Assembly: GCA_020431405.1 (NCBI GenBank)
Contig: JAGQIK010000416.1
Location: forward strand, 1 to 59,101
Direction: 5' to 3'
Length of the DNA: 59,101 nucleotides
Origin: Myxococcales bacterium
GTDB taxonomy: Bacteria; Myxococcota_A; Polyangia; GCA-2747355
Below, in pieces: positions 1 through 59,101 of the stretch. The notes below the pieces were generated by a model. It saw nothing but the letters and a program-made list of their open reading frames with translations. It had not been told where the DNA came from and ran no database searches. The translations under genes and the position numbers were made by a program. Every line of letters starts with the position of its first letter. Position 1 is the stretch's first letter.

Positions 1-2
1 AA

Positions 3-2270
3 GACAGCGCCGCCGCCAAGCGCGCGACCATCGCGCCGCGCGACGACAACGCGCTGCCCGCCTCGCTGCGCGAGCAGGTGATCTGGAAGACGGCGCCGCA
101 GATCGGCCGACACCTGCTGCTCTCGTCCGCGGGCGGATATCGCGTGGTCGCCAACGCCGGCCGCAGCCCGCTGCTGCTGCTCGGCCGCCATGGCCGCGGG
201 CGCGTGGCGCTGCTCGCCGTCGACGCGGCGCACGCCAGCAACCGCGACCTGCGTCTATGGCCCTACTTCAACTACCTGCTCTACGCGCTCTCGGTGCACG
301 GCGCGCAGCGCGAGGCGGCGACCTTCGCGCGCTGGCGCTACGCCCCCGTGCCGTCGATCAGCGCGCTCTGGTACATCGCGCCGATCCTGCTGCTGGCCTG
401 GATCGGCACGCTGGCGCTGTTCTTCAAGGCGCGGCGCCACGCGCGCAAACACCCCGAGCTGCTCGAGACGTTCTTTCGCGACGCCGCCAAGGCGCCGCAG
501 CCGCGCTCGGCGGCCGCCGGGGTGAGCTGGCGCTCGGTGGGCTTCGTGCGGCCGCTGGCCGGGTTCCTCGCGCTGGCTGCGCTCTTATTCGTGCTCTTCG
601 CGCCGTTCTATTGGCTCACCAACATCGTCATCCCCAACGACGTGCAGCCGTTCCCGCAGGCCAAGGGCATCTGGGAGTTCGCCTGGGAGGCGCTGCAGGT
701 AGCGTGGTTTCTGTTCGACGCCGGCACCTTCGTCGCGTTCGTCAAATACTTCGCCGAATACCGCGTCAAGGACCCGCGCGAGGCAGTGCGCTCGGCGCAG
801 TTCTTCGTGTGGTGGCAGATCCTGACCGGCCTGGTGCAGGTCACCTTCGCCTGCGTGGCGGCGATCGTGATCCTGCCGCACACGCGCTACGGCTACACCT
901 CGGGCTTCGTCATCCTCGTCGCGCTGGGCCAATACCCCGGCTTCTTCGGCGTGGTGACGTTCTTCTTTCAGGCCTACCAGCGCTTCGACTACAACCTCAG
1001 CCTCGACCTGCTGTCGGACTGGCTGCTGCGCTTCGTGCTGCAGATCCCGTTCGTGCTGCTCTTTCGCGCCTGGGGCGCCGCCAACCCGCAGTACGGCGAA
1101 GCGCTCGGCGCCGCCATCGGCATCGGCGTCGGCTATCACGTCTCGGCGCTGATCACCTTCGGCATCGGCGTGCTGCTCTACCGCCGCCTCGGTCTGCGGC
1201 TGTTGCCGCTGTTCATGGCGCACTTCGATCGCAGCACCGCCAAGCGCATGCTCGGCTACGGCCTCAAGGTCGTCACCGGAAAGTTCTTCTTCCGCGCGGC
1301 GCAGACCATCGACAAGGTCGTGATCTCGCTGCTGCTGACCAACTACACCGAGTGGCTCGGGCTCAAGTCGCAGATCCACTACAACCTGATGTTTCTGTTC
1401 CCGGTGGCCTATCGCTTCTTCGAGACGGCGATGGCCGCGCTCAGCGAGGCCTACGGCAACGGCAAGCGCGTGCTCACGCAGTACTACGTCGTGCGCTTTC
1501 TGCAGGTCGGCGCCCTCTACAGCGTGATCGGTCTGTCGCTGATGGCAGCGCTCGGCCCGCTGTTCGTGCGCGAAGCGATGGACCCGCAGTGGGCGCGCGC
1601 CGCCAACTACCTCGTCATCGCCACCGCCATCGGCGCGCTGATGGCGCCGGCGTGGCTCAGCGACATGCTGCAGAAGGGCGCCGGCCGACCCGAGCTGTTC
1701 GCCGGCGTGCTCGGCGCCGAGCAGGTGCTGCGCATCGGGCTCTTCTTCGTGCTGATCCCGAGCCTGCAGTTCACCGGCTTCTATCTGGCGCTGCTGGCGA
1801 CGCTGGCGATCAAGGTCGTCGGCGGCTGGACCATCAACCACTTCGTGATCGTGCGGCTGCGCTTCTACGTGTGGGGGATGCTCGTCGCGCCGCTGCTCAC
1901 CGGCGCGCTCAACTTCGCGCTGCTGCGCGCCGCCGCCGCCGTGCTGCCGCTCTCGGGGCGCTGGCCGGTGGTGATCTTCTTCTTCGCAGCGGCGCTGGTC
2001 TCGTTTGTGGTGTGCTTCTTTGCCTACGGCCTGTTCGGCGGCTTCGACAAGGCCTTCGCCGCCGAGCTCGACGCCGCCTCGCGCATGACGGGCCCGCTGC
2101 GGCCGCTAACGCGCATGTTCTACGGCGCCGCCAGCCTCGGCTGGCGCATCAGCCCGATGCACGATCGTTACCCGGTCACCATCGAGCCCGAGGCCAAACG
2201 CGAAGCCGACGAGCTGCAAGCCCTCGTCGCCGCACAAGACGCCCAAGGCGCCGAAGACAACGGCGATTAG
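3..2270 (+). CDS. GATase-like tail fused to polysaccharide flippase (5' partial)
   Basis: The reading frame is open to the left edge, so the true start lies outside the window; the first in-frame start seen is a GTG at 78. About residues 26-105 of the visible part (GRHGRGRVALLAVD, then WPYFNYLLYAL) resemble the end of a glutamine-amidotransferase-like domain found in large membrane proteins. A membrane segment follows at about 123-141, then a linker. From about residue 183 to 680 there are a dozen or more hydrophobic segments in the pattern of Wzx/MATE-like lipid-linked polysaccharide flippases. The tail is charged and cytoplasmic-looking. A role in moving a polysaccharide precursor across the inner membrane is inferred; the fusion is unusual. 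The stop codon overlaps the end of the small minus-strand gene on the other side. I am confident it is a real gene, less so of the substrate. Confidence 0.8.
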   Translation, partial: DSAAAKRATIAPRDDNALPASLREQVIWKTAPQIGRHLLLSSAGGYRVVANAGRSPLLLLGRHGRGRVALLAVDAAHASNRDLRLWPYFNYLLYALSVHGAQREAATFARWRYAPVPSISALWYIAPILLLAWIGTLALFFKARRHARKHPELLETFFRDAAKAPQPRSAAAGVSWRSVGFVRPLAGFLALAALLFVLFAPFYWLTNIVIPNDVQPFPQAKGIWEFAWEALQVAWFLFDAGTFVAFVKYFAEYRVKDPREAVRSAQFFVWWQILTGLVQVTFACVAAIVILPHTRYGYTSGFVILVALGQYPGFFGVVTFFFQAYQRFDYNLSLDLLSDWLLRFVLQIPFVLLFRAWGAANPQYGEALGAAIGIGVGYHVSALITFGIGVLLYRRLGLRLLPLFMAHFDRSTAKRMLGYGLKVVTGKFFFRAAQTIDKVVISLLLTNYTEWLGLKSQIHYNLMFLFPVAYRFFETAMAALSEAYGNGKRVLTQYYVVRFLQVGALYSVIGLSLMAALGPLFVREAMDPQWARAANYLVIATAIGALMAPAWLSDMLQKGAGRPELFAGVLGAEQVLRIGLFFVLIPSLQFTGFYLALLATLAIKVVGGWTINHFVIVRLRFYVWGMLVAPLLTGALNFALLRAAAAVLPLSGRWPVVIFFFAAALVSFVVCFFAYGLFGGFDKAFAAELDAASRMTGPLRPLTRMFYGAASLGWRISPMHDRYPVTIEPEAKREADELQALVAAQDAQGAEDNGD

Positions 2271-2449
2271 CCCTCGGGCGGCGCCTCGCGCTCGCAGCTC
2301 CCCCCGCCACAGCCACTCTGCTTGTCGCCCCGCGCCGACCGGCGCGGATTGGGCACCGCTCAGGTAGGTACACCGAGCCTGGGCAGGATCACGAACTGCA
2401 GGACAAACCAGATGCCGAGTATGGCGAGGGGGGCGAGATAGTCACTCAT
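2267..2449 (-). CDS. candidate small selenoprotein, one TM segment, in-frame UGA
   Basis: An ATG at 2449 opens a 29-codon frame, MSDYLAPLAILG then a hydrophobic run ending ILPRLGVPT, which reads as one membrane helix. It stops at TGA (2362-2360). If TGA is read as selenocysteine, the frame continues for 30 more residues with a Cys-rich end (SGCGGGSCE) and stops at TAA (2269-2267), giving 60 aa. Nineteen bases after the TGA begins a 4-base loop GGUC on a perfect 7-bp stem, the geometry and loop core of the E. coli fdhF SECIS. A GAGG lies upstream of the ATG. From memory, small membrane proteins ending in LPKLGVPT-Cys are known in related bacteria, which would make U a replacement for Cys; I could not check this. 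If TGA is a true stop, it is a 29-aa single-span protein (2360-2449). Confidence 0.6.
2330..2347 (-). promoter_or_regulatory. bSECIS-like hairpin downstream of in-frame UGA
   Basis: On the minus strand CCGCGCC-GGTC-GGCGCGG forms a perfect 7-bp stem with a GGUC loop. The loop begins 20 nt after the last base of the UGA at 2360. In E. coli fdhF the GGUC core sits 19 nt after the UGA on the same count. An outer GCC/GGC pairing with a one-sided CAAU bulge is possible. There is no U tract, so it does not look like an intrinsic terminator. GC-rich hairpins are common in this genome, so the hairpin is persuasive only together with the frame around it. Confidence 0.55.
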
Positions 2450-2530
2450 GGGCTGCAACCTCGAATCGCAAAAAGACCATAGCGCATGGCCATGACCGAC
2501 GGTACGCCACCTCGCGAGATAGGGTTATTG

Positions 2531-3217
2531 CTATAAGCCCTCTTCGCGATACTGCCGGAACATGTCGACCAGCGTGCGCCCCTCCACCGCTTCGAAGCGA
2601 TCGGGCCGCGTCTGCAGATCGGTCATGCGATCGAGACGGAAGTTGCGAAAGTCATCGCGCAGCTCGCACCACGCGCCGAGCGACCAGACGCGCCCCCAAT
2701 AGAACAGCCCGAGCGGATGCACGGTGCGCTGCGTCGGCGCGTCGTGGCGATCGATGTAGTCGAACGAGACCTTGTTGCTGCTGTGGATCGCCTCGCGGAT
2801 CTCGGCCAGGTGCGCTGCCACCTGCTCGCTGACCAGCGACATCGGCGCGAAGAGCTTCTCCTCGGACAGCCGCGCGCGCAGCCGCTCGGGCAGCGCGCCC
2901 TCGACCTTGAGCAGCGCCTCTTCGGCCGCGCGCGCCAGCTTGGCGTCGGCGCAGCTCTTGATCAGCCGCGCGCCGAGCACCAGCGCCTCGATCTCCGACT
3001 CGGTGAACATCAGCGGTGGGAGATCGAAGCCGCGCTCGAGCAGGTAGCCGACACCCGCCTCGCCGCGGATCGGAACGCCCGACGCGACGAGGTCTTGGAT
3101 GTCGCGATAGATCGTGCGCTCGGAGACCTCGAGCCAGTGCGCCAGCTGCGCCGCGGTGGTTGCACCACGGCGACGCAGCCGCTGAACGATTTGAAAGAGG
3201 CGATCGGCGCGACGCAC
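2531..3217 (-). CDS. HTH-WYL transcriptional regulator (YafY type)
   Basis: A cytoplasmic DNA-binding regulator of 228 aa. Residues 1-55 are a winged helix-turn-helix of the HTH_11 type (TTAAQLAHWLEVSERTIYRD), followed by a linker and a WYL domain at about 130-205 that normally senses a ligand. The start is GTG at 3217; an ATG eight bases upstream is in another frame. It lies 15 bp downstream of a VOC-family gene on the same strand, so the two are probably one operon. Paired palindromes upstream of the VOC gene are the likely binding sites, which would make the operon autoregulated. The ligand and full regulon cannot be told from sequence. Confidence 0.9.
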   Translation of the reverse strand: MRRADRLFQIVQRLRRRGATTAAQLAHWLEVSERTIYRDIQDLVASGVPIRGEAGVGYLLERGFDLPPLMFTESEIEALVLGARLIKSCADAKLARAAEEALLKVEGALPERLRARLSEEKLFAPMSLVSEQVAAHLAEIREAIHSSNKVSFDYIDRHDAPTQRTVHPLGLFYWGRVWSLGAWCELRDDFRNFRLDRMTDLQTRPDRFEAVEGRTLVDMFRQYREEGL

Positions 3218-3232
3218 GTGCGCATTGTACTG

Positions 3233-3598
3233 CTACTTGGCGCCGTCTTTCTGCAAGCACTGCCAGATGCCGAACGTCGCGCCGCCCGGATCGGCAAACA
3301 GGCTGAAGCGCCCCATCTCGGGCACCAGCGTGATGTCTTTGATCTGCCGGCCGCCGAGCTTCTTGGCGCGCGCGATGGCCGCCTCGAGGCTCTCGACCGC
3401 GATATACGGCACCCACGACGAGCGGCCGTCGGGCGATTGCATCAGACCGCCGCTGATGCCGTCGCCCGGCAGCAGCATGGTGTAGCCGTCAGGGCCGGGG
3501 GCGGGCTCGGTGCGCCATGCGAACAGCTCGGCATAGAAGTCGCGCGCGCTGTCGGGCTTGGTCGAGTGCAGCTCGGCGTAGGTGATGGGATTGCTCAT
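3233..3598 (-). CDS. VOC (glyoxalase/bleomycin-resistance) family protein
   Basis: A 121-aa cytoplasmic protein of the vicinal-oxygen-chelate fold, starting MSNPITYAELHSTKPD with the usual pairing of a beta strand and the helix DSARDFYAELFAW. The end, RFSLFADPGGATFGIWQ, is the standard last strand pair with a metal-site position. The ATG at 3598 is chosen because AAGGAG sits 5 bases before it; the open frame upstream has no comparable signal. Members can be dioxygenases, lyases or drug-binding proteins, and the substrate is unknown here. It is the first gene of a likely two-gene operon with the WYL regulator. Confidence 0.88.
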   Translation of the reverse strand: MSNPITYAELHSTKPDSARDFYAELFAWRTEPAPGPDGYTMLLPGDGISGGLMQSPDGRSSWVPYIAVESLEAAIARAKKLGGRQIKDITLVPEMGRFSLFADPGGATFGIWQCLQKDGAK

Positions 3599-3670
3599 GA
3601 TGGCTCCTTGGGGTTTTTGCCTGGGCCGCGACCGTCGCGACCTCTGCGACGCGACCACTATGAAAAGCCC

Positions 3671-3735
3671 CTCCTGACAGCGTGCTGTCAGTACCGCCGG
3701 CGGCCGGCGCGCTGCTGACAGCGTCATGTCAGGAG
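3671..3735. promoter_or_regulatory. paired palindromic operators upstream of VOC/WYL operon
   Basis: Two 16-bp copies start 41 bp apart: TGACAGCGTGCTGTCA at 3675-3690, a perfect inverted repeat around GT, and TGACAGCGTCATGTCA at 3716-3731, with TGACA/TGTCA arms. The outer ends CTCCTGACA (3671) and TGTCAGGAG (3727) are also inverted copies of each other, so the whole 65-bp block is nearly symmetrical. It lies between the VOC gene (minus) and the gene starting at 3751 (plus). The WYL regulator is the natural candidate to bind it. Confidence 0.6.
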
Positions 3736-3750
3736 CTGTTAAGCTGACGT

Positions 3751-5001
3751 GTGGCTCATCGTGACGACCTCGACGCCGCCCTCGCCCACATCGCGGCGCT
3801 CGAGCGCGAGCTAGGCGACACCGAGCGCGCGCTCGCGGCGAGCGAGCACGACAGCGACGACAAGACCAAGGCGCTCGACGCGATGCGCGCCGAGCTCGAG
3901 ACGCTGCGCGCGCGCGTGGCCAAAGACAAAGACAAAGGCACGCCGCGCACCAAACTGCGAGCCGCCAAGCCACGCGACGAGCCGCCCCGCGAGCGCGGGC
4001 TCGGGCGATTCGCGCCGGTGGGCCTGCTCGGCGGCGCCATCGCGTGCGTCCTGCTCGTCTACTTCGTCGTCTTTCCGAGCTGCGCGCGCCGCGCGTCGCG
4101 CACCAAGGCCGGCACCGTCGCCAGCCTCGACGTGCTGCCCGACGCCAACGGCACGCCGCGCCTGCTGCTCCAGACGCGCGTCAGCTACAACGGCTTCGCC
4201 CACCAGCACTTTCGTTTCTGGCGCGTCGACATCATCGAGGCCGCGAGCGGAAAACGCCTCTCGCGCTTCATCGACGAAGAGCCCAACGGCGGCCACCTGT
4301 CCGTCGTGCAAGGACCGCCCGGCAAGCTGTGGTTCGTCTACGACAACCGGCGCCGCTTCGAGGTGCGCTCGGCGCGCGACCTGTCGCTGCTGCACGGTTT
4401 CGCGCGCTTCAGCGCCGCCGCACCGAAGCTCGCCACGTCGATTCACGGCCCGATCCGGATCGAGCCCAACAGCCGAGCGCTGGTGATCACGCTGCTCAGG
4501 GGCTCTCGCGTGATCGCGCACGCGTCGGGCACCGTACGCCCCTTCAAGCAACCCACCGCACGGCTCGACTCGCTCGCCAGCTATGGCTCGACAACCACGC
4601 ACGCCGTCAACATCAACGGCGGCGCCAGCATGTACTTCGCCCGCAAGGATGGCTCGCCCAGGCGCGGGCTCGCGCTCGGCGGCACCAAAGCGCCGCTGCC
4701 AGGCGCAGCCGACCTGCTCGAGCCCAAGTTCATCACCGAGCGCAACACACACCGCGCGCTCGTGCTGCCCGGCGACGGTGGCTTTCTGATCAAGCGCTAC
4801 CCGACGCTCGGAAAGCACGAGACGATGCTGGTCAGCAGGCTGCGCCGCGACGGCACGCTCGGCTGGTCTCGCGAGATGCCCGACGCGAACATCAGCTGGG
4901 CCAAGCTGGTCGGCGCTCGTCTGGTGCTCGTGCGCGGCGGCGCGCAGATCCTCGGCATCGAGCCAAAGTCCGGCAAGATCGCCTGGCGGTACCAACCGTG
5001 A
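3751..5001 (+). CDS. membrane-anchored coiled-coil/PQQ-like propeller protein, copy 1
   Basis: A 416-aa protein of unknown function. It starts at a GTG and begins with an acidic-basic coiled coil (about residues 1-60, LDAALAHIAALERELGDTE), then a basic stretch, one membrane segment at about 92-110 (LLGGAIACVLLVYFVV) and a large outside part of beta-strand repeats. The last strands, GIEPKSGKIAWRYQP, match the tryptophan-docking motif of PQQ-like/BamB propellers. So the N-terminus is probably cytoplasmic and the propeller periplasmic. Its stop overlaps the GTG of the next gene by four bases, and the two are paralogs. The upstream AGGAG overlaps the second WYL operator, so the regulator might also affect this gene. 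Confidence 0.75.
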   Translation: MAHRDDLDAALAHIAALERELGDTERALAASEHDSDDKTKALDAMRAELETLRARVAKDKDKGTPRTKLRAAKPRDEPPRERGLGRFAPVGLLGGAIACVLLVYFVVFPSCARRASRTKAGTVASLDVLPDANGTPRLLLQTRVSYNGFAHQHFRFWRVDIIEAASGKRLSRFIDEEPNGGHLSVVQGPPGKLWFVYDNRRRFEVRSARDLSLLHGFARFSAAAPKLATSIHGPIRIEPNSRALVITLLRGSRVIAHASGTVRPFKQPTARLDSLASYGSTTTHAVNINGGASMYFARKDGSPRRGLALGGTKAPLPGAADLLEPKFITERNTHRALVLPGDGGFLIKRYPTLGKHETMLVSRLRRDGTLGWSREMPDANISWAKLVGARLVLVRGGAQILGIEPKSGKIAWRYQP

Positions 5002-6278
5002 GCCACCGCGACGATCTCGACGCCGCCATGCATCGCATCGCCTCGCTCGAGCGCGAGCTCGACGCCAGCGAGCGCGACAGCGACGAGAAGGCCGGCGAGC
5101 TCGCCACGCTGCGCGCCGAGGTCGAGAAGCTGCGCGCCCGCGTCGACGAGCAGAGCGCGCGCGAGCGCCGCGCGGCCAAGAAGCAAGAGCGTCAGCGACG
5201 CGCGGAGAGCCCAGCCGGCCGGGCAGCAGACAAGCGCAGGCGCGCGATCATCGGCACGTCGATGACGGTCGTCTTGGTCGGCGCGGTGATCCTCGGCGGC
5301 CTCTTCTTGCCGCGCTACTGCGCTCGTCGCAACGCGCACACCAAACCCGGCCGGCTCGCGCGCGTCGAGCTCGTCGGCGGCGGCAGCGGCGGCAACAGCA
5401 AGACGCGTCCACGACTGCTCGTCACGTCGAGCGTCTACAGCCGCAGCAAGCACCTCAGCTTCACCTACTGGCGCGTCGATATCGTCGACGCGCACAGCGG
5501 CAAACGCGAGCGGCGCCTGGTGCTCGAGGACGCGCACCACACGCTCGGCCAACCGACCATCGCCGACGCCGGCGCTGGACGGCTATGGTTTGTCTACCGC
5601 CGGCGCAACAAGTCGACCATCGAGCTGCGCTCGGCGAGCGATCTGGCGCTGCTCACCAGCCACCAGGCGCTGCTCGACAAGAACCCGTTGCTCGTGCGCG
5701 GCCTCTACGGTCGCCCGCAGCTCGACGCCGAGAGCCACGGCCTGGTGCTGACCACGCGCTCGGGCGATCGGCTGCTGCTCGACGCCAAGAGCGGGCGCGC
5801 CACGTCGCTGGACAAGGTCAGCGTGGTGCGCCCGGGGCCGCTCTACCGCTCGCGCGTCTACAGCACACACCGCGTGCGCGTCGACGGCGCCTACATGCAC
5901 TTCGGCCGCCGCGACGGCGGACCCAAGCAGGTGCTGCAGCGCAGCGGCAGCGGCGCATATCCCAGCGGCAGCGACCTTCTGCACCCGCGCTTTCTGTGCG
6001 CCGGGCGCAGCGATCGGCCGCTGCGCCTGCCCGCCGGCGCCGGCCTGGTCATCACGCGCGTGCCCGTGCTCGGCGCCTACGAGAAGCTGATCGTCAGCAG
6101 CATCGATCTCGACGGCAAGCTCGGCTGGTCCGCCGAGCTGCCGCGCGCACCGATCAAGCTCGCCGCGATGGTCGGCGACCGCGTGGTGCTCGCGCTCGGC
6201 ACGCGGCGCAAGAGCACCTCGCGCATCGTCGCCATCGACGCCAAGACCGGGCGCGTGCTGTGGCGCTACGGCATCTGA
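4998..6278 (+). CDS. membrane-anchored coiled-coil/PQQ-like propeller protein, copy 2
   Basis: A 426-aa paralog of the gene before it. The GTG at 4998 shares GTGA with the previous stop, which points to coupled translation, and restores the same opening (SHRDDLDAAMHRIASLE). The plan repeats: coiled coil to about residue 60, basic linker, membrane segment at about 84-103 (GTSMTVVLVGAVILGGLF), then a periplasmic beta-rich domain ending AIDAKTGRVLWRYGI, a PQQ-like docking motif. A longer open frame upstream is only an overlap with copy 1. Function unknown; a scaffold or binding role is a guess. Confidence 0.75.
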   Translation: MSHRDDLDAAMHRIASLERELDASERDSDEKAGELATLRAEVEKLRARVDEQSARERRAAKKQERQRRAESPAGRAADKRRRAIIGTSMTVVLVGAVILGGLFLPRYCARRNAHTKPGRLARVELVGGGSGGNSKTRPRLLVTSSVYSRSKHLSFTYWRVDIVDAHSGKRERRLVLEDAHHTLGQPTIADAGAGRLWFVYRRRNKSTIELRSASDLALLTSHQALLDKNPLLVRGLYGRPQLDAESHGLVLTTRSGDRLLLDAKSGRATSLDKVSVVRPGPLYRSRVYSTHRVRVDGAYMHFGRRDGGPKQVLQRSGSGAYPSGSDLLHPRFLCAGRSDRPLRLPAGAGLVITRVPVLGAYEKLIVSSIDLDGKLGWSAELPRAPIKLAAMVGDRVVLALGTRRKSTSRIVAIDAKTGRVLWRYGI

Positions 6279-6303
6279 GCTGGCGTCGCTGCGCCGCTCG
6301 CCG

Positions 6304-6873
6304 CTAACGCCCGACGAGCGTGAAGTCGCCCGCCAGCTCGGGGCGCAGCTCGCCCTGCTCGTCGACCAGCCACGGCATGGACGCCGGCGCGCGGCGCTTG
6401 GGGACGCGCACCTTGTCGATGGGCTGATTGGTGCGAAAGACCACGTCCCAGATCGGCGACGTGACGCCGTGGTTCATCTTCGGACAGTTGAAGTGGTGAC
6501 CGAAGTGATGGCGCCGCGCCCAGCGGCCGTAGGCGTTGCGCGGCGGCGTGATGTGCAGGCGGTAATGCATCACCTCGTAGGTCGTGTACGCGGCGAAGAA
6601 GCCGACCGACAGCGCGATGCCGACCACGCCCAGCAGGTAGCCCAGCCCGCCGAAGAACAGCGCCGCGATGGGGACCGCCGTGAGCAGCTTCTTGGGCGTC
6701 GGCGTGAAGTAGCCGTCCTCGGCGTGATGGCGCAGGTGCTCGCGCGAAAACTCGTTCTTGCCGCGCGCCTCGTGGCCCCAGAAGCGGTGCAGCGTGTACT
6801 CGGCGAAGCTCCAGAGCAAAGCGCCGCCAACGAAGGCAAACAGCGACGCGACCAATGTACTAAGCATCTTCAT
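6304..6873 (-). CDS. fatty acid hydroxylase / sterol desaturase superfamily protein
   Basis: A 189-aa integral membrane di-iron enzyme candidate. Its His boxes are clear: HRFWGH near residue 30, EHLRHH near 46, and HHFGHHF near 125, the pattern that binds two irons in C-5 sterol desaturase, fatty-acid hydroxylase and carotenoid hydroxylase relatives. Hydrophobic spans lie at about 5-22 and 63-95. Small size and these boxes fit a lipid hydroxylase; the substrate is unknown. Start ATG 6873 overlaps the end of the TetR gene; a second ATG at 6867 has better spacing from the GAGG. Coupling to TetR suggests the regulator controls it. Confidence 0.82.
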   Translation of the reverse strand: MKMLSTLVASLFAFVGGALLWSFAEYTLHRFWGHEARGKNEFSREHLRHHAEDGYFTPTPKKLLTAVPIAALFFGGLGYLLGVVGIALSVGFFAAYTTYEVMHYRLHITPPRNAYGRWARRHHFGHHFNCPKMNHGVTSPIWDVVFRTNQPIDKVRVPKRRAPASMPWLVDEQGELRPELAGDFTLVGR

Positions 6874-7669
6874 CCTCGGAGGGTGTGGAAAGGTCGATCG
6901 GGATCTCGGCCAGCGCTTCGCGCGCGCGCGCCACGGCCTGCTCTGCGCGGGCGCGCTCGGCGCCGTAGCCACACAGCAGCGCGACGACGGCGTCGACGAA
7001 GAGCGCATCGATGTCGATCACCGCCGGTGCGAGTCGCTGCAGCTTGCGCATCAGCAGCACGCCTTGCACCGACGACCAGAACACCAGCGTGCGCGCGAGC
7101 GCGTTTCCCGGCTCGAGCGCGCCGGCGTCGGCCGCGCGCTGCACGCGCTGGGCGACCGCGCCGAGCAACGTCAAGCCCGACTGCATCACACGCCCGGCCT
7201 GCTCGTCGTCGAGCAGCTCGCGCGGCTCGCCGAGGCTCAGCGAGATCATGCGAAAGCGCGTCGGGTGCGCGGCGGCGTAGGCGCGATAGTGCTCGGCGAT
7301 GAAGGCCACCGCTTCGAGCGCGCGGTCGCTGTCCGGCCGCGGCGCTGTCGTGCGCGCCGATTCCGGTGCTGCACCATAGGCTCGCGCTAGGGCCGCCTCG
7401 AGCGAGGCGCTGTACTCGGCGAGCACGCGCGTCTGCAGCGCCGCGAAGAGCGCGTCCTTGCCGGCGTAGTAGCGGTAGAGCGCGCCGACAGCCCAGTCCA
7501 TGCGCTTGGCGAGCTTCTGCACGGTGAGCGCGTCGAGCCCTTGCTCCTCGATCAACACCAAGGCGGTGGAGAGGATCTCCTCGACGCGCTGGCGACGCGC
7601 GCGCTGGCGGCGGCTGCCCGTCTGGGTCTGAGCTTCGTGAATCACGTTCACAAAGTGAATGACTTTCAC
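6860..7669 (-). CDS. TetR-family transcriptional regulator
   Basis: A 269-aa cytoplasmic repressor-type protein with the TetR helix-turn-helix at about residues 29-78 (EEILSTALVLIEEQGLDALT, then ALYRYYAGKDALFAAL). The rest is helical, as in the ligand-binding part. The first start is GTG at 7669, but GTGs at 7651 and 7645 are also possible and would leave a more typical N-terminus. Overlapping inverted repeats cover this start region, so the protein probably represses itself. Its neighbours are a lipid hydroxylase and a beta-oxidation-type fusion, so an acyl-CoA or fatty-acid ligand is a fair guess. Confidence 0.88.
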   Translation of the reverse strand: MKVIHFVNVIHEAQTQTGSRRQRARRQRVEEILSTALVLIEEQGLDALTVQKLAKRMDWAVGALYRYYAGKDALFAALQTRVLAEYSASLEAALARAYGAAPESARTTAPRPDSDRALEAVAFIAEHYRAYAAAHPTRFRMISLSLGEPRELLDDEQAGRVMQSGLTLLGAVAQRVQRAADAGALEPGNALARTLVFWSSVQGVLLMRKLQRLAPAVIDIDALFVDAVVALLCGYGAERARAEQAVARAREALAEIPIDLSTPSEDEDA

Positions 7670-7670
7670 T
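7638..7670. promoter_or_regulatory. overlapping palindromes at TetR start (likely operator)
   Basis: Within 33 bp there are a perfect TTCAC-AAA-GTGAA (7647-7659), a perfect AGTGAA-TGACT-TTCACT (7654-7670) and a direct repeat GTGAATCAC/GTGAATGAC (7638 and 7655). They lie over the possible start codons of the TetR gene. The sequence is also AT-richer than its surroundings. An autoregulatory TetR operator is the simplest reading. Confidence 0.55.
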
Positions 7671-7726
7671 CACCGGTCAAGGGGCGAACCGATGGCGCCG
7701 CTCAAAGCACTGTATTCATTTCCTTT

Positions 7727-8587
7727 CTAGTTGTCTTCGGCGGAGTCGCCAGGCGTTCCGATGCCCCGCAGCGTCGACTCGTGGTCGGCGTCGAAGGCGT
7801 GGGTGCGCTCGTCTTCGGCGGCGAAGTGCTCGGCGTAGGCGCGCAGCTGGCGCTGCAGATCGCTCTCGCCGGTCACGCCGGCCGCCGCGGCGTGAACCCA
7901 CGCCTCCGGCTCGTCAGCCGTCTCCGCCGCCGCGCGGCGCACGCGATCGAGCACGTCACGGTCCTCTTCAGGGATCTGCGAGCCGCGCCCCGTGGAGACG
8001 CGCGGTCGCTTGCGCTCCACGGCCACCGGCGGACGCGCCATAGCGCGTGGCGGGCGCGAAGCCCTCGTGGTCGACGCGCGCGCGTCTCTGCTGCTCCGGC
8101 CTTCGCCGCGCGGATCGTCGTCGCCCCGCTCGTCGGGACGCAGATGCGGCGGCTCGATCGGACCGGTCTGTCGCCGCCGCAGCGGCGGGGCGATCGCCTG
8201 CGTGGAGAGCCCGTCGAGACGCGAGCGTACGCGCTCGATGGGCGCCGCGGCCTGCTCGAACGCCTCGTCCGCGGCACGCGCCGCCACCTCGGGGGCTACA
8301 TCGAGCGAGCTGTCGTGCAGGTGCCGCTCGAGCACGCTCTGCAGATCGTCGCGCACGTCCTCGCCGTCGAGCACGTAGCGGCGCAGTAGGTCATCGACGT
8401 CCGGGGCGCGCGGCACCGAAAACGAGGGGCCCTGGTTGTCGCCGCTGCGCGACGTATCGAGGTACTGCGCGAGCATCGAAGAGAGCTCGTCGCCGGGCTC
8501 GGCCGACGCGCTCGCCGACGACCTCGCCTCGTCGTCGTCCAGGTAATCCCTGAGCAGCCCGTCGACCTTGTCCGTCCCCGACGACAT
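7727..8587 (-). CDS. hypothetical protein with four N-terminal LLxxYL-like repeats
   Basis: A 286-aa acidic protein with no recognised domain, signal peptide or membrane segment. The N-terminal part carries four loose copies of one helical motif: VDGLLRDYLDD, LSSMLAQYLDT, VDDLLRRYVLD and LQSVLERHLHD (residues about 8-95). The middle (about 140-200) is Arg/Pro/Asp rich and probably disordered. The C-terminus has another helical patch (LQRQLRAYAEHFAAEDE). The ATG at 8587 is preferred to the TTG just before it. It lies 28 bp downstream of the dehydrogenase/hydratase gene and upstream of TetR, all on one strand. The repeats may be short binding motifs; function unknown. Confidence 0.65.
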   Translation of the reverse strand: MSSGTDKVDGLLRDYLDDDEARSSASASAEPGDELSSMLAQYLDTSRSGDNQGPSFSVPRAPDVDDLLRRYVLDGEDVRDDLQSVLERHLHDSSLDVAPEVAARAADEAFEQAAAPIERVRSRLDGLSTQAIAPPLRRRQTGPIEPPHLRPDERGDDDPRGEGRSSRDARASTTRASRPPRAMARPPVAVERKRPRVSTGRGSQIPEEDRDVLDRVRRAAAETADEPEAWVHAAAAGVTGESDLQRQLRAYAEHFAAEDERTHAFDADHESTLRGIGTPGDSAEDN

Positions 8588-8615
8588 CAAAAACCAGGAT
8601 AACAGGTATCCAGAA

Positions 8616-10691
8616 TCAGCGGTGTACGAAGGTCGCCGCCGACTTGGGCCCGTTTTCGATGAAGTTCTTCATGCCGATGCGAAAATCCTCGCAGGCCAGA
8701 CAGCGCGCGAAGCCGCGCGCTTCGATGTCGAGCCCTTCCTCGAGCGTGCTCGCGGCGCCCTCTTTGATCACGTCGCAGATGATCTCGTCGATGGCGCGGC
8801 TGAGGTGCGCCAGATCGACGTCGGGCAGCGTGTCGGGCAGCGCGATGGGCCCCTCTTCGATGGGCTGCAGCTTGACGCTGCCGTCGGCGGCCTTGCGCGC
8901 CAGCGCGATCGCCGCGTCGAGAAGCTCCTGCGCCGGCACCTCGTCGCGCACTAGCCCGATCTCCTTGGCGCGCGCCGAGCTGATCGGATTGCCGTCGCGC
9001 AGCATCGGCCACGCCGCCTCGATACCGCACAGGCGCACCAGCCGCTGCGTGCCGCCGTAGCCGGGGATGATGCCGAGCTTCGGCTCGGGCTGCCCGACGA
9101 AGACGCGCTGACCAGCCGCCGCGAGCCGCGCGTGGCACGACATCGCCAGCTCGTTGCCGCCGCCGAAGGCGAGCCCGTTCATCGCGGCGATCACCGGCTT
9201 GTCGAGCGTCTCCAGCTCGCGCAGCACCGCCTGACCGCGTCGCGCCATCTCCACGGCCGCCTCGGCCGTCTCGAGCGCGGCGAGCTCGTTGATATCGGCG
9301 CCCGAGACAAACGCGCGCGTGCCGAAGCCGCGCAGCACCACGGCTTTGACGCTGTCGTCGTGCGCGATGTCGTCGACGTGCTCGCTGAGCTCGCTGAGCA
9401 CCGACCCGTCGAGGGCGTTGAGCACGCGGAAGCGGCGGATCGTCAGCACCGCCACGCCGTCCTCGTCGTGGCGCAGCACGCTGCGCAGCGGCCACGGCTC
9501 GACCTTCTTGATCTGCTCGGCGAGACGCGTCGAGACCTTGACGCCTTCGTTCTGCTCGGCGAAGGCCTTGACCAGCGCCATGCCGGCGCGCAGCCCGCGC
9601 GGCTCGGACTGCTCCTCGCCGCCCGCGAGCGCCATCAGGCGCTTGTCCGCGCGGTTCATCATCGTGAACGGCGACTTCATCGCCAGCCCGAGCGACAGCG
9701 CCGCGTCGAAGTCCGAGACGTCGATGAGCCCCGCGTCGAGCACTTCGCAGGCCAGCGCGATGTAGGCGCCGAGCATCCAGCGGCCGATCTTGGTCTCGGT
9801 CTCGGCGTCGACTTCCACCGTCTCGCCGCGCCCCGCCGTCGGCCAGGGCGCGTTCTTGTCGAGCTGCGCCTTGAGCGAATCCGGCGAGCGATACCAGGGC
9901 ATGATCTTGTCGTGGTAGTGCGCGAGCCCGACGTTGGTCAGCGGGTTGCCGCCGGTGAGGTTCATCGCCGTGAACGGCCCCACGCCCTGGCCGAGCACCT
10001 TCTGGCAGACCGCGTCGACCTGCTGGTGCGTCGCCATGCCGCGCTCGACCGCGAGCGCCGCCGCGAGGAACAGCCCTTCGAACACCGGATCGACGGCGTA
10101 GCCGTAGCGGCTGCCAACAGCCACGGGCAGCTTGCCCAGCTGCTCGTAGAAGGCGAGCAGAAAGCGCGCCAGCGCCGCGTCGGTCTTGGCGCCGCTGACG
10201 ACCTCCACCAGCGGGTTGCGCTCGGCGGGGAAGAAGTAGTGCGTCACCGCCGCGCGCTCGGGGTGCTTCATCTCGGCGAAGATCACTTCCGGCTCGAGGT
10301 GCGACGAGTTGCTGGTCAGGATCGTGCTGTCGGCGCACGTCGCCTCGAGCTGGGCGAAGATCTTGCGCTTGATGCCGAGGTCTTCGGTGGCCGCCTCGAC
10401 GACGAGGTCGGCGAACTCGAGCGCGGCGTAGTCGGAGGTGAAGGCGATGCGTTCGAGCTGCGCGTCGGCCTTGTCCTTCTTGAGGCGGCCCTTCTCGACG
10501 AGCTTGGCGATCTTCTTTTCGACCTTGGCGCGGCCCTTGGCGAGCGCGTCCTCGCTGACGTCTACGACGATCACCGTCACGCCGAAGCCGCCGAGCGCCG
10601 AAAGGAACGAAAGCGCGATGTCAGGCCCGATCTGTCCCGATCCAACAACACCGATCTTGGCGATCTCGCGGCCCTTGAGCTCGAATCCCAT
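8616..10691 (-). CDS. 3-hydroxyacyl-CoA dehydrogenase / enoyl-CoA hydratase fusion
   Basis: A 691-aa bifunctional beta-oxidation enzyme. Residues 1-190 are the NAD-binding dehydrogenase domain with G17-S-G-Q-I-G22 and the active-site stretch THYFFPAERNPLVEV. The helical dehydrogenase domain follows (about 190-400). The crotonase domain occupies about 430-690, with the oxyanion-hole segments AFVSGADI and GGGNELA and the second glutamate in QPEPKLG, so both catalytic Glu residues are present. The order is the reverse of FadB/FadJ; this order is known from archaeal crotonyl-CoA hydratase/3-hydroxybutyryl-CoA dehydrogenases. The ATG at 10691 is chosen for the GGAGGTG ahead of it. It should hydrate trans-2-enoyl-CoA and oxidise the 3-hydroxyacyl-CoA formed, or run the reverse way. 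Confidence 0.92.
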   Translation of the reverse strand: MGFELKGREIAKIGVVGSGQIGPDIALSFLSALGGFGVTVIVVDVSEDALAKGRAKVEKKIAKLVEKGRLKKDKADAQLERIAFTSDYAALEFADLVVEAATEDLGIKRKIFAQLEATCADSTILTSNSSHLEPEVIFAEMKHPERAAVTHYFFPAERNPLVEVVSGAKTDAALARFLLAFYEQLGKLPVAVGSRYGYAVDPVFEGLFLAAALAVERGMATHQQVDAVCQKVLGQGVGPFTAMNLTGGNPLTNVGLAHYHDKIMPWYRSPDSLKAQLDKNAPWPTAGRGETVEVDAETETKIGRWMLGAYIALACEVLDAGLIDVSDFDAALSLGLAMKSPFTMMNRADKRLMALAGGEEQSEPRGLRAGMALVKAFAEQNEGVKVSTRLAEQIKKVEPWPLRSVLRHDEDGVAVLTIRRFRVLNALDGSVLSELSEHVDDIAHDDSVKAVVLRGFGTRAFVSGADINELAALETAEAAVEMARRGQAVLRELETLDKPVIAAMNGLAFGGGNELAMSCHARLAAAGQRVFVGQPEPKLGIIPGYGGTQRLVRLCGIEAAWPMLRDGNPISSARAKEIGLVRDEVPAQELLDAAIALARKAADGSVKLQPIEEGPIALPDTLPDVDLAHLSRAIDEIICDVIKEGAASTLEEGLDIEARGFARCLACEDFRIGMKNFIENGPKSAATFVHR

Positions 10692-10816
10692 CGCAGCACC
10701 TCCGAGTGTTGCGAGGCTTCTAACACGGCGCGAGCAGGGCCGTCGATGATCCACATCAGCGCCGTCTAGACAGCGTCCGAGTCAGTCAGTAGCGTCTGCG
10801 CCTTCACGTCGCAGGA

Positions 10817-13075
10817 GTGAACACGTTGGCTCGAACCCGCCTTTCTCTGCTCGTCTGCACGCCGCTCGTCTGCGCTCTGCTCGTTTGGGCGCTGCTCGTC
10901 GCGCTGCCGAGCGTCGCGCGCGCCGATATCCCAAAACACATCACCGCGCGCGAGCTCAAGACGGTCAACCCCGGCCTTGGCAAGCCGCCGCAGGGGCTCG
11001 ACCGCTCGACGCCCAACCGCTCGTGGTCAGCGTTTCTGCGCTACTGCAGCGCCTCCAACTGGGACGGCGCCTCGCACCTTCTGGCCCTCGGCGACATCCG
11101 CCAAGCGCAGCAGCGCGACGTCGGCGCGGCCACGGCGCGCAAGCTCTGCGCGGTGCTCAAGAAGATCAACCAGCTGACGGCGGGCGGGCTGCCTGACACC
11201 GGCATCGGCCCCATCGTCGAAGACAAGCCGAGCAACTACGCCGTCACGGCGCGTGTGCCGCTGCCCGATGGCAAAGTCGGCGAGGTCTGGATCCGCCGCT
11301 TCAAGCAGACATCGGACAACAGCGAGATGTGGCTCGTCACGCGCAAGTCGGTCTCGTTTGTCTCGATGTGGTACCGCCTGGTGGTGCAGGGCCAGAAGGC
11401 CGAAAAGGCTGTCGCCGTGATCAACAGCGGCCTCGGCGCGCTGCCGCCCAAGCTCGACGTGGGCAACCCGCGCGCGACGGCCAACACCTTTCGCAACGTG
11501 ATCAAGCGCGGCGACTACGACAGCGCGGCGCGCCTGCTCGATCTGCGCGGGCTCGCCGCTGCCCAGCAGAAGAAGCAAGGCCGGCGCCTGGCGCGGCGCT
11601 TGGCGCTGCTCATCGAGCGCGTGCACCCCGGCAGCTTCAACCGCGTCTCCAACGACCCGCTCGGCGCCCCCGAAAAGGACGTGCCCGACAACGAAGAGGT
11701 CGTCGTCAGCGCCAAGTTCGAGAAGCTCACCGTGGAGCTGCGCCTGACGCGCATCGAGCGCACGGGCAAAGGCCCGGCGTGGCTCTTCTCGCAGTCCACC
11801 GTGCAGGACATCGACCGGATCTACGGCAAGATCGGCTACGGCTGGGCTGGCGACTTCCTGCCGCCGCTGTTCTTCAACGTCTCGTTCTGGAAGCTGCAGC
11901 TGTGGCAGTGGATCGGGCTGGTGGTGGGCCTCGTGCTCGCCTGGTTCTTCGGCCTCATCGGCAGCTACGTCACGCGCAAGATCCTGCTGCAGATGGCCAA
12001 GGCCACCAAGTGGGAGTGGGACGATCGCGTGGTCGAGGCGATGGACGGGCCGCTCAAGTTCGTCTTCGCCGCGCTGGCGCTGCTGATCGTGGCCGGCCTC
12101 TTGATCCTCGGCCCCGGACCGCGCGACGTGGTGATGCGCGTCTGCAAGCTCTTCGCCGTGCTCGGCCTGGGCTGGTTCCTCGTGCGCACCATCGACGTCG
12201 CGGGCGACATCCTCAAAGACTTCTTCAACAAGCGCGACGACGAGATGGGCAAGGCGATGGTCCCCGTGGCGCGCCGCATCTTCAAACCGATCATGGTGCT
12301 GGTGGTGTTGATCGTCGCCCTGCAGAACGCCGGCGTGAACGTCGCGGGCCTCATCGCGGGCCTCGGCATCGGCGGGCTCGCACTGGCCATGGCCGCCAAG
12401 TCGACGCTCGAGAACATGCTCGGCGGCATCACCATCGCGTTCGACCGGCCCTTCAAGGTCGGCGACACCGTCACCGTCGGCACGGTCACGGGCGCGGTGG
12501 AGGAAGTGGGCCTGCGCTCGACGCGCATCCGCACCGCCGACCGCACCTTGGTCACGCTGCCCAACAGCAAGATCGTTGACTCGCAAGTGGAGAACTACGC
12601 GCCGCGCGACCGCATCCGCCTGACCTTCAAGATCGGGCTGCAGTACGACACCAGCCCCGACCAGATCCGCTTCGTGCTCGACGCGATCAAGCGCTACATG
12701 GTCAGCGACGCGCGCATCTATCAAGATGGAGGCTTCCGCATCCGCCTCAACGCCTACGCGGACAGCGCCATCGAGCTCGACGGCTTCATCTTCGCGGCCA
12801 CCACCGACTTCAATCTGTTCACGGTGGTCAAGGAGGACTTCTTCTTCCGCATCGGCGAGATCGTCGAGGAGGCAGGCGCACAGTTCGCGTTCCCGACGCG
12901 CACGATCTACACCGGCAAGGCCTCCGAGGCCGACGCCAAGCGCGCCAAAGCGGCGGCCAGCGTGGTGCACGAGCGGCGCGAAGCGGGCGAGCTCTGCATC
13001 CCCGAGATCCCCGAAAAGGTCCGAGCGGATATCATCGCTGCGCGCCCGGCGCCGCCGGAAGAGGCGGCGAGTTGA
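10817..13075 (+). CDS. MscS-family mechanosensitive channel with large periplasmic domain
   Basis: A 752-aa inner-membrane channel. A signal peptide covers about residues 1-37. Residues 40-320 are periplasmic and contain two similar helical units (NRSWSAFLRYCSASNWDGAS and ATANTFRNVIKRGDYDSAAR), each followed by an ARxLxxLI/L helix. Membrane spans follow at about 365-387, 413-432 and 440-458. The pore helix and MscS core run from about 492 (GLIAGLGIGGLALAMAAK, then RPFKVGDTVTVG and LPNSKIVDSQV). The first start is GTG 10817, but AGGAG overlaps it and is better placed for TTG at 10826. It opens a three-gene run with the membrane ATPase and a second MscS. It probably relieves hypo-osmotic stress or transports a small solute. 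Confidence 0.9.
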   Translation: MNTLARTRLSLLVCTPLVCALLVWALLVALPSVARADIPKHITARELKTVNPGLGKPPQGLDRSTPNRSWSAFLRYCSASNWDGASHLLALGDIRQAQQRDVGAATARKLCAVLKKINQLTAGGLPDTGIGPIVEDKPSNYAVTARVPLPDGKVGEVWIRRFKQTSDNSEMWLVTRKSVSFVSMWYRLVVQGQKAEKAVAVINSGLGALPPKLDVGNPRATANTFRNVIKRGDYDSAARLLDLRGLAAAQQKKQGRRLARRLALLIERVHPGSFNRVSNDPLGAPEKDVPDNEEVVVSAKFEKLTVELRLTRIERTGKGPAWLFSQSTVQDIDRIYGKIGYGWAGDFLPPLFFNVSFWKLQLWQWIGLVVGLVLAWFFGLIGSYVTRKILLQMAKATKWEWDDRVVEAMDGPLKFVFAALALLIVAGLLILGPGPRDVVMRVCKLFAVLGLGWFLVRTIDVAGDILKDFFNKRDDEMGKAMVPVARRIFKPIMVLVVLIVALQNAGVNVAGLIAGLGIGGLALAMAAKSTLENMLGGITIAFDRPFKVGDTVTVGTVTGAVEEVGLRSTRIRTADRTLVTLPNSKIVDSQVENYAPRDRIRLTFKIGLQYDTSPDQIRFVLDAIKRYMVSDARIYQDGGFRIRLNAYADSAIELDGFIFAATTDFNLFTVVKEDFFFRIGEIVEEAGAQFAFPTRTIYTGKASEADAKRAKAAASVVHERREAGELCIPEIPEKVRADIIAARPAPPEEAAS

Positions 13076-13131
13076 CATAGATCGCCAGCCGGATTCTGGC
13101 CGAGTGCTCCACCGCGTGTGACAATCGGCTG

Positions 13132-16100
13132 ATGCGCAGCGCTTTCGCGCGGGGCTTGTTGTCGAGCCTCGCAGCTTTTCTGGTCGCCTTCGCAGCGCAT
13201 AGCCTGCTGGCGGCACCCGCACCCGATGGCGGGAGCGGGAGCGGATCCGGATCCGCTCGGGGCACCGCTGCAGGCAGCGGCAGCGGCACGGCGCCGGGCA
13301 GCGGAAGCGCCGCGGGCAGCGGCAGCGGGAAGGCCGCCGTCGAGGAGCCCGACTTTCTCGCGCTGCAGCGCAAGAAGCTCGAGGCCAAGCTGACGAAGCT
13401 GCGCGCGCTGCTCGAGAGCGTGGGCAAGCTCACGGCAAGCAAGCTCGACGCGCCGGCGGCGCTCGGCAAGTATCTTGGCGTCGACCTCGACAGCCCCGAC
13501 GCAGTCACCGACAAGCTGCCTGCGCTCAAGACCCGCCTCGCCGCGCTAACGCTGCGCGTCAAGGAGAGCAGCGAGCGCTTGCTGCTGCTCGAACAAGCGC
13601 TCTCCGAGCCGATCAAGAAGCTCGCCGCGCTGCGCGCCGCCCTCGCGGCCCAGCAGAAGGCCGCCGCGGCTGCGGCAGCAGCAGCCAAGAAGAAGAAGCC
13701 CCCCAAGCGCCGCCGCCGCCGCCGCCCCCCGCGTCGCCGCCGCGGCGCCCGCAAACCGCCCGCGCCCAAGAAGATCGTGATCCCCGCCGAGCTCGTCGAG
13801 CGCGCGGCGAGCGCCGACAAGCGCCTCGCCGTGGTGCGTCTCGAGCACGAGGTCAGGGCCGCCGAGCTGCAGCTGCTCTCGGCGAGCATCCGCTATCTCG
13901 AGGCCTCGCAGCCGACGCGCAAGGCCGCCAAGGAGGCGCGCGACGCCAAGGCCGCCGCCGAGCGACAGGCCGCAGAGACCGCCAAGCGCGAGGCGCTGGC
14001 CGCCCAGAAGAACGCCGAGTTCGCGCGCGAACAAGCGCTCGCCGAGCTGCGCCGAGCGCGCACAGCGGCCGTGCGCCTGATCGCCGGCGAGCGAGCGCGC
14101 CTCGAGGGTATCCGCGCCGAACAAGCCAAGCTCGGTCAGGTCGTGGGCACCGAGCTCGGTCAGCTCGCCAAGCTGCGCGAGGAGCTCGACAAGCTGCGCA
14201 GCGAGATCACCGCGCGCGCCAAGTCGCTCAAGCCCAAGTGGCCTAAGACAGCCAAGGCCTACGACAAGCTCTACGACAAGATCGTCGACAAGCTCACCGA
14301 GCTGCGCCCGCGCGCCGTCGACGACATCATGATGGCCTTCAAGGGCGTGCCGGCGCCGCCCGCGCCCGATGGCGTCGCCAGCGAGGTCAGCGGCATCGAC
14401 ACGCTCGCCACGCGCGTCAAGAAGCTGCAAGCGCTTGCCGCGCGCCTCGACAAGGCCGCCGCCAAGCTCAAGGAACAGCGCCAGAAGCTGGTGCGCGATC
14501 GGCTCAAGCTGCTGCACGAGGCGGTGACGTGGCTCAACGTCAAACGCACCGAGCTCTATTCGCTCGTCACGCCCGACAAGCGCACGAGCCTCAGCGGCAT
14601 CAACCGCACCACGTTCGCGCAGGCCGGCCGCGAGCTCTTGCAGGCGCTGTTCGACGCGCTCTATCTCGGCTACCAGCGCGTGCGCCAGATCGTGCGCGTC
14701 CCGGGCATGATCGTGGACGTCTTCACCGTCGGCAGCACGCTGCTCACCGTGCTCAAGCTGATCGCGCTGCTGCTGCTGTTTCGCTACCTGCGGCGCAACT
14801 GGGAGGGTTGGCTGAGCTCCGCAGTGCCGGTGATCGGCCGCTCGATCTCGCTCGGGCGCTATGCTGTGATCCTCGCCAAGGTCGTCGACACGCTGCGCCA
14901 CGCGGGGCAGCCGCTGCTGGTGCTGATCTTCGCCTCGGTGATCTTCGCGGTGCTCGGCGGCGACAAGGCCGCAACCGAGCTGCGCTTCGCCTACGACATC
15001 TTCTTCTGGATCGCCGTCTATCGCTTCCAGCTGCGCGTCGTGCAGAGCATCGCCAAGTTCACCGGCATGGAGAAGGCCCTGCGCGCGGCCGAGGGCGAGG
15101 AGCTGTTCGAGGAAGACGAAGACCTCGAAGGGCCGCCGGTGCCGCGTGCGGTGCGCATGGCGCAGCAGCTCAAGGACAAGAGCGCCGAGCGCGTCGATCC
15201 GCCGTCGGTGCTGCTGGTGCGCTCGGTGCGCGCGGCGACGCGCTACATCCTGGTGGTCGTGCTGGTGCTCGAGCTGACGGCGCTCGCCGTCGGGCGCGGC
15301 ACCATCTACCACCTCACGACGAGCTTCTCGTGGTGGGCGGCGCTGCCGTTCGTCTACTACTTCCTCAAGCTGTGGCGCCCGCACATCGCCGCCGCCTACC
15401 AGGCGCTGACCAAGGGCAAAGAGGAAGGCGCCCTCGGCCGGCTGGTGCGCCAGTCCGAGGGCCGCTTCTACAACGTCTTCATCATCGGCGCCGCCTTCGG
15501 CGTTGTCTTCGGCGACCGCGCCGCCAAGTTCGCGCGCCGCTACTTGTTCAGCCTCGACGCCACCAAACGGCTGCTCGCGTTTCTGTTTCGCCGGCGCGTC
15601 GCCAAACAGGCGCAGCAACTCGGCCGCGTGGTCGCCAAGCGCGCCGATCTGCCCGAGCGCCTGTTGCGCGTGTTCCCCGAAAAGGCGCTCGAGCCGCGCG
15701 ACAGCCCGATGGCGCCGCCGGTGCTCGAGGAGATCAAGAAGATCCACGGCATCTGGAAGGACGTCAAAGCCGACGGCTCGCTCGCCGTCGTCGGCCGCGC
15801 CGGCATGGGCAAGACCACGGTGCTGCGCCTGCTCGAGCGCGAGCTCGAGACACCGGTGATGCACACCGAGGTGCGAACCAAGATCACGAAGCCGGCCAAA
15901 GTCATCTCGTGGATCTCCGATGTCTTCGGCTTCAACCCCAAGCCGAGCTCGGAAAAGGAGCTCGTGCGGCTGATCCGCGAGGACACGCGACCGGTCATCG
16001 CCGTCGACAACTGCCACAACCTGTTTCTGCGGCAGGTGGGGGGCTTCGACGGCTGGGAGGCCTTCGTACGCATCGTCAACGAGACCTGCGACAACATCCT

Positions 16101-16722
16101 CTGGGTGCTGGTGTTCAACCAGGCCGCCTGGGACTACCTCTACAACGCCTCGGGGCGCGTGCAGTACTTCCGCCGCGTGCTGACGATCAAGCCGTGGAGC
16201 GAGGAGCTGATCCAGCGGCTGATCATGACGCGCATGCGGCGCGCGCGAATGCGCGTGTCGTTTTCGGATCTGATCGTCACCCAGGTGCAAGACATCAACC
16301 TCAACGAGCAGATGGGGCGCACGTCGCAGGGCTATTTCCGGCTGCTGTGGGACTTCACCGACGGCAACCCCAAGCTGGCGGGACACTTCTGGCTCGACTC
16401 GCTCGTCCCTTCGGAAGAGGACAAGCGCGAGGTGAAGGTGCATCTGTTCGCCGAGCCGAGCCTCAGCGAGCTCGAGAAGCTGCCCGACGACATCGCCTTC
16501 GTGCTGACCACCGTCTGCGAGCACGAAAACCTCTCGCCCGCCGAGGCGGCGCGCACCACCAACCTCTCGCTCGACTTCTGCAACTTCGCGTTCCGCTACT
16601 GTCTCGAGACGGGCTACTTCGCTCCGGTCAAGGGATCGGCCCACGGCCGCGTGCGCTTGAGCACGCGCTGGCAGCGGCCGGTCATGCGTTATCTCAAGCG
16701 CAAGCACATGCTTCACAGCTAG
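13132..16722 (+). CDS. large membrane P-loop ATPase with coiled-coil periplasmic part
   Basis: A 1196-aa protein of a type I do not recognise as a named family. Order: signal peptide (1-29), Gly/Ser-rich linker (31-65), coiled coil (70-180), a very basic patch of Lys and Arg with Pro (about 183-215), a second long coiled coil (225-400), membrane spans at about 531-548, 597-637, 703-748 and 781-795, then a cytoplasmic ATPase. The ATPase has Walker A G888-R-A-G-M-G-K894-T-T and Walker B VIAVD959, followed by an AAA/STAND-like helical part and a winged-helix-like end. It sits 56 bp after one MscS gene and 23 bp before another, all on one strand, so it may gate or sense with them. The layout (long coiled coil, membrane block, cytosolic domain) recalls MscK-type proteins, but with an ATPase in place of the channel's cytosolic cage. 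Confidence 0.8.
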   Translation: MRSAFARGLLSSLAAFLVAFAAHSLLAAPAPDGGSGSGSGSARGTAAGSGSGTAPGSGSAAGSGSGKAAVEEPDFLALQRKKLEAKLTKLRALLESVGKLTASKLDAPAALGKYLGVDLDSPDAVTDKLPALKTRLAALTLRVKESSERLLLLEQALSEPIKKLAALRAALAAQQKAAAAAAAAAKKKKPPKRRRRRRPPRRRRGARKPPAPKKIVIPAELVERAASADKRLAVVRLEHEVRAAELQLLSASIRYLEASQPTRKAAKEARDAKAAAERQAAETAKREALAAQKNAEFAREQALAELRRARTAAVRLIAGERARLEGIRAEQAKLGQVVGTELGQLAKLREELDKLRSEITARAKSLKPKWPKTAKAYDKLYDKIVDKLTELRPRAVDDIMMAFKGVPAPPAPDGVASEVSGIDTLATRVKKLQALAARLDKAAAKLKEQRQKLVRDRLKLLHEAVTWLNVKRTELYSLVTPDKRTSLSGINRTTFAQAGRELLQALFDALYLGYQRVRQIVRVPGMIVDVFTVGSTLLTVLKLIALLLLFRYLRRNWEGWLSSAVPVIGRSISLGRYAVILAKVVDTLRHAGQPLLVLIFASVIFAVLGGDKAATELRFAYDIFFWIAVYRFQLRVVQSIAKFTGMEKALRAAEGEELFEEDEDLEGPPVPRAVRMAQQLKDKSAERVDPPSVLLVRSVRAATRYILVVVLVLELTALAVGRGTIYHLTTSFSWWAALPFVYYFLKLWRPHIAAAYQALTKGKEEGALGRLVRQSEGRFYNVFIIGAAFGVVFGDRAAKFARRYLFSLDATKRLLAFLFRRRVAKQAQQLGRVVAKRADLPERLLRVFPEKALEPRDSPMAPPVLEEIKKIHGIWKDVKADGSLAVVGRAGMGKTTVLRLLERELETPVMHTEVRTKITKPAKVISWISDVFGFNPKPSSEKELVRLIREDTRPVIAVDNCHNLFLRQVGGFDGWEAFVRIVNETCDNILWVLVFNQAAWDYLYNASGRVQYFRRVLTIKPWSEELIQRLIMTRMRRARMRVSFSDLIVTQVQDINLNEQMGRTSQGYFRLLWDFTDGNPKLAGHFWLDSLVPSEEDKREVKVHLFAEPSLSELEKLPDDIAFVLTTVCEHENLSPAEAARTTNLSLDFCNFAFRYCLETGYFAPVKGSAHGRVRLSTRWQRPVMRYLKRKHMLHS

Positions 16723-16745
16723 ACGCCGTAACGAGGAGGAGAGCT

Positions 16746-17693
16746 ATGACGAGGTTCCTAGCGCTGACGTGCGCGCTCGTGCTGTGGCCGTCGCTGGCCG
16801 CGGCGCAGGACACCAAGAGCGCCGCCAAGATCATCGAGTTCTTCCGCGTGGGCGGCATCCCGATGGCGCTGCTCTTCATCGGCGTCGCTATCGCGCTGCT
16901 GCGCGTGATCCACACGCTGACCAAGAAGCTCGGCGAGCGCTTCACCGAGCGGCGCCTGCTCGCGCAGCAGATCGACACCATGCTGACGTTCGTGATCTAC
17001 ATCTTCGCGGTGATCCTCGTGGTGCGCTCGCTGTTCAAGCTCGAAAAAGAGACCGTGCTGGCGCTCACCGGCACCATCGCCGTCAGCGTCGGCTTCGCGC
17101 TCAAAGACCTCGCCGCCTCGCTGCTCGCCGGTGTGACGATCCTCTTCGACCGGCCGTTTCAGGTTGGCGACCGCGTCACCTTCGACAAGCACTACGGCGA
17201 GATCGCCGCCATCGGCCTGCGCTCGGTGCGCATGGTGACGCTCGACGACTCGATGGTCACGATCCCCAACAACAAGTTCCTCACCGACGTGGTGGTCTCC
17301 GGCAACGCCGGCGCGCTCGACATGCAGATCGTGATGGACTTCTTTATCGCCCCCGACGCCGAGCTCGACCGCGCCAAGCGCATCGTCACCGAGGCGGTGC
17401 GCACCAGCCGCTTTGTCTATCTCGAAAAGCCGGTGGTGGTGCTCGTCAACGAGATGATCCACCAGGACTACATCACCACGCGGCTGCGCGCGAAGGCCTA
17501 CGTGCTCGACGTGCGCTACGAGAAGGCGTTCGAAACCGACGTCACCGAGCGCGTCAAGAAGGGCTTCGCGCAGGCCAACATCCTGCCGCCCACGCGGCGC
17601 TCGAGCTTCGTCGAGGCGGGGCACAAGCACGCGGCGGCGGGGGGTAGGCAGAGGGCAACGGGAGAGCTCGAGGCCGCAGGCCACAGGCCATAG
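16746..17693 (+). CDS. small MscS-family channel
   Basis: A 315-aa inner-membrane channel with a signal peptide (1-21), spans at about 37-56 and 79-97, and the MscS pore/beta region (LTGTIAVSVGFALKDLAASL, RPFQVGDRVTF, TIPNNKFL). The ATG at 16746 follows AGGAGGA, a strong ribosome site. A much longer open frame upstream in the same phase is only a shadow of the ATPase gene. The last 20-odd residues (GRQRATGELEAAGHRP) are encoded by the start of a heptamer repeat array and are probably a recent extension. It is the third gene of the channel-ATPase-channel run. Confidence 0.9.
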   Translation: MTRFLALTCALVLWPSLAAAQDTKSAAKIIEFFRVGGIPMALLFIGVAIALLRVIHTLTKKLGERFTERRLLAQQIDTMLTFVIYIFAVILVVRSLFKLEKETVLALTGTIAVSVGFALKDLAASLLAGVTILFDRPFQVGDRVTFDKHYGEIAAIGLRSVRMVTLDDSMVTIPNNKFLTDVVVSGNAGALDMQIVMDFFIAPDAELDRAKRIVTEAVRTSRFVYLEKPVVVLVNEMIHQDYITTRLRAKAYVLDVRYEKAFETDVTERVKKGFAQANILPPTRRSSFVEAGHKHAAAGGRQRATGELEAAGHRP

Positions 17694-17746
17694 GCCGCCC
17701 GCGATGGGCGGCAGGGCCTCGGGCCTCGGGCCTCGGGCCTCGGGCC
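17671..17746 (+). repeat. heptamer repeat array (AGGCCNN then GGGCCTC)
   Basis: Four copies of AGGCCNN (17671-17698) overlap the end and stop codon of the MscS gene. They are followed, after a short inverted GCCCGC/GCGGGC-like spacer, by four and two-thirds copies of GGGCCTC (17714-17746). The unit, strand and purity differ from normal coding sequence here. A copy in the opposite orientation lies at 18126-18155. Confidence 0.8.
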
Positions 17747-17795
17747 GCGATTCCGGGCAAGCTTTGGGCGGCCAAGCTGGTAATACTGGTCTGAG

Positions 17796-18107
17796 ATGGC
17801 TTATCGCGAGCAAGTCTTTCACGAGCTGTGCATCGAGTGTCGCGCCCTCGCGCCACACGTCTGCAGCGCGTGCGGGCGCGCGCTCTGCGAGCGTCATCAT
17901 CGGCCCAGCGGCTGCTCGGCGTGCCGCGCACCCAAGCGCGCGCGCGCGAAGAAGCAGGCGCCCAAACCGGCCCGTGACTACACCCGAACGCGCCAGAATG
18001 TCACCGACGCGCTCGTGCTCACGCCACCGTTGCTGCTCGCCGCAGCGATCGCGCTCTTCACGCTGATCGGCCTCTTCATGCCGATCTACGCGATCCTGCG
18101 CAGCTAG
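17796..18107 (+). CDS. small B-box-like zinc-finger membrane protein
   Basis: A 103-aa protein. The N-terminal half has Cys/His at C12, C15, C23, C26, C31, H34, H35, C40 and C43, the spacing of a B-box or treble-clef type zinc site. A basic linker (PKRARAKKQAPKPAR) leads to one strong membrane segment near residues 76-98. So it is probably a tail-anchored inner-membrane protein with a cytoplasmic metal domain. Start ATG at 17796 has only a weak GGTCTGAG ahead. The gene is an island between two inverted heptamer arrays. Function unknown. Confidence 0.72.
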   Translation: MAYREQVFHELCIECRALAPHVCSACGRALCERHHRPSGCSACRAPKRARAKKQAPKPARDYTRTRQNVTDALVLTPPLLLAAAIALFTLIGLFMPIYAILRS

Positions 18108-18120
18108 GGGACGAAACCCC
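18107..18120. terminator. short GGGG/CCCC hairpin after the zinc-finger gene
   Basis: GGGG-ACGAAA-CCCC begins on the last base of the stop codon. The stem is only four pairs and no T run follows, so it is a weak candidate. It is the only hairpin between two convergent genes apart from the heptamer array. Confidence 0.25.
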
Positions 18121-18125
18121 TGTGC

Positions 18126-18155
18126 CCCGAGGCCCGAGGCCCGAGGCCCGAGGCC
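18126..18155 (-). repeat. inverted copy of the heptamer array (CCCGAGG x4)
   Basis: Four head-to-tail CCCGAGG units, the reverse complement of the GGGCCTC array at 17714-17746, about 380 bp away. Together the two arrays could pair over roughly 25-30 bp and loop out the zinc-finger gene. It lies between convergent stops, so it may also act as a transcription barrier. Confidence 0.8.
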
Positions 18156-18164
18156 TCCCGCGCG

Positions 18165-19331
18165 CTACTTGAACATCGTCACCGGCGTCCCCGGCGGCGG
18201 GTCGCCCGCGTTCCCCTTGTACACCAGCGTCGCCGCGCTCATGTCGCGGCAGTACTTGCTGAGCTTCTTGACGAACAGCGCGCCGTAGGGCTGTCCCGAG
18301 CAGCCGTCGCTGCCGAAGAGGTTCTGCTGCAGCACTGAAAACGACGCCGGATGTGCGAAGCAGTGCGACACGCCGACGCTGCCCGACGCGCCGCTGCCGA
18401 AGTAGCACGGCTTCTGCGCCGCGCCGAGGGCGTAGCGGTTGGTGTTGATCGCGCTGCACTTGAAGGTGAACTGCGCAGTGGCGCCGGTGATGACCTCGTT
18501 GGCGGCGCAGCCGCCGAAGCGCACGATGGCGGGCGCGGCGGTGAGGATGTCGTTGGCCGGCAGCGGACAGCAGATGAAGTTGGGGCCGCCGCCGTCGTCC
18601 ATCATGTAGACGGCCTGGTTTGCGGCGCAGTCGCCGGCGCCGACGACGTGGCTGAGCGTCTTGACCTCGCACTGCTGCGGCACGTGCTGCGCGATGCAGT
18701 TCTCGTCGATCTTGCCGTCGCAGTTGTTGTCCTTGCTGTCGTTGCAGGCTTCCTTGCCGGGCAGGACCTCGCCCTCGCAGTGGCCCCAGCCACTGCCGTC
18801 GGCGTTGCAGGTCTGCACGCCGGCTTTGCACTCGCCGACGCCCTTGGTGTTGGGCGGTCCGCTGTAGCAGTCGCGCTGCTCGCCGGGCTTGCACACGCAG
18901 CCTGGCGCGTCGTCGACCTTGCCGTTGCAGTCGTTGTCGATGCCGTCGCCACAGATCTCCACCGAGGGCAGCACCGAGCCGACACACTCGCCGAGCTTGC
19001 CGAACTCGCCGCTGTCGGTGCAGGCCTGCTTGCCGTCCTTGCACTGGCCGACGTTGCGCGTGTTGGCCGGGCCCGTGTAGCAGGCCTTCTCGGGCGTCTT
19101 GACCGGATCGCAGGCGCAGATCTCGTCGACCTGGCCGTCCTGGTCGTTGTCGAGACCGTCGCAGACTTCTTCGCTGGCGCTGATCGGGGTTCCGGTGGGC
19201 GGCGTGTTGAGACCGCCGCCGGTTCCTGCGCCACCGTTTCCACCGCCGGGGCCGCCACTGGAGATCGAGCCACCGGGGCAACCGAAGAGCGATATGCAGG
19301 CTAGCGCGGCGAGCACGGTTCTCGTTCGCAT
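18165..19331 (-). CDS. MopE-like lipoprotein with metal-binding D-x-D-x-D repeats
   Basis: A 388-aa secreted lipoprotein: signal ending LISLFGC-type (ACISLFGC), then a Gly-rich spacer. Three calcium-loop motifs follow: DGLDNDQDGQVDE, DGIDNDCNGKVDD and DSKDNNCDGKIDEN, each followed by a Cys-rich unit. This is the putative metal-binding motif common in myxobacterial MopE-like proteins. The C-terminal 150 residues (from about QQCEVKTLSHVVG) are a separate Cys-containing domain with no motif I recognise. ATG at 19331 has GGGGGGA ahead of it. It probably sits on the outer membrane or surface and binds Ca or another metal. Confidence 0.85.
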   Translation of the reverse strand: MRTRTVLAALACISLFGCPGGSISSGGPGGGNGGAGTGGGLNTPPTGTPISASEEVCDGLDNDQDGQVDEICACDPVKTPEKACYTGPANTRNVGQCKDGKQACTDSGEFGKLGECVGSVLPSVEICGDGIDNDCNGKVDDAPGCVCKPGEQRDCYSGPPNTKGVGECKAGVQTCNADGSGWGHCEGEVLPGKEACNDSKDNNCDGKIDENCIAQHVPQQCEVKTLSHVVGAGDCAANQAVYMMDDGGGPNFICCPLPANDILTAAPAIVRFGGCAANEVITGATAQFTFKCSAINTNRYALGAAQKPCYFGSGASGSVGVSHCFAHPASFSVLQQNLFGSDGCSGQPYGALFVKKLSKYCRDMSAATLVYKGNAGDPPPGTPVTMFK

Positions 19332-19476
19332 CGTCCCCCCTGTATGCTAGGAACCGCTAGGAGCTAGTAGCAAGCGTTAGGCCACCGCCCATCGCGCCGC
19401 TAAGTCCTAGATCCCAAGCCCTTTTGGCTCTTCGAGCGAGGGGGGGACCCCCACCCTCGGGAACAACGAACCCGAC

Positions 19477-21465
19477 TTGAGCTACCTCGCCGCCAGCAGT
19501 CGTCGCTCGCGCTGGATCCGCCGCACGATCTGCGCGGGCGCGCTCGCGCTGGCCCTCGGCGCCTGCGCCGGCAAGCTGCGCCCCGGCGAGCGCTGGGTCG
19601 ACGACGTCACGCTGCACGGCGTCAAGTCGGTGGACAAGGGCAAGCTCGAAGAGGGGCTGGCGATGCACGACGACCCGTGGTTCGGGCCGCCGGTGCTCTA
19701 CCGCCCCGGCGCGCTCGATCTCGACGTGCAGCGCATCCTCACCTTCTACGCGTCGCATGGCTTCTTCGCGGCGCGCGTGATCAAGCGCGAGGTCAAAAAG
19801 AAGAAAGACGGAAAGACCGTCGATATCGTGCTCACCGTCGACGAGGGCAAGCCCACCACGCTGCGCGAGGTGAAGATCACGGGGCTCGAGCAGCTGCCGC
19901 GCGATGTCGCCGGCAAGGCGCGCGCGTCGGTCAAGCTCGCGGCGGGCAAGCGATTCGAGCACGCCAACTATCTGGCGGCCAAGAAGGCGCTCGCCAACGC
20001 GCTGCGCGAGCGCGGCTACGCCTACGCCGAGACGAGCGGCAAGGTGCAGGTCGACCGGGACGCACGGTGGGCGCGCATCGAAATCGTCGCCAAGCCCGGT
20101 CCGCGCGTGCGCTTCGGCAAGGTCACGCTCTCGGGCAACGGGCCGCTGCCCAAGGACAAGCTGCTGCGCCAGGTGACGATCAAACCCGGCACGCCCTACG
20201 ACGAGCGACACATGCAAGCCACGCGCGCCAACCTCAACGGGCTGCGCGTCTTCTCGTCGGTGCGCCTGTCGTTGCCCGAGCAGCCAAGCGATCCGGCGCC
20301 GGTGCAGCTGGTGGTCAAGCCCGCCAAGCTGCGCGAGATCCGCCTCGGCTTTGGATTCGGCATCGAGCGCTCGCGTCACGAGGTGCGCGGCCGCGCCGAG
20401 TGGACGATCCACAACTGGCTCGGCGGGCTGCGGCGGCTGCGCTTACGTTTCAAGCCGGCTTACGTCGTGCTGCCGGCGGTTTGGGACATCCAGCGCCACG
20501 GTCCGACGATCACCACCGACGTGCGTCTCGATCAGCCCGACTGGCTCAACACGGGCCTCGATGCATTCACCGAGATCGGCTACGACATCGAGACGCAGCT
20601 CGGCTACCGGCTGCACGGCCCGCGCGCCTCGCTCGGCGTCGCCTACGGGTTCTTCAAACGGCGCTTCCTCGGGCGCGCCGTCGCGGCGCCGCTGTTGCGC
20701 GTCGAGCTGAGCTGGAACATGCGGCTCAACGGCTTCTTCGACGTCGACCGCGAGGCGTTCGACATCGGCGACACCGAGCTGCGCCTCGACGCCGACCAGC
20801 TCTACCGTCTGATGTACATCTCGCCGTCGCTGGTGTTCGACTTTCGTGACGACCCGCTCGATCCGCGGCTCGGCATCTACCTCTCGGTGCGCCTCGAGCA
20901 CGGCGCGATCTTCTACGGCGGCGACTTCGACTACGTCAAGATCGTGCCCGAGGTTCGCGGCTACCTGCCGATCTTCACCAAGCGCCTGGTGCTCGCCGTG
21001 CGCGCCATGTTCGGACACATCGAGGTCTACGGCCGCAGCAACGAAAGCCCCATCACGCAGCGCTTTCGGCTCGGCGGCCCGGTCGACCACCGCGGCTTCA
21101 CCACCGGCCTGCTCTCGCCTACCAGCGGCGCGGCGAACACGCCCACGGGCGGCAACGCGGCGCTGCTGCTGTCGGCCGATCTGCGCTGGCGCATCGCCAA
21201 GCTGGCGGGCAACTGGCTCGGGCTGGTCGGCTTTGTCGACGCCGGCGACAACGTCGTCACGCCGAGCGACATCGAGCTCAGGCTCATGCACATCGCTGTC
21301 GGCGGCACGCTGATGTACAACACGCCCATCGGCACGATCCGCGCCGGCGTCGGCGTGCGCCTCAACCGGCTCGGCAACCGCTTGCTGCTGCCGGCGAGCA
21401 CGCGACAGAACCCCGACCCCGGCCAGCGCATCGCGTTCATGATCACCATCGGGACGGCATACTGA
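19477..21465 (+). CDS. tamA: TamA-like outer-membrane protein (POTRA + Omp85 barrel)
   Basis: A 662-aa Omp85-family protein. POTRA repeats span about residues 41-290 (VDDVTLHGVKSV; TLREVKITGLEQL; RVRFGKVTLSGNGPLP), each followed by the usual helix and FFxAxV-type strand. The membrane barrel covers about 295-662 and ends in tyrosine. The start is TTG at 19477, since no ATG or GTG precedes the signal. The signal ends LALALGAC with Cys30, a lipobox, which is unusual for TamA. The next gene starts inside its stop (TGATG), so translation is coupled with tamB. TamA and TamB together assist insertion of outer-membrane proteins or move phospholipid to the outer membrane. Confidence 0.88.
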   Translation: MSYLAASSRRSRWIRRTICAGALALALGACAGKLRPGERWVDDVTLHGVKSVDKGKLEEGLAMHDDPWFGPPVLYRPGALDLDVQRILTFYASHGFFAARVIKREVKKKKDGKTVDIVLTVDEGKPTTLREVKITGLEQLPRDVAGKARASVKLAAGKRFEHANYLAAKKALANALRERGYAYAETSGKVQVDRDARWARIEIVAKPGPRVRFGKVTLSGNGPLPKDKLLRQVTIKPGTPYDERHMQATRANLNGLRVFSSVRLSLPEQPSDPAPVQLVVKPAKLREIRLGFGFGIERSRHEVRGRAEWTIHNWLGGLRRLRLRFKPAYVVLPAVWDIQRHGPTITTDVRLDQPDWLNTGLDAFTEIGYDIETQLGYRLHGPRASLGVAYGFFKRRFLGRAVAAPLLRVELSWNMRLNGFFDVDREAFDIGDTELRLDADQLYRLMYISPSLVFDFRDDPLDPRLGIYLSVRLEHGAIFYGGDFDYVKIVPEVRGYLPIFTKRLVLAVRAMFGHIEVYGRSNESPITQRFRLGGPVDHRGFTTGLLSPTSGAANTPTGGNAALLLSADLRWRIAKLAGNWLGLVGFVDAGDNVVTPSDIELRLMHIAVGGTLMYNTPIGTIRAGVGVRLNRLGNRLLLPASTRQNPDPGQRIAFMITIGTAY

Positions 21466-24400
21466 TGGTGTGGCGCTGGCTGCGGCGGCTGCTCAAGCTG
21501 CTCGGGTGGACCGTGCTGCTGGTGATCATCATCGTGGTGGCGGCGCTGAGCGTGCTGCGCACGCCGGGCGGTCAGGACTGGCTGCGCGACACGATCCTCT
21601 CGGTGGCCAAGAAGTCGCTGCCGGGGCTCTCCATCGGGCGCATCGAGGGCGACTACACCAGCAAGCTGGCGCTGGTCGGCGTGGCGCTCGACGATCGCGA
21701 CGGTCAGCCGTGTGCGTCGGTGGCGCGCGTGGAGATCAACCTCGCGCTGGGCAAGCTGCTCGGCGGCGTGGTGCGCGTGGACTCGATCAAGATCATCGAG
21801 CCGCGGCTGTGGATCCGAAAGCGCGCCGACGGATCGCTCAACCTCGCGTACCTGGTGCTGCCGTCCAAGGAGCCGCCCAAGCCCGAGCCGCCCAAGAAGG
21901 GCCCCACCAAGCTGCCCAAGCTGACGGTGGAGCTGGGCGAGCTTCACATCGAGAACGCCGTGGTCGCCCTGCCCGCGGCGATGGCGCCCAAATCACCCGA
22001 GGACGGAAAGCCGGCGCGCGTGCTGTCGCTCGATCTGAAGCTCTCCGCGCGCGCCGAGCTGCCCAAGCGCGCCAAGGTCGACCTGTCGCTACGCGTGGGC
22101 GGTCTCGAGCGCAACAAGCCGATCGCGCTCGACCTGAAGGTCGACGGACCGCTGTCCAAAGCCAAGCTGGCGCTCGAGCTGGTGCTCGGCAGCCACGGCA
22201 AGATCGACCTGCGCGGCACGGCGGGCATCGACGAGAAGCTCTCGCCGAGCTACGACCTGGTGCTCGCGCTGCGCGATGTGGGCGCGCGCGCGCTCGGCGC
22301 GGCGCAGCTCGGCGAGAAGATGGCGCCCAATCTGCCGCCCTCGCTGTCGCTGAAGCTGAGCGCCGCGGGGCGCGGCATCCCCACCGAGCCAGGCGCCGAG
22401 CTGCGCGCGGGGCTCGACATTTCGCCGCTCGAGGCGGCGGGCGCCAAGCTCGAGTCGCTCTCGCTGCGCGCCAAGCTCGCCGGCAAGCAGTGGACGCTCG
22501 ACAAGCTGGCCCTCGCGGCGAGCGGCGCCAAGCTCGATGCCAGCGGCAGCGGCGACTTCGAGCAGGTCAAGGCCAAGGTCGCGCTGCGCGTGCCGAAGCT
22601 CGGCACGCTGCCGCTGCCGGGCGTCAAGCTGCGCGGCGGCATTCGGCTCGACGCCAGCGTCGAAGGCGCGCCGGCTGGCAAGCTCGACGCCAGCGTGGAT
22701 CTGCGCGGCACGCGCATCTCGGTCAACGGCAAGAACGGCGTGGCGAGCCTGCGGCTGCGCGCCAAAGGCAAAGACGTGCTGCGCGCGCCGCACGGCACGC
22801 TCTCGTTGCGCGCGGGCGGCCTCGTCACCGGCGGCAAGCCGGCGCCGGTGGCGACGGTGGCGCTCGACGTGCGTCGCAAGAGCCCAAAGCGCGCCGCCTA
22901 TCTGACCGTCGACGCCGAAGGCAAAGACCTCGCCGCCAAGGTCGGCGCGGCGGTGAGCCTGCCGGCGAAGCTCGCCGACGTGAGCCTCGCGAAGATCGCG
23001 GTCACCCTCGAGAAGCTGCAGGCGCGCCAGGGCAAGCGCGTGGTGTCGCTCGAAAAGCCGATCCGGCTGCGCTACGACCCGTCGCGGCCGATAAACCTGC
23101 CGGGTACGCAGCTTTCGATCTTCGGCGGCACGGTGACCGTCTCGGGGCGCTTCGCACCCAAGGGGATGCCGCGCCTGCGCGCCAAGGTCGAGCTTCGCGG
23201 CGTGCAGCCGCTGCCGGCGCTGCCTGCCATCAGCGGCACCGTCGAGGCCGAAGCGCGACGCGAGCTGACGGCCAAGGTGCGGCTAGCGCTGCGCCGCGCC
23301 GGCCGCGTGGAAATCGACGCGCGCCTGCCGCTGCGCTACCGGCGCGGATCGCCGGTGCCGACGCTGGCGAAGAAGCCCGTGCGCGCCACGGTGCACATCA
23401 AGCGGCTCGACCTGGCGCGCTTTCGCAAGCTGCTGGGGCGCAAGCCGCCGGCGCTGGCGGGGCTGCTCGATCTCGGCGTGGACGCGCGCGGTCCGCTGCT
23501 CGGTCCAGACGTCGACCTCAAGCTGCGCCTCGCGCGCGCGCGCTTCGACAAGCTCAGCGGCGCCGGCGCCGCGCTCGACGTCAAGGTGCGAGACAAGCGC
23601 AGCGACGTCGATCTGCGCGCCAGCCACGCGGGCCACGAGCTGGTGCGCGTCAGGGCGCGCGCCCCGCTGGATGTGGGCGTGGCGGTGGCCGGGTTGAACC
23701 TGGCGCGCCTCGCGCGGCTGCCGCTCGACGTCAAGGTCGAGGTGCCGTCGATCGCCGTCAAGCGCCTCGCCAAGGTGCATCCGAGCCTGCGCACGCTGCC
23801 CGAGACACTCGTGGGCAAGGCCAAGGTGGATCTGACGGTCAAAGGCTCGCTGGGCGAGCCGCGCCTGGTGCTGCACGCGCTGCTCGCGCAGGCGGTGGCC
23901 GCCGAGCGCAAGCTGGGCGACGTCAAGGTCGAGCTCAAGGTCGACGGCGAGACGAACAAGACGCGCGCGCGTCTCGGCGTCAACGCGGCCAACATCGATC
24001 TGGTGCGCGTCTCGGCGGATGTCGACCAGCCGGTGCTGACCTTGGCCAAGCGCTACAAGTCGGCGCGCCTATCGGCCAACGTGGCGATGCCCAACATCGA
24101 CCTCTCGCGGCTGGCGCGCGTCGAGCCCAAGCTCAAGCTCGCCGGGCGGCTCGACCTGGCGGCGACGGCGAGCGGCAAGCTGCTGGCGCCGAGCGCGCGC
24201 GTCACGCTCGGCATGGTGGGCGTGCGCTTCGACGAGATCGACGTCGGCAAGCTGTCACTCACCGCGTCGCACGACGCGAAGCAGGGCACCAAGGCCGACT
24301 TCGAGCTGCGCCACAGCGCCGGCGGGCGGCTGGTCGGCAAGGTGCGGCTCGACGCCAAGAAGAACATCGACGCCAAGGTCACGGCGCGCAAGCTGCGCCT

Positions 24401-25712
24401 GGCCGCGGTGGAGAAGATCGTCGAGGCCGTGCGCGAGCTCGACGGCACGCTCGATCTCGACGCCACGGCCACGGGCAAGGTCGCCAAGCCCGTGGTCAAC
24501 GCCAACGTCAAGCTCGACGCCAAGAAGCTGCGGCTGGTCGGCATGTCGACGCTGGAAAACATCGTCGCGCGCGTGCGCGCCGATCCGAGCGCGATCGTGC
24601 TCGAGCAGCTGAGCGTCAAGTCCGGCGGCGGCAAGATCACGGGCAAGGCGCGCGTGACGCTCGACAAGAAGCTCAAGCCGCGCCGCTTCGCGCTCAGCAC
24701 CAACGCCGACAAGTTCATGATCGGCGCCGGCCCGGTGCAGGGCGCGATCTACTCGGGCACCGTCGACGTCGACGCCAAGATGCCGGCCGGCAAGCGCGAG
24801 GTCGACGCCACCGTGACCCTCGGCAACACGTCGCTCAAGCTACCCGACGAGCTGGCCAAGCAGCGCTCGTTGCTCGCTGCGGGCGAGCTCAAGGACGTCG
24901 TGTTTGTCGACGCCCGCGCCGTCAAGGCGCGCAAGAAGGAGCAGAAGGCGGCGCGCGTGCAGCGCAAGACCGGCCTCTCGCTCGACATCAAGACCAAGGC
25001 CGACCCGGTGTTTCTGCGCTCCAAGCAGATCGACGCCGAGGCGCACGCGCAGCTGCGCACGCGCATCAGCCCCGACGGCACGACGCGTATCGGCGGCTTC
25101 GTCGCGATCCGCCGCGGCTACGTCGAGATCTTCGACACGCGCTACAGCTTCGACAACGCGCGCGTCGCCTTCAACGACTCCAAGCGCATCGACCCGGCGC
25201 TCAACCTCTCGCTGGCCGCCAACATCTCCGACTATCGCGTCTACCTCGGCGTGCAAGGCACAGCGAGCAAGCCGGCGCTGGTGCTGCGCAGCGAGCCGCC
25301 GCTCGAGCGGGCGCAGATCGTCAACCTGATCCTCACCGGCCGCCTCACCGCGCGCGGCGGCAGCGGCGGCTCCGGCGCCGAGGCCGCGGTGGCGACGGCC
25401 GCCGCCTCGGCGGTGCTCAAGAAGATCGGCGTCATCGACGCCGTGGCCGGCGCCATCGGCCTCGACGTAGCCAAGGTCAACATCGACGACGTGGGCGCCG
25501 GCAAGAACAAGCCGAAAGCGTCGGCCGAGTTCGGCAAGTACCTCACGCGGCGCGTCTACATCGGCGGCCGCGTGATCATCGGCGCCGCCGAGGGCGAAAA
25601 CGTCGCCGAGGGCATCTTCGAGTACCGCATCTCGGCGCGCTGGCTGCTGACCGCGGTCTTCGGTGACAAGGGCCTCGGCGGCCTAGACGCCCTCTGGACG
25701 CATCGCTACTGA
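21465..25712 (+). CDS. tamB: TamB-like translocation/assembly protein (DUF490, AsmA-like)
   Basis: A 1415-aa protein with one N-terminal membrane helix (about 10-32, LGWTVLLVIIIVVAALSVL), a very long run of amphipathic beta strands that forms the hydrophobic groove typical of AsmA-like bridges, and the conserved TamB C-terminal domain from about 1180 (RRGYVEIFDTRYSFDNARV; VNLILTGRL; LTRRVYIGGRVIIG). The length is near the E. coli protein (1259 aa). It spans from inner to outer membrane and partners TamA. The ATG overlaps the tamA stop. Repeated Lys/Leu/Asp-rich strands give it strong codon bias. Confidence 0.9.
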   Translation: MVWRWLRRLLKLLGWTVLLVIIIVVAALSVLRTPGGQDWLRDTILSVAKKSLPGLSIGRIEGDYTSKLALVGVALDDRDGQPCASVARVEINLALGKLLGGVVRVDSIKIIEPRLWIRKRADGSLNLAYLVLPSKEPPKPEPPKKGPTKLPKLTVELGELHIENAVVALPAAMAPKSPEDGKPARVLSLDLKLSARAELPKRAKVDLSLRVGGLERNKPIALDLKVDGPLSKAKLALELVLGSHGKIDLRGTAGIDEKLSPSYDLVLALRDVGARALGAAQLGEKMAPNLPPSLSLKLSAAGRGIPTEPGAELRAGLDISPLEAAGAKLESLSLRAKLAGKQWTLDKLALAASGAKLDASGSGDFEQVKAKVALRVPKLGTLPLPGVKLRGGIRLDASVEGAPAGKLDASVDLRGTRISVNGKNGVASLRLRAKGKDVLRAPHGTLSLRAGGLVTGGKPAPVATVALDVRRKSPKRAAYLTVDAEGKDLAAKVGAAVSLPAKLADVSLAKIAVTLEKLQARQGKRVVSLEKPIRLRYDPSRPINLPGTQLSIFGGTVTVSGRFAPKGMPRLRAKVELRGVQPLPALPAISGTVEAEARRELTAKVRLALRRAGRVEIDARLPLRYRRGSPVPTLAKKPVRATVHIKRLDLARFRKLLGRKPPALAGLLDLGVDARGPLLGPDVDLKLRLARARFDKLSGAGAALDVKVRDKRSDVDLRASHAGHELVRVRARAPLDVGVAVAGLNLARLARLPLDVKVEVPSIAVKRLAKVHPSLRTLPETLVGKAKVDLTVKGSLGEPRLVLHALLAQAVAAERKLGDVKVELKVDGETNKTRARLGVNAANIDLVRVSADVDQPVLTLAKRYKSARLSANVAMPNIDLSRLARVEPKLKLAGRLDLAATASGKLLAPSARVTLGMVGVRFDEIDVGKLSLTASHDAKQGTKADFELRHSAGGRLVGKVRLDAKKNIDAKVTARKLRLAAVEKIVEAVRELDGTLDLDATATGKVAKPVVNANVKLDAKKLRLVGMSTLENIVARVRADPSAIVLEQLSVKSGGGKITGKARVTLDKKLKPRRFALSTNADKFMIGAGPVQGAIYSGTVDVDAKMPAGKREVDATVTLGNTSLKLPDELAKQRSLLAAGELKDVVFVDARAVKARKKEQKAARVQRKTGLSLDIKTKADPVFLRSKQIDAEAHAQLRTRISPDGTTRIGGFVAIRRGYVEIFDTRYSFDNARVAFNDSKRIDPALNLSLAANISDYRVYLGVQGTASKPALVLRSEPPLERAQIVNLILTGRLTARGGSGGSGAEAAVATAAASAVLKKIGVIDAVAGAIGLDVAKVNIDDVGAGKNKPKASAEFGKYLTRRVYIGGRVIIGAAEGENVAEGIFEYRISARWLLTAVFGDKGLGGLDALWTHRY

Positions 25713-25727
25713 GCGACGCCACCGGCG

Positions 25728-26297
25728 CTATTTGGTCAAGCCATCGGGCGTCGCGATGTTGGGCGAGTCGCCTTTCGTCACCACGTGTGCGGCGCAGATC
25801 GGGCAGACGCGCTTGCTGCCAACGGCCGCGACGTGATGGCCTTGGTGCACTGACGTCGCGATCTTCGGGGCAGCGGCTGCCTTCGCGTTGTGATGCGAGT
25901 CGAACATAGCCCCGCTGATCTGCTCGGGCGGCGCTGCCATGCGCGGGTCGGTTTCGAATGCGACGGACCGAAAGCAGCTCTGGCAGAGCTCGCTGCGAGC
26001 CGCCTGCGACAGATCGAGCTGTCCAATGCACTGCTTGCAGACAGCCGGCACCGGCACGACCTTGTTGTACTGGTAGGTCTGAAGCTCGAGCTTGTTGCCG
26101 GCGCCACAGACCCAGTAGTTGGGGTCGACGGGCTCGCAGTAAGCACCGTCGTCGAGCGCGCTATGTCGCACGCACACGGTCGCGCCGTCGCGGTCGATGC
26201 AGACGCCCTCGTCGCCGCCGCAAGCCGAGGTCAAGCTGACGGCAGCTGCCAGAACAAATGTCACGCCCAGGGTCACGTTTACACGCTGCGTCTTCAT
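25728..26297 (-). CDS. Cys-rich lipoprotein, unknown function
   Basis: A 189-aa protein with a signal peptide ending SLTSAC (lipobox). At least ten cysteines follow in pairs: VCIDRDGATVC, YCEPVDPNYWVC, VCKQCIGQ, LCQSC and VCPICAAH. The C-x2-C pairs (CKQC, CQSC, CPIC) look like metal or disulfide sites. A His-rich stretch (DSHHNAK, HQGHHVA) lies between. Start ATG 26297 follows AGGAGG. It converges on tamB with only 15 bp between stops. I do not recognise the family. Confidence 0.78.
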   Translation of the reverse strand: MKTQRVNVTLGVTFVLAAAVSLTSACGGDEGVCIDRDGATVCVRHSALDDGAYCEPVDPNYWVCGAGNKLELQTYQYNKVVPVPAVCKQCIGQLDLSQAARSELCQSCFRSVAFETDPRMAAPPEQISGAMFDSHHNAKAAAAPKIATSVHQGHHVAAVGSKRVCPICAAHVVTKGDSPNIATPDGLTK

Positions 26298-26395
26298 CGC
26301 TGCCTCCTGTGTCTGCAGAAGGCGGATGCATCACGAGTGCCAGCCCCGCGCAACCCGATCTCGCGGCCTTGGCGCTTTCGCCTGGCAAGCCGTCG

Positions 26396-26434
26396 CGAGG
26401 CGTCGCGTGCTGTCGCATCGCGCGCGCGACGCCT
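26396..26434 (-). terminator. strong hairpin downstream of beta-helix gene
   Basis: CGAGGCGTCGCG (26396-26407) and CGCGACGCCTCG (26423-26434) are perfect 12-bp arms with a 15-bp loop, placed just after the minus-strand stop at 26464. There is no T run, so it may be an RNA-stabilising or Rho-assisted terminator, or an operator for the gene at 25728. Confidence 0.45.
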
Positions 26435-26463
26435 CGTGTCTCGTGCGAGATAGTTGCGAGTCG

Positions 26464-28986
26464 CTAGCGCGCGGGCAGCGAGAGCGAGGCAGGAAGCGGC
26501 AGGGCCCTGCCGTAGCTGATCCGGTCGTCGTCGTTGTCGCTGAACAGGTTGAACCGGCCGACGGTGGGCTTGGCGTTGTCGAGAAAGAGGGGAACCCTGC
26601 TGTGGCGCACGCGCGAGCGACGGATCCAGCCGCTGGAGTCGTCGTAGACGATGCCGACCTCGACGCGCGCGATGTCGACGAGGTCGAGATCGAGGCGGCC
26701 CGGGACGACGACGGGTGACGAGCCCGCTGTTAGCGAGTCTGCGGCGACACCGTTGCCATACCTGCCGCCGGCCAGATGTATGTCGAAGACTCGGCTGCCG
26801 AAGAGTGCGAGAGACGAGCCACGAGACAGCACTCCGACGCCCTCGAAGTCGTTGACCACCGTTTGTGAGACGCTGACGTCGCTGGCATGTCCGTTGAAGT
26901 GGTTGGCGACGATTCCACTTGCGATGAACAGGCCGTCGGATGCGCGCTCGTCGACCACAGCCTTTCCTCCTCGGACAACGCAGCGTCGTACGACTGCCTT
27001 GGCTGGAAGAACATGAACGCCGATGTTGTTGCCCTCGACTAACGAGTCCTCGAGAACCAGAGCGGGCGCGCGCGGGTAGAACACCGGCAACCAGGCGCGG
27101 TCGCGAACCTCGACACCGCGATTGTGGATCGCTGTTGGTCTGCTCGAGACCGCGACGCGCCGAATCCGCACTCTCGCGTTGTCGGCTACGATGCCCGTGG
27201 TGTTGTACTGCAGCAGGCTATCCCTAAGGTCGAGCTCGTACCGATCTTCCGTCTCCGAGCCGAGCGTTTGAATCGCCCAGCCACCTGGGTTTTCGACATC
27301 GGGGCCGACGCGGGTCCGCGCGACTAGACTGCGTGTCATCGTCACCACCGCGTTGAGCGTGAAGAGGCCTACGAGGTTGCTGTCGAGGAGCGACACATCA
27401 CGGAGACGTACTCGTGCCGTAGCTGGCATGTCCTTGTTGCCGACGGAGATCGCGAAGCCAACGCCGCGGACGTCGGCAACGTCGACGCCTCGTATGCGCC
27501 GCACGGCGACGCGCTCGGCATCGAGATCACCAATGCTCAAGACTCCGGTCAGCGCAGCGTCGACAACGAGCACGTCGCGCAGTGTTGTCGTCGGCATTCG
27601 ACCCGCAGGGTAAACCGTACTGAGGATCCCATATGCGGCTCCACCGCCTGGATGCGGGCGCGCCGTGACAAGCACGCGCTCTAGGCGCACCGAAGCGCCG
27701 AAGGTCCACACGCCATACCCGGTGTTGTCGAGTAGGCTGACGTCAGTCAACGTGGCCGCAGAGGCTGTGCTCACGCCTTGCCCGCCTAGGCCGTCGGACC
27801 GAGGCGTGGTTCCGTGGATCAAGGTGCCCACGATGTCGAGCTTGCCGTTGCCGATCGCGACGACACCAGCACCGCGGTTGCGCGCGATGACGCACTCGCG
27901 GATCGCGATAGGCGAGTTGAAACCGCCCACACCGAAGCCGAAGTGTGCGTCCCGCGAGCGGACGCGGCTGTCGCGCACCATGCTTCGCTCGAGCACGAGC
28001 TTTACGCCTTGCACATCGATGCCTGCGTAGCGGTTGGCTGCCAGCAAGCTATCGCGCACCGTGATGGTCGCGAGGGGCTTGCCTTGAATACCGCGGTCTT
28101 CGCAGTCACGGACCACTACCGACTCGAGGACCGCAGTCGCACGCCCTTCGACGAGCACGCCAACTTCGGGGCTCGTCACCGTCACACCACGCAGCGTGAC
28201 GTCGCGCGCGTCGATAGTCAGTGCGGCGGTGCTTGCTTCGATGCCGGCGATGGTGACCTGCGCTGCGCAGCGGCCCTCGATCCTGACCGGTCGATCGATC
28301 CGCAGCGACTCTTCGTAGCGGCCGGCAGCGATAACAACGTGTCCGCGCGCGGTTCGCGGCGTCGCACGCAGGCCGGCGGCAATGCTGTGAAAGGGACTAT
28401 CGGCGGTGCCGAGCTCAGGGCCGATGGCGGCAGCGTCAACATAGATCGTCTCGGTGCCAGTCAGGACGTTGCCCCAGCGGCCGTGGCCACACTCGCCCAC
28501 CGGCTGGCAGGTGCGCTTGCCGACAACGGCCATCGAAGCGCTGCCGCACGGCTGCTGTTCGCTGGGTGGCTCGCAGAAACCACGCTTGCCCACGGCCCAG
28601 CCCGCGATGCAGGGCATCGGCGCACCGATAGCCTTGCAGGCCGTCCAGTCGGGCGGGCCGCGCAATCCCGGGCCGCCTGTGGCGGCGGTGCATTCGGCGA
28701 CACCAACGCGCAGGCACTCGTAGTCGGGTGGCGCGGCGACGCCGGACTGACCGCCGACCTCGCAGATCCTCACGCCGACGTGCTTGCAGCCACCACCCGG
28801 TAGTGGCACCTCGTCATCGCCAGTGCACTCGTCGAGTGCGGGTGTGCAGCGCCCACCGACCGCGCGCAGCAGCGAGCCGCAGTCAGGGACGCGTGCGTCA
28901 GCGGATGGTGGGTCGCCGGCCTCGGTGCCACAAGCGAACAGCGAAAGACACGACCCGACTACAAGCAGGCTCTTTGCGGCGCTCAT
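26464..28986 (-). CDS. beta-helix lipoprotein with Cys-rich head
   Basis: An 840-aa surface lipoprotein candidate. The signal ends LSLFAC (Cys19). Residues 30-190 are a Cys-rich head with the phrases DDEVPLPGGGCKHVGV, APPDYEC, PDWTACKAIGAPMPC and GHGRWGNVLTGTETIYVD. From about 190 to the end there are short repeated strands (VTIAG, LTIDARDVTLRGVTV, VVVRDCEDRGI) that fit a right-handed parallel beta-helix of the pectate-lyase/NosD shape, a fold often used for polysaccharide binding or cleavage. It has a divergent paralog at 29392. No catalytic residues could be assigned. Confidence 0.85.
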   Translation of the reverse strand: MSAAKSLLVVGSCLSLFACGTEAGDPPSADARVPDCGSLLRAVGGRCTPALDECTGDDEVPLPGGGCKHVGVRICEVGGQSGVAAPPDYECLRVGVAECTAATGGPGLRGPPDWTACKAIGAPMPCIAGWAVGKRGFCEPPSEQQPCGSASMAVVGKRTCQPVGECGHGRWGNVLTGTETIYVDAAAIGPELGTADSPFHSIAAGLRATPRTARGHVVIAAGRYEESLRIDRPVRIEGRCAAQVTIAGIEASTAALTIDARDVTLRGVTVTSPEVGVLVEGRATAVLESVVVRDCEDRGIQGKPLATITVRDSLLAANRYAGIDVQGVKLVLERSMVRDSRVRSRDAHFGFGVGGFNSPIAIRECVIARNRGAGVVAIGNGKLDIVGTLIHGTTPRSDGLGGQGVSTASAATLTDVSLLDNTGYGVWTFGASVRLERVLVTARPHPGGGAAYGILSTVYPAGRMPTTTLRDVLVVDAALTGVLSIGDLDAERVAVRRIRGVDVADVRGVGFAISVGNKDMPATARVRLRDVSLLDSNLVGLFTLNAVVTMTRSLVARTRVGPDVENPGGWAIQTLGSETEDRYELDLRDSLLQYNTTGIVADNARVRIRRVAVSSRPTAIHNRGVEVRDRAWLPVFYPRAPALVLEDSLVEGNNIGVHVLPAKAVVRRCVVRGGKAVVDERASDGLFIASGIVANHFNGHASDVSVSQTVVNDFEGVGVLSRGSSLALFGSRVFDIHLAGGRYGNGVAADSLTAGSSPVVVPGRLDLDLVDIARVEVGIVYDDSSGWIRRSRVRHSRVPLFLDNAKPTVGRFNLFSDNDDDRISYGRALPLPASLSLPAR

Positions 28987-29391
28987 GGCCCATCACCTCA
29001 GCACAGCCTCTGCCAACTGGAGAATGCGATCCGTCATCGACTCGGCGGGCGAGCAGAGGGAGCACGCGCTGGCTGTCTCGCCCGCACTAATCAGCAAATG
29101 GTCATTGCAGACGCCGCTCTGGATGGGCTTCCTCCGGGTCGCTGGAGGCGGTGGCACGTCGCATCTTGTCGTGCGACGTCGCACGCCTTCGCGCGACACC
29201 AGACTCGCCGGCGCCAACCCAAGACGCGCGAATGGTGGTTTGGCGCCCCGCACGGCGCGGGCCGAGTTGGCGACCCGCTGGCTTCAACGCCGCCCACGTT
29301 GGCCGCTGGGGGTGGAGAGCTGCATATGCAGGATAGATGGCGTACCCTCTGGCCCGCTAGCTGCACTCCGATCTCTTGCCAGATGGGAGGA
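28987..29391. other. divergent intergenic region between beta-helix paralogs
   Basis: About 400 bp with no convincing gene. It should hold promoters for both divergent lipoprotein genes. The one distinct element is a perfect 14-bp palindrome GTGCGACGTCGCAC at 29171-29184, preceded by a related GGCACGTCGC. No clear -35/-10 boxes were seen. Confidence 0.5.
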
Positions 29392-31971
29392 ATGATGGAC
29401 GCGCTGGCGTTCGCTCGTACATCGATGCTGGTCGTATTGGCGGCCGCGTTCCTGACAGGGTGTGACGACGGCGGGGCATTCCAGGGCGATGGCGGAAGCG
29501 AGGCTGCCGTCGCGGCGCCCGACTTCGCGCCGTGCGGTCCCAATCTCGCCGCCAAGGAACCCGCCTGCGTGCCGATCTTCGACACGTGCAGTGACGACGA
29601 GGTGCCAATACCAGGCGGCGGCTGCAAGCGGGTCGGCGTGGGGCCGTGCGAGATCGGCGGGCAACCTGGCCTCGAAGCGCCGCCCGACTGGACGTGCAGG
29701 CGCATTGGCGCCGCCGAGTGCACCAGCACGACGGGAGCCCCGGGCATCCAGAGCAGTCCCGACTGGACCTGCACCCCCATCGGCGCACCGATGCCCTGCC
29801 TGCCCGGCTGGAGCGTGGGCCAGGACGGCTGGTGCGAGCCGCCCGCCCAACAGGCGCCGTGCGGGCAGTACGCCATGGCCGTGGTCGGCTCGAGCACGTG
29901 TCAATCCGTGGGCGACTGCGGCAGTGGCCGCTGGGGCAACGTCACGACGAGCACGCAAACGATCTACGTTGATGGCGCGCACCTTGGCGCAGAGACCGGC
30001 AGCGCGACGAGCCCCTACCGCAGCATCGGCGCCGCGCTGGCGGCCGCGGCACGCGGCGCGGGTGATCACGTCGTCGTCGCCGCTGGCCGCTACGAGGAAA
30101 ACGTCGTCATCGATCGTGCGTTGACCCTCGAGGGGCGTTGCGCCGAGCGCGTCGAAATCGCCGGCACGACGCGTGATGCCGCCTTGGTGATCCGCGCGCG
30201 TGACGTGACGGTGCGCGGCGTCTCGGTGGTCAGCACCGCGGTGGGTGTGCACGTCGAACGGCGCGGCGCGGTGACGGTCGAGCGCGTGGTCGTGCACGAC
30301 TGCGAAGAAGCCGGCGTGGTCGCCGACGTTCAGTCATCGCTGGTCGTGCGTGACAGCCTGGTCGCAGCAAACCGGCATGCGGGTATCGACGTGCTCGGTG
30401 CGACCTGCACGGTGCAGGGCTCGATGGTGCGCGACACGCGTCCGGAGGCGCTGCGGCATGCCGCGGGGAACGGTATCGCCGCTCGCAAGTGGGGTGGCAC
30501 GCGCCCCACGCTCGTCGTGCGTGACAGCGTGATCGCACGAAACCGAGGCGCGGGGGTTGGCACCTATGCCGGTGACCTGGTGGTCGAGCGCAGCGTCGTA
30601 CATGGAACGCTGACGCAGCAGTCCGATCAGCGCCTCGGCAGTGGCATCGAGGTAAGGTCTACAGCACGAGGCGTCTACGCGATCGAAGGTGCACCCGAGC
30701 TGGCGACGGTGACCTTGCGTAGCGTCACCGTGCTCGACAACCACACCGCTGGGGTTCTGGCGCTCGGTGCGCGGGCGAGGCTCGAGCGCGCGGTCGTCGC
30801 ACGCACCAAGGCAAACCTCCACGGCTACGGCCTCGGCCTGCAGAGCGTTTCGTGGGCGGGCCAAGCCGCTACTCTGACGCTGAGCGACGTGCTCGTCGCG
30901 CGCAACCGAACGGCCGGCGTCGGCGCCGAGAGCGTCGACGGTCAGCGCGTCGTCGTGCGCGACACCCAAACCAACGAGCGCAGCGGCCAGCTAGGCTTTG
31001 GAGTTGCCGTGCTCGTGCCGCCGAGCATCGCGAGCGCAAGCACGACGCCGCAGCTTCGACTGCGTGACAGCACCGTCTCGCGCAACCACGGCATCGGGGT
31101 CGATCTCGAGGGCGGAACGGCCGTGATCGAGCGGGTGATAGTCTCCGAGACTCAGCCCGACGCGGCCGGCGCCGACGGGCGCGGCATCAGTGTCCTACCG
31201 TACTTGTCGGGCGACACCTACCCGCCACAGCCCAGTCCGTCGCTGACGCTTCGCGACGCGCGTGTGCAAGACAACCACTTCCTCGGCGTCGCCTTCTTCG
31301 GCTCGAGCGTCACGATCGAACGCAGCCTCGTCTCGACCACGCGCACGAGCACGAGCTTTGACAGGCGCTTCAGCGTCGGCCACGGCGTCAATGGCTCCAG
31401 CGTGCGTATTGGTCGCGTCGAGGTCGCAGCGCACCTGACCATGCGAGACAGCGTGGTCGAGCGCTCCAACGTCATCGGGGTCAAGATGTTCAACGGATCG
31501 ACGAACATCGAGGCCTCGATCGTGCGCGACACCGCGCCAGCCAGCGACAACACGCTCGGCATCGGAATCGCCAGCTACATCGGCGCGGGGCCGGCGCGCG
31601 CGTTGCTGACGCTTCGTGACAGCAAGATCATCAGAAACCACCACGTGGGCATCGACGTGCGTGGCAGCGCCACCATCGAGCGCTGCGCCATCGACGACAC
31701 GCGCGCGGCGTTGGATCCGACCAAGACGGTCAGTGCCGGCATCGGCATACGCACCTACGATGTGAGGGCCGGCGGAAGACGGATCTGGCCAACCCTGACC
31801 GTCTTCGATACGCGTATCAGCAGGGCGCCGTCGAGCTCAACGCGACCAAGGCGCGGTTTCAACGCATCGAGCTTCGTGATGTTCTCGCCGCGGGCGGTTG
31901 GGGGTTTGGCATCAGCGCGACGCGCCACGAGGGCCGCTCGAGTGATGTCCAGATCGCAGACAGCGCGATAA
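29392..31971 (+). CDS. beta-helix lipoprotein paralog, frameshifted near 31820
   Basis: The intact part gives about 859 codons before an out-of-frame stop. The ATG at 29392 (or 29395) follows GGGAGG and leads into a lipobox signal ending AAFLTGC. The head matches the paralog at 26464-28986 closely (DDEVPIPGGGCKRVGVG, PDWTC, GRWGNVTTSTQTIYVD). Beta-helix strands follow (VTVRGVSVVS, VVVHDCEEAGV, RNHGIGV). After about 31820 the frame turns into Arg/Ser-rich nonsense while the other frame continues the repeat pattern. Read as the front piece of one broken or mis-sequenced gene. Confidence 0.75.
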   Translation: MMDALAFARTSMLVVLAAAFLTGCDDGGAFQGDGGSEAAVAAPDFAPCGPNLAAKEPACVPIFDTCSDDEVPIPGGGCKRVGVGPCEIGGQPGLEAPPDWTCRRIGAAECTSTTGAPGIQSSPDWTCTPIGAPMPCLPGWSVGQDGWCEPPAQQAPCGQYAMAVVGSSTCQSVGDCGSGRWGNVTTSTQTIYVDGAHLGAETGSATSPYRSIGAALAAAARGAGDHVVVAAGRYEENVVIDRALTLEGRCAERVEIAGTTRDAALVIRARDVTVRGVSVVSTAVGVHVERRGAVTVERVVVHDCEEAGVVADVQSSLVVRDSLVAANRHAGIDVLGATCTVQGSMVRDTRPEALRHAAGNGIAARKWGGTRPTLVVRDSVIARNRGAGVGTYAGDLVVERSVVHGTLTQQSDQRLGSGIEVRSTARGVYAIEGAPELATVTLRSVTVLDNHTAGVLALGARARLERAVVARTKANLHGYGLGLQSVSWAGQAATLTLSDVLVARNRTAGVGAESVDGQRVVVRDTQTNERSGQLGFGVAVLVPPSIASASTTPQLRLRDSTVSRNHGIGVDLEGGTAVIERVIVSETQPDAAGADGRGISVLPYLSGDTYPPQPSPSLTLRDARVQDNHFLGVAFFGSSVTIERSLVSTTRTSTSFDRRFSVGHGVNGSSVRIGRVEVAAHLTMRDSVVERSNVIGVKMFNGSTNIEASIVRDTAPASDNTLGIGIASYIGAGPARALLTLRDSKIIRNHHVGIDVRGSATIERCAIDDTRAALDPTKTVSAGIGIRTYDVRAGGRRIWPTLTVFDTRISRAPSSSTRPRRGFNASSFVMFSPRAVGGLASARRATRAARVMSRSQTAR

Positions 31972-32378
31972 TCAACACCGTCGGGGTGGGCTTCGTCGCG
32001 CGGGCGTCCGTCGCGTCGCTGTCACGCACGCTGGTGCGAAACGTCGCGCCGCTACCCGGCGACAACTTTGCTGTCGCTGTCGGTGCTGATGACGGGTCCT
32101 TTCGTGGGGGCGCTCGCTCGACGGTCGCTGGCAGATTGGAGCTAGACCGTCTACACGTCGACGGATCCGCGTTGATAGGGGTCGGTTGGGTACGCTCGAC
32201 CGGATCGATGAAGCGCTCGCTCGTCCGACGAAGCAACGTCGCCGCCTACTTGAGCGACGGCGCCGCACCGAACATCGAGGCCGACAACCGTTTCGTTGAA
32301 AACCAAGACAACCGCATCGCGTTCGGCCAGGCGCTCGAGCTTCCGGGCGCGATCAACCTACCCGCGCCAAACCGCTAG
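31824..32378 (+). pseudogene. displaced C-terminal part of the frameshifted beta-helix gene
   Basis: From about 31824 the frame starting one base earlier reads GAVELNATKARFQRIELRDV and continues through NTVGVGFVARASV to a tail (EADNRFVENQDNRIAFGQAL, then ELPGAINLPA) that matches the end of the paralog (FNLFSDNDDDRISYGRALPL). The shift fits loss of one base around CGTATCAGCAGGGCG. A start at 31986 would be a chance internal codon. Joined with the front piece the protein would be about 995 aa. Confidence 0.7.
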
Positions 32379-32428
32379 CCAGGATGGCGTCCAAACCGCG
32401 TGCTCGATCAACATACGTCGACGCGGCC

Positions 32429-33271
32429 CTAGGGGGCGAGCGCTCGCGGGACGCGTGACGAACGAACGTCGAGCTCGCGCCACACGATCTCGTTGGCGTG
32501 GAGCAGCAGCCGTGGCGCGTCGGTGCCGCCGTAGGCCGTGTCACCCACGATCGGGTGGCCGGCGTGGGCGAGGTGCACGCGGATCTGATGCGTGCGGCCG
32601 GTGCGCGGGCGGCACTCGAGCAGCGTCGTATCGTCGGCGTCGCGGCGCAGCACGCGAACGTGCGTCTCGGCGGGCGCTGCGCGCGGATCTGTAGAGACGT
32701 GGGCGCGGCCGCCGCCAACGCTGATGCGGCCCTCGAACGTCTGCTCGTCGACCGCGACGTGGCCGCGGACGCGCGCGAGGTAGCGGCGTTCGACGGCGTG
32801 CTCGGCGAGGGCTTGCTGAAGGTCGGCGCGCGAGGCGGCGCGGCGACTGACGAGCAGAAGGCCCGAGGTGGCGCGGTCGAGGCGGTGCATCAGGCGCGCC
32901 TGCTTGCCGAAGGTGCGGCGTACGAAGTCTTCGACGGTGCGCTCGCCGCCAGCGCGCGTGGCGGCCGAGGCGACGCCAGCGGGCTTGTCGATCACGGCTA
33001 GGTCGTCGTTCTGAAAGACGACGAGGATGCGCTCGGGCTCACCGGCAGGTTCGCTGGCGGCGGGTGCGAGGTAGATCGTGACGCGGTCGCCCGCGGCGAG
33101 GGCGTGCTGGGCCGAGCGCTGGCGCTTGTCGCCGATGTAGACCGAGCCGCCGCGCACGAGGGCGGTGGCCTCGGTGGGCGAGAGCGAGAGGCGCGCGGCG
33201 ACGAAGCTGGCGAGGGGGGTGGCGGCGTCGGCGGCGTAGGCGACGAAGATGTGTTTTTGCGCGCGCGGCAT
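32429..33271 (-). CDS. RluA-family pseudouridine synthase
   Basis: A 280-aa cytoplasmic RNA-modifying enzyme. An S4 RNA-binding domain lies at about 18-68 and the synthase domain at about 80-265. The catalytic motif is H129-R-L-D132-R with Asp132 as nucleophile, and RTGRTHQIRVHLAHAGHPIVG is the usual second motif. It converts uridine in rRNA or tRNA to pseudouridine; which site is not clear (RluA, RluC and RluD types are hard to separate here). ATG 33271. It is divergent from the DUF547 gene with 29 bp between starts. Confidence 0.9.
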   Translation of the reverse strand: MPRAQKHIFVAYAADAATPLASFVAARLSLSPTEATALVRGGSVYIGDKRQRSAQHALAAGDRVTIYLAPAASEPAGEPERILVVFQNDDLAVIDKPAGVASAATRAGGERTVEDFVRRTFGKQARLMHRLDRATSGLLLVSRRAASRADLQQALAEHAVERRYLARVRGHVAVDEQTFEGRISVGGGRAHVSTDPRAAPAETHVRVLRRDADDTTLLECRPRTGRTHQIRVHLAHAGHPIVGDTAYGGTDAPRLLLHANEIVWRELDVRSSRVPRALAP

Positions 33272-33300
33272 CGGATGGGTGGCGACTAGTATAGAGCGCG

Positions 33301-34209
33301 ATGCGTGTCGGGATACTGCTGCTGCTGATCGCGCTGGGTGCGTGCGAGTCGAAGTCGAAGTCGAAGTCTGAGTCGAGGTCGAAGCCTAAACGGAAGGTCG
33401 AGGCCAAGGCCAAGGCCAAGGCTGAGTCGCAGGTGAGGAAGGCGACAGCTGATGTTGGGGTCAAGGGTGATGTTGGGACTCAGCCGAAGGCGAAGGCGAA
33501 GGCAAAGGTGAAGGTGGCGACGGCGAAGGTGGCAGTGGCGAAGGTGGGTGGGGCGGTGGTGTGGGATCGGTTGCTGCGGAAGTACTGTCGTGCCGGGCGG
33601 GTGGGGTATTCGCGGATGGCGAAGGAGGCCAAGGGGGAGCTTCAGCAGGTCGTGGCCTGGGTCGGTGCGCGCGCGCCAGGCGGATCGCGGGCGAGCAGGC
33701 TGGCCTTCTATCTCAACGCCTACAACGCGCTGGTTGTGAACGCGATCGTGGCGCGCAGCCCGGGCTTTCGCGGCGTGATGACGGTGCCGGGCTTCTTCAA
33801 GGCGCTGCGCCATCGCGTCGCCGGGCGCACGATGACGCTCGATCAGCTGGAGAACAGCCTGATCCGACCGACCTTCAAGGAGCCGCGGGTTCACTTCGCG
33901 CTGGTCTGCGGCGCGCAGAGCTGCCCACCGCTGCGCTGCCGCGCCTTCACGGCAGCCGGGCTGGAGACGACGCTCGAGGGGCTGGCGCGCGCCTTCATCA
34001 ACAGCGCGCGCGGCGTGGTGCTGCCGCCGACGAAGAACGCGCCGCCGCGCGTCTCCTCGCTCTTCAAATGGTACGCTGCGGACTTCACCGCGGCGGCAGG
34101 CTCCGTCGCCAAGTACCTAGCGAAGTATCATGGCAAGGCGTCGCAGCGCATCACCGCGGCGACGCGACTCGACTATCTGCCGTACAGCTGGCGACTCAAC
34201 GGGGAGTAG
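33301..34209 (+). CDS. DUF547 lipoprotein with Lys-rich spacer
   Basis: A 302-aa protein. The signal ends LLLIALGAC. Residues 16-85 are low-complexity: SKSKSKSES, then AKAKAKAES and AKAKAKVKV, a flexible spacer. The DUF547 domain fills about 90-295 with its markers AFYLNAYNALV, LVCGAQSCPPLR and LPYSWRLN. DUF547 proteins resemble transglutaminase-like folds and are often surface or periplasmic, but have no settled activity; the Cys in CGAQSCP is a candidate active residue. The SLC4 gene follows after 9 bp, probably in one operon. Confidence 0.87.
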   Translation: MRVGILLLLIALGACESKSKSKSESRSKPKRKVEAKAKAKAESQVRKATADVGVKGDVGTQPKAKAKAKVKVATAKVAVAKVGGAVVWDRLLRKYCRAGRVGYSRMAKEAKGELQQVVAWVGARAPGGSRASRLAFYLNAYNALVVNAIVARSPGFRGVMTVPGFFKALRHRVAGRTMTLDQLENSLIRPTFKEPRVHFALVCGAQSCPPLRCRAFTAAGLETTLEGLARAFINSARGVVLPPTKNAPPRVSSLFKWYAADFTAAAGSVAKYLAKYHGKASQRITAATRLDYLPYSWRLNGE

Positions 34210-34218
34210 GACCGGGCC

Positions 34219-36285
34219 GTGGCGAAGGACAAGAGCAAGCGCGGTCGCAGGCGTCGGCCGTCGGTCGAGCTGACGCGCCTGCCAGGGCTGCCCTCGGAGG
34301 TGTTGCTGCTGCTCGACGTCGACGTCGCGCACCTCGACGAGTGCTGCGATGTGATCCTCGAGTCGCTCGCCGAAAAGAAGCAGGCTGGCGACGAAGCGCA
34401 CGCCAAAGAGATCGCGCGCGTGCTGCGCGTGCACGGTGACCTCGGTCCCGACGTGCTCGAAAACTCCGTCGCCATCATCCACGAGCAGCTGCACACCGCC
34501 GGCCCCGACGTGCTGGCGCTGGTGCGCTTCGCCAAGCCTTCGGCCGATCTGATCGACCCCGACGGCGATCCGACGCACTTTTTGTGGGTGCTGCTTTCGA
34601 GCCGCGCGACCCATCCGCACATCGACACCGCCGCCGAGTTCGCCGACCTGATGGGCGACGACACGTTCGCTGCCGCAGCCATCGAAGCCTCGACGGCGGA
34701 CGACCTGCGCGCGGCCTACGCCGACGCGCTCGACAAGCGCCTGCACTTCAAGCTCGCCATCCCGCCGGAGCTGCAGCGCACGGGCAAGCTCGCCGGCGGC
34801 GTCGTCGCCGACATCAAGCGGCGCTACCCGTCGTACAAGAGCGACATCGCCGACGGGCTCAATAGCAAGGCGGTGGGGTCGACGCTCTTTCTGTTCTTCG
34901 CCTGCATCGCGCCGGCGATCGCCTTCGGCGGCCTTTTGTCGGTGCTCACCGAGGGACAGATCGGCGCGGTGGAGATGATCGTCGCCACCGCCATCGCGGG
35001 CATCGCCTATGCGCTGTTTTCCGCCCAGCCACTGACGATCCTCGGCAGCACCGGCCCCGTGATCATCTTCATGGGCATCCTGTACTCGCTCTGCAAGCGC
35101 TACGGCCTGCCGTTCATGGAGACGCTGTGCTGCGTGGGGCTGTGGACGGCGCTGTTTCTGGTGATCCTCGCCGTCACGGACGCCTGCTCGTTCATCCGCT
35201 ACTTCACGCGCTTCACCGACGAGACCTTCGCCGCGCTGATCTCGCTGATCTTCATCTACGAGGCCGTCAAGGACGTCGCGATGAACTTCGCCAATCCAAA
35301 GGTCTCGCACGACACGGCGCTGCTGTCGCTGGTCAACGCCGGCGGTACGTTCATGATCGCGATGGCGCTCTCGCGGCTGCGCCAGTCACGCTATCTGCTG
35401 CGCCCCGTGCGTGAGTTTCTCGCCGACTTCGGACCGACCATCGCCATCGTCTGCATGTCGGCGGTCGCCGTGGCGCTGCACGAGGTCGACCTCGAGACGC
35501 TCAAGGTGCCCACCAGCCTGGCCACCTCGTCAGGCCGTCCGTGGCTGGTCAACCCGCTCGGCCTGCCCGGCTGGGTCATCGCCGCCTCGGCGGTTCCCGC
35601 GCTGCTCGTCTCGTTGCTGCTCTATCTCGATCAGAACATCACGGTGCGGCTGGTCAACTCCAAGCACCACAGCCTGCGCAAAGGCGTGGGCTACAACCTC
35701 GACATGCTCGTCGTCGGCGTGCTCGTCGCCGTGTGCTCGCTGCTCGGGCTGCCGTGGATGGTCGCCGCCACCGTGCGCTCGCTCAACCACGTGCGCAGCC
35801 TCGCGACCATCGAGTCACACGATGGTCAGGAGCGCATCGTCAGCGTCAAAGAGCAGCGCGTCACCGGCCTCGCCGTACACGGCCTGGTGGCTGTGTCACT
35901 GGCGTTCCTGTCGCTGCTCAAGCTGGTGCCGCTGTGCGTGCTGTTCGGGCTCTTTCTGTTCATGGGCGTCGGATCGATGGGGGGCAACCAGCTCTTCGAG
36001 CGACTGCGCCTGTGGATCATGGATCCGTCGCTCTACCCGCCGACCTATTACCTGCGCGCCGTGCCGCGCGGCCAGGTCCACAAGTTCACGTTGATCCAGC
36101 TCGTGTGCCTGGTGCTCTTGTGGGTGGTCAAGGCGTCGGCGCTGGGCATCGTCTTCCCGCTCTTCATCGGGCTGCTCGTGCCGCTGCGCATGATGCTCGA
36201 GCGCTGGTTCAAGCCCGAGCACCTCGCGCTGCTCGACGCCGAGGAGACACCCGAGGACGAGGAAGACCGCGCGCCGCTGCTGTGA
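34219..36285 (+). CDS. SLC4-family bicarbonate transporter (anion exchanger/NBC-like)
   Basis: A 688-aa protein homologous to animal SLC4 transporters. The N-terminal 200 residues match the band-3 cytoplasmic (PTS EIIA-like) fold, including FLWVLLSSRATHPHID against the animal FLFVLLGPEAPHID. The linker RTGKLAGGVVADIKRRYP corresponds to RTGRLFGGLILDIKR of NBCs. The membrane part (about 220-670) has QPLTILGSTGP at 270-280, identical to NBCs, then RFTDETFAALISLIFIYEA, KGVGYNLDMLVVGV, REQRVTGL-type KEQRVTGL and FTLIQLVCLVLLWVVKASA. It should carry bicarbonate or carbonate with Na or Cl across the inner membrane. Start GTG 34219 with GGAG ahead. Family comparison is from memory but the blocks are long. 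Confidence 0.9.
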   Translation: MAKDKSKRGRRRRPSVELTRLPGLPSEVLLLLDVDVAHLDECCDVILESLAEKKQAGDEAHAKEIARVLRVHGDLGPDVLENSVAIIHEQLHTAGPDVLALVRFAKPSADLIDPDGDPTHFLWVLLSSRATHPHIDTAAEFADLMGDDTFAAAAIEASTADDLRAAYADALDKRLHFKLAIPPELQRTGKLAGGVVADIKRRYPSYKSDIADGLNSKAVGSTLFLFFACIAPAIAFGGLLSVLTEGQIGAVEMIVATAIAGIAYALFSAQPLTILGSTGPVIIFMGILYSLCKRYGLPFMETLCCVGLWTALFLVILAVTDACSFIRYFTRFTDETFAALISLIFIYEAVKDVAMNFANPKVSHDTALLSLVNAGGTFMIAMALSRLRQSRYLLRPVREFLADFGPTIAIVCMSAVAVALHEVDLETLKVPTSLATSSGRPWLVNPLGLPGWVIAASAVPALLVSLLLYLDQNITVRLVNSKHHSLRKGVGYNLDMLVVGVLVAVCSLLGLPWMVAATVRSLNHVRSLATIESHDGQERIVSVKEQRVTGLAVHGLVAVSLAFLSLLKLVPLCVLFGLFLFMGVGSMGGNQLFERLRLWIMDPSLYPPTYYLRAVPRGQVHKFTLIQLVCLVLLWVVKASALGIVFPLFIGLLVPLRMMLERWFKPEHLALLDAEETPEDEEDRAPLL

Positions 36286-36340
36286 GCGTGGGCGCTCGTG
36301 TGGCCCGAGCGCGAGCTCAGCTCCGGCGAGAAGCGCACGC

Positions 36341-36850
36341 TCATCGCTTTGCTCCCGCGATAATCCAGGCCTCGATGGCGTCGATCATCGACGCCGGGAT
36401 CAGCGGCCCCTTGGGCGGCATGCGAAAGCCGCAGCCCGGCGAGCCCGAGACCTTGGCGTAGAGCAGGCTGCCGTGTGCGTCGCCCGGCTTGACGCGCACC
36501 GCGCCGTTGCACTCTTTGGTGCGCGAGCTGGCGTTGATCAGATCGGCGTAGGCCGTGTCGACATCGAGCAGCGACAGCCCGCCTTTGCCCGCCACCGAGC
36601 CGTGGCAAGTGGGGTGTGCGCAGCCCTGCTTGACGAAGACCTTGTCGTAGAGCTCGGCGAAGCTGTGCGTCGAGCTGCTGGTGGTGTCGGGCGCGAGGCC
36701 GTCGGGCGTGCTCGCCTCGGGCCTCACACCCGCGTCGGGCGTGCGCGTGTCGGCGCGCACCGTGCCGTCGTCACCAGTGGGGGGTGCGGCGCTGTCGCCG
36801 CAGGCGGCGAGCAGCAGGAGCGATAGGATCGTAGTAGCGGTAAGTCTCAT
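36341..36850 (-). CDS. cytochrome-like lipoprotein with CX4CH motif
   Basis: A 169-aa lipoprotein (lipobox LLLLAAC) with a Thr/Asp/Pro spacer and a domain from about 65. It starts LYDKVFVKQGCAHPTCHGS and has SLLYAKVSGSPGCGFRMPP, like the small domain seen in DUF1592-linked 'planctomycete cytochrome c' proteins. The heme-type motif is C-A-H-P-T-C-H, with four residues between the cysteines instead of two, so haem binding is uncertain; two further Cys may form a disulfide. Similar in layout to the gene at 46833. ATG 36850. Confidence 0.8.
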   Translation of the reverse strand: MRLTATTILSLLLLAACGDSAAPPTGDDGTVRADTRTPDAGVRPEASTPDGLAPDTTSSSTHSFAELYDKVFVKQGCAHPTCHGSVAGKGGLSLLDVDTAYADLINASSRTKECNGAVRVKPGDAHGSLLYAKVSGSPGCGFRMPPKGPLIPASMIDAIEAWIIAGAKR

Positions 36851-36949
36851 GAGGCTGATGATGGCAGCCCGCAGAGAAAAGCAAATCAGTATTGTCTTAA
36901 CGGTATCGTTTAGCCGCGCAATACAACGCGCCAGATCAGGCGCGCAGTC

Positions 36950-38290
36950 CTAGATCGCGGCCTTGAGCTCGAAGAAGAAGAAGTACGGATAGAGGCCGAA
37001 CTCGCTGCGCGGCAGCGGCGACGCCGCGTCGCGCGTGTCGAGCAGGCGCCCCATGGGGATGTAGGCGCCGGCGATCGCCGTCACGTTGTTGGAGACGCTG
37101 TAGACCGCGCCGAGCGAGAGCAGGCCGCTAGGGTCGTGCACGTTGGCCATGCCCACCGCGCTGAGCGTGAGCAGCGGGTGCACCTCCCACAGCGCGACGA
37201 GACCGGCGTAGACGCGCCCGACGTTGTAGATCTCGCCGATGCTGAAGCGCTGGCTGCGCGCGATGGCGAGATAGTCGCTGCGCTCGAACGAGCCGAGCCC
37301 GTTGTAGAAGACCTCGGGCGTGAGCGTGAGCTTCGGGATCGGCTTGATGCGCGCGCCGAGGACCGCGCGCAGCGCCACGTCGCCGAGCGCCGCCTGGGCG
37401 GGGTCATCGGCGTTGGGGCTGAGCGACTTGCTGCTGAAGATGTTCGCCACCAGCTCGCCGTAGAGATCGAGCTTGCCGAGGTCGATGATGCCGTCGAGCA
37501 CGAGCACGGTGTCTCCGCGCAGGAGGCCGCCGCTGACGCCGATCTCGCCACCGTCGAAGCCTTGCTTGAAGCGCGCCATGAACGACGAGGCGTAGAGCGA
37601 GACCTCGGCGTCGTGGTCGGCGGCGAGCTCGGCCGGCGCCGCGATCAACGTCAGCGACGTGCGCGAGGCGATGTTCCAGTCGATGCGCGCCGCGTCGGAG
37701 CCGGGCTTGAACTCGGTGTCGACCTCGGTGAGCGCGAAGGTCGAGATGATGTCTGATGGCTTCCACAGCTGCCCGCGACCGAAGGTGATCGGCTGGCGCC
37801 CGAGGGTCACGGTCACCGGTCCGAGGGTGTAGGCGATGTAGAGTCGGTCGGCTTGATAGCGCAACCGGTAGGCGCCGCTGTTGTCGGTCTCGATGGTCAG
37901 CGGCAGCCAGCGCACCGGCGCCGCGCCGCGGCCGAGGCCGAGCCCGCCCTGGGGGCCCGAGAAGAAGACGCTGGTGGTCAGCTGACCGGCGGCGACAACC
38001 TTGAGCGCGCCCTGCCGCCAGGTGAGGTTGTGTCGCAGGTCGAAGATGCCCGCGCCCGACGGGTTGGCGTCGACCAGGTTTTGCGGCGGCTGCAGCGCGC
38101 GGCCGGCGAAGATGAACGAGAAGCTGCGCAGCACGAACGTCAGCGCCACGCTGCGACCTTTGAGCTCGTCCTCGCTGAGCACCACGGCCTCGGCGCGCCG
38201 CGACGCGAGCTGCGAGGCGAGCAGCAGCACGCCGAGCAGCGCGAAGGCCAGTGCACGAGGTCGCGCGCCGCGCCTGTTCATCGTGGTCAC
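36950..38290 (-). CDS. outer-membrane beta-barrel protein of LolA-like/ABC operon
   Basis: A 446-aa protein with an N-terminal signal (about 1-34) and alternating strand pattern to the end (ELVANIFSS, LRAVLGARIKP, VGRVYAGLVALWEV), typical of a porin-like or alginate-export-like barrel. GTG 38290 shares GTGA with the ATPase stop; ATG 38281 is the alternative. It is the last gene of a minus-strand operon from TetR at 43269. As the only barrel in the set, it may be the outer-membrane receiver or exit. Confidence 0.75.
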   Translation of the reverse strand: MTTMNRRGARPRALAFALLGVLLLASQLASRRAEAVVLSEDELKGRSVALTFVLRSFSFIFAGRALQPPQNLVDANPSGAGIFDLRHNLTWRQGALKVVAAGQLTTSVFFSGPQGGLGLGRGAAPVRWLPLTIETDNSGAYRLRYQADRLYIAYTLGPVTVTLGRQPITFGRGQLWKPSDIISTFALTEVDTEFKPGSDAARIDWNIASRTSLTLIAAPAELAADHDAEVSLYASSFMARFKQGFDGGEIGVSGGLLRGDTVLVLDGIIDLGKLDLYGELVANIFSSKSLSPNADDPAQAALGDVALRAVLGARIKPIPKLTLTPEVFYNGLGSFERSDYLAIARSQRFSIGEIYNVGRVYAGLVALWEVHPLLTLSAVGMANVHDPSGLLSLGAVYSVSNNVTAIAGAYIPMGRLLDTRDAASPLPRSEFGLYPYFFFFELKAAI

Positions 38291-39009
38291 GCGGCCATCG
38301 GCTGGCGATCGTCGGCGACGATGCGCCCGTCCTCGAGGCGCACCACGCGATGGGCGCGCTCGATGACCTTCGGATCGTGCGACGAGATGACGAAGGTGAC
38401 GCTTCGCTGGTGGTTGAGCTCGAGCATGGTGTCGATCAGATCCGTGCCGGTCTTGGAGTCCAGGTTGGCGGTGGGCTCGTCGGCGAGCACCAGCGCCGGC
38501 TGCGCGGCGATGGCCCGCGCCACGGCGACACGCTGCTGCTGGCCACCGGACAGCTCGGCGGGGCGCCGATCGCCGAGCCCCGAAAGCCCCACCGCCGCGA
38601 GCACCTCGTCGACCCGTCTGCGCCGCTCGTCACTGGAGACGCCTTGAAGCAGCATGACGTACTCCGCATTTTCGTAGGCCGTGAGCACCGGGATCAAGTT
38701 ATAGGCCTGGAAAACGAAGCCGATGCGTCGCAGGCGCAGGTCGGCGCGCGCGCGGCGCTTCATGCCGCCCAGCGAGCGCCCCTCGATCAGCACCTCGCCC
38801 GCGGTGGCGCCGTCGAGACCGCCGATGATGTTGAGCAGCGTGGTCTTGCCCGAGCCAGAGCTGCCGGCGAGCACGGTGAACTCGCCCGGCTCCACGCCGA
38901 GGCTCAGCCCGCGCAGCGCTTTGACCTCGAGCTTGCCCTGCTTGTAGTTCTTGACGATGTCGCGCACCTCGATGATGCGCGGCGCCGCTTGCTCTTTGTT
39001 GTCAGACAT
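38287..39009 (-). CDS. ABC transporter ATPase (LolD/MacB type)
   Basis: A 240-aa cytoplasmic ATPase: Walker A G49-S-S-G-S-G-K55-T-T57, Q-loop in FVFQAYNL, signature LSGGQ at 153-157, Walker B VLADEP at 174-179 and switch His in SSHDP. The family marker TANLDSKTG is that of LolD/MacB/FtsE-type ATPases, which work with FtsX-like permeases. Its start overlaps the end of the permease at 39002. It powers the two-permease export system here. Confidence 0.94.
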   Translation of the reverse strand: MSDNKEQAAPRIIEVRDIVKNYKQGKLEVKALRGLSLGVEPGEFTVLAGSSGSGKTTLLNIIGGLDGATAGEVLIEGRSLGGMKRRARADLRLRRIGFVFQAYNLIPVLTAYENAEYVMLLQGVSSDERRRRVDEVLAAVGLSGLGDRRPAELSGGQQQRVAVARAIAAQPALVLADEPTANLDSKTGTDLIDTMLELNHQRSVTFVISSHDPKVIERAHRVVRLEDGRIVADDRQPMAA

Positions 39010-40270
39010 GTCGCATCGCCTCCACCGGCTGCAGGCGCGTCGCGCGCCAGGCCGGATAGATCGCCGAGAGCAGCACCAGCGCCACGGTGACGCCGACCCA
39101 GATCAAAACGTCAGCGACGTAGAGCCGCGCGTAGATCTTTCCTTCGAAGGCCACGCCTGCGAACTCGTAGGCCTCCGTGCCGACCATCTTGTTGATGTCG
39201 ATCCCCGAAGACGCGACCCACTGCGTGAAGCCGAGCCCGATCGCCACGCCGAACGCCGACGCCACCAGTGCCAGCACGAAGGCCTCGGAGAGCACGATGC
39301 TGAACATGCGCGAGGGCCGCGTGCCGATCGCCATCATCACGCCGAACTCGCGCGTGCGCTCGAGCACCGACATCAGCATCGTGTTGAAGATGCCGATGGC
39401 GACGATCAGAAAGAGGATGCCCACGGTGATGTAGCCGCTGGCGGTATCGATATCGAGCGCGTCGGCGAGGTCCTTGCGCGCCTGCTGCCAGGGCATCACG
39501 CGGATGCCTTTGACCCCGGCGAGCGCCTTTTTCAGCGCCGCCGTGGCGGGCGCCGTGCGCTCCATCTTGTCGAGCAGCACCGAGACCTCGGTCGCCGCGC
39601 CGCGCATCTTGAGCATGCGCTTGGCCGCGTCGATGGGGATCTGCACCAGCGTGGAGTCGAGCTCGGCGACAGCCGTGGTGAACGTGCCGCGCACCAGGAA
39701 GGCCGAGCTGACGGCGCGGCCGCCGCCGCGCGGCGTGGCGGTGAGCACCAGCCGATCGCCGACGGCGAGGGCCAAGCGCTTGGCCAGCGCGCGGCCAACG
39801 TAGACGTCTGCCGGCTGGTTCTTGAAGCGCATCTCGGCGCGGCTGCGGATCCAGCTGCCGCTGAGGCGGCGCTTCTTGGCGGCGATGTCCGAGACGCGCG
39901 GCTCGCGCTTGGGGTCGACGCCCGCGATGAGCACCGCGGCGCTGTCCTCGCCGGTAGAGCAGAGCCCCGAGACGATCACGCGCTGCACGGCGTCGATGGC
40001 GCCTGGGACACGCCTCGCGGCGGCGAGAACGGGCTCCGGATCGTTGACGACGTGGTCGAGCGTGCGCTCTTCCTTGTAGCCTGGGGCCTGCACCGTGATG
40101 TGGCCGACACCCATCTTGATCGCCAGCTCGGCGATCTGCTCGTGGCTGTCGTTCATCACCGCGACCATCAAGATCATCACCGCCAGCGAGATCGCGACCG
40201 CCAACACGGTGATGATCGAGCGTCGCTTGTGCCGCAGAAAGGAGCGCCAGGCGAGCTTGTGCGTGAGCAT
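39002..40270 (-). CDS. FtsX/MacB-like ABC permease (first)
   Basis: A 422-aa inner-membrane permease: one span near the N-terminus (about 16-38), a long periplasmic part, and three C-terminal spans (TVGILFLIVAIGIFNTML; GVAIGLGFTQWV; VLIWVGVTVALVLLS). FtsX markers include MSVLERTREFGVMMAIGTRP. It resembles LolC/LolE or MacB permeases that pull lipoproteins or drugs from the inner membrane. ATG 40270; 8-bp overlap with the ATPase start. Pairs with the permease at 40286. Confidence 0.9.
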   Translation of the reverse strand: MLTHKLAWRSFLRHKRRSIITVLAVAISLAVMILMVAVMNDSHEQIAELAIKMGVGHITVQAPGYKEERTLDHVVNDPEPVLAAARRVPGAIDAVQRVIVSGLCSTGEDSAAVLIAGVDPKREPRVSDIAAKKRRLSGSWIRSRAEMRFKNQPADVYVGRALAKRLALAVGDRLVLTATPRGGGRAVSSAFLVRGTFTTAVAELDSTLVQIPIDAAKRMLKMRGAATEVSVLLDKMERTAPATAALKKALAGVKGIRVMPWQQARKDLADALDIDTASGYITVGILFLIVAIGIFNTMLMSVLERTREFGVMMAIGTRPSRMFSIVLSEAFVLALVASAFGVAIGLGFTQWVASSGIDINKMVGTEAYEFAGVAFEGKIYARLYVADVLIWVGVTVALVLLSAIYPAWRATRLQPVEAMRHV

Positions 40271-40285
40271 GTTGGCCCTCCCTTC

Positions 40286-41794
40286 CTAAAGCTCGCGCAT
40301 GCCGGCGGCGGGCGCCAGAAGCGCCGCGCGGATCGCCGGGTAGAGCGAGGCTAGACAGCACGAGATGGTGAGCACCACCACGGGCACGAGCGTGCCGCGC
40401 GCCGTGATCACCGCCTTGAACACCGGCTTGAAGCCGACGCCGCCGAGCGTGAAGCTCTCGCTCGAGCTCGACAGGTCGATGCCGTAGCGCGCCAGGTAGG
40501 CGTTGAGCAAAAGCCCCAGCCCTGCTCCGATGACCGCGGAGATCACGGCTAACGCCGTCGTCTCGGTGACGATCATGCGCAGCACGCCGCTCCCGCGCAT
40601 ACCGATGGCCTTGAGCACGCCGATCTCGCGCGTGCGCTCGAGCACCGACATCAACATCGTGTTGATCACGCCGAGCGCCGCCACCAGGTAGATGAACAGC
40701 ATGATCAACACGATCGAGCCCTCGTTGAGCTTGAGCATGTTCTCGATGTCGGGTCGCGATTCGTTCCACGACTGCACCAGCGGCGCGCTGCTGGGGTTCT
40801 TCTTGACGGCCTTGATGTCCGACACGCCGAGCGCCACGCGCGCCGCCTTGGCCACGTCGCGCGCGGTGTCGACGTCTTTGACCAGCGCCGTGACCTGGTG
40901 AACGCGCGTGCCGAGGTGCGAAAGCCGCTGCACGTCGGCGATGTGCATGTAGAGCCGGCCGGTGTCGTACTGCGACGTCCCGGTGCGATAGAGCCCGACG
41001 ACGTTGACCGTCACCTGCTCGCTCGTGCCATCCACCGCGTAAGCCAGAAGCTCGAGCTTGCTGCCGACCTTGACCGCCAGCCGCTTGGCCAGCCCCACGC
41101 CGAGATACACGTCCGGCGGGCGCGCCGGCGGCGGCGAGAGCTTGTCGGCGAGCTTGCGCGTCTCGCCGCGCACACCCGCGCCCGTGCCCCGCTTCGCCGC
41201 CGTGCCTGCGCCCGTGCCTGCGCCTGCGCCCGTGCCCTTACCCGACCCGATGCCCGAAAGCGCATCCAGCTCGCCGAGCACGTCGTCCTCGGCCTTCTTG
41301 GTCAGCTCCTCGTCCTTCTTCTTCTCGGCCTGGCTGAGCGCGCCGCGCGGCGGCCAGGGCGTCTTGTCGTCGGGAAGAAACGTCCCCGAGACGCGCGACG
41401 CGTCGATGCCGCTGATCTTTCGCTCGCGCTTGGGCTGCACGCCGATGATCTGTACGCCGGTGGACTTGTCGGCGCGGCTGACGAGTCCGAACGACAGCAC
41501 GCGCCGCGCTACGTAGGCCACGCGCGCGTCCTTGCGCAGCGCGGCAACCACCGCGTCGGCGCGCGGCAGCGTGCGCTTGAGCGTGGGACGCTCGCGATAC
41601 TCGGCGTGGTGCGCCTGCACGTGGCCGAGGTCGTAGCGCGTCAGCACGCGCAGCATCTCGACGTTCATGCCGTCGGTCAGCCCGTAAGCCGCGATGCAAA
41701 GCGCCGTGCTCAGCGCCAGCGCGCTGCCCGTGATCAACGTGCGACGGCGATTGCGGCCGAGGTTGCGCCACGCGATCTTGGCGGTCTTCGCCAT
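40286..41794 (-). CDS. FtsX/MacB-like ABC permease (second), with low-complexity insert
   Basis: A 502-aa permease similar in plan to its neighbour: N-terminal span (about 18-38), periplasmic domain, and C-terminal spans with VLERTREIGVLKAIGMRGSG. It carries an extra insert near residues 155-215: KKKDEELTKKAEDD, then a Gly/Thr/Ala run (GSGKGTGAGAGTGAGTAAK). The insert is coded by repeated GTGCCTGCGCCC-like DNA and lies in the periplasmic loop. The rest is a normal LolE/MacB-type permease. ATG 41794; 15 bp before the next permease. Confidence 0.9.
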   Translation of the reverse strand: MAKTAKIAWRNLGRNRRRTLITGSALALSTALCIAAYGLTDGMNVEMLRVLTRYDLGHVQAHHAEYRERPTLKRTLPRADAVVAALRKDARVAYVARRVLSFGLVSRADKSTGVQIIGVQPKRERKISGIDASRVSGTFLPDDKTPWPPRGALSQAEKKKDEELTKKAEDDVLGELDALSGIGSGKGTGAGAGTGAGTAAKRGTGAGVRGETRKLADKLSPPPARPPDVYLGVGLAKRLAVKVGSKLELLAYAVDGTSEQVTVNVVGLYRTGTSQYDTGRLYMHIADVQRLSHLGTRVHQVTALVKDVDTARDVAKAARVALGVSDIKAVKKNPSSAPLVQSWNESRPDIENMLKLNEGSIVLIMLFIYLVAALGVINTMLMSVLERTREIGVLKAIGMRGSGVLRMIVTETTALAVISAVIGAGLGLLLNAYLARYGIDLSSSSESFTLGGVGFKPVFKAVITARGTLVPVVVLTISCCLASLYPAIRAALLAPAAGMREL

Positions 41795-41804
41795 GTCAGC
41801 CGCC

Positions 41805-42599
41805 TCAGCGCCGCAGCGCTTGTTCGGTGAACTTGGACGCTGGAATATTGATGTCGAGCTTGAGCTTGCGGTAGGTCAGGCGCGTGAACTCGCCCGGCTT
41901 GCTCATCACGCGCACCGTCATCACCGCCGGCACCTTGCGACCGCTCATGGTCTTGATGTCGGTGAACGACATGGTGCGCTTGGGCTTGCGGTCGCGGTAC
42001 TTGCGGAAGTACGCCGCCTTGATCGGCAGCACCGTGGTGCCCTTCTCGAGCACCGTGTAGACGATCTTGCCCCACGCCACCGGCGCCGTCGGCTTGGGCA
42101 CGAGGCGGAAGCGATAGTAGGTCGCCGCGCCGATGTCCGACTTGCCGTCCCACTTCTTGAGCAGCTTGGCCGTGTAGTGACGTGCGAGCCGCGTCTCCTT
42201 GACGAGGTCGTCGTTGCTGAAGTGGCTGCCCATCCACGAGTCACCGAGCATCGAGCTGCCCACCACGGTGACGTGGTTCTGCCGCGGGTTGTAGAGCTTG
42301 AGCTGGCTGCCGATCTTGAGCGTGCCGTGACCGCGCCACAGCGCCGGGCCGAGGATGCGGATCAGCACGCGCTCGCGGCCGCCGCGATCGTCTTGCCAGA
42401 ACACCAGCCGCATGCGCCGCTGGTAGCTGGCGGTCTTGACGTGCATCTCGAGCACGGCAGCCGACGTCTTGCTGCGCGTGGCCATGTCGGCGCGGCGCAC
42501 GAGCTCTTCGAAGCTCGTCGCGTGTGCGGCGGGTGCGCCGGCGAGCGCGCTGGCGAGAAACACGGTCAGGCTCAGTCTCGACACGGAAGCTCTACTCAT
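41805..42599 (-). CDS. LolA-like outer-membrane lipoprotein-sorting protein
   Basis: A 264-aa periplasmic protein with a signal (about 1-28, ending PAAHA-TSFEEL). The rest has the LolA-like/LppX beta pattern (LEMHVKTASYQRRMRLVFW, KLYNPRQNHVTVVG, KAAYFRKYRDRKPKRTM). This family carries a lipid or lipoprotein across the periplasm. ATG 42599 follows GGGAGGTGG and overlaps the TetR stop by 8 bp; an upstream in-frame start at 42632 would delay the signal. With the ABC permeases and barrel it suggests a trans-envelope lipid route. Confidence 0.82.
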   Translation of the reverse strand: MSRASVSRLSLTVFLASALAGAPAAHATSFEELVRRADMATRSKTSAAVLEMHVKTASYQRRMRLVFWQDDRGGRERVLIRILGPALWRGHGTLKIGSQLKLYNPRQNHVTVVGSSMLGDSWMGSHFSNDDLVKETRLARHYTAKLLKKWDGKSDIGAATYYRFRLVPKPTAPVAWGKIVYTVLEKGTTVLPIKAAYFRKYRDRKPKRTMSFTDIKTMSGRKVPAVMTVRVMSKPGEFTRLTYRKLKLDINIPASKFTEQALRR

Positions 42600-43269
42600 G
42601 GCCACCTCCCGCTGCGCGTGGACGCAGCGCATCGGTGAAGAAGTCGACGAACGAAGGAAGGATCGAGTCGAGCGAGAAGCCGAGCTCGCGCTCGATGATC
42701 TCGGTTTCGGGATCGATGCGCGCGAACTGCACCTCGATGGCGACGCCGATGGCGCTGCCCCACAGGTGCAGAAACAACATCATCGGGTCGAGGTCGCGCC
42801 GCAGGGTGCCGTCCTGCTTGCCTTGCTCGACGGCCTCGGCCATGCGCTCGAAGAGCCGCATGCCGCGCTCGCGCGTCGCCGAGAACGTCTCGCTGTCGCG
42901 ATCGGGCTCGAAGGGACCACCCGCCATCACCTGCAGCATCAAACGCACGCGCTCGGGATGGTCGGTGAGAAACTCCATCGTGCGCCGCAAGAGCGCCCGT
43001 ACCTGCGCGATGCCGGAGCGGCGTTGGCTCAGCTCGGCGGTAAACGCGTCGAGCAACAGTCCGCGCCAACGCAGCGTCACGGCGAGCAGCAGGTCTTCCT
43101 TGCTCTTGAAGTATTGGTAGAGCGCGCCCTTGGAGAGCTGCGCGCGCGCGGCGATGTCGTCCATGCGCGCGTCGGTGTAGCCGCGGTCGTAGAACACGAG
43201 CTCGGCGGCGCTGATGATCGCCTCGCGGCGTTGCTCGCGCTCGCGACGGCGGCGTTCTGCTGTCGACAC
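42592..43269 (-). CDS. TetR/AcrR-family regulator of the LolA-like/ABC operon
   Basis: A 225-aa repressor with the TetR helix-turn-helix at about 14-63 (AIISAAELVFYDRGYTDARM, then LSKGALYQYFKSKEDLLLAV). The start is GTG 43269. It is first in the minus-strand operon and overlaps the LolA-like gene. A 39-bp inverted repeat upstream (43315-43353) is its likely site, so it would control itself and the transport genes. The ligand is unknown. Confidence 0.9.
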   Translation of the reverse strand: MSTAERRRREREQRREAIISAAELVFYDRGYTDARMDDIAARAQLSKGALYQYFKSKEDLLLAVTLRWRGLLLDAFTAELSQRRSGIAQVRALLRRTMEFLTDHPERVRLMLQVMAGGPFEPDRDSETFSATRERGMRLFERMAEAVEQGKQDGTLRRDLDPMMLFLHLWGSAIGVAIEVQFARIDPETEIIERELGFSLDSILPSFVDFFTDALRPRAAGGGHE

Positions 43270-43718
43270 CTGTCCGCAGCTCCTGCCCCGGGTCAGTTTC
43301 TTACTCGGAGTCTATGATTGACCTTTAGTCTAGATATGACTTTGGGTCAATCACTGACTGCGCGTCGTCGCCTGCTCGCAACGCTTTTCACGCGGCGCCA
43401 CCCGTCTGCAATCACGCCGGAAACGACGGCGCCGTCGACGCGTGTCGACGCCGCAGCAACACCATGTTGCGGGTACGCAACGATTCAGGTGGGGCTAAAT
43501 CCCCAGTGCCTACAATGAGTTGCGTAGAGGACTGTCTACGGACAGTGCTGAGTGTCGTCTACGTTTTGCCGAGGGTGCTCGACGCGGCGCGTCTGATTCT
43601 GAGGCCCTGGCGGCCGCTGAGCCGGGGCACGACTCTTGGATCGCCAAAGATGACAGGAATCACACGGCCGAACGCACAAACGGCCGTCTCTCCGCACTGG
43701 TCAGTAGGAGATGTCACG
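43270..43718. other. divergent intergenic region, TetR operon / DUF1592 gene
   Basis: About 450 bp without a convincing gene; an in-frame extension of the next gene exists from 43464 but reads as non-coding. Besides the TetR operator it holds two perfect hairpins: TGGGG-CTAAAT-CCCCA at 43490-43505 and ACTGTC-TACG-GACAGT at 43531-43546. Promoter boxes could not be assigned. Confidence 0.5.
43315..43353. promoter_or_regulatory. 39-bp inverted repeat, likely TetR operator
   Basis: TGATTGACCTTTAGTC and GACTTTGGGTCAATCA face each other across TAGATAT. The arms are 16 bp with three mismatches; the outer nine bases (TGATTGACC/GGTCAATCA) match perfectly. It lies 46 bp upstream of the TetR start and is AT-richer than its surroundings, as an operator/promoter should be. 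Confidence 0.6.
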
Positions 43719-45467
<1,749 letters not shown>

Positions 45468-45469
45468 TC

Positions 45470-46816
45470 ATGACGAAGAAGAGCTTCACTCGCCGCTCGC
45501 TGCTCAAGGGTCTTGGCCTCGGCGCCGCGGGTCTGCCGTTTGTGCCGCTGCTTCGCGAAGGCACCGCGCGCGCGGCGACGTTCCCCAAGCGCCTGGTTAT
45601 CGTCTTCACCGCCAACGGCACGATCCCGAGCGCCTGGACGCCGACCGGCAGCCCCGGCAGCGGGTCGGCGTGGGCGCTCAATACGATCCTCAAGCCGCTT
45701 TCGCCCTTCAAGAGCAAGCTCAACGTGCTCGAGGGCGTCGATCAGGAGTCGGCCTATCACGGCCCCGGCGACGGCCACCAGAAGGGTATGGGCCACCTGC
45801 TGACCGGCACCGAGCTGCTCGCGGGCAGCCAGTTTCAGGGCGGCGACGGCGGCACCGTCGGCTGGGGCGGCGGCATCTCCATCGACCAGCACATCGCCAA
45901 CAAGGTCGGTGCGAGCACCAAGTTCAAGTCGCTCGAGTTCGGCGTGCAGGTCAAGAGCGCCGACATCTGGTCGCGCATGAGCTACACCGGCTCCAACAAG
46001 CCAGTGCCCCCCGAAGAAGATCCCTATCAGGCGTTCGACCGCCTCTTCGGTACCTTCAGCAAGGACGTCAACGAGATCCAGCGCCTGCGCACGCAGCGCA
46101 AGAGCGTGCTCGACGCGGTGAAGTCCGAGTTCACCGCGCTGCAGGCCAAGCTCGGCACGGTCGACCGCCAGAAGCTCGAGTCGCACCTCGCCGGCGTGCG
46201 CGCGGTGGAGAAGCTGCTCGATGGCAGCACGTCGCTGCCAGCCGCGTGTCAGGTGCCGACGCTCGGCAACAAGATCGACATCAAGTCCAACAGCAACTAC
46301 CTCACCGTGGGCAAGCTGTTCATGGACCTCACGGCGATGTCGCTCGCCTGCAACCTCACGCAGGTCATCACGCTGCAGTGGTCGCGCGCGGTGAGCAACA
46401 TCTCGACGCAAGCGTGGACGGGCGTCAGCGAGGGGCATCACTCGCTTTCGCACGAGGGCGACAGCAACGGCGACGCCGAAAACAAGCTGATCAAGATCAA
46501 CACCTGGTACGCCGAGCAGTTCGCCTACCTGCTCAACAAGCTCGACAGCATCCCCGAGGGCAACGGCACGGTGCTCGACAACACGGTCGTGGTGTGGGGC
46601 AACGAGCTCGGCAAGGGCAACAGTCACACGCGGCGCGACATCCCCTTCGTGCTGGCGGGCAGCTGCGGCGGCTACTTCCAGACCGATCGCTTCCTCAAGT
46701 ACGACAAGGACCCGCACAACAACCTGCTGGTCTCGCTCGCCAACGCCATGGGCGACCCCATCTCGACCTTCGGCAACCCAAATTACTGCACGGGGCCGCT
46801 CGCACAGCTCAAGTAG
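45470..46816 (+). CDS. DUF1552 protein, Tat-exported
   Basis: A 448-aa protein with a twin-arginine signal (R8-R9 in FTRRSLLKGLGLGAAGLP). The family is DUF1552, an alkaline-phosphatase-like/sulfatase-like fold partner of DUF1592 proteins; markers include HGPGDGHQKGMGHLLTGTE, GGGISIDQHIA, EGHHSLSHEGD and VVWGNELGKGNSH. The last block resembles metal-binding residues of this superfamily. It starts 2 bp after the DUF1592 stop. Likely folded in the cytoplasm with a cofactor, then exported and complexed with the upstream cytochrome-like protein. Confidence 0.9.
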   Translation: MTKKSFTRRSLLKGLGLGAAGLPFVPLLREGTARAATFPKRLVIVFTANGTIPSAWTPTGSPGSGSAWALNTILKPLSPFKSKLNVLEGVDQESAYHGPGDGHQKGMGHLLTGTELLAGSQFQGGDGGTVGWGGGISIDQHIANKVGASTKFKSLEFGVQVKSADIWSRMSYTGSNKPVPPEEDPYQAFDRLFGTFSKDVNEIQRLRTQRKSVLDAVKSEFTALQAKLGTVDRQKLESHLAGVRAVEKLLDGSTSLPAACQVPTLGNKIDIKSNSNYLTVGKLFMDLTAMSLACNLTQVITLQWSRAVSNISTQAWTGVSEGHHSLSHEGDSNGDAENKLIKINTWYAEQFAYLLNKLDSIPEGNGTVLDNTVVVWGNELGKGNSHTRRDIPFVLAGSCGGYFQTDRFLKYDKDPHNNLLVSLANAMGDPISTFGNPNYCTGPLAQLK

Positions 46817-46832
46817 GGTAAAATCTGCCGCT

Positions 46833-47354
46833 GTGCTCCACGCAACGACGCGCCGACATCTAAAGATCCTCTCGTCCGCGGTGGCGGCTGTGCTGCTGCT
46901 CGCCGCCTGCGCGGGCTCCATCGAAGATCCGCTGCGCTTTACCAACGGACAGGGCCCGCTGGTCGACGGAGGCGGCGGCGGCGGCAACTGCGATCCGCCC
47001 AAGCTGGTCGCCACGCGCTGCGCCAAGTCCGGCTGCCATGACAGCGCCACCAAGTTCCTCGGCATCGATCTGCAGACGCCGGGCGAAGCCGAGAAGCTGA
47101 TCGGCAAGCCCAGCAGCTGCGAGGATCGCCCGCTCTTCGACGCCACCAACGTCGAAGGGAGCTACATGGTCGAGAAGCTGGGCGCCGCACCGTGTGGCGC
47201 GCGCATGCCCTCCAACGACACCGCCTTCAACGCCGGCGAACGCGCTTGCTTCATCAAGTGGGTCGAAAATCTCGTCAGCGGCGGCGGCGGTGGCGGGGCT
47301 GACACAGGCGCGGGCGGCGCTGACCTCACCGTCGCTGACGGAGCGTCCCGATGA
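46833..47354 (+). CDS. cytochrome-like lipoprotein with CX4CH motif (second)
   Basis: A 173-aa lipoprotein (lipobox LLLAAC) with Gly runs near both ends. The middle has TRCAKSGCHDSATKFLGI, where C-A-K-S-G-C-H is again a four-residue version of a haem motif, and SYMVEKLGAAPCGARMPSN, as in the gene at 36341. Four other cysteines may pair. Start GTG 46833 has no strong ribosome site. It follows DUF1592/DUF1552 on the same strand and overlaps the next gene (ATGA), so it is likely part of their module. Confidence 0.82.
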   Translation: MLHATTRRHLKILSSAVAAVLLLAACAGSIEDPLRFTNGQGPLVDGGGGGGNCDPPKLVATRCAKSGCHDSATKFLGIDLQTPGEAEKLIGKPSSCEDRPLFDATNVEGSYMVEKLGAAPCGARMPSNDTAFNAGERACFIKWVENLVSGGGGGGADTGAGGADLTVADGASR

Positions 47355-48940
47355 CCGGCGCGCGCAGAGGGATCGTCGTGGCGCTGGCGCTGCTGTTCGT
47401 GCTGCCGGTGCTGCGGCCGAGCGAGGCCGAGGCGCGCAAGCGCATCGGCTTGGCGCCGTTTCGCGGCGGTCGCCGCGGCCGCGTGCTGCGCAATCGGTTG
47501 TGGCGCGTGCTGCGGCGGCGCGTGCGCTTTGTCAGCTGGCGTCGTATCCGCCGACAGGGTATCGGCTCGCGCGCGCGCTATCGCCGCACGTCGGCGAAGC
47601 TGCGCATCTCGGCGTTCGTCACGGGTCAGGTGCGGCGGCGCGGCCGCTACTACACCGGCATCGTCGTGGTGCGCAACGGCGCCACCGGCCGCGCGAGCGT
47701 AGCCGCTACCTGGCGGCGCCGCGGCTTCCGCCGCGTGCTGCGCATCCCCGGCTACGTACGACAGAAGATCATCCAGGCGATCAACGCGACGTCGGTGGCC
47801 GGACGCGCGGTGGCGCGCGACGACCCGCCGCCCAAGAAAGACCCCAGCTGGGCCGTCGACCAGCAGAACAAAAAGCCCCCAGACAAGAACCTCGGCTTCA
47901 AGGCGCCGGTGGTCCGGCGCACGCGCAAAAAGAAGCCACCCACGGTGACGAAGCGGCCCAGCGGGCCGGTGGGCGAGCTGCCGGTGACGCACGCGCCGCT
48001 CGAGCTGGGCGCCGGCGCCGAGTTCTTCTCGCGCAACCTGCGCTACAACGACGACCTCTTCGGCGCCATGCGCCCCTACGAGCTGCCGCTCTCGCCGGCC
48101 GTCGCGGCGCACGTCGACTGGTACCCCGCCGCGCACTTCAAACGCGGCTTCATCTCGCACATCGGCATCAGCGCGGCATTTCGTTACGCCATCGGTATCA
48201 GCTCCGACACGAGCACCGGCGCGGCCTTCCCCACCAGCTCGTTCATGGTGCGCGCGGGGCTCATCGCGCGCATTCCGGGCCCGCGCTACCTCGTCTACCT
48301 CACCGCCGGCTGGGGCATGGAGTCGTTTTCCATCGACGACGGCGACGGCGAGTCCAAGCCCGAGATCCCCAGCGTGAGCTACCAGTTCGTGCGCCTCGGC
48401 GGCGGCGGCCGCATCCGCGTGTGGCGCCGGCTGTGGCTGCTCGGCTCGCTGGCCTACCTGCTGGTTGTGTCTCAGGGCGAGATCGCCAGCGAGACCTACT
48501 TCCCGCGCGCCAAGGCGGGCGGCTTTGAAGGCAAGATCGAGCTCGCCTACGGCATCTGGCGCGGGCTGATGGTGCGCGGCGGCTTCTCGCTGCGGCGCTA
48601 CTTCCTGTCGATGAACCCCGAGCCGGGCGACCGCAACGTCGCCGGCGGTGCCATCGACCAGTTCATCAACTTCAACGTCGGCCTGGTCTACCGCTTCGGC
48701 GGCTCGGCACCCTCGAGCGGAGGCGACGCAGAGCCAGCCGAGCCGGCGGGCGACGACGACAACATCTTCAGCGACTCGACCAAGCGCCGGCGCAAGCGCC
48801 GCCGTGGCGACGCGCCCAAGAAGAAGAAGGCCGAGCCGCGCGACGATCCCAAGCCGCCGCCGAAGAAGGCCGACCCGCTCGAGCCCGACGACGGCGACAG
48901 CGACAAGGGCGACAAGGCCGACCCCGACGACATCTTCTAG
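47351..48940 (+). CDS. outer-membrane beta-barrel protein with basic N-terminal domain
   Basis: A 529-aa protein with a signal (about 1-27). Residues 30-150 are Arg-rich (RGGRRGRVLRNRLWRVLRRR) and resemble small periplasmic domains that build a name-string of a hydrolase-like fold; no match is claimed. From about 215 to 460 there are paired strands with aromatic ends (HIGISAAFRYAIGIS; VYLTAGWGMESF; LVYRFGG), a probable barrel. The tail (470-529) alternates basic and acidic runs (KRRRKRRR, DDGDSDKGDKADPDD). The ATG is inside the previous stop. Role unknown; with its neighbours it may anchor a surface complex. Confidence 0.75.
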   Translation: MTGARRGIVVALALLFVLPVLRPSEAEARKRIGLAPFRGGRRGRVLRNRLWRVLRRRVRFVSWRRIRRQGIGSRARYRRTSAKLRISAFVTGQVRRRGRYYTGIVVVRNGATGRASVAATWRRRGFRRVLRIPGYVRQKIIQAINATSVAGRAVARDDPPPKKDPSWAVDQQNKKPPDKNLGFKAPVVRRTRKKKPPTVTKRPSGPVGELPVTHAPLELGAGAEFFSRNLRYNDDLFGAMRPYELPLSPAVAAHVDWYPAAHFKRGFISHIGISAAFRYAIGISSDTSTGAAFPTSSFMVRAGLIARIPGPRYLVYLTAGWGMESFSIDDGDGESKPEIPSVSYQFVRLGGGGRIRVWRRLWLLGSLAYLLVVSQGEIASETYFPRAKAGGFEGKIELAYGIWRGLMVRGGFSLRRYFLSMNPEPGDRNVAGGAIDQFINFNVGLVYRFGGSAPSSGGDAEPAEPAGDDDNIFSDSTKRRRKRRRGDAPKKKKAEPRDDPKPPPKKADPLEPDDGDSDKGDKADPDDIF

Positions 48941-48957
48941 ATGCGGGCGGCGCGCGC

Positions 48958-49689
48958 TTGAATCTGCTCCTGTTTGACGCCGAAGAGGTCAGCGCCGCAC
49001 GCGTGACGCTGCCGGCCGCAGACCGCCGCGCCGAGCACATCGTGCGCGTGCTGCGCGCCGGCGTCGGCGACGTGCTGCGCGCCGGCATCGTGTGCGGTGC
49101 GCACGGAAGCGCCACGGTGCGTGCGCTGTCTGCAGCCGGTGTGACGCTCGAGCTCGCGCTCGAGGCGCAGGCGCCGCCGCCGCCAGCGCGACGGCTGGCG
49201 TTGGCTCTGCCGCGGCCCAAGGCGCTAACCCGGGTGTTGGCCGCTGCCGCCAGCTTCGGGCTGCGCCAGATCGCGCTGCTCAACGCCTGGCGCGTCGACA
49301 AGAGCTACTGGTCGAGCCCTCGGCTCGAGCCAGCGTCCGTCGACGCGGCGCTGCGCGAGGGCTGCGAGCAGGGTCAGACCACCTGGCTGCCCGCCGTTCG
49401 GCGCGAGCGGCTGCTGATGCCCTACCTCGAAGGGCTCGCGGCAGCGCCTGTCGAGGGGCTGCGCCTGCTCGCCGATCCGCGCGGCGAGTCCATCGAGCAG
49501 GTCGCGCGCGCGGAGCTGGCGCGCGGGGCGCTCGTCGCCATCGGCCCCGAGGGGGGCTGGATCGAAGACGAGCTCGGCGCTTTCGAGCGCGCCGGCTTCG
49601 TCGCCGTCTCGCTGGGACGCCCTACCCTCCGCAGCCACGACGCGGTGGTGGCCGCGCTGGCGCAGCTGTCGCTGCTGGAGCGCCTCTAG
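48958..49689 (+). CDS. rsmE: 16S rRNA m3U1498 methyltransferase
   Basis: A 243-aa SPOUT-family enzyme. The N-terminal PUA-like part (about 1-70, RRAEHIVRVLRAGVGDVL) precedes the SPOUT knot with IGPEGGWIEDE near 195-205 and VSLGRPTLRSHDAVVAAL near 218-236. It methylates N3 of U1498 in 16S rRNA using SAM. The usual last motif is LGxRILRxETA; here the Glu of ETA is His, which could affect activity. Start TTG 48958, as no ATG fits the frame. It seems to stand alone. Confidence 0.88.
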   Translation: MNLLLFDAEEVSAARVTLPAADRRAEHIVRVLRAGVGDVLRAGIVCGAHGSATVRALSAAGVTLELALEAQAPPPPARRLALALPRPKALTRVLAAAASFGLRQIALLNAWRVDKSYWSSPRLEPASVDAALREGCEQGQTTWLPAVRRERLLMPYLEGLAAAPVEGLRLLADPRGESIEQVARAELARGALVAIGPEGGWIEDELGAFERAGFVAVSLGRPTLRSHDAVVAALAQLSLLERL

Positions 49690-49742
49690 CAGCTCGCAGC
49701 TGGAGGGTTGCGCCACGCCGCGCCGCTGCTACCTCCGAGGCC

Positions 49743-50519
49743 ATGTCTGACTACGACCAATTCGCCTCGATCTACGACATCTGGTGCGAGACCGCCGCCA
49801 TCACCAAAGAGCACGCGCCCTTCTACGCCGCGCGCTACGTCGGCTGCGAGGAAGAAGGCCCGGTGGTCGAGCTCGGCGTGGGCAACGGCCGCATCATCAT
49901 CGAGGCCGCGCGCCGCGGACGTGCGATGGTCGGCGTCGACAGCTCGAAGGCGATGCTGGCGCTGTGCCGCTCGCGCGCCGAGGCCGCCGGCGTCGCCGAC
50001 GCCGTGACGCTCGTCGAGGGCGACTTTCGCGACTTCGTGCTCGACGCGCCGGCGGCGCTGATCGCGATCCCCTTTCACACGCTGCTGCACCTGATCACGC
50101 TCGATGACAAGCGCGCCGGACTGCGCCACATCCGCTCGCAGCTGCGCGAGGGCGGTCAGCTCGTCTTCGACTGCTTCGTCTTCGATCCCGAGCTGGCGCG
50201 CAAAAACGCGGCGCCGCAGCTTCGCGCCGAGTACCAAGACGAGCAGGGGCGCGACGCGTTGCTGTGGACGATCTCCAAGATCGACGAGTCAGCACAAACC
50301 ATGCGCTTGGTCGTCTGGACGGACACGCTCTCTGACGATGGCGTGGTCGTCGAGCGGCGCTACCGGCGGCTCGACTTCTCGTGGATCGATCCGGCGCAGG
50401 TGCGCGCGCTGCTCGAGGAGAGCGGCTACGTCGTCGAGGCGTGCCTCGGCGACTTCGATGGCTCGCCCTTCGAGGCCGGCGTATCGGTCAAGCACATCTG
50501 GGTCGCGCGCCGCGCCTAG
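49743..50519 (+). CDS. class I SAM-dependent methyltransferase
   Basis: A 258-aa cytoplasmic methyltransferase of the Rossmann type. Motif I is VVELGVGNGRIII (about 39-51), the acidic end of beta-2 is GVDSSKAM (about 61-68), and VEGDFRDF is motif II/III. The C-terminal part (RYRRLDFSWIDPAQVRALLE) is typical of small-molecule or amine methyltransferases of the Methyltransf_25/31 group. The substrate is unknown. ATG 49743 has CGAGG ahead. It follows rsmE by 53 bp. Confidence 0.88.
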   Translation: MSDYDQFASIYDIWCETAAITKEHAPFYAARYVGCEEEGPVVELGVGNGRIIIEAARRGRAMVGVDSSKAMLALCRSRAEAAGVADAVTLVEGDFRDFVLDAPAALIAIPFHTLLHLITLDDKRAGLRHIRSQLREGGQLVFDCFVFDPELARKNAAPQLRAEYQDEQGRDALLWTISKIDESAQTMRLVVWTDTLSDDGVVVERRYRRLDFSWIDPAQVRALLEESGYVVEACLGDFDGSPFEAGVSVKHIWVARRA

Positions 50520-50533
50520 CGGTTAGCCGCTAG
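50516..50533. terminator. palindrome holding both convergent stop codons
   Basis: CTAGCGG-TTAG-CCGCTAG, 7-bp perfect arms. The plus-strand gene's TAG lies in the left arm and the minus-strand gene's stop in the right arm. A GC-rich stem between convergent genes suits a two-way terminator, though there is no T run. Confidence 0.45.
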
Positions 50534-51051
50534 CGCGTGACGAGCCCGACGCGGGTGTAGCCGACGGCCTTGGCCGCGCCGAAGACGTCGACGACGTGCT
50601 TGTAGTGCGCCCCAGCGTCCGCGGAGACGAGCACGCGGGCGCTGGGGTTCGCCTTGTAGCGCACCGCCAGCTGCGCCTTGAGCTCGGCGAGGGTCACGGC
50701 CTTGCCGTCGAGCGAGAGCTTGCCTTGCTTGCCGACGAGCACGCGCACCTCGGCCAGCGGCTTGGGCGGCGTGCCGGGCAGCTTGACGTCGACGGCGGCC
50801 TGGCTCGTCGGCTGGCTCGCCGCCTCGCTCTGTAGGCGCGCCAGCAGCACCTTCTGCGCCTGCTCGCGCGCGCGCAGCGAGGCGTTCTCCTTGGCCAGCG
50901 CCGAGCGCACGTCCTGGCAGCGCCGCAGCGCCTCGCGCTCGCCGCAGCCGCTGGTGGCCAACGCCGCGACGAGGCCGAGGGCCGCTAGCGCCAGCGGAAT
51001 ATCTTGAGCGCGATGACGAATGAGCCGACTCCCCAACCGACCATAACGCAT
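50530..51051 (-). CDS. ExbD/TolR-domain lipoprotein with coiled coil
   Basis: From ATG 51051 a 173-aa protein. The N-terminal hydrophobic run ends ALATSGC, so it is likely a lipoprotein or signal-anchored. A coiled coil follows (about 40-85). The last 75 residues are an ExbD/TolR periplasmic domain (VRVLVGKQGKLSLDGKAVTL; RVLVSADAGAHYKHVVDVFG; VGLVTR). Classical ExbD has a membrane helix with a key Asp; that is absent, and no ExbB partner lies nearby. It overlaps the end of the ABC permease by 67 bp. TTG 51072 is an alternative start. Confidence 0.78.
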   Translation of the reverse strand: MRYGRLGSRLIRHRAQDIPLALAALGLVAALATSGCGEREALRRCQDVRSALAKENASLRAREQAQKVLLARLQSEAASQPTSQAAVDVKLPGTPPKPLAEVRVLVGKQGKLSLDGKAVTLAELKAQLAVRYKANPSARVLVSADAGAHYKHVVDVFGAAKAVGYTRVGLVTR

Positions 51052-52130
51052 AGCTCGGGCCAGGTCGCCCAAAGCGGACGCCCTTCGTTCATCACGGCGC
51101 GCAGCGCGTCATTGAGCGCCGTCAGCGGCAGCAGCTTGATCGGCAGATGCAGCGCGTCGGGGAAACGCTCGTACGAAAAGAACGAACCCGACAGCAGCCA
51201 CATGGGCATCATGACGAAGTTCATCCAGCCCGACACACCTTCGATGGTGGTTGGCCGACTGGCGATCAGCAGCGAGATGCCGGCGAAGGACGTCGCGCCC
51301 ACCAGCGAGATGCCGGCGAGGGCGAAGACGCTGCCCTTGAGCGTGACGTCGAAGACCAGGAAGCCGAAGACCACCAGGATCGTCACCTCCGCCGTCAGAA
51401 ACACTAAGCGCGACAGCGCGTAGGACATCAGATAGTGGGCGCGGTTCATCGGCGTCGCCGCGTAGCGCTTGAGCAGCTTGTGGCTGCGCGCGTGCACGAT
51501 GGAATAGCCGAGGCCCCACATGCTGCTGCCCATCAAGTTGAGGCCGAGCAGCCCCGGGATCAGAAAGTCGATGTAGCGCGCGCCGGGCTTTTTCATCGGC
51601 ACGTCGACCACCGCGACGACGTCGACGCGGCCATAGGCGCGCTGCAGCGCGTCGTCGACGGCGAGGCGGATACGCTGCGACTCCGGTGCGCTCGGATCGA
51701 AGCGATAGCTCAGGCTCAGCGCGGCGCGCTTGGCCCCCTGCGGCGCCGCGCTGGCCTTGGGTGGCGCGGCCGTTGGCGGCGCGATCACCAGACCGACCTC
51801 GCCGCGCTCGAGCGCGCGCTCGGCCCGCGCGTGCGGCAACACGCGCGCGTCGATGCGCCCGCCCTTGGAGAGGCGCTTGGCCACCTCGGCCGCGTCGGGC
51901 AGGCGCCCGTCGACGGCGATCTTGACGCGCTCGGGAGGCTTGTTGCGAAACGCGATGCCGAGACCGATGGCGAGCACCAGCGGAAAGCCGAAGACCCAGA
52001 ACACCGCCGCCGGCTCGCGCACGAACTCGCGCAGCCGCGCCGCGGTCAGCTCCCACAGCGGGTGTCCGGTGACCTTGTCGTCGCGTCGCCGGTCGCCAGT
52101 ATGCCGGTCGCTAGTATGACGGTCAGCCAT
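50985..52130 (-). CDS. ABC-2 type permease
   Basis: A 381-aa ABC-2 exporter subunit with a first span near 40-60 (EPAAVFWVFGFPLVLAIGLG), a large outside loop, then five C-terminal spans (from about 185, YIDFLIPGLLGLNLMGSSMW, to the end FVIALKIFRWR). The very N-terminus DRHTSDRHTGDRR comes from a 15-bp DNA repeat. It pairs with the ATPase whose stop it overlaps by 8 bp. Typical cargoes are drugs, lipids or polysaccharides; cargo unknown. Confidence 0.92.
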   Translation of the reverse strand: MADRHTSDRHTGDRRRDDKVTGHPLWELTAARLREFVREPAAVFWVFGFPLVLAIGLGIAFRNKPPERVKIAVDGRLPDAAEVAKRLSKGGRIDARVLPHARAERALERGEVGLVIAPPTAAPPKASAAPQGAKRAALSLSYRFDPSAPESQRIRLAVDDALQRAYGRVDVVAVVDVPMKKPGARYIDFLIPGLLGLNLMGSSMWGLGYSIVHARSHKLLKRYAATPMNRAHYLMSYALSRLVFLTAEVTILVVFGFLVFDVTLKGSVFALAGISLVGATSFAGISLLIASRPTTIEGVSGWMNFVMMPMWLLSGSFFSYERFPDALHLPIKLLPLTALNDALRAVMNEGRPLWATWPELCVMVGWGVGSFVIALKIFRWR

Positions 52131-53064
52131 CGCGCAGCCCGCGTCCCGTGTGATGTACGAACACGTCCTCGAGCGTCGCCTCGTGCGTGCGCAGCGTCTC
52201 GGCGACGAGCTTCTGGCGCTCGAGCTCGGCCAGCACGCGCGCCAACGTCTGCGCGATGTCTACCACGCGCAGCGTCAGGCGGCGCGTCTCGCTATCGAAG
52301 CTGGCGCCGCTGACGCCGGCGAGCGACTCGATGCTCGCCAGCTCGAGCGCCGCGGGCTCGGCCAGCTCGGCCTCGATGATCTGCTCGGCGCCGAGCGACT
52401 TGACGAGCCTCTCCGGCGAGTCGACGGCGATCACGCGGCCGTGGTCGATGATCGTGACGCGGTCGCACAGGCGCGCCGCCTCTTCCATGTAGTGCGTCGT
52501 CAGCAGCACCGTACCGCCGCCAGCGCGATACTGCTCGACCACCTCCCAGATGCGCAGCCGCGCCTGGGGATCGAGCCCCGTGGTGGGCTCGTCGAGAAAC
52601 AGCACGTCGGGATCGCTAACCAACGCGCAGGCCAGCGCCACGCGCTGCCTTTGTCCGCCCGACAGCTTGCCCACCTTGGCGCCGCGCTTCTCCTCGAGCC
52701 CGAGCACCTCGATGACCTCGTCGGGGTGGCGCCCGCTGCCATAGAAGCTGCGAAAGAGGCGCACCGTCTCGTAGACGGTGAGCTTCTCGGAGAGCCGCGT
52801 CTCCTGCAGCGCCACGCCGATGCGCCCGCGCAGGCGCCGGTCGTCGCCGGCGCCCCAACGCTGGCCGAGCACCTCGACGACACCCGCGTCGGGCTCCGTC
52901 AAGCCTTCGAGGATCTCGACGGTGGTCGTCTTGCCGGCGCCGTTGGGCCCGAGCAGCCCCATACACTCGCCGCGACGCACCTCGAGGTCGACGCCGTCGA
53001 CGGCGACTACGTCGGGCGGGTAGCGCTTGACCAGCCCCTCGCAGCGCAGCGCCGCCTCGCTCAC
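52123..53064 (-). CDS. ABC-2 type ATPase
   Basis: A 313-aa ATPase: Walker A G39-P-N-G-A-G-K45-T-T, signature LSGGQ at 134-138, Walker B VLFLDEP at 154-160, H-loop in LTTHYMEEA. The extra C-terminal 90 residues are the regulatory tail seen in DrrA/CcmA-like ATPases. Start GTG 53064 lies one base after the stop of the LpoB-like gene, so the genes are tightly coupled. It energises the permease at 50985. Confidence 0.94.
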   Translation of the reverse strand: MSEAALRCEGLVKRYPPDVVAVDGVDLEVRRGECMGLLGPNGAGKTTTVEILEGLTEPDAGVVEVLGQRWGAGDDRRLRGRIGVALQETRLSEKLTVYETVRLFRSFYGSGRHPDEVIEVLGLEEKRGAKVGKLSGGQRQRVALACALVSDPDVLFLDEPTTGLDPQARLRIWEVVEQYRAGGGTVLLTTHYMEEAARLCDRVTIIDHGRVIAVDSPERLVKSLGAEQIIEAELAEPAALELASIESLAGVSGASFDSETRRLTLRVVDIAQTLARVLAELERQKLVAETLRTHEATLEDVFVHHTGRGLRDG

Positions 53065-53065
53065 G

Positions 53066-54082
53066 TCAGAAGCCGTCCTTCTTGGCGGCGCCGCCGGCGC
53101 GCGCGGCCTTGTTGGCGACGACCTTGCGGAGGCGCTTGTTGCCGACCCAGTGCTTCTGCATGTTCATGTCGACCAGCTGCATGGTCAGCATATAGGTGCG
53201 CACGGTGCTCTTCTTTCCGGCAGAGATCTGCGCCAGGAGCTTGCCAGAAAGCAGCACCTTGGCCATCGCGCGCGGGCGTGGCAGCGATGCACCGCGCGAG
53301 CCCAGTGCGCGCAGCGCGTGGCGTGCGTCGTAGCCGGCGTCGAGGTCTATCGGCGCGCGGCGCACGAGCTCCGAGACGAACAGCGCCGCGAGCAGCTTGG
53401 TGTTGACGTGCTCGCTGGTGCGGTTGCGCAGCCCCATCATCTTGACGCGCCCTAGCGCCTGCAGCGCTTTACCCTTGCGGGCCAGATCGCGCGCCAGACC
53501 GCGCGCCAGGCGCACGGCGTCGTAACCGCAGAAGGTGCCCGAGAGGTCGTACGGGCCGGCTTTGGGCGAGAGCCGCCGCACGCGCACGGCCACGCGCGGC
53601 CTGCCATGCACGTCGCGCTGCTTGGCGCGCGTGACGAGCTCGCGCACGCGGTAGACGCTGACCCAGACCTTGCGCGCCCGCGCCACGTCGACGACCTCGA
53701 CGATGAAGAACATCTCGCTCAGCTCGCGGCCACCCTCGGCGTCGGCCATCGTAAAGAACCACGGCAGCAACAACAGGTCGGGCGCGCCGCCGCGCGACAG
53801 ATCGAGCTGACTCGCCGCCGCGAGGCTCTTGTGCAGCGTCTTGTCGAGCGCGCGCGTGGGCAGGTGCTGCGAGCTGCGGTTGCGAAGCGGCGCCACCCAC
53901 ACTCGCACGCGGCGCTTGAGCTGGCGGCGCATGCGCCGCAGCGCCGCGCTGCCGACGAGGTCGTGGGTCACACGCGCGGCTGCGCGGGCCGTATCTCGGG
54001 GCTGCCAGCCGGCGGCCTGTGCCACGCCGCCCGCCGACAGCGCGACGAGCAGCGGCAGCGCGACGATCGCTGCGGCCCTCAT
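53066..54082 (-). CDS. duplicated LpoB/CsgG-like domain protein
   Basis: A 338-aa secreted protein (signal about 1-25, PLLVALSAGGVAQA). Two similar domains follow: about 45-180 with VRVWVAPLRNRSSQHLPTRA and about 190-335 with VKMMGLRNRTSEHVNTKLLA, both the V-x-x-x-L/N-R-T-S-E-H start of LpoB-type penicillin-binding-protein activators. The second retains KVLLSGKLLAQI and TYMLTMQLVDM. A two-domain version is unusual. ATG 54082 overlaps the CYTH stop (ATGA); the longer frame upstream is Arg-rich shadow of that gene. It may regulate cell-wall synthesis or assemble in the periplasm. Confidence 0.82.
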   Translation of the reverse strand: MRAAAIVALPLLVALSAGGVAQAAGWQPRDTARAAARVTHDLVGSAALRRMRRQLKRRVRVWVAPLRNRSSQHLPTRALDKTLHKSLAAASQLDLSRGGAPDLLLLPWFFTMADAEGGRELSEMFFIVEVVDVARARKVWVSVYRVRELVTRAKQRDVHGRPRVAVRVRRLSPKAGPYDLSGTFCGYDAVRLARGLARDLARKGKALQALGRVKMMGLRNRTSEHVNTKLLAALFVSELVRRAPIDLDAGYDARHALRALGSRGASLPRPRAMAKVLLSGKLLAQISAGKKSTVRTYMLTMQLVDMNMQKHWVGNKRLRKVVANKAARAGGAAKKDGF

Positions 54083-54597
54083 CGCTGGTGCCGCGCGCGC
54101 TCGGCGGCGCTCCAGCGCGAAAACGGCCGCTGCGCCAGCTCGGCGTTGGTGTAGCGCGGCTCGTCGAGTCGCTCGCCGATCCACGGCGGGCGCCGTTCGG
54201 CGAGCACGCGCTCGAAGGCCTCGACGCTCTCGGCCTCGAGCTCGGCGAGCAGAAGCCCCGCGTTGTCGCCCGAAAACTCGTCGACCTCCCAGGTCACGCC
54301 CTCGTGCTGCACCAGGTGGCGCGTCTTTTCGACGACGCTGCCCGTACAGAGCTCGCCGAGCATCACGCGCGCGTCCTCGACCGGGATGGCGTACTCGAGC
54401 TCGCGTCGTACCAGCCCGCTCTCGGCGTCGGGCGCGCCCTTGATCGTCAGATAGGCCTTCTCGCCCTTGAGACGCGCGCGCACGGTGCAACGCTTGTCCG
54501 TCGAGAGATAGCCCTGCTTGATCGGCACGGACTTGTGCGCTGCCGCACGCCAGGCATCGCCGAGCACGGCGAACTTGGCTTCGATCTCCTGCCCCAT
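54079..54597 (-). CDS. CYTH-domain triphosphatase/adenylate-cyclase-like protein
   Basis: A 172-aa cytoplasmic CYTH protein. The fold's ExExK motif is E4-I-E6-A-K8 (MGQEIEAKF); later strand motifs are RARLKGEKAYLTIKG and RRELEYAIP, with WEVDEFSGDNAGLLLAELE. Such proteins hydrolyse inorganic triphosphate or, rarely, make cAMP; a triphosphatase is the likelier role. ATG 54597. First of a five-gene overlapping minus-strand run. Confidence 0.9.
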   Translation of the reverse strand: MGQEIEAKFAVLGDAWRAAAHKSVPIKQGYLSTDKRCTVRARLKGEKAYLTIKGAPDAESGLVRRELEYAIPVEDARVMLGELCTGSVVEKTRHLVQHEGVTWEVDEFSGDNAGLLLAELEAESVEAFERVLAERRPPWIGERLDEPRYTNAELAQRPFSRWSAAERARHQR

Positions 54598-54637
54598 GGT
54601 CTTAGCTGTCCTCGTCGGCGGCCACCGCTCGATCGTT

Positions 54638-57430
<2,793 letters not shown>

Positions 57431-57470
57431 GGCCGCGCAGTATAGCGGGCACGCGTGCTAACGTCCGCCC

Positions 57471-57890
57471 ATGGCCGAGACAATTTTTTCCAAGATCATT
57501 CGCGGCGAGATGCCCTGTCACAAGGTCTACGAGGACCAGCACGTGCTGGCGTTCCTCGACATCTTCCCGCTCTCCGAGGGCCACACGCTGGTGATCCCCA
57601 AGGAGGCGGCGCCGACGCTGGACAAGCTCTCCGACGACGCGGCGGCCGCCATCGGCCGCGTGCTGCCGCGCATCTGCCGCGCGGTGCTCGAGGCCACGGG
57701 CGCCAAAGAGTTCAACGTGCTGCAGAACAACGGCCCGATGGCGCACCAGGCCGTCTTCCACGTGCACTTCCACATCATCCCCAAGCCCAACGAGCACGAC
57801 GGCCTCGGCATCGCCTGGCCGACGAGCCCCATCGACCACGAGGCCGCCGAGGCGCTCGCCGCCGAGATCGCCGACGCCATCAACGGCTAG
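57471..57890 (+). CDS. HIT-family nucleotide hydrolase
   Basis: A 139-aa cytoplasmic protein with the histidine triad H97-V-H99-F-H101 (HVHFHIIP), the active site that forms a nucleotidyl-His intermediate. The N-terminus (IFSKIIRGEMPCHKVYEDQ) is the Hint/HinT subgroup type. It hydrolyses AMP-amidates or related dinucleotides. ATG 57471. It is a single gene between leuS and a lipoprotein. Confidence 0.94.
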   Translation: MAETIFSKIIRGEMPCHKVYEDQHVLAFLDIFPLSEGHTLVIPKEAAPTLDKLSDDAAAAIGRVLPRICRAVLEATGAKEFNVLQNNGPMAHQAVFHVHFHIIPKPNEHDGLGIAWPTSPIDHEAAEALAAEIADAING

Positions 57891-57902
57891 CTAACAGCTA
57901 GC
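57886..57902. terminator. 7-bp palindrome over the HIT stop codon
   Basis: GCTAGCT-AAC-AGCTAGC, perfect arms, with the HIT stop (TAG) in the left arm. It lies between convergent genes and resembles the element at 50516-50533 in holding CTAG in the arms. Confidence 0.4.
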
Positions 57903-57926
57903 GCGGCAGCGCGGGGCGCCTGGGCC

Positions 57927-59101
57927 TCAGGGCGCGACCAGGCAGCGCAGGCCGACCTTGCCGCTGTCGCGCGCGTAGACGAGATACAGCAGCCGCTGGC
58001 CGTTGCTGTCGCGCGTGACGGCGCGCATCACGTGCTCGCTGCTGCCCGGGCCGTTGCTCAGCGCGGAGCCCGCGAACTGTTGCGGTGCGGCGCTCGCCAT
58101 CGCCGACCACCAGAAGCGCAGCGTCGTGCCGTCGCGCGTGGTGAACAGCAACAGCGGCGCGCCGGTCTGCGCGCGCACCAGCTCGAGCGCCGACGTGCTG
58201 GCCTGGCCGAGGTAGCCGTTGATCGTGTCGGTGTTGCCGCCGCCGGCGGTGAAGGTCGCCACGTCGATGCCGCTGGCAGCAACGTAGGCGACGGTCGCTT
58301 CGAGCGATGCCGCGTAGACGGCAGGGGGATCGCCGCTGACGCCGCTGCCGGCGGTGACGGCCTGCGCCGAGGAGCTGATCGCGGCGCGCCAGCTGCCGTT
58401 CGAGCTGCTCACCGACCAGGCGCTGGGATAGGTCGAGTTGTCGTCGAGGATGTCGAGGCGCACCGCGCCCGTGTCGCAGTTGAAGCACGTCGTTTCCGGG
58501 CGCGACGCGAGCTCCGCGTAGCGGTAGCTGGGGTAGGCGCCGTCGACTTGCGCGCGCATCAGCACGTCTGTCTGCGTGATGGCGCCGCCGCTCACGGCTT
58601 GCTGGCTGAGAACGTGCATCGTCTGGCCGTCGGGATGCAGGCGCGCCGCCACGCCGCCGCCGCCAAAGTGCAGCCCGCCGACGTAGTTGACGTTGATGTC
58701 GGGACGCCAGGTCGCGCTGTAGCTGTCGCGGCGCCGGTGGCGCAGGCGCGTGCCGCTGCCGTGATGCTCGCTGGCGAACATGTGCATGTGGCGCTGCGCG
58801 TCGATGACGATGTCGACCCCCGCCGCGATGAGCCCGAGCTGCACGGTGCGCGGCGGGGTGAAGCCGCCCGTCGTGTAGAACGTCTCTTGCGCGCTGCTGG
58901 CGGGCATGGGCTGGCTGTGCGCGACGACCCAGACGCGACCGTCGGGGTCGACGGCGAGGCGCAGGCGCTGGGCGGTCATCGCCATGTTGGTCTCGGCGAC
59001 AAACGGGCAGCTCGGGCCAGGCCCGAGGTCCGGCGTGCCGGGGCCGTCGCCGGGCGCCGCGTCGCTCGCGTCGGGCGCCGCGCCGTCGGCGTCGCTGGCG
59101 C
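57927..59101 (-). CDS. secreted protein, N-terminus beyond window
   Basis: The frame is open to the right edge, so the gene is 5'-partial; an ATG at 58985 is internal. The visible N-terminal part is an Asp/Ala/Gly/Pro spacer (DASDAAPGDGPGTPDLGPGP), as in secreted myxobacterial lipoproteins, then CPFVAETNMAMTAQRL. The rest looks like a beta-propeller: repeated blades with LAVDPDGRVWVVAHS, DAQRHMHMFASEHHG, RDGTTLRFWWSA and LLYLVYARDSGKVGLRC. Its role is unknown. It is convergent with the HIT gene. Confidence 0.7.
   Translation of the reverse strand, partial: ASDADGAAPDASDAAPGDGPGTPDLGPGPSCPFVAETNMAMTAQRLRLAVDPDGRVWVVAHSQPMPASSAQETFYTTGGFTPPRTVQLGLIAAGVDIVIDAQRHMHMFASEHHGSGTRLRHRRRDSYSATWRPDINVNYVGGLHFGGGGVAARLHPDGQTMHVLSQQAVSGGAITQTDVLMRAQVDGAYPSYRYAELASRPETTCFNCDTGAVRLDILDDNSTYPSAWSVSSSNGSWRAAISSSAQAVTAGSGVSGDPPAVYAASLEATVAYVAASGIDVATFTAGGGNTDTINGYLGQASTSALELVRAQTGAPLLLFTTRDGTTLRFWWSAMASAAPQQFAGSALSNGPGSSEHVMRAVTRDSNGQRLLYLVYARDSGKVGLRCLVAP

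Follow-up and report, generated by a model that had tools for sequence, protein, structure and literature searches.

A short Myxococcales membrane protein gene with an in-frame UGA predicted to encode selenocysteine

The window analysed here is a contig of 59,101 nucleotides from a Myxococcales bacterium. A short gene within it contains an in-frame UGA at codon 30 that is, judging from sequence comparisons, almost certainly decoded as selenocysteine (Sec) to give a selenoprotein of about 60 residues; selenium itself has not been shown directly in the product. Three lines of evidence, namely homologues that carry either UGA or a cysteine codon at this position, the Sec machinery of the host and family-wide tests of the hairpin that follows the UGA, support the same reading in a preliminary description of this DNA.

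Results

The gene and its setting

The read-through product is MSDYLAPLAILGIWFVLQFVILPRLGVPT-U-AVPNPRRSARGDKQSGCGGGSCEREAPPEG (translated with TGA = U). Its coding strand is the minus strand, with the ATG at 2449-2447 and the TAA at 2269-2267 (Table 1). The preliminary description gave no strand, and its account of a frame that meets TGA at codon 30 and then runs on to a TAA was confirmed on this one; read on the plus strand, the frame at 2267-2449 is meaningless. A gene for a WYL-domain regulator lies upstream on the same strand, and a glyoxalase-like gene is also found upstream. Downstream is a convergent plus-strand gene for a large membrane-protein-like product, and the stops of the two genes overlap.

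Two other local features were seen. A terminator-like hairpin with a T-run occupies 2467-2497 on the minus strand, after the WYL regulator and just 5' of the selenoprotein gene; about 0.7 such sites are expected by chance. Farther along, two adjoining plus-strand genes (3751-5001 and from about 4998) have similar starts, in which HRDDLDAA is followed by a charged coiled-coil-like stretch and then a membrane segment. Together they resemble a tandemly duplicated gene for an uncharacterised protein, and the gene at 3751-5001 has no Pfam match.

Table 1. Positions in the window of the gene and its predicted elements.
Feature	Position	Strand	Basis
Gene for the selenoprotein: 60 codons, of which one is UGA (read as Sec), then a TAA stop	2267..2449	-	Translation with TGA = U; homologues with a TGA or Cys codon there
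UGA codon 30, predicted Sec	2360..2362	-	50 TGA, 9 TGC/TGT and 0 TAA/TAG homologues; host Sec machinery
Putative SECIS apical hairpin CCGCGCC-GGUC-GGCGCGG, 7 bp stem, GGUC loop 2337-2340	2330..2347	-	Covariation, shuffles, fdhF likeness, bSECIS model
Predicted single transmembrane helix, residues 5-24	2378..2437	-	AlphaFold2 on 52 sequences; conserved hydrophobic stretch
GAGG, probable ribosome-binding site, 9 nt 5' of the ATG	2459..2462	-	Read from sequence

Homologues carry UGA or cysteine at codon 30

Relatives were found in 14 of 59 related genomes with the read-through protein as query, and searches with an alignment detected homologues in 32 of 379 genomes of the phylum and 43 of 318 genomes of the class. 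One further relative on a Vicinamibacteria (Acidobacteriota) MAG contig is the sole basis for any spread outside the phylum of the window, and no homologue was detected in the viral contigs and plasmids searched. In all, 59 homologues were gathered. The codon at exactly the Sec position is TGA in 50 of them and TGC or TGT in the other nine; TAA and TAG do not occur there. The search pattern permitted Cys or a stop at this position, so the restriction to these codons is partly by construction; profile searches were free of it. Complete reading was possible for 47 of the TGA members and all nine Cys members, the three other TGA members (L081, L149 and L151) lying outside the search pattern. A weak match, L099 (G040:C678), was set aside as probably spurious, the true homologue of that genome being L157.

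Conservation extends to both sides of the UGA codon. Across 52 aligned members P23, G26, T29 and Sec/Cys-30 are invariant, L22 and Q18 are nearly so, and the segment after the UGA reads VPxPRRSAR. Two subtypes can be told apart. In one, TU(A/M/S)VPxPRRS(A/T)R is frequently joined by a Cys at the C-terminus or close to it; the other has TUMSxxC, in which the Cys lies five residues past Sec. At least one Cys follows Sec in 40 of the 47 UGA members. The forecast that Cys homologues would carry LGVPT-C was borne out as LG(V/I)PT-C, with LGVAT-C and LGMST-C as further forms. The CGGGSC ending noted earlier is not itself conserved, although it is common for a Cys to lie close to the C-terminus or at positions U+4 to U+7. 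A phylogeny of 61 columns did not resolve whether the Cys forms arose once or repeatedly.

These comparisons bear on a rival reading, in which the UGA is a true stop, the product is a transmembrane peptide of 29 residues, and untranslated sequence or a regulatory hairpin follows. The standard code does end the frame there, and the helix is already complete before the UGA. Yet conservation at the protein level continues past the codon, and substitutions after it retain an excess at third positions (37/70). The nine Cys homologues read straight through, and in two of these the frame leads at once into a DUF302 domain; no TAA or TAG occupies the position in any homologue. The final stops of the 47 UGA members are mixed (TGA in 31, TAA in 8 and TAG in 8), and a mere stop at codon 30 would therefore not always be TGA. 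The preliminary description had proposed that homologues all ending at GVPT, with nothing conserved beyond, would refute read-through; they do not end there, and conservation past the UGA is strong. We consider the truncated peptide very improbable.

Many members end in a second UGA (…GC-UGA). It was rejected as a further Sec codon because L064 and L138 end at the same point with TAG (…RGC) and nothing conserved was seen beyond it. Separately, one contig (L075, G290:C94) holds the selenoprotein gene as a tandem duplicate on the minus strand (1972-2124 and 4827-4979), and its two copies share 93% identity ahead of the UGA and 100% across the SECIS region.

A SECIS-like hairpin is maintained in UGA members

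The published model of bacterial SECIS elements (bSECIS) specifies a loop of 3-9 nt with a G in one of the first two positions, a stem of 4-16 bp, a spacing of 16-37 nt and an energy of at most -7.5 kcal/mol (PMC13188914). The hairpin in the window meets this model with a 4 nt loop, seven Watson-Crick pairs plus one G-U pair, a spacing of 19 nt and -15.1 kcal/mol. The same is true of 213 of the 1234 TGA triplets (17%) in this GC-rich window, so the hairpin alone proves little. A GGUC loop on at least seven Watson-Crick pairs at the right spacing, in turn, follows only this TGA among the 1234. The arrangement resembles the SECIS of E. coli K-12 fdhF, in which a GGUC-loop hairpin also follows the UGA. 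Counted from the first base of the UGA, the loop starts at 22 nt in the window and at 21 nt in fdhF, and the earlier statement that the loop core is displaced by one base relative to fdhF is therefore right. The protein encoded by fdhF, formate dehydrogenase H, is unrelated to the window protein.

Stability of the single sequence gave limited support. Dinucleotide shuffles of the window sequence alone yielded z = -1.47, too weak to serve as proof of a SECIS, and synonymous-codon shuffles of the window gene alone, which keep the protein and local codon usage, gave p of about 0.02. Across the family the result was much clearer. The native stem averages 5.85 bp in the 47 UGA members versus 3.47 bp in their synonymous-codon shuffles, and 2.78 bp versus 3.10 bp in the nine Cys members; the bSECIS model is met by 38 of 47 UGA members versus none of the nine Cys members. 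Among 30 distinct GGUC hairpins, compensatory changes occur at all seven pairs, and the number of cells changed on both sides is 19 versus 4.5 ± 1.8 after shuffling, with none of 500 shuffles as high. The covariation signal is lost when the register is slid. By a simple stem measure the hairpin is weak or out of place in some members, among them L069, L076, L091, L095 and L098. The significance of the hairpin rests on family-wide covariation and not on the stability of the window sequence, and the family tests are decisive.

A recurring double change in the stem, from C-G to U-A, goes with a change from Ala to Thr in the protein (RRSAR/RRSTR), and the RRSAR motif is not kept intact in the Cys members fused to DUF302. 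We infer that the RNA element, and not the protein, may largely explain why the RRS(A/T)R motif is retained.

The host encodes the Sec machinery

The genome that contains the window (G000; 11.2 Mb, 96% complete) encodes SelA (483 bits), SelB (353 bits, over the curated cut-off) and SelD (359 bits), together with a tRNA-Sec with anticodon UCA that was identified by both Infernal and ARAGORN. Absence of selA, selB, selD and tRNA-Sec had been named beforehand as an outcome that would refute the assignment, and all four were found. A single in-frame TGA also occurs in the host selD gene (L033, contig C59), which makes SelD itself a probable selenoprotein.

In the phylum sample, SelA was detected in 27 of 29 genomes with a UGA form versus 246 of 379 genomes overall (Fisher p = 3e-4). 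The two exceptions are G019 and G066. G019 has SelB and tRNA-Sec, so its missing SelA looks like an assembly gap. In G066 (L084, 94% complete) neither SelA nor a true tRNA-Sec was detected, and the only selB signal is a selB-like fragment that scores below threshold and lies where a contig starts; its Rfam match to tRNA-Sec (50.5 bits) is a tRNA-Ser according to ARAGORN. In another UGA genome, G351, the SelA match is weak and no SelB exceeds the cut-off. In three genomes with Cys forms (G043, G057 and G035) no SelB exceeds the cut-off, and the tRNA search yields tRNA-Ser but no tRNA-Sec. SelA is present in G063, G080 and G097, and Cys forms therefore also exist where the machinery persists.

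Read-through without Sec insertion, by near-cognate decoding or a reassigned TGA, would produce the same frame, but we regard it as extremely improbable, given that Cys codons are the sole alternatives to UGA in homologues (subject to the constraint of the search pattern), that UGA forms co-occur with SelA whereas Cys forms lack the hairpin, and that TGA is the ordinary final stop in most UGA members.

A predicted one-helix protein with Sec near the membrane

AlphaFold2 models built on 52 sequences have a mean pLDDT of 86-91 over residues 1-20 and are confident over residues 1-30, with an unstructured tail beyond. Positive residues are missing ahead of the helix, whereas the tail after it is rich in Arg/Lys. 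Under the positive-inside rule, this places the Sec side in the cytoplasm. We infer, with good support, a one-helix N-out/C-in protein in which Sec-30 would lie within a few residues of the membrane, on its cytoplasmic side; this topology is untested. The window protein does not qualify as a thioredoxin-fold selenoprotein with UxxC or CxxU, being predicted as one helix and a disordered tail with neither motif. Eukaryotic SelK and SelS are likewise small single-pass membrane selenoproteins with Sec on a cytosolic tail, as proposed here, although their Sec lies near the C-terminus and is decoded differently.

Thioredoxin and DUF302 genes recur beside the family

Neighbouring genes were named by Pfam on representatives and counted as tblastn matches to those representatives. 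A thioredoxin gene (PF00085) lies on the same strand within 1 kb upstream in 16 loci, and a DUF302 gene (PF03625) adjoins 14 members on the same strand within 1 kb and stands 1.7 kb away in L138. In two Cys members (L079 and L085) DUF302 is fused at the C-terminus. Rhodanese (PF00581) comes next in six loci, in one of them after the fused gene, and a DsbD_TM-thioredoxin gene follows five Cys members. Beyond 2 kb the neighbour queries have almost no matches, which makes this a local association. Many members stand without a partner gene close by.

The window copy is among those with none of the partner genes alongside. Elsewhere in the host, contig C623 (L160, 5931-6999) bears a thioredoxin-DUF302-OsmC-like cluster without a selenoprotein gene; the sole DUF302 gene of the host is located there, directly after the thioredoxin gene and before the OsmC-like gene. 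The partner genes persist in the host genome although the selenoprotein gene stands elsewhere.

Relation to known families

NCBIfam and Pfam contain no selenoprotein model or otherwise relevant model that matches the window protein (P0002) or the other members scanned, PHROGs gave no match to the window protein, and a PDB sequence search found no relative. The window protein itself also lacks a match to DUF302. None of the 119 bacterial selenoprotein families in a 2026 catalogue (PMC13188914) fits when compared by description, nor do the new families of deep-Sep. The catalogued families share with ours a Sec aligned with Cys homologues, a bSECIS and redox neighbours, but none is a one-helix membrane protein with the motif of the window protein (PMC13188914). 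We designate this previously uncatalogued family LPxLGV[P/S/A]T-U; an existing unpublished annotation is not excluded, as RefSeq lay outside the search.

Discussion

A redox role is suggested by gene neighbourhoods. A membrane-tethered selenol at the cytoplasmic face may act as a redox partner in a thiol or sulfane-sulfur pathway alongside thioredoxin, DUF302 and, frequently, rhodanese. The selenol would take up an oxidising equivalent or sulfane sulfur; Sec would then form a selenenylsulfide with the C-terminal Cys of its own chain or with a partner thiol, and reduction by thioredoxin would reset it. Cys versions may do the same job beside the DsbD-like transmembrane/thioredoxin protein. This setting recalls the CcdA/DsbD transmembrane thiol relays, from which the family differs in having one helix, a single Sec or Cys at the conserved position and no DsbD_TM match. 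A thiol-redox partnership with thioredoxin, inferred from gene neighbourhoods, seems to us rather probable. A specifically sulfane-sulfur role is a more tentative inference, which we hold less likely than not, and the pathway chemistry is untested.

A selenoprotein with a role outside thiol or sulfane-sulfur redox, such as binding a metal or metalloid (mercury, arsenic) at the membrane, appears unlikely, though it deserves consideration: several selenoproteins of the membrane have been given roles in metal handling (PMC13188914), and the members without a nearby partner gene leave room for it. Against this stands the identity of the recurrent neighbours, which are thioredoxin, DUF302, rhodanese and DsbD-TM, with no metal-resistance gene recognised among the recurrent neighbour clusters.

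Taken as a whole, the redox proposal describes minimal membrane selenoproteins, not described before, that would supply a selenol at the inner-membrane surface to an uncharacterised thioredoxin-DUF302-rhodanese sulfur-redox pathway and whose RRS(A/T)R motif would be largely RNA-maintained; we regard the chances of this complete picture as even. The family adds a selenoprotein that ordinary annotation would cut to a 29-codon stub and miss. About every twelfth genome sampled from the phylum, and every seventh from the class, carries it. The DUF302 proteins, whose function is uncharacterised, gain a firm genetic partner. Finally, with a hairpin that comes with its Sec forms and is missing from its Cys forms, the family offers a compact case in which to test how SECIS constraints shape protein sequence.
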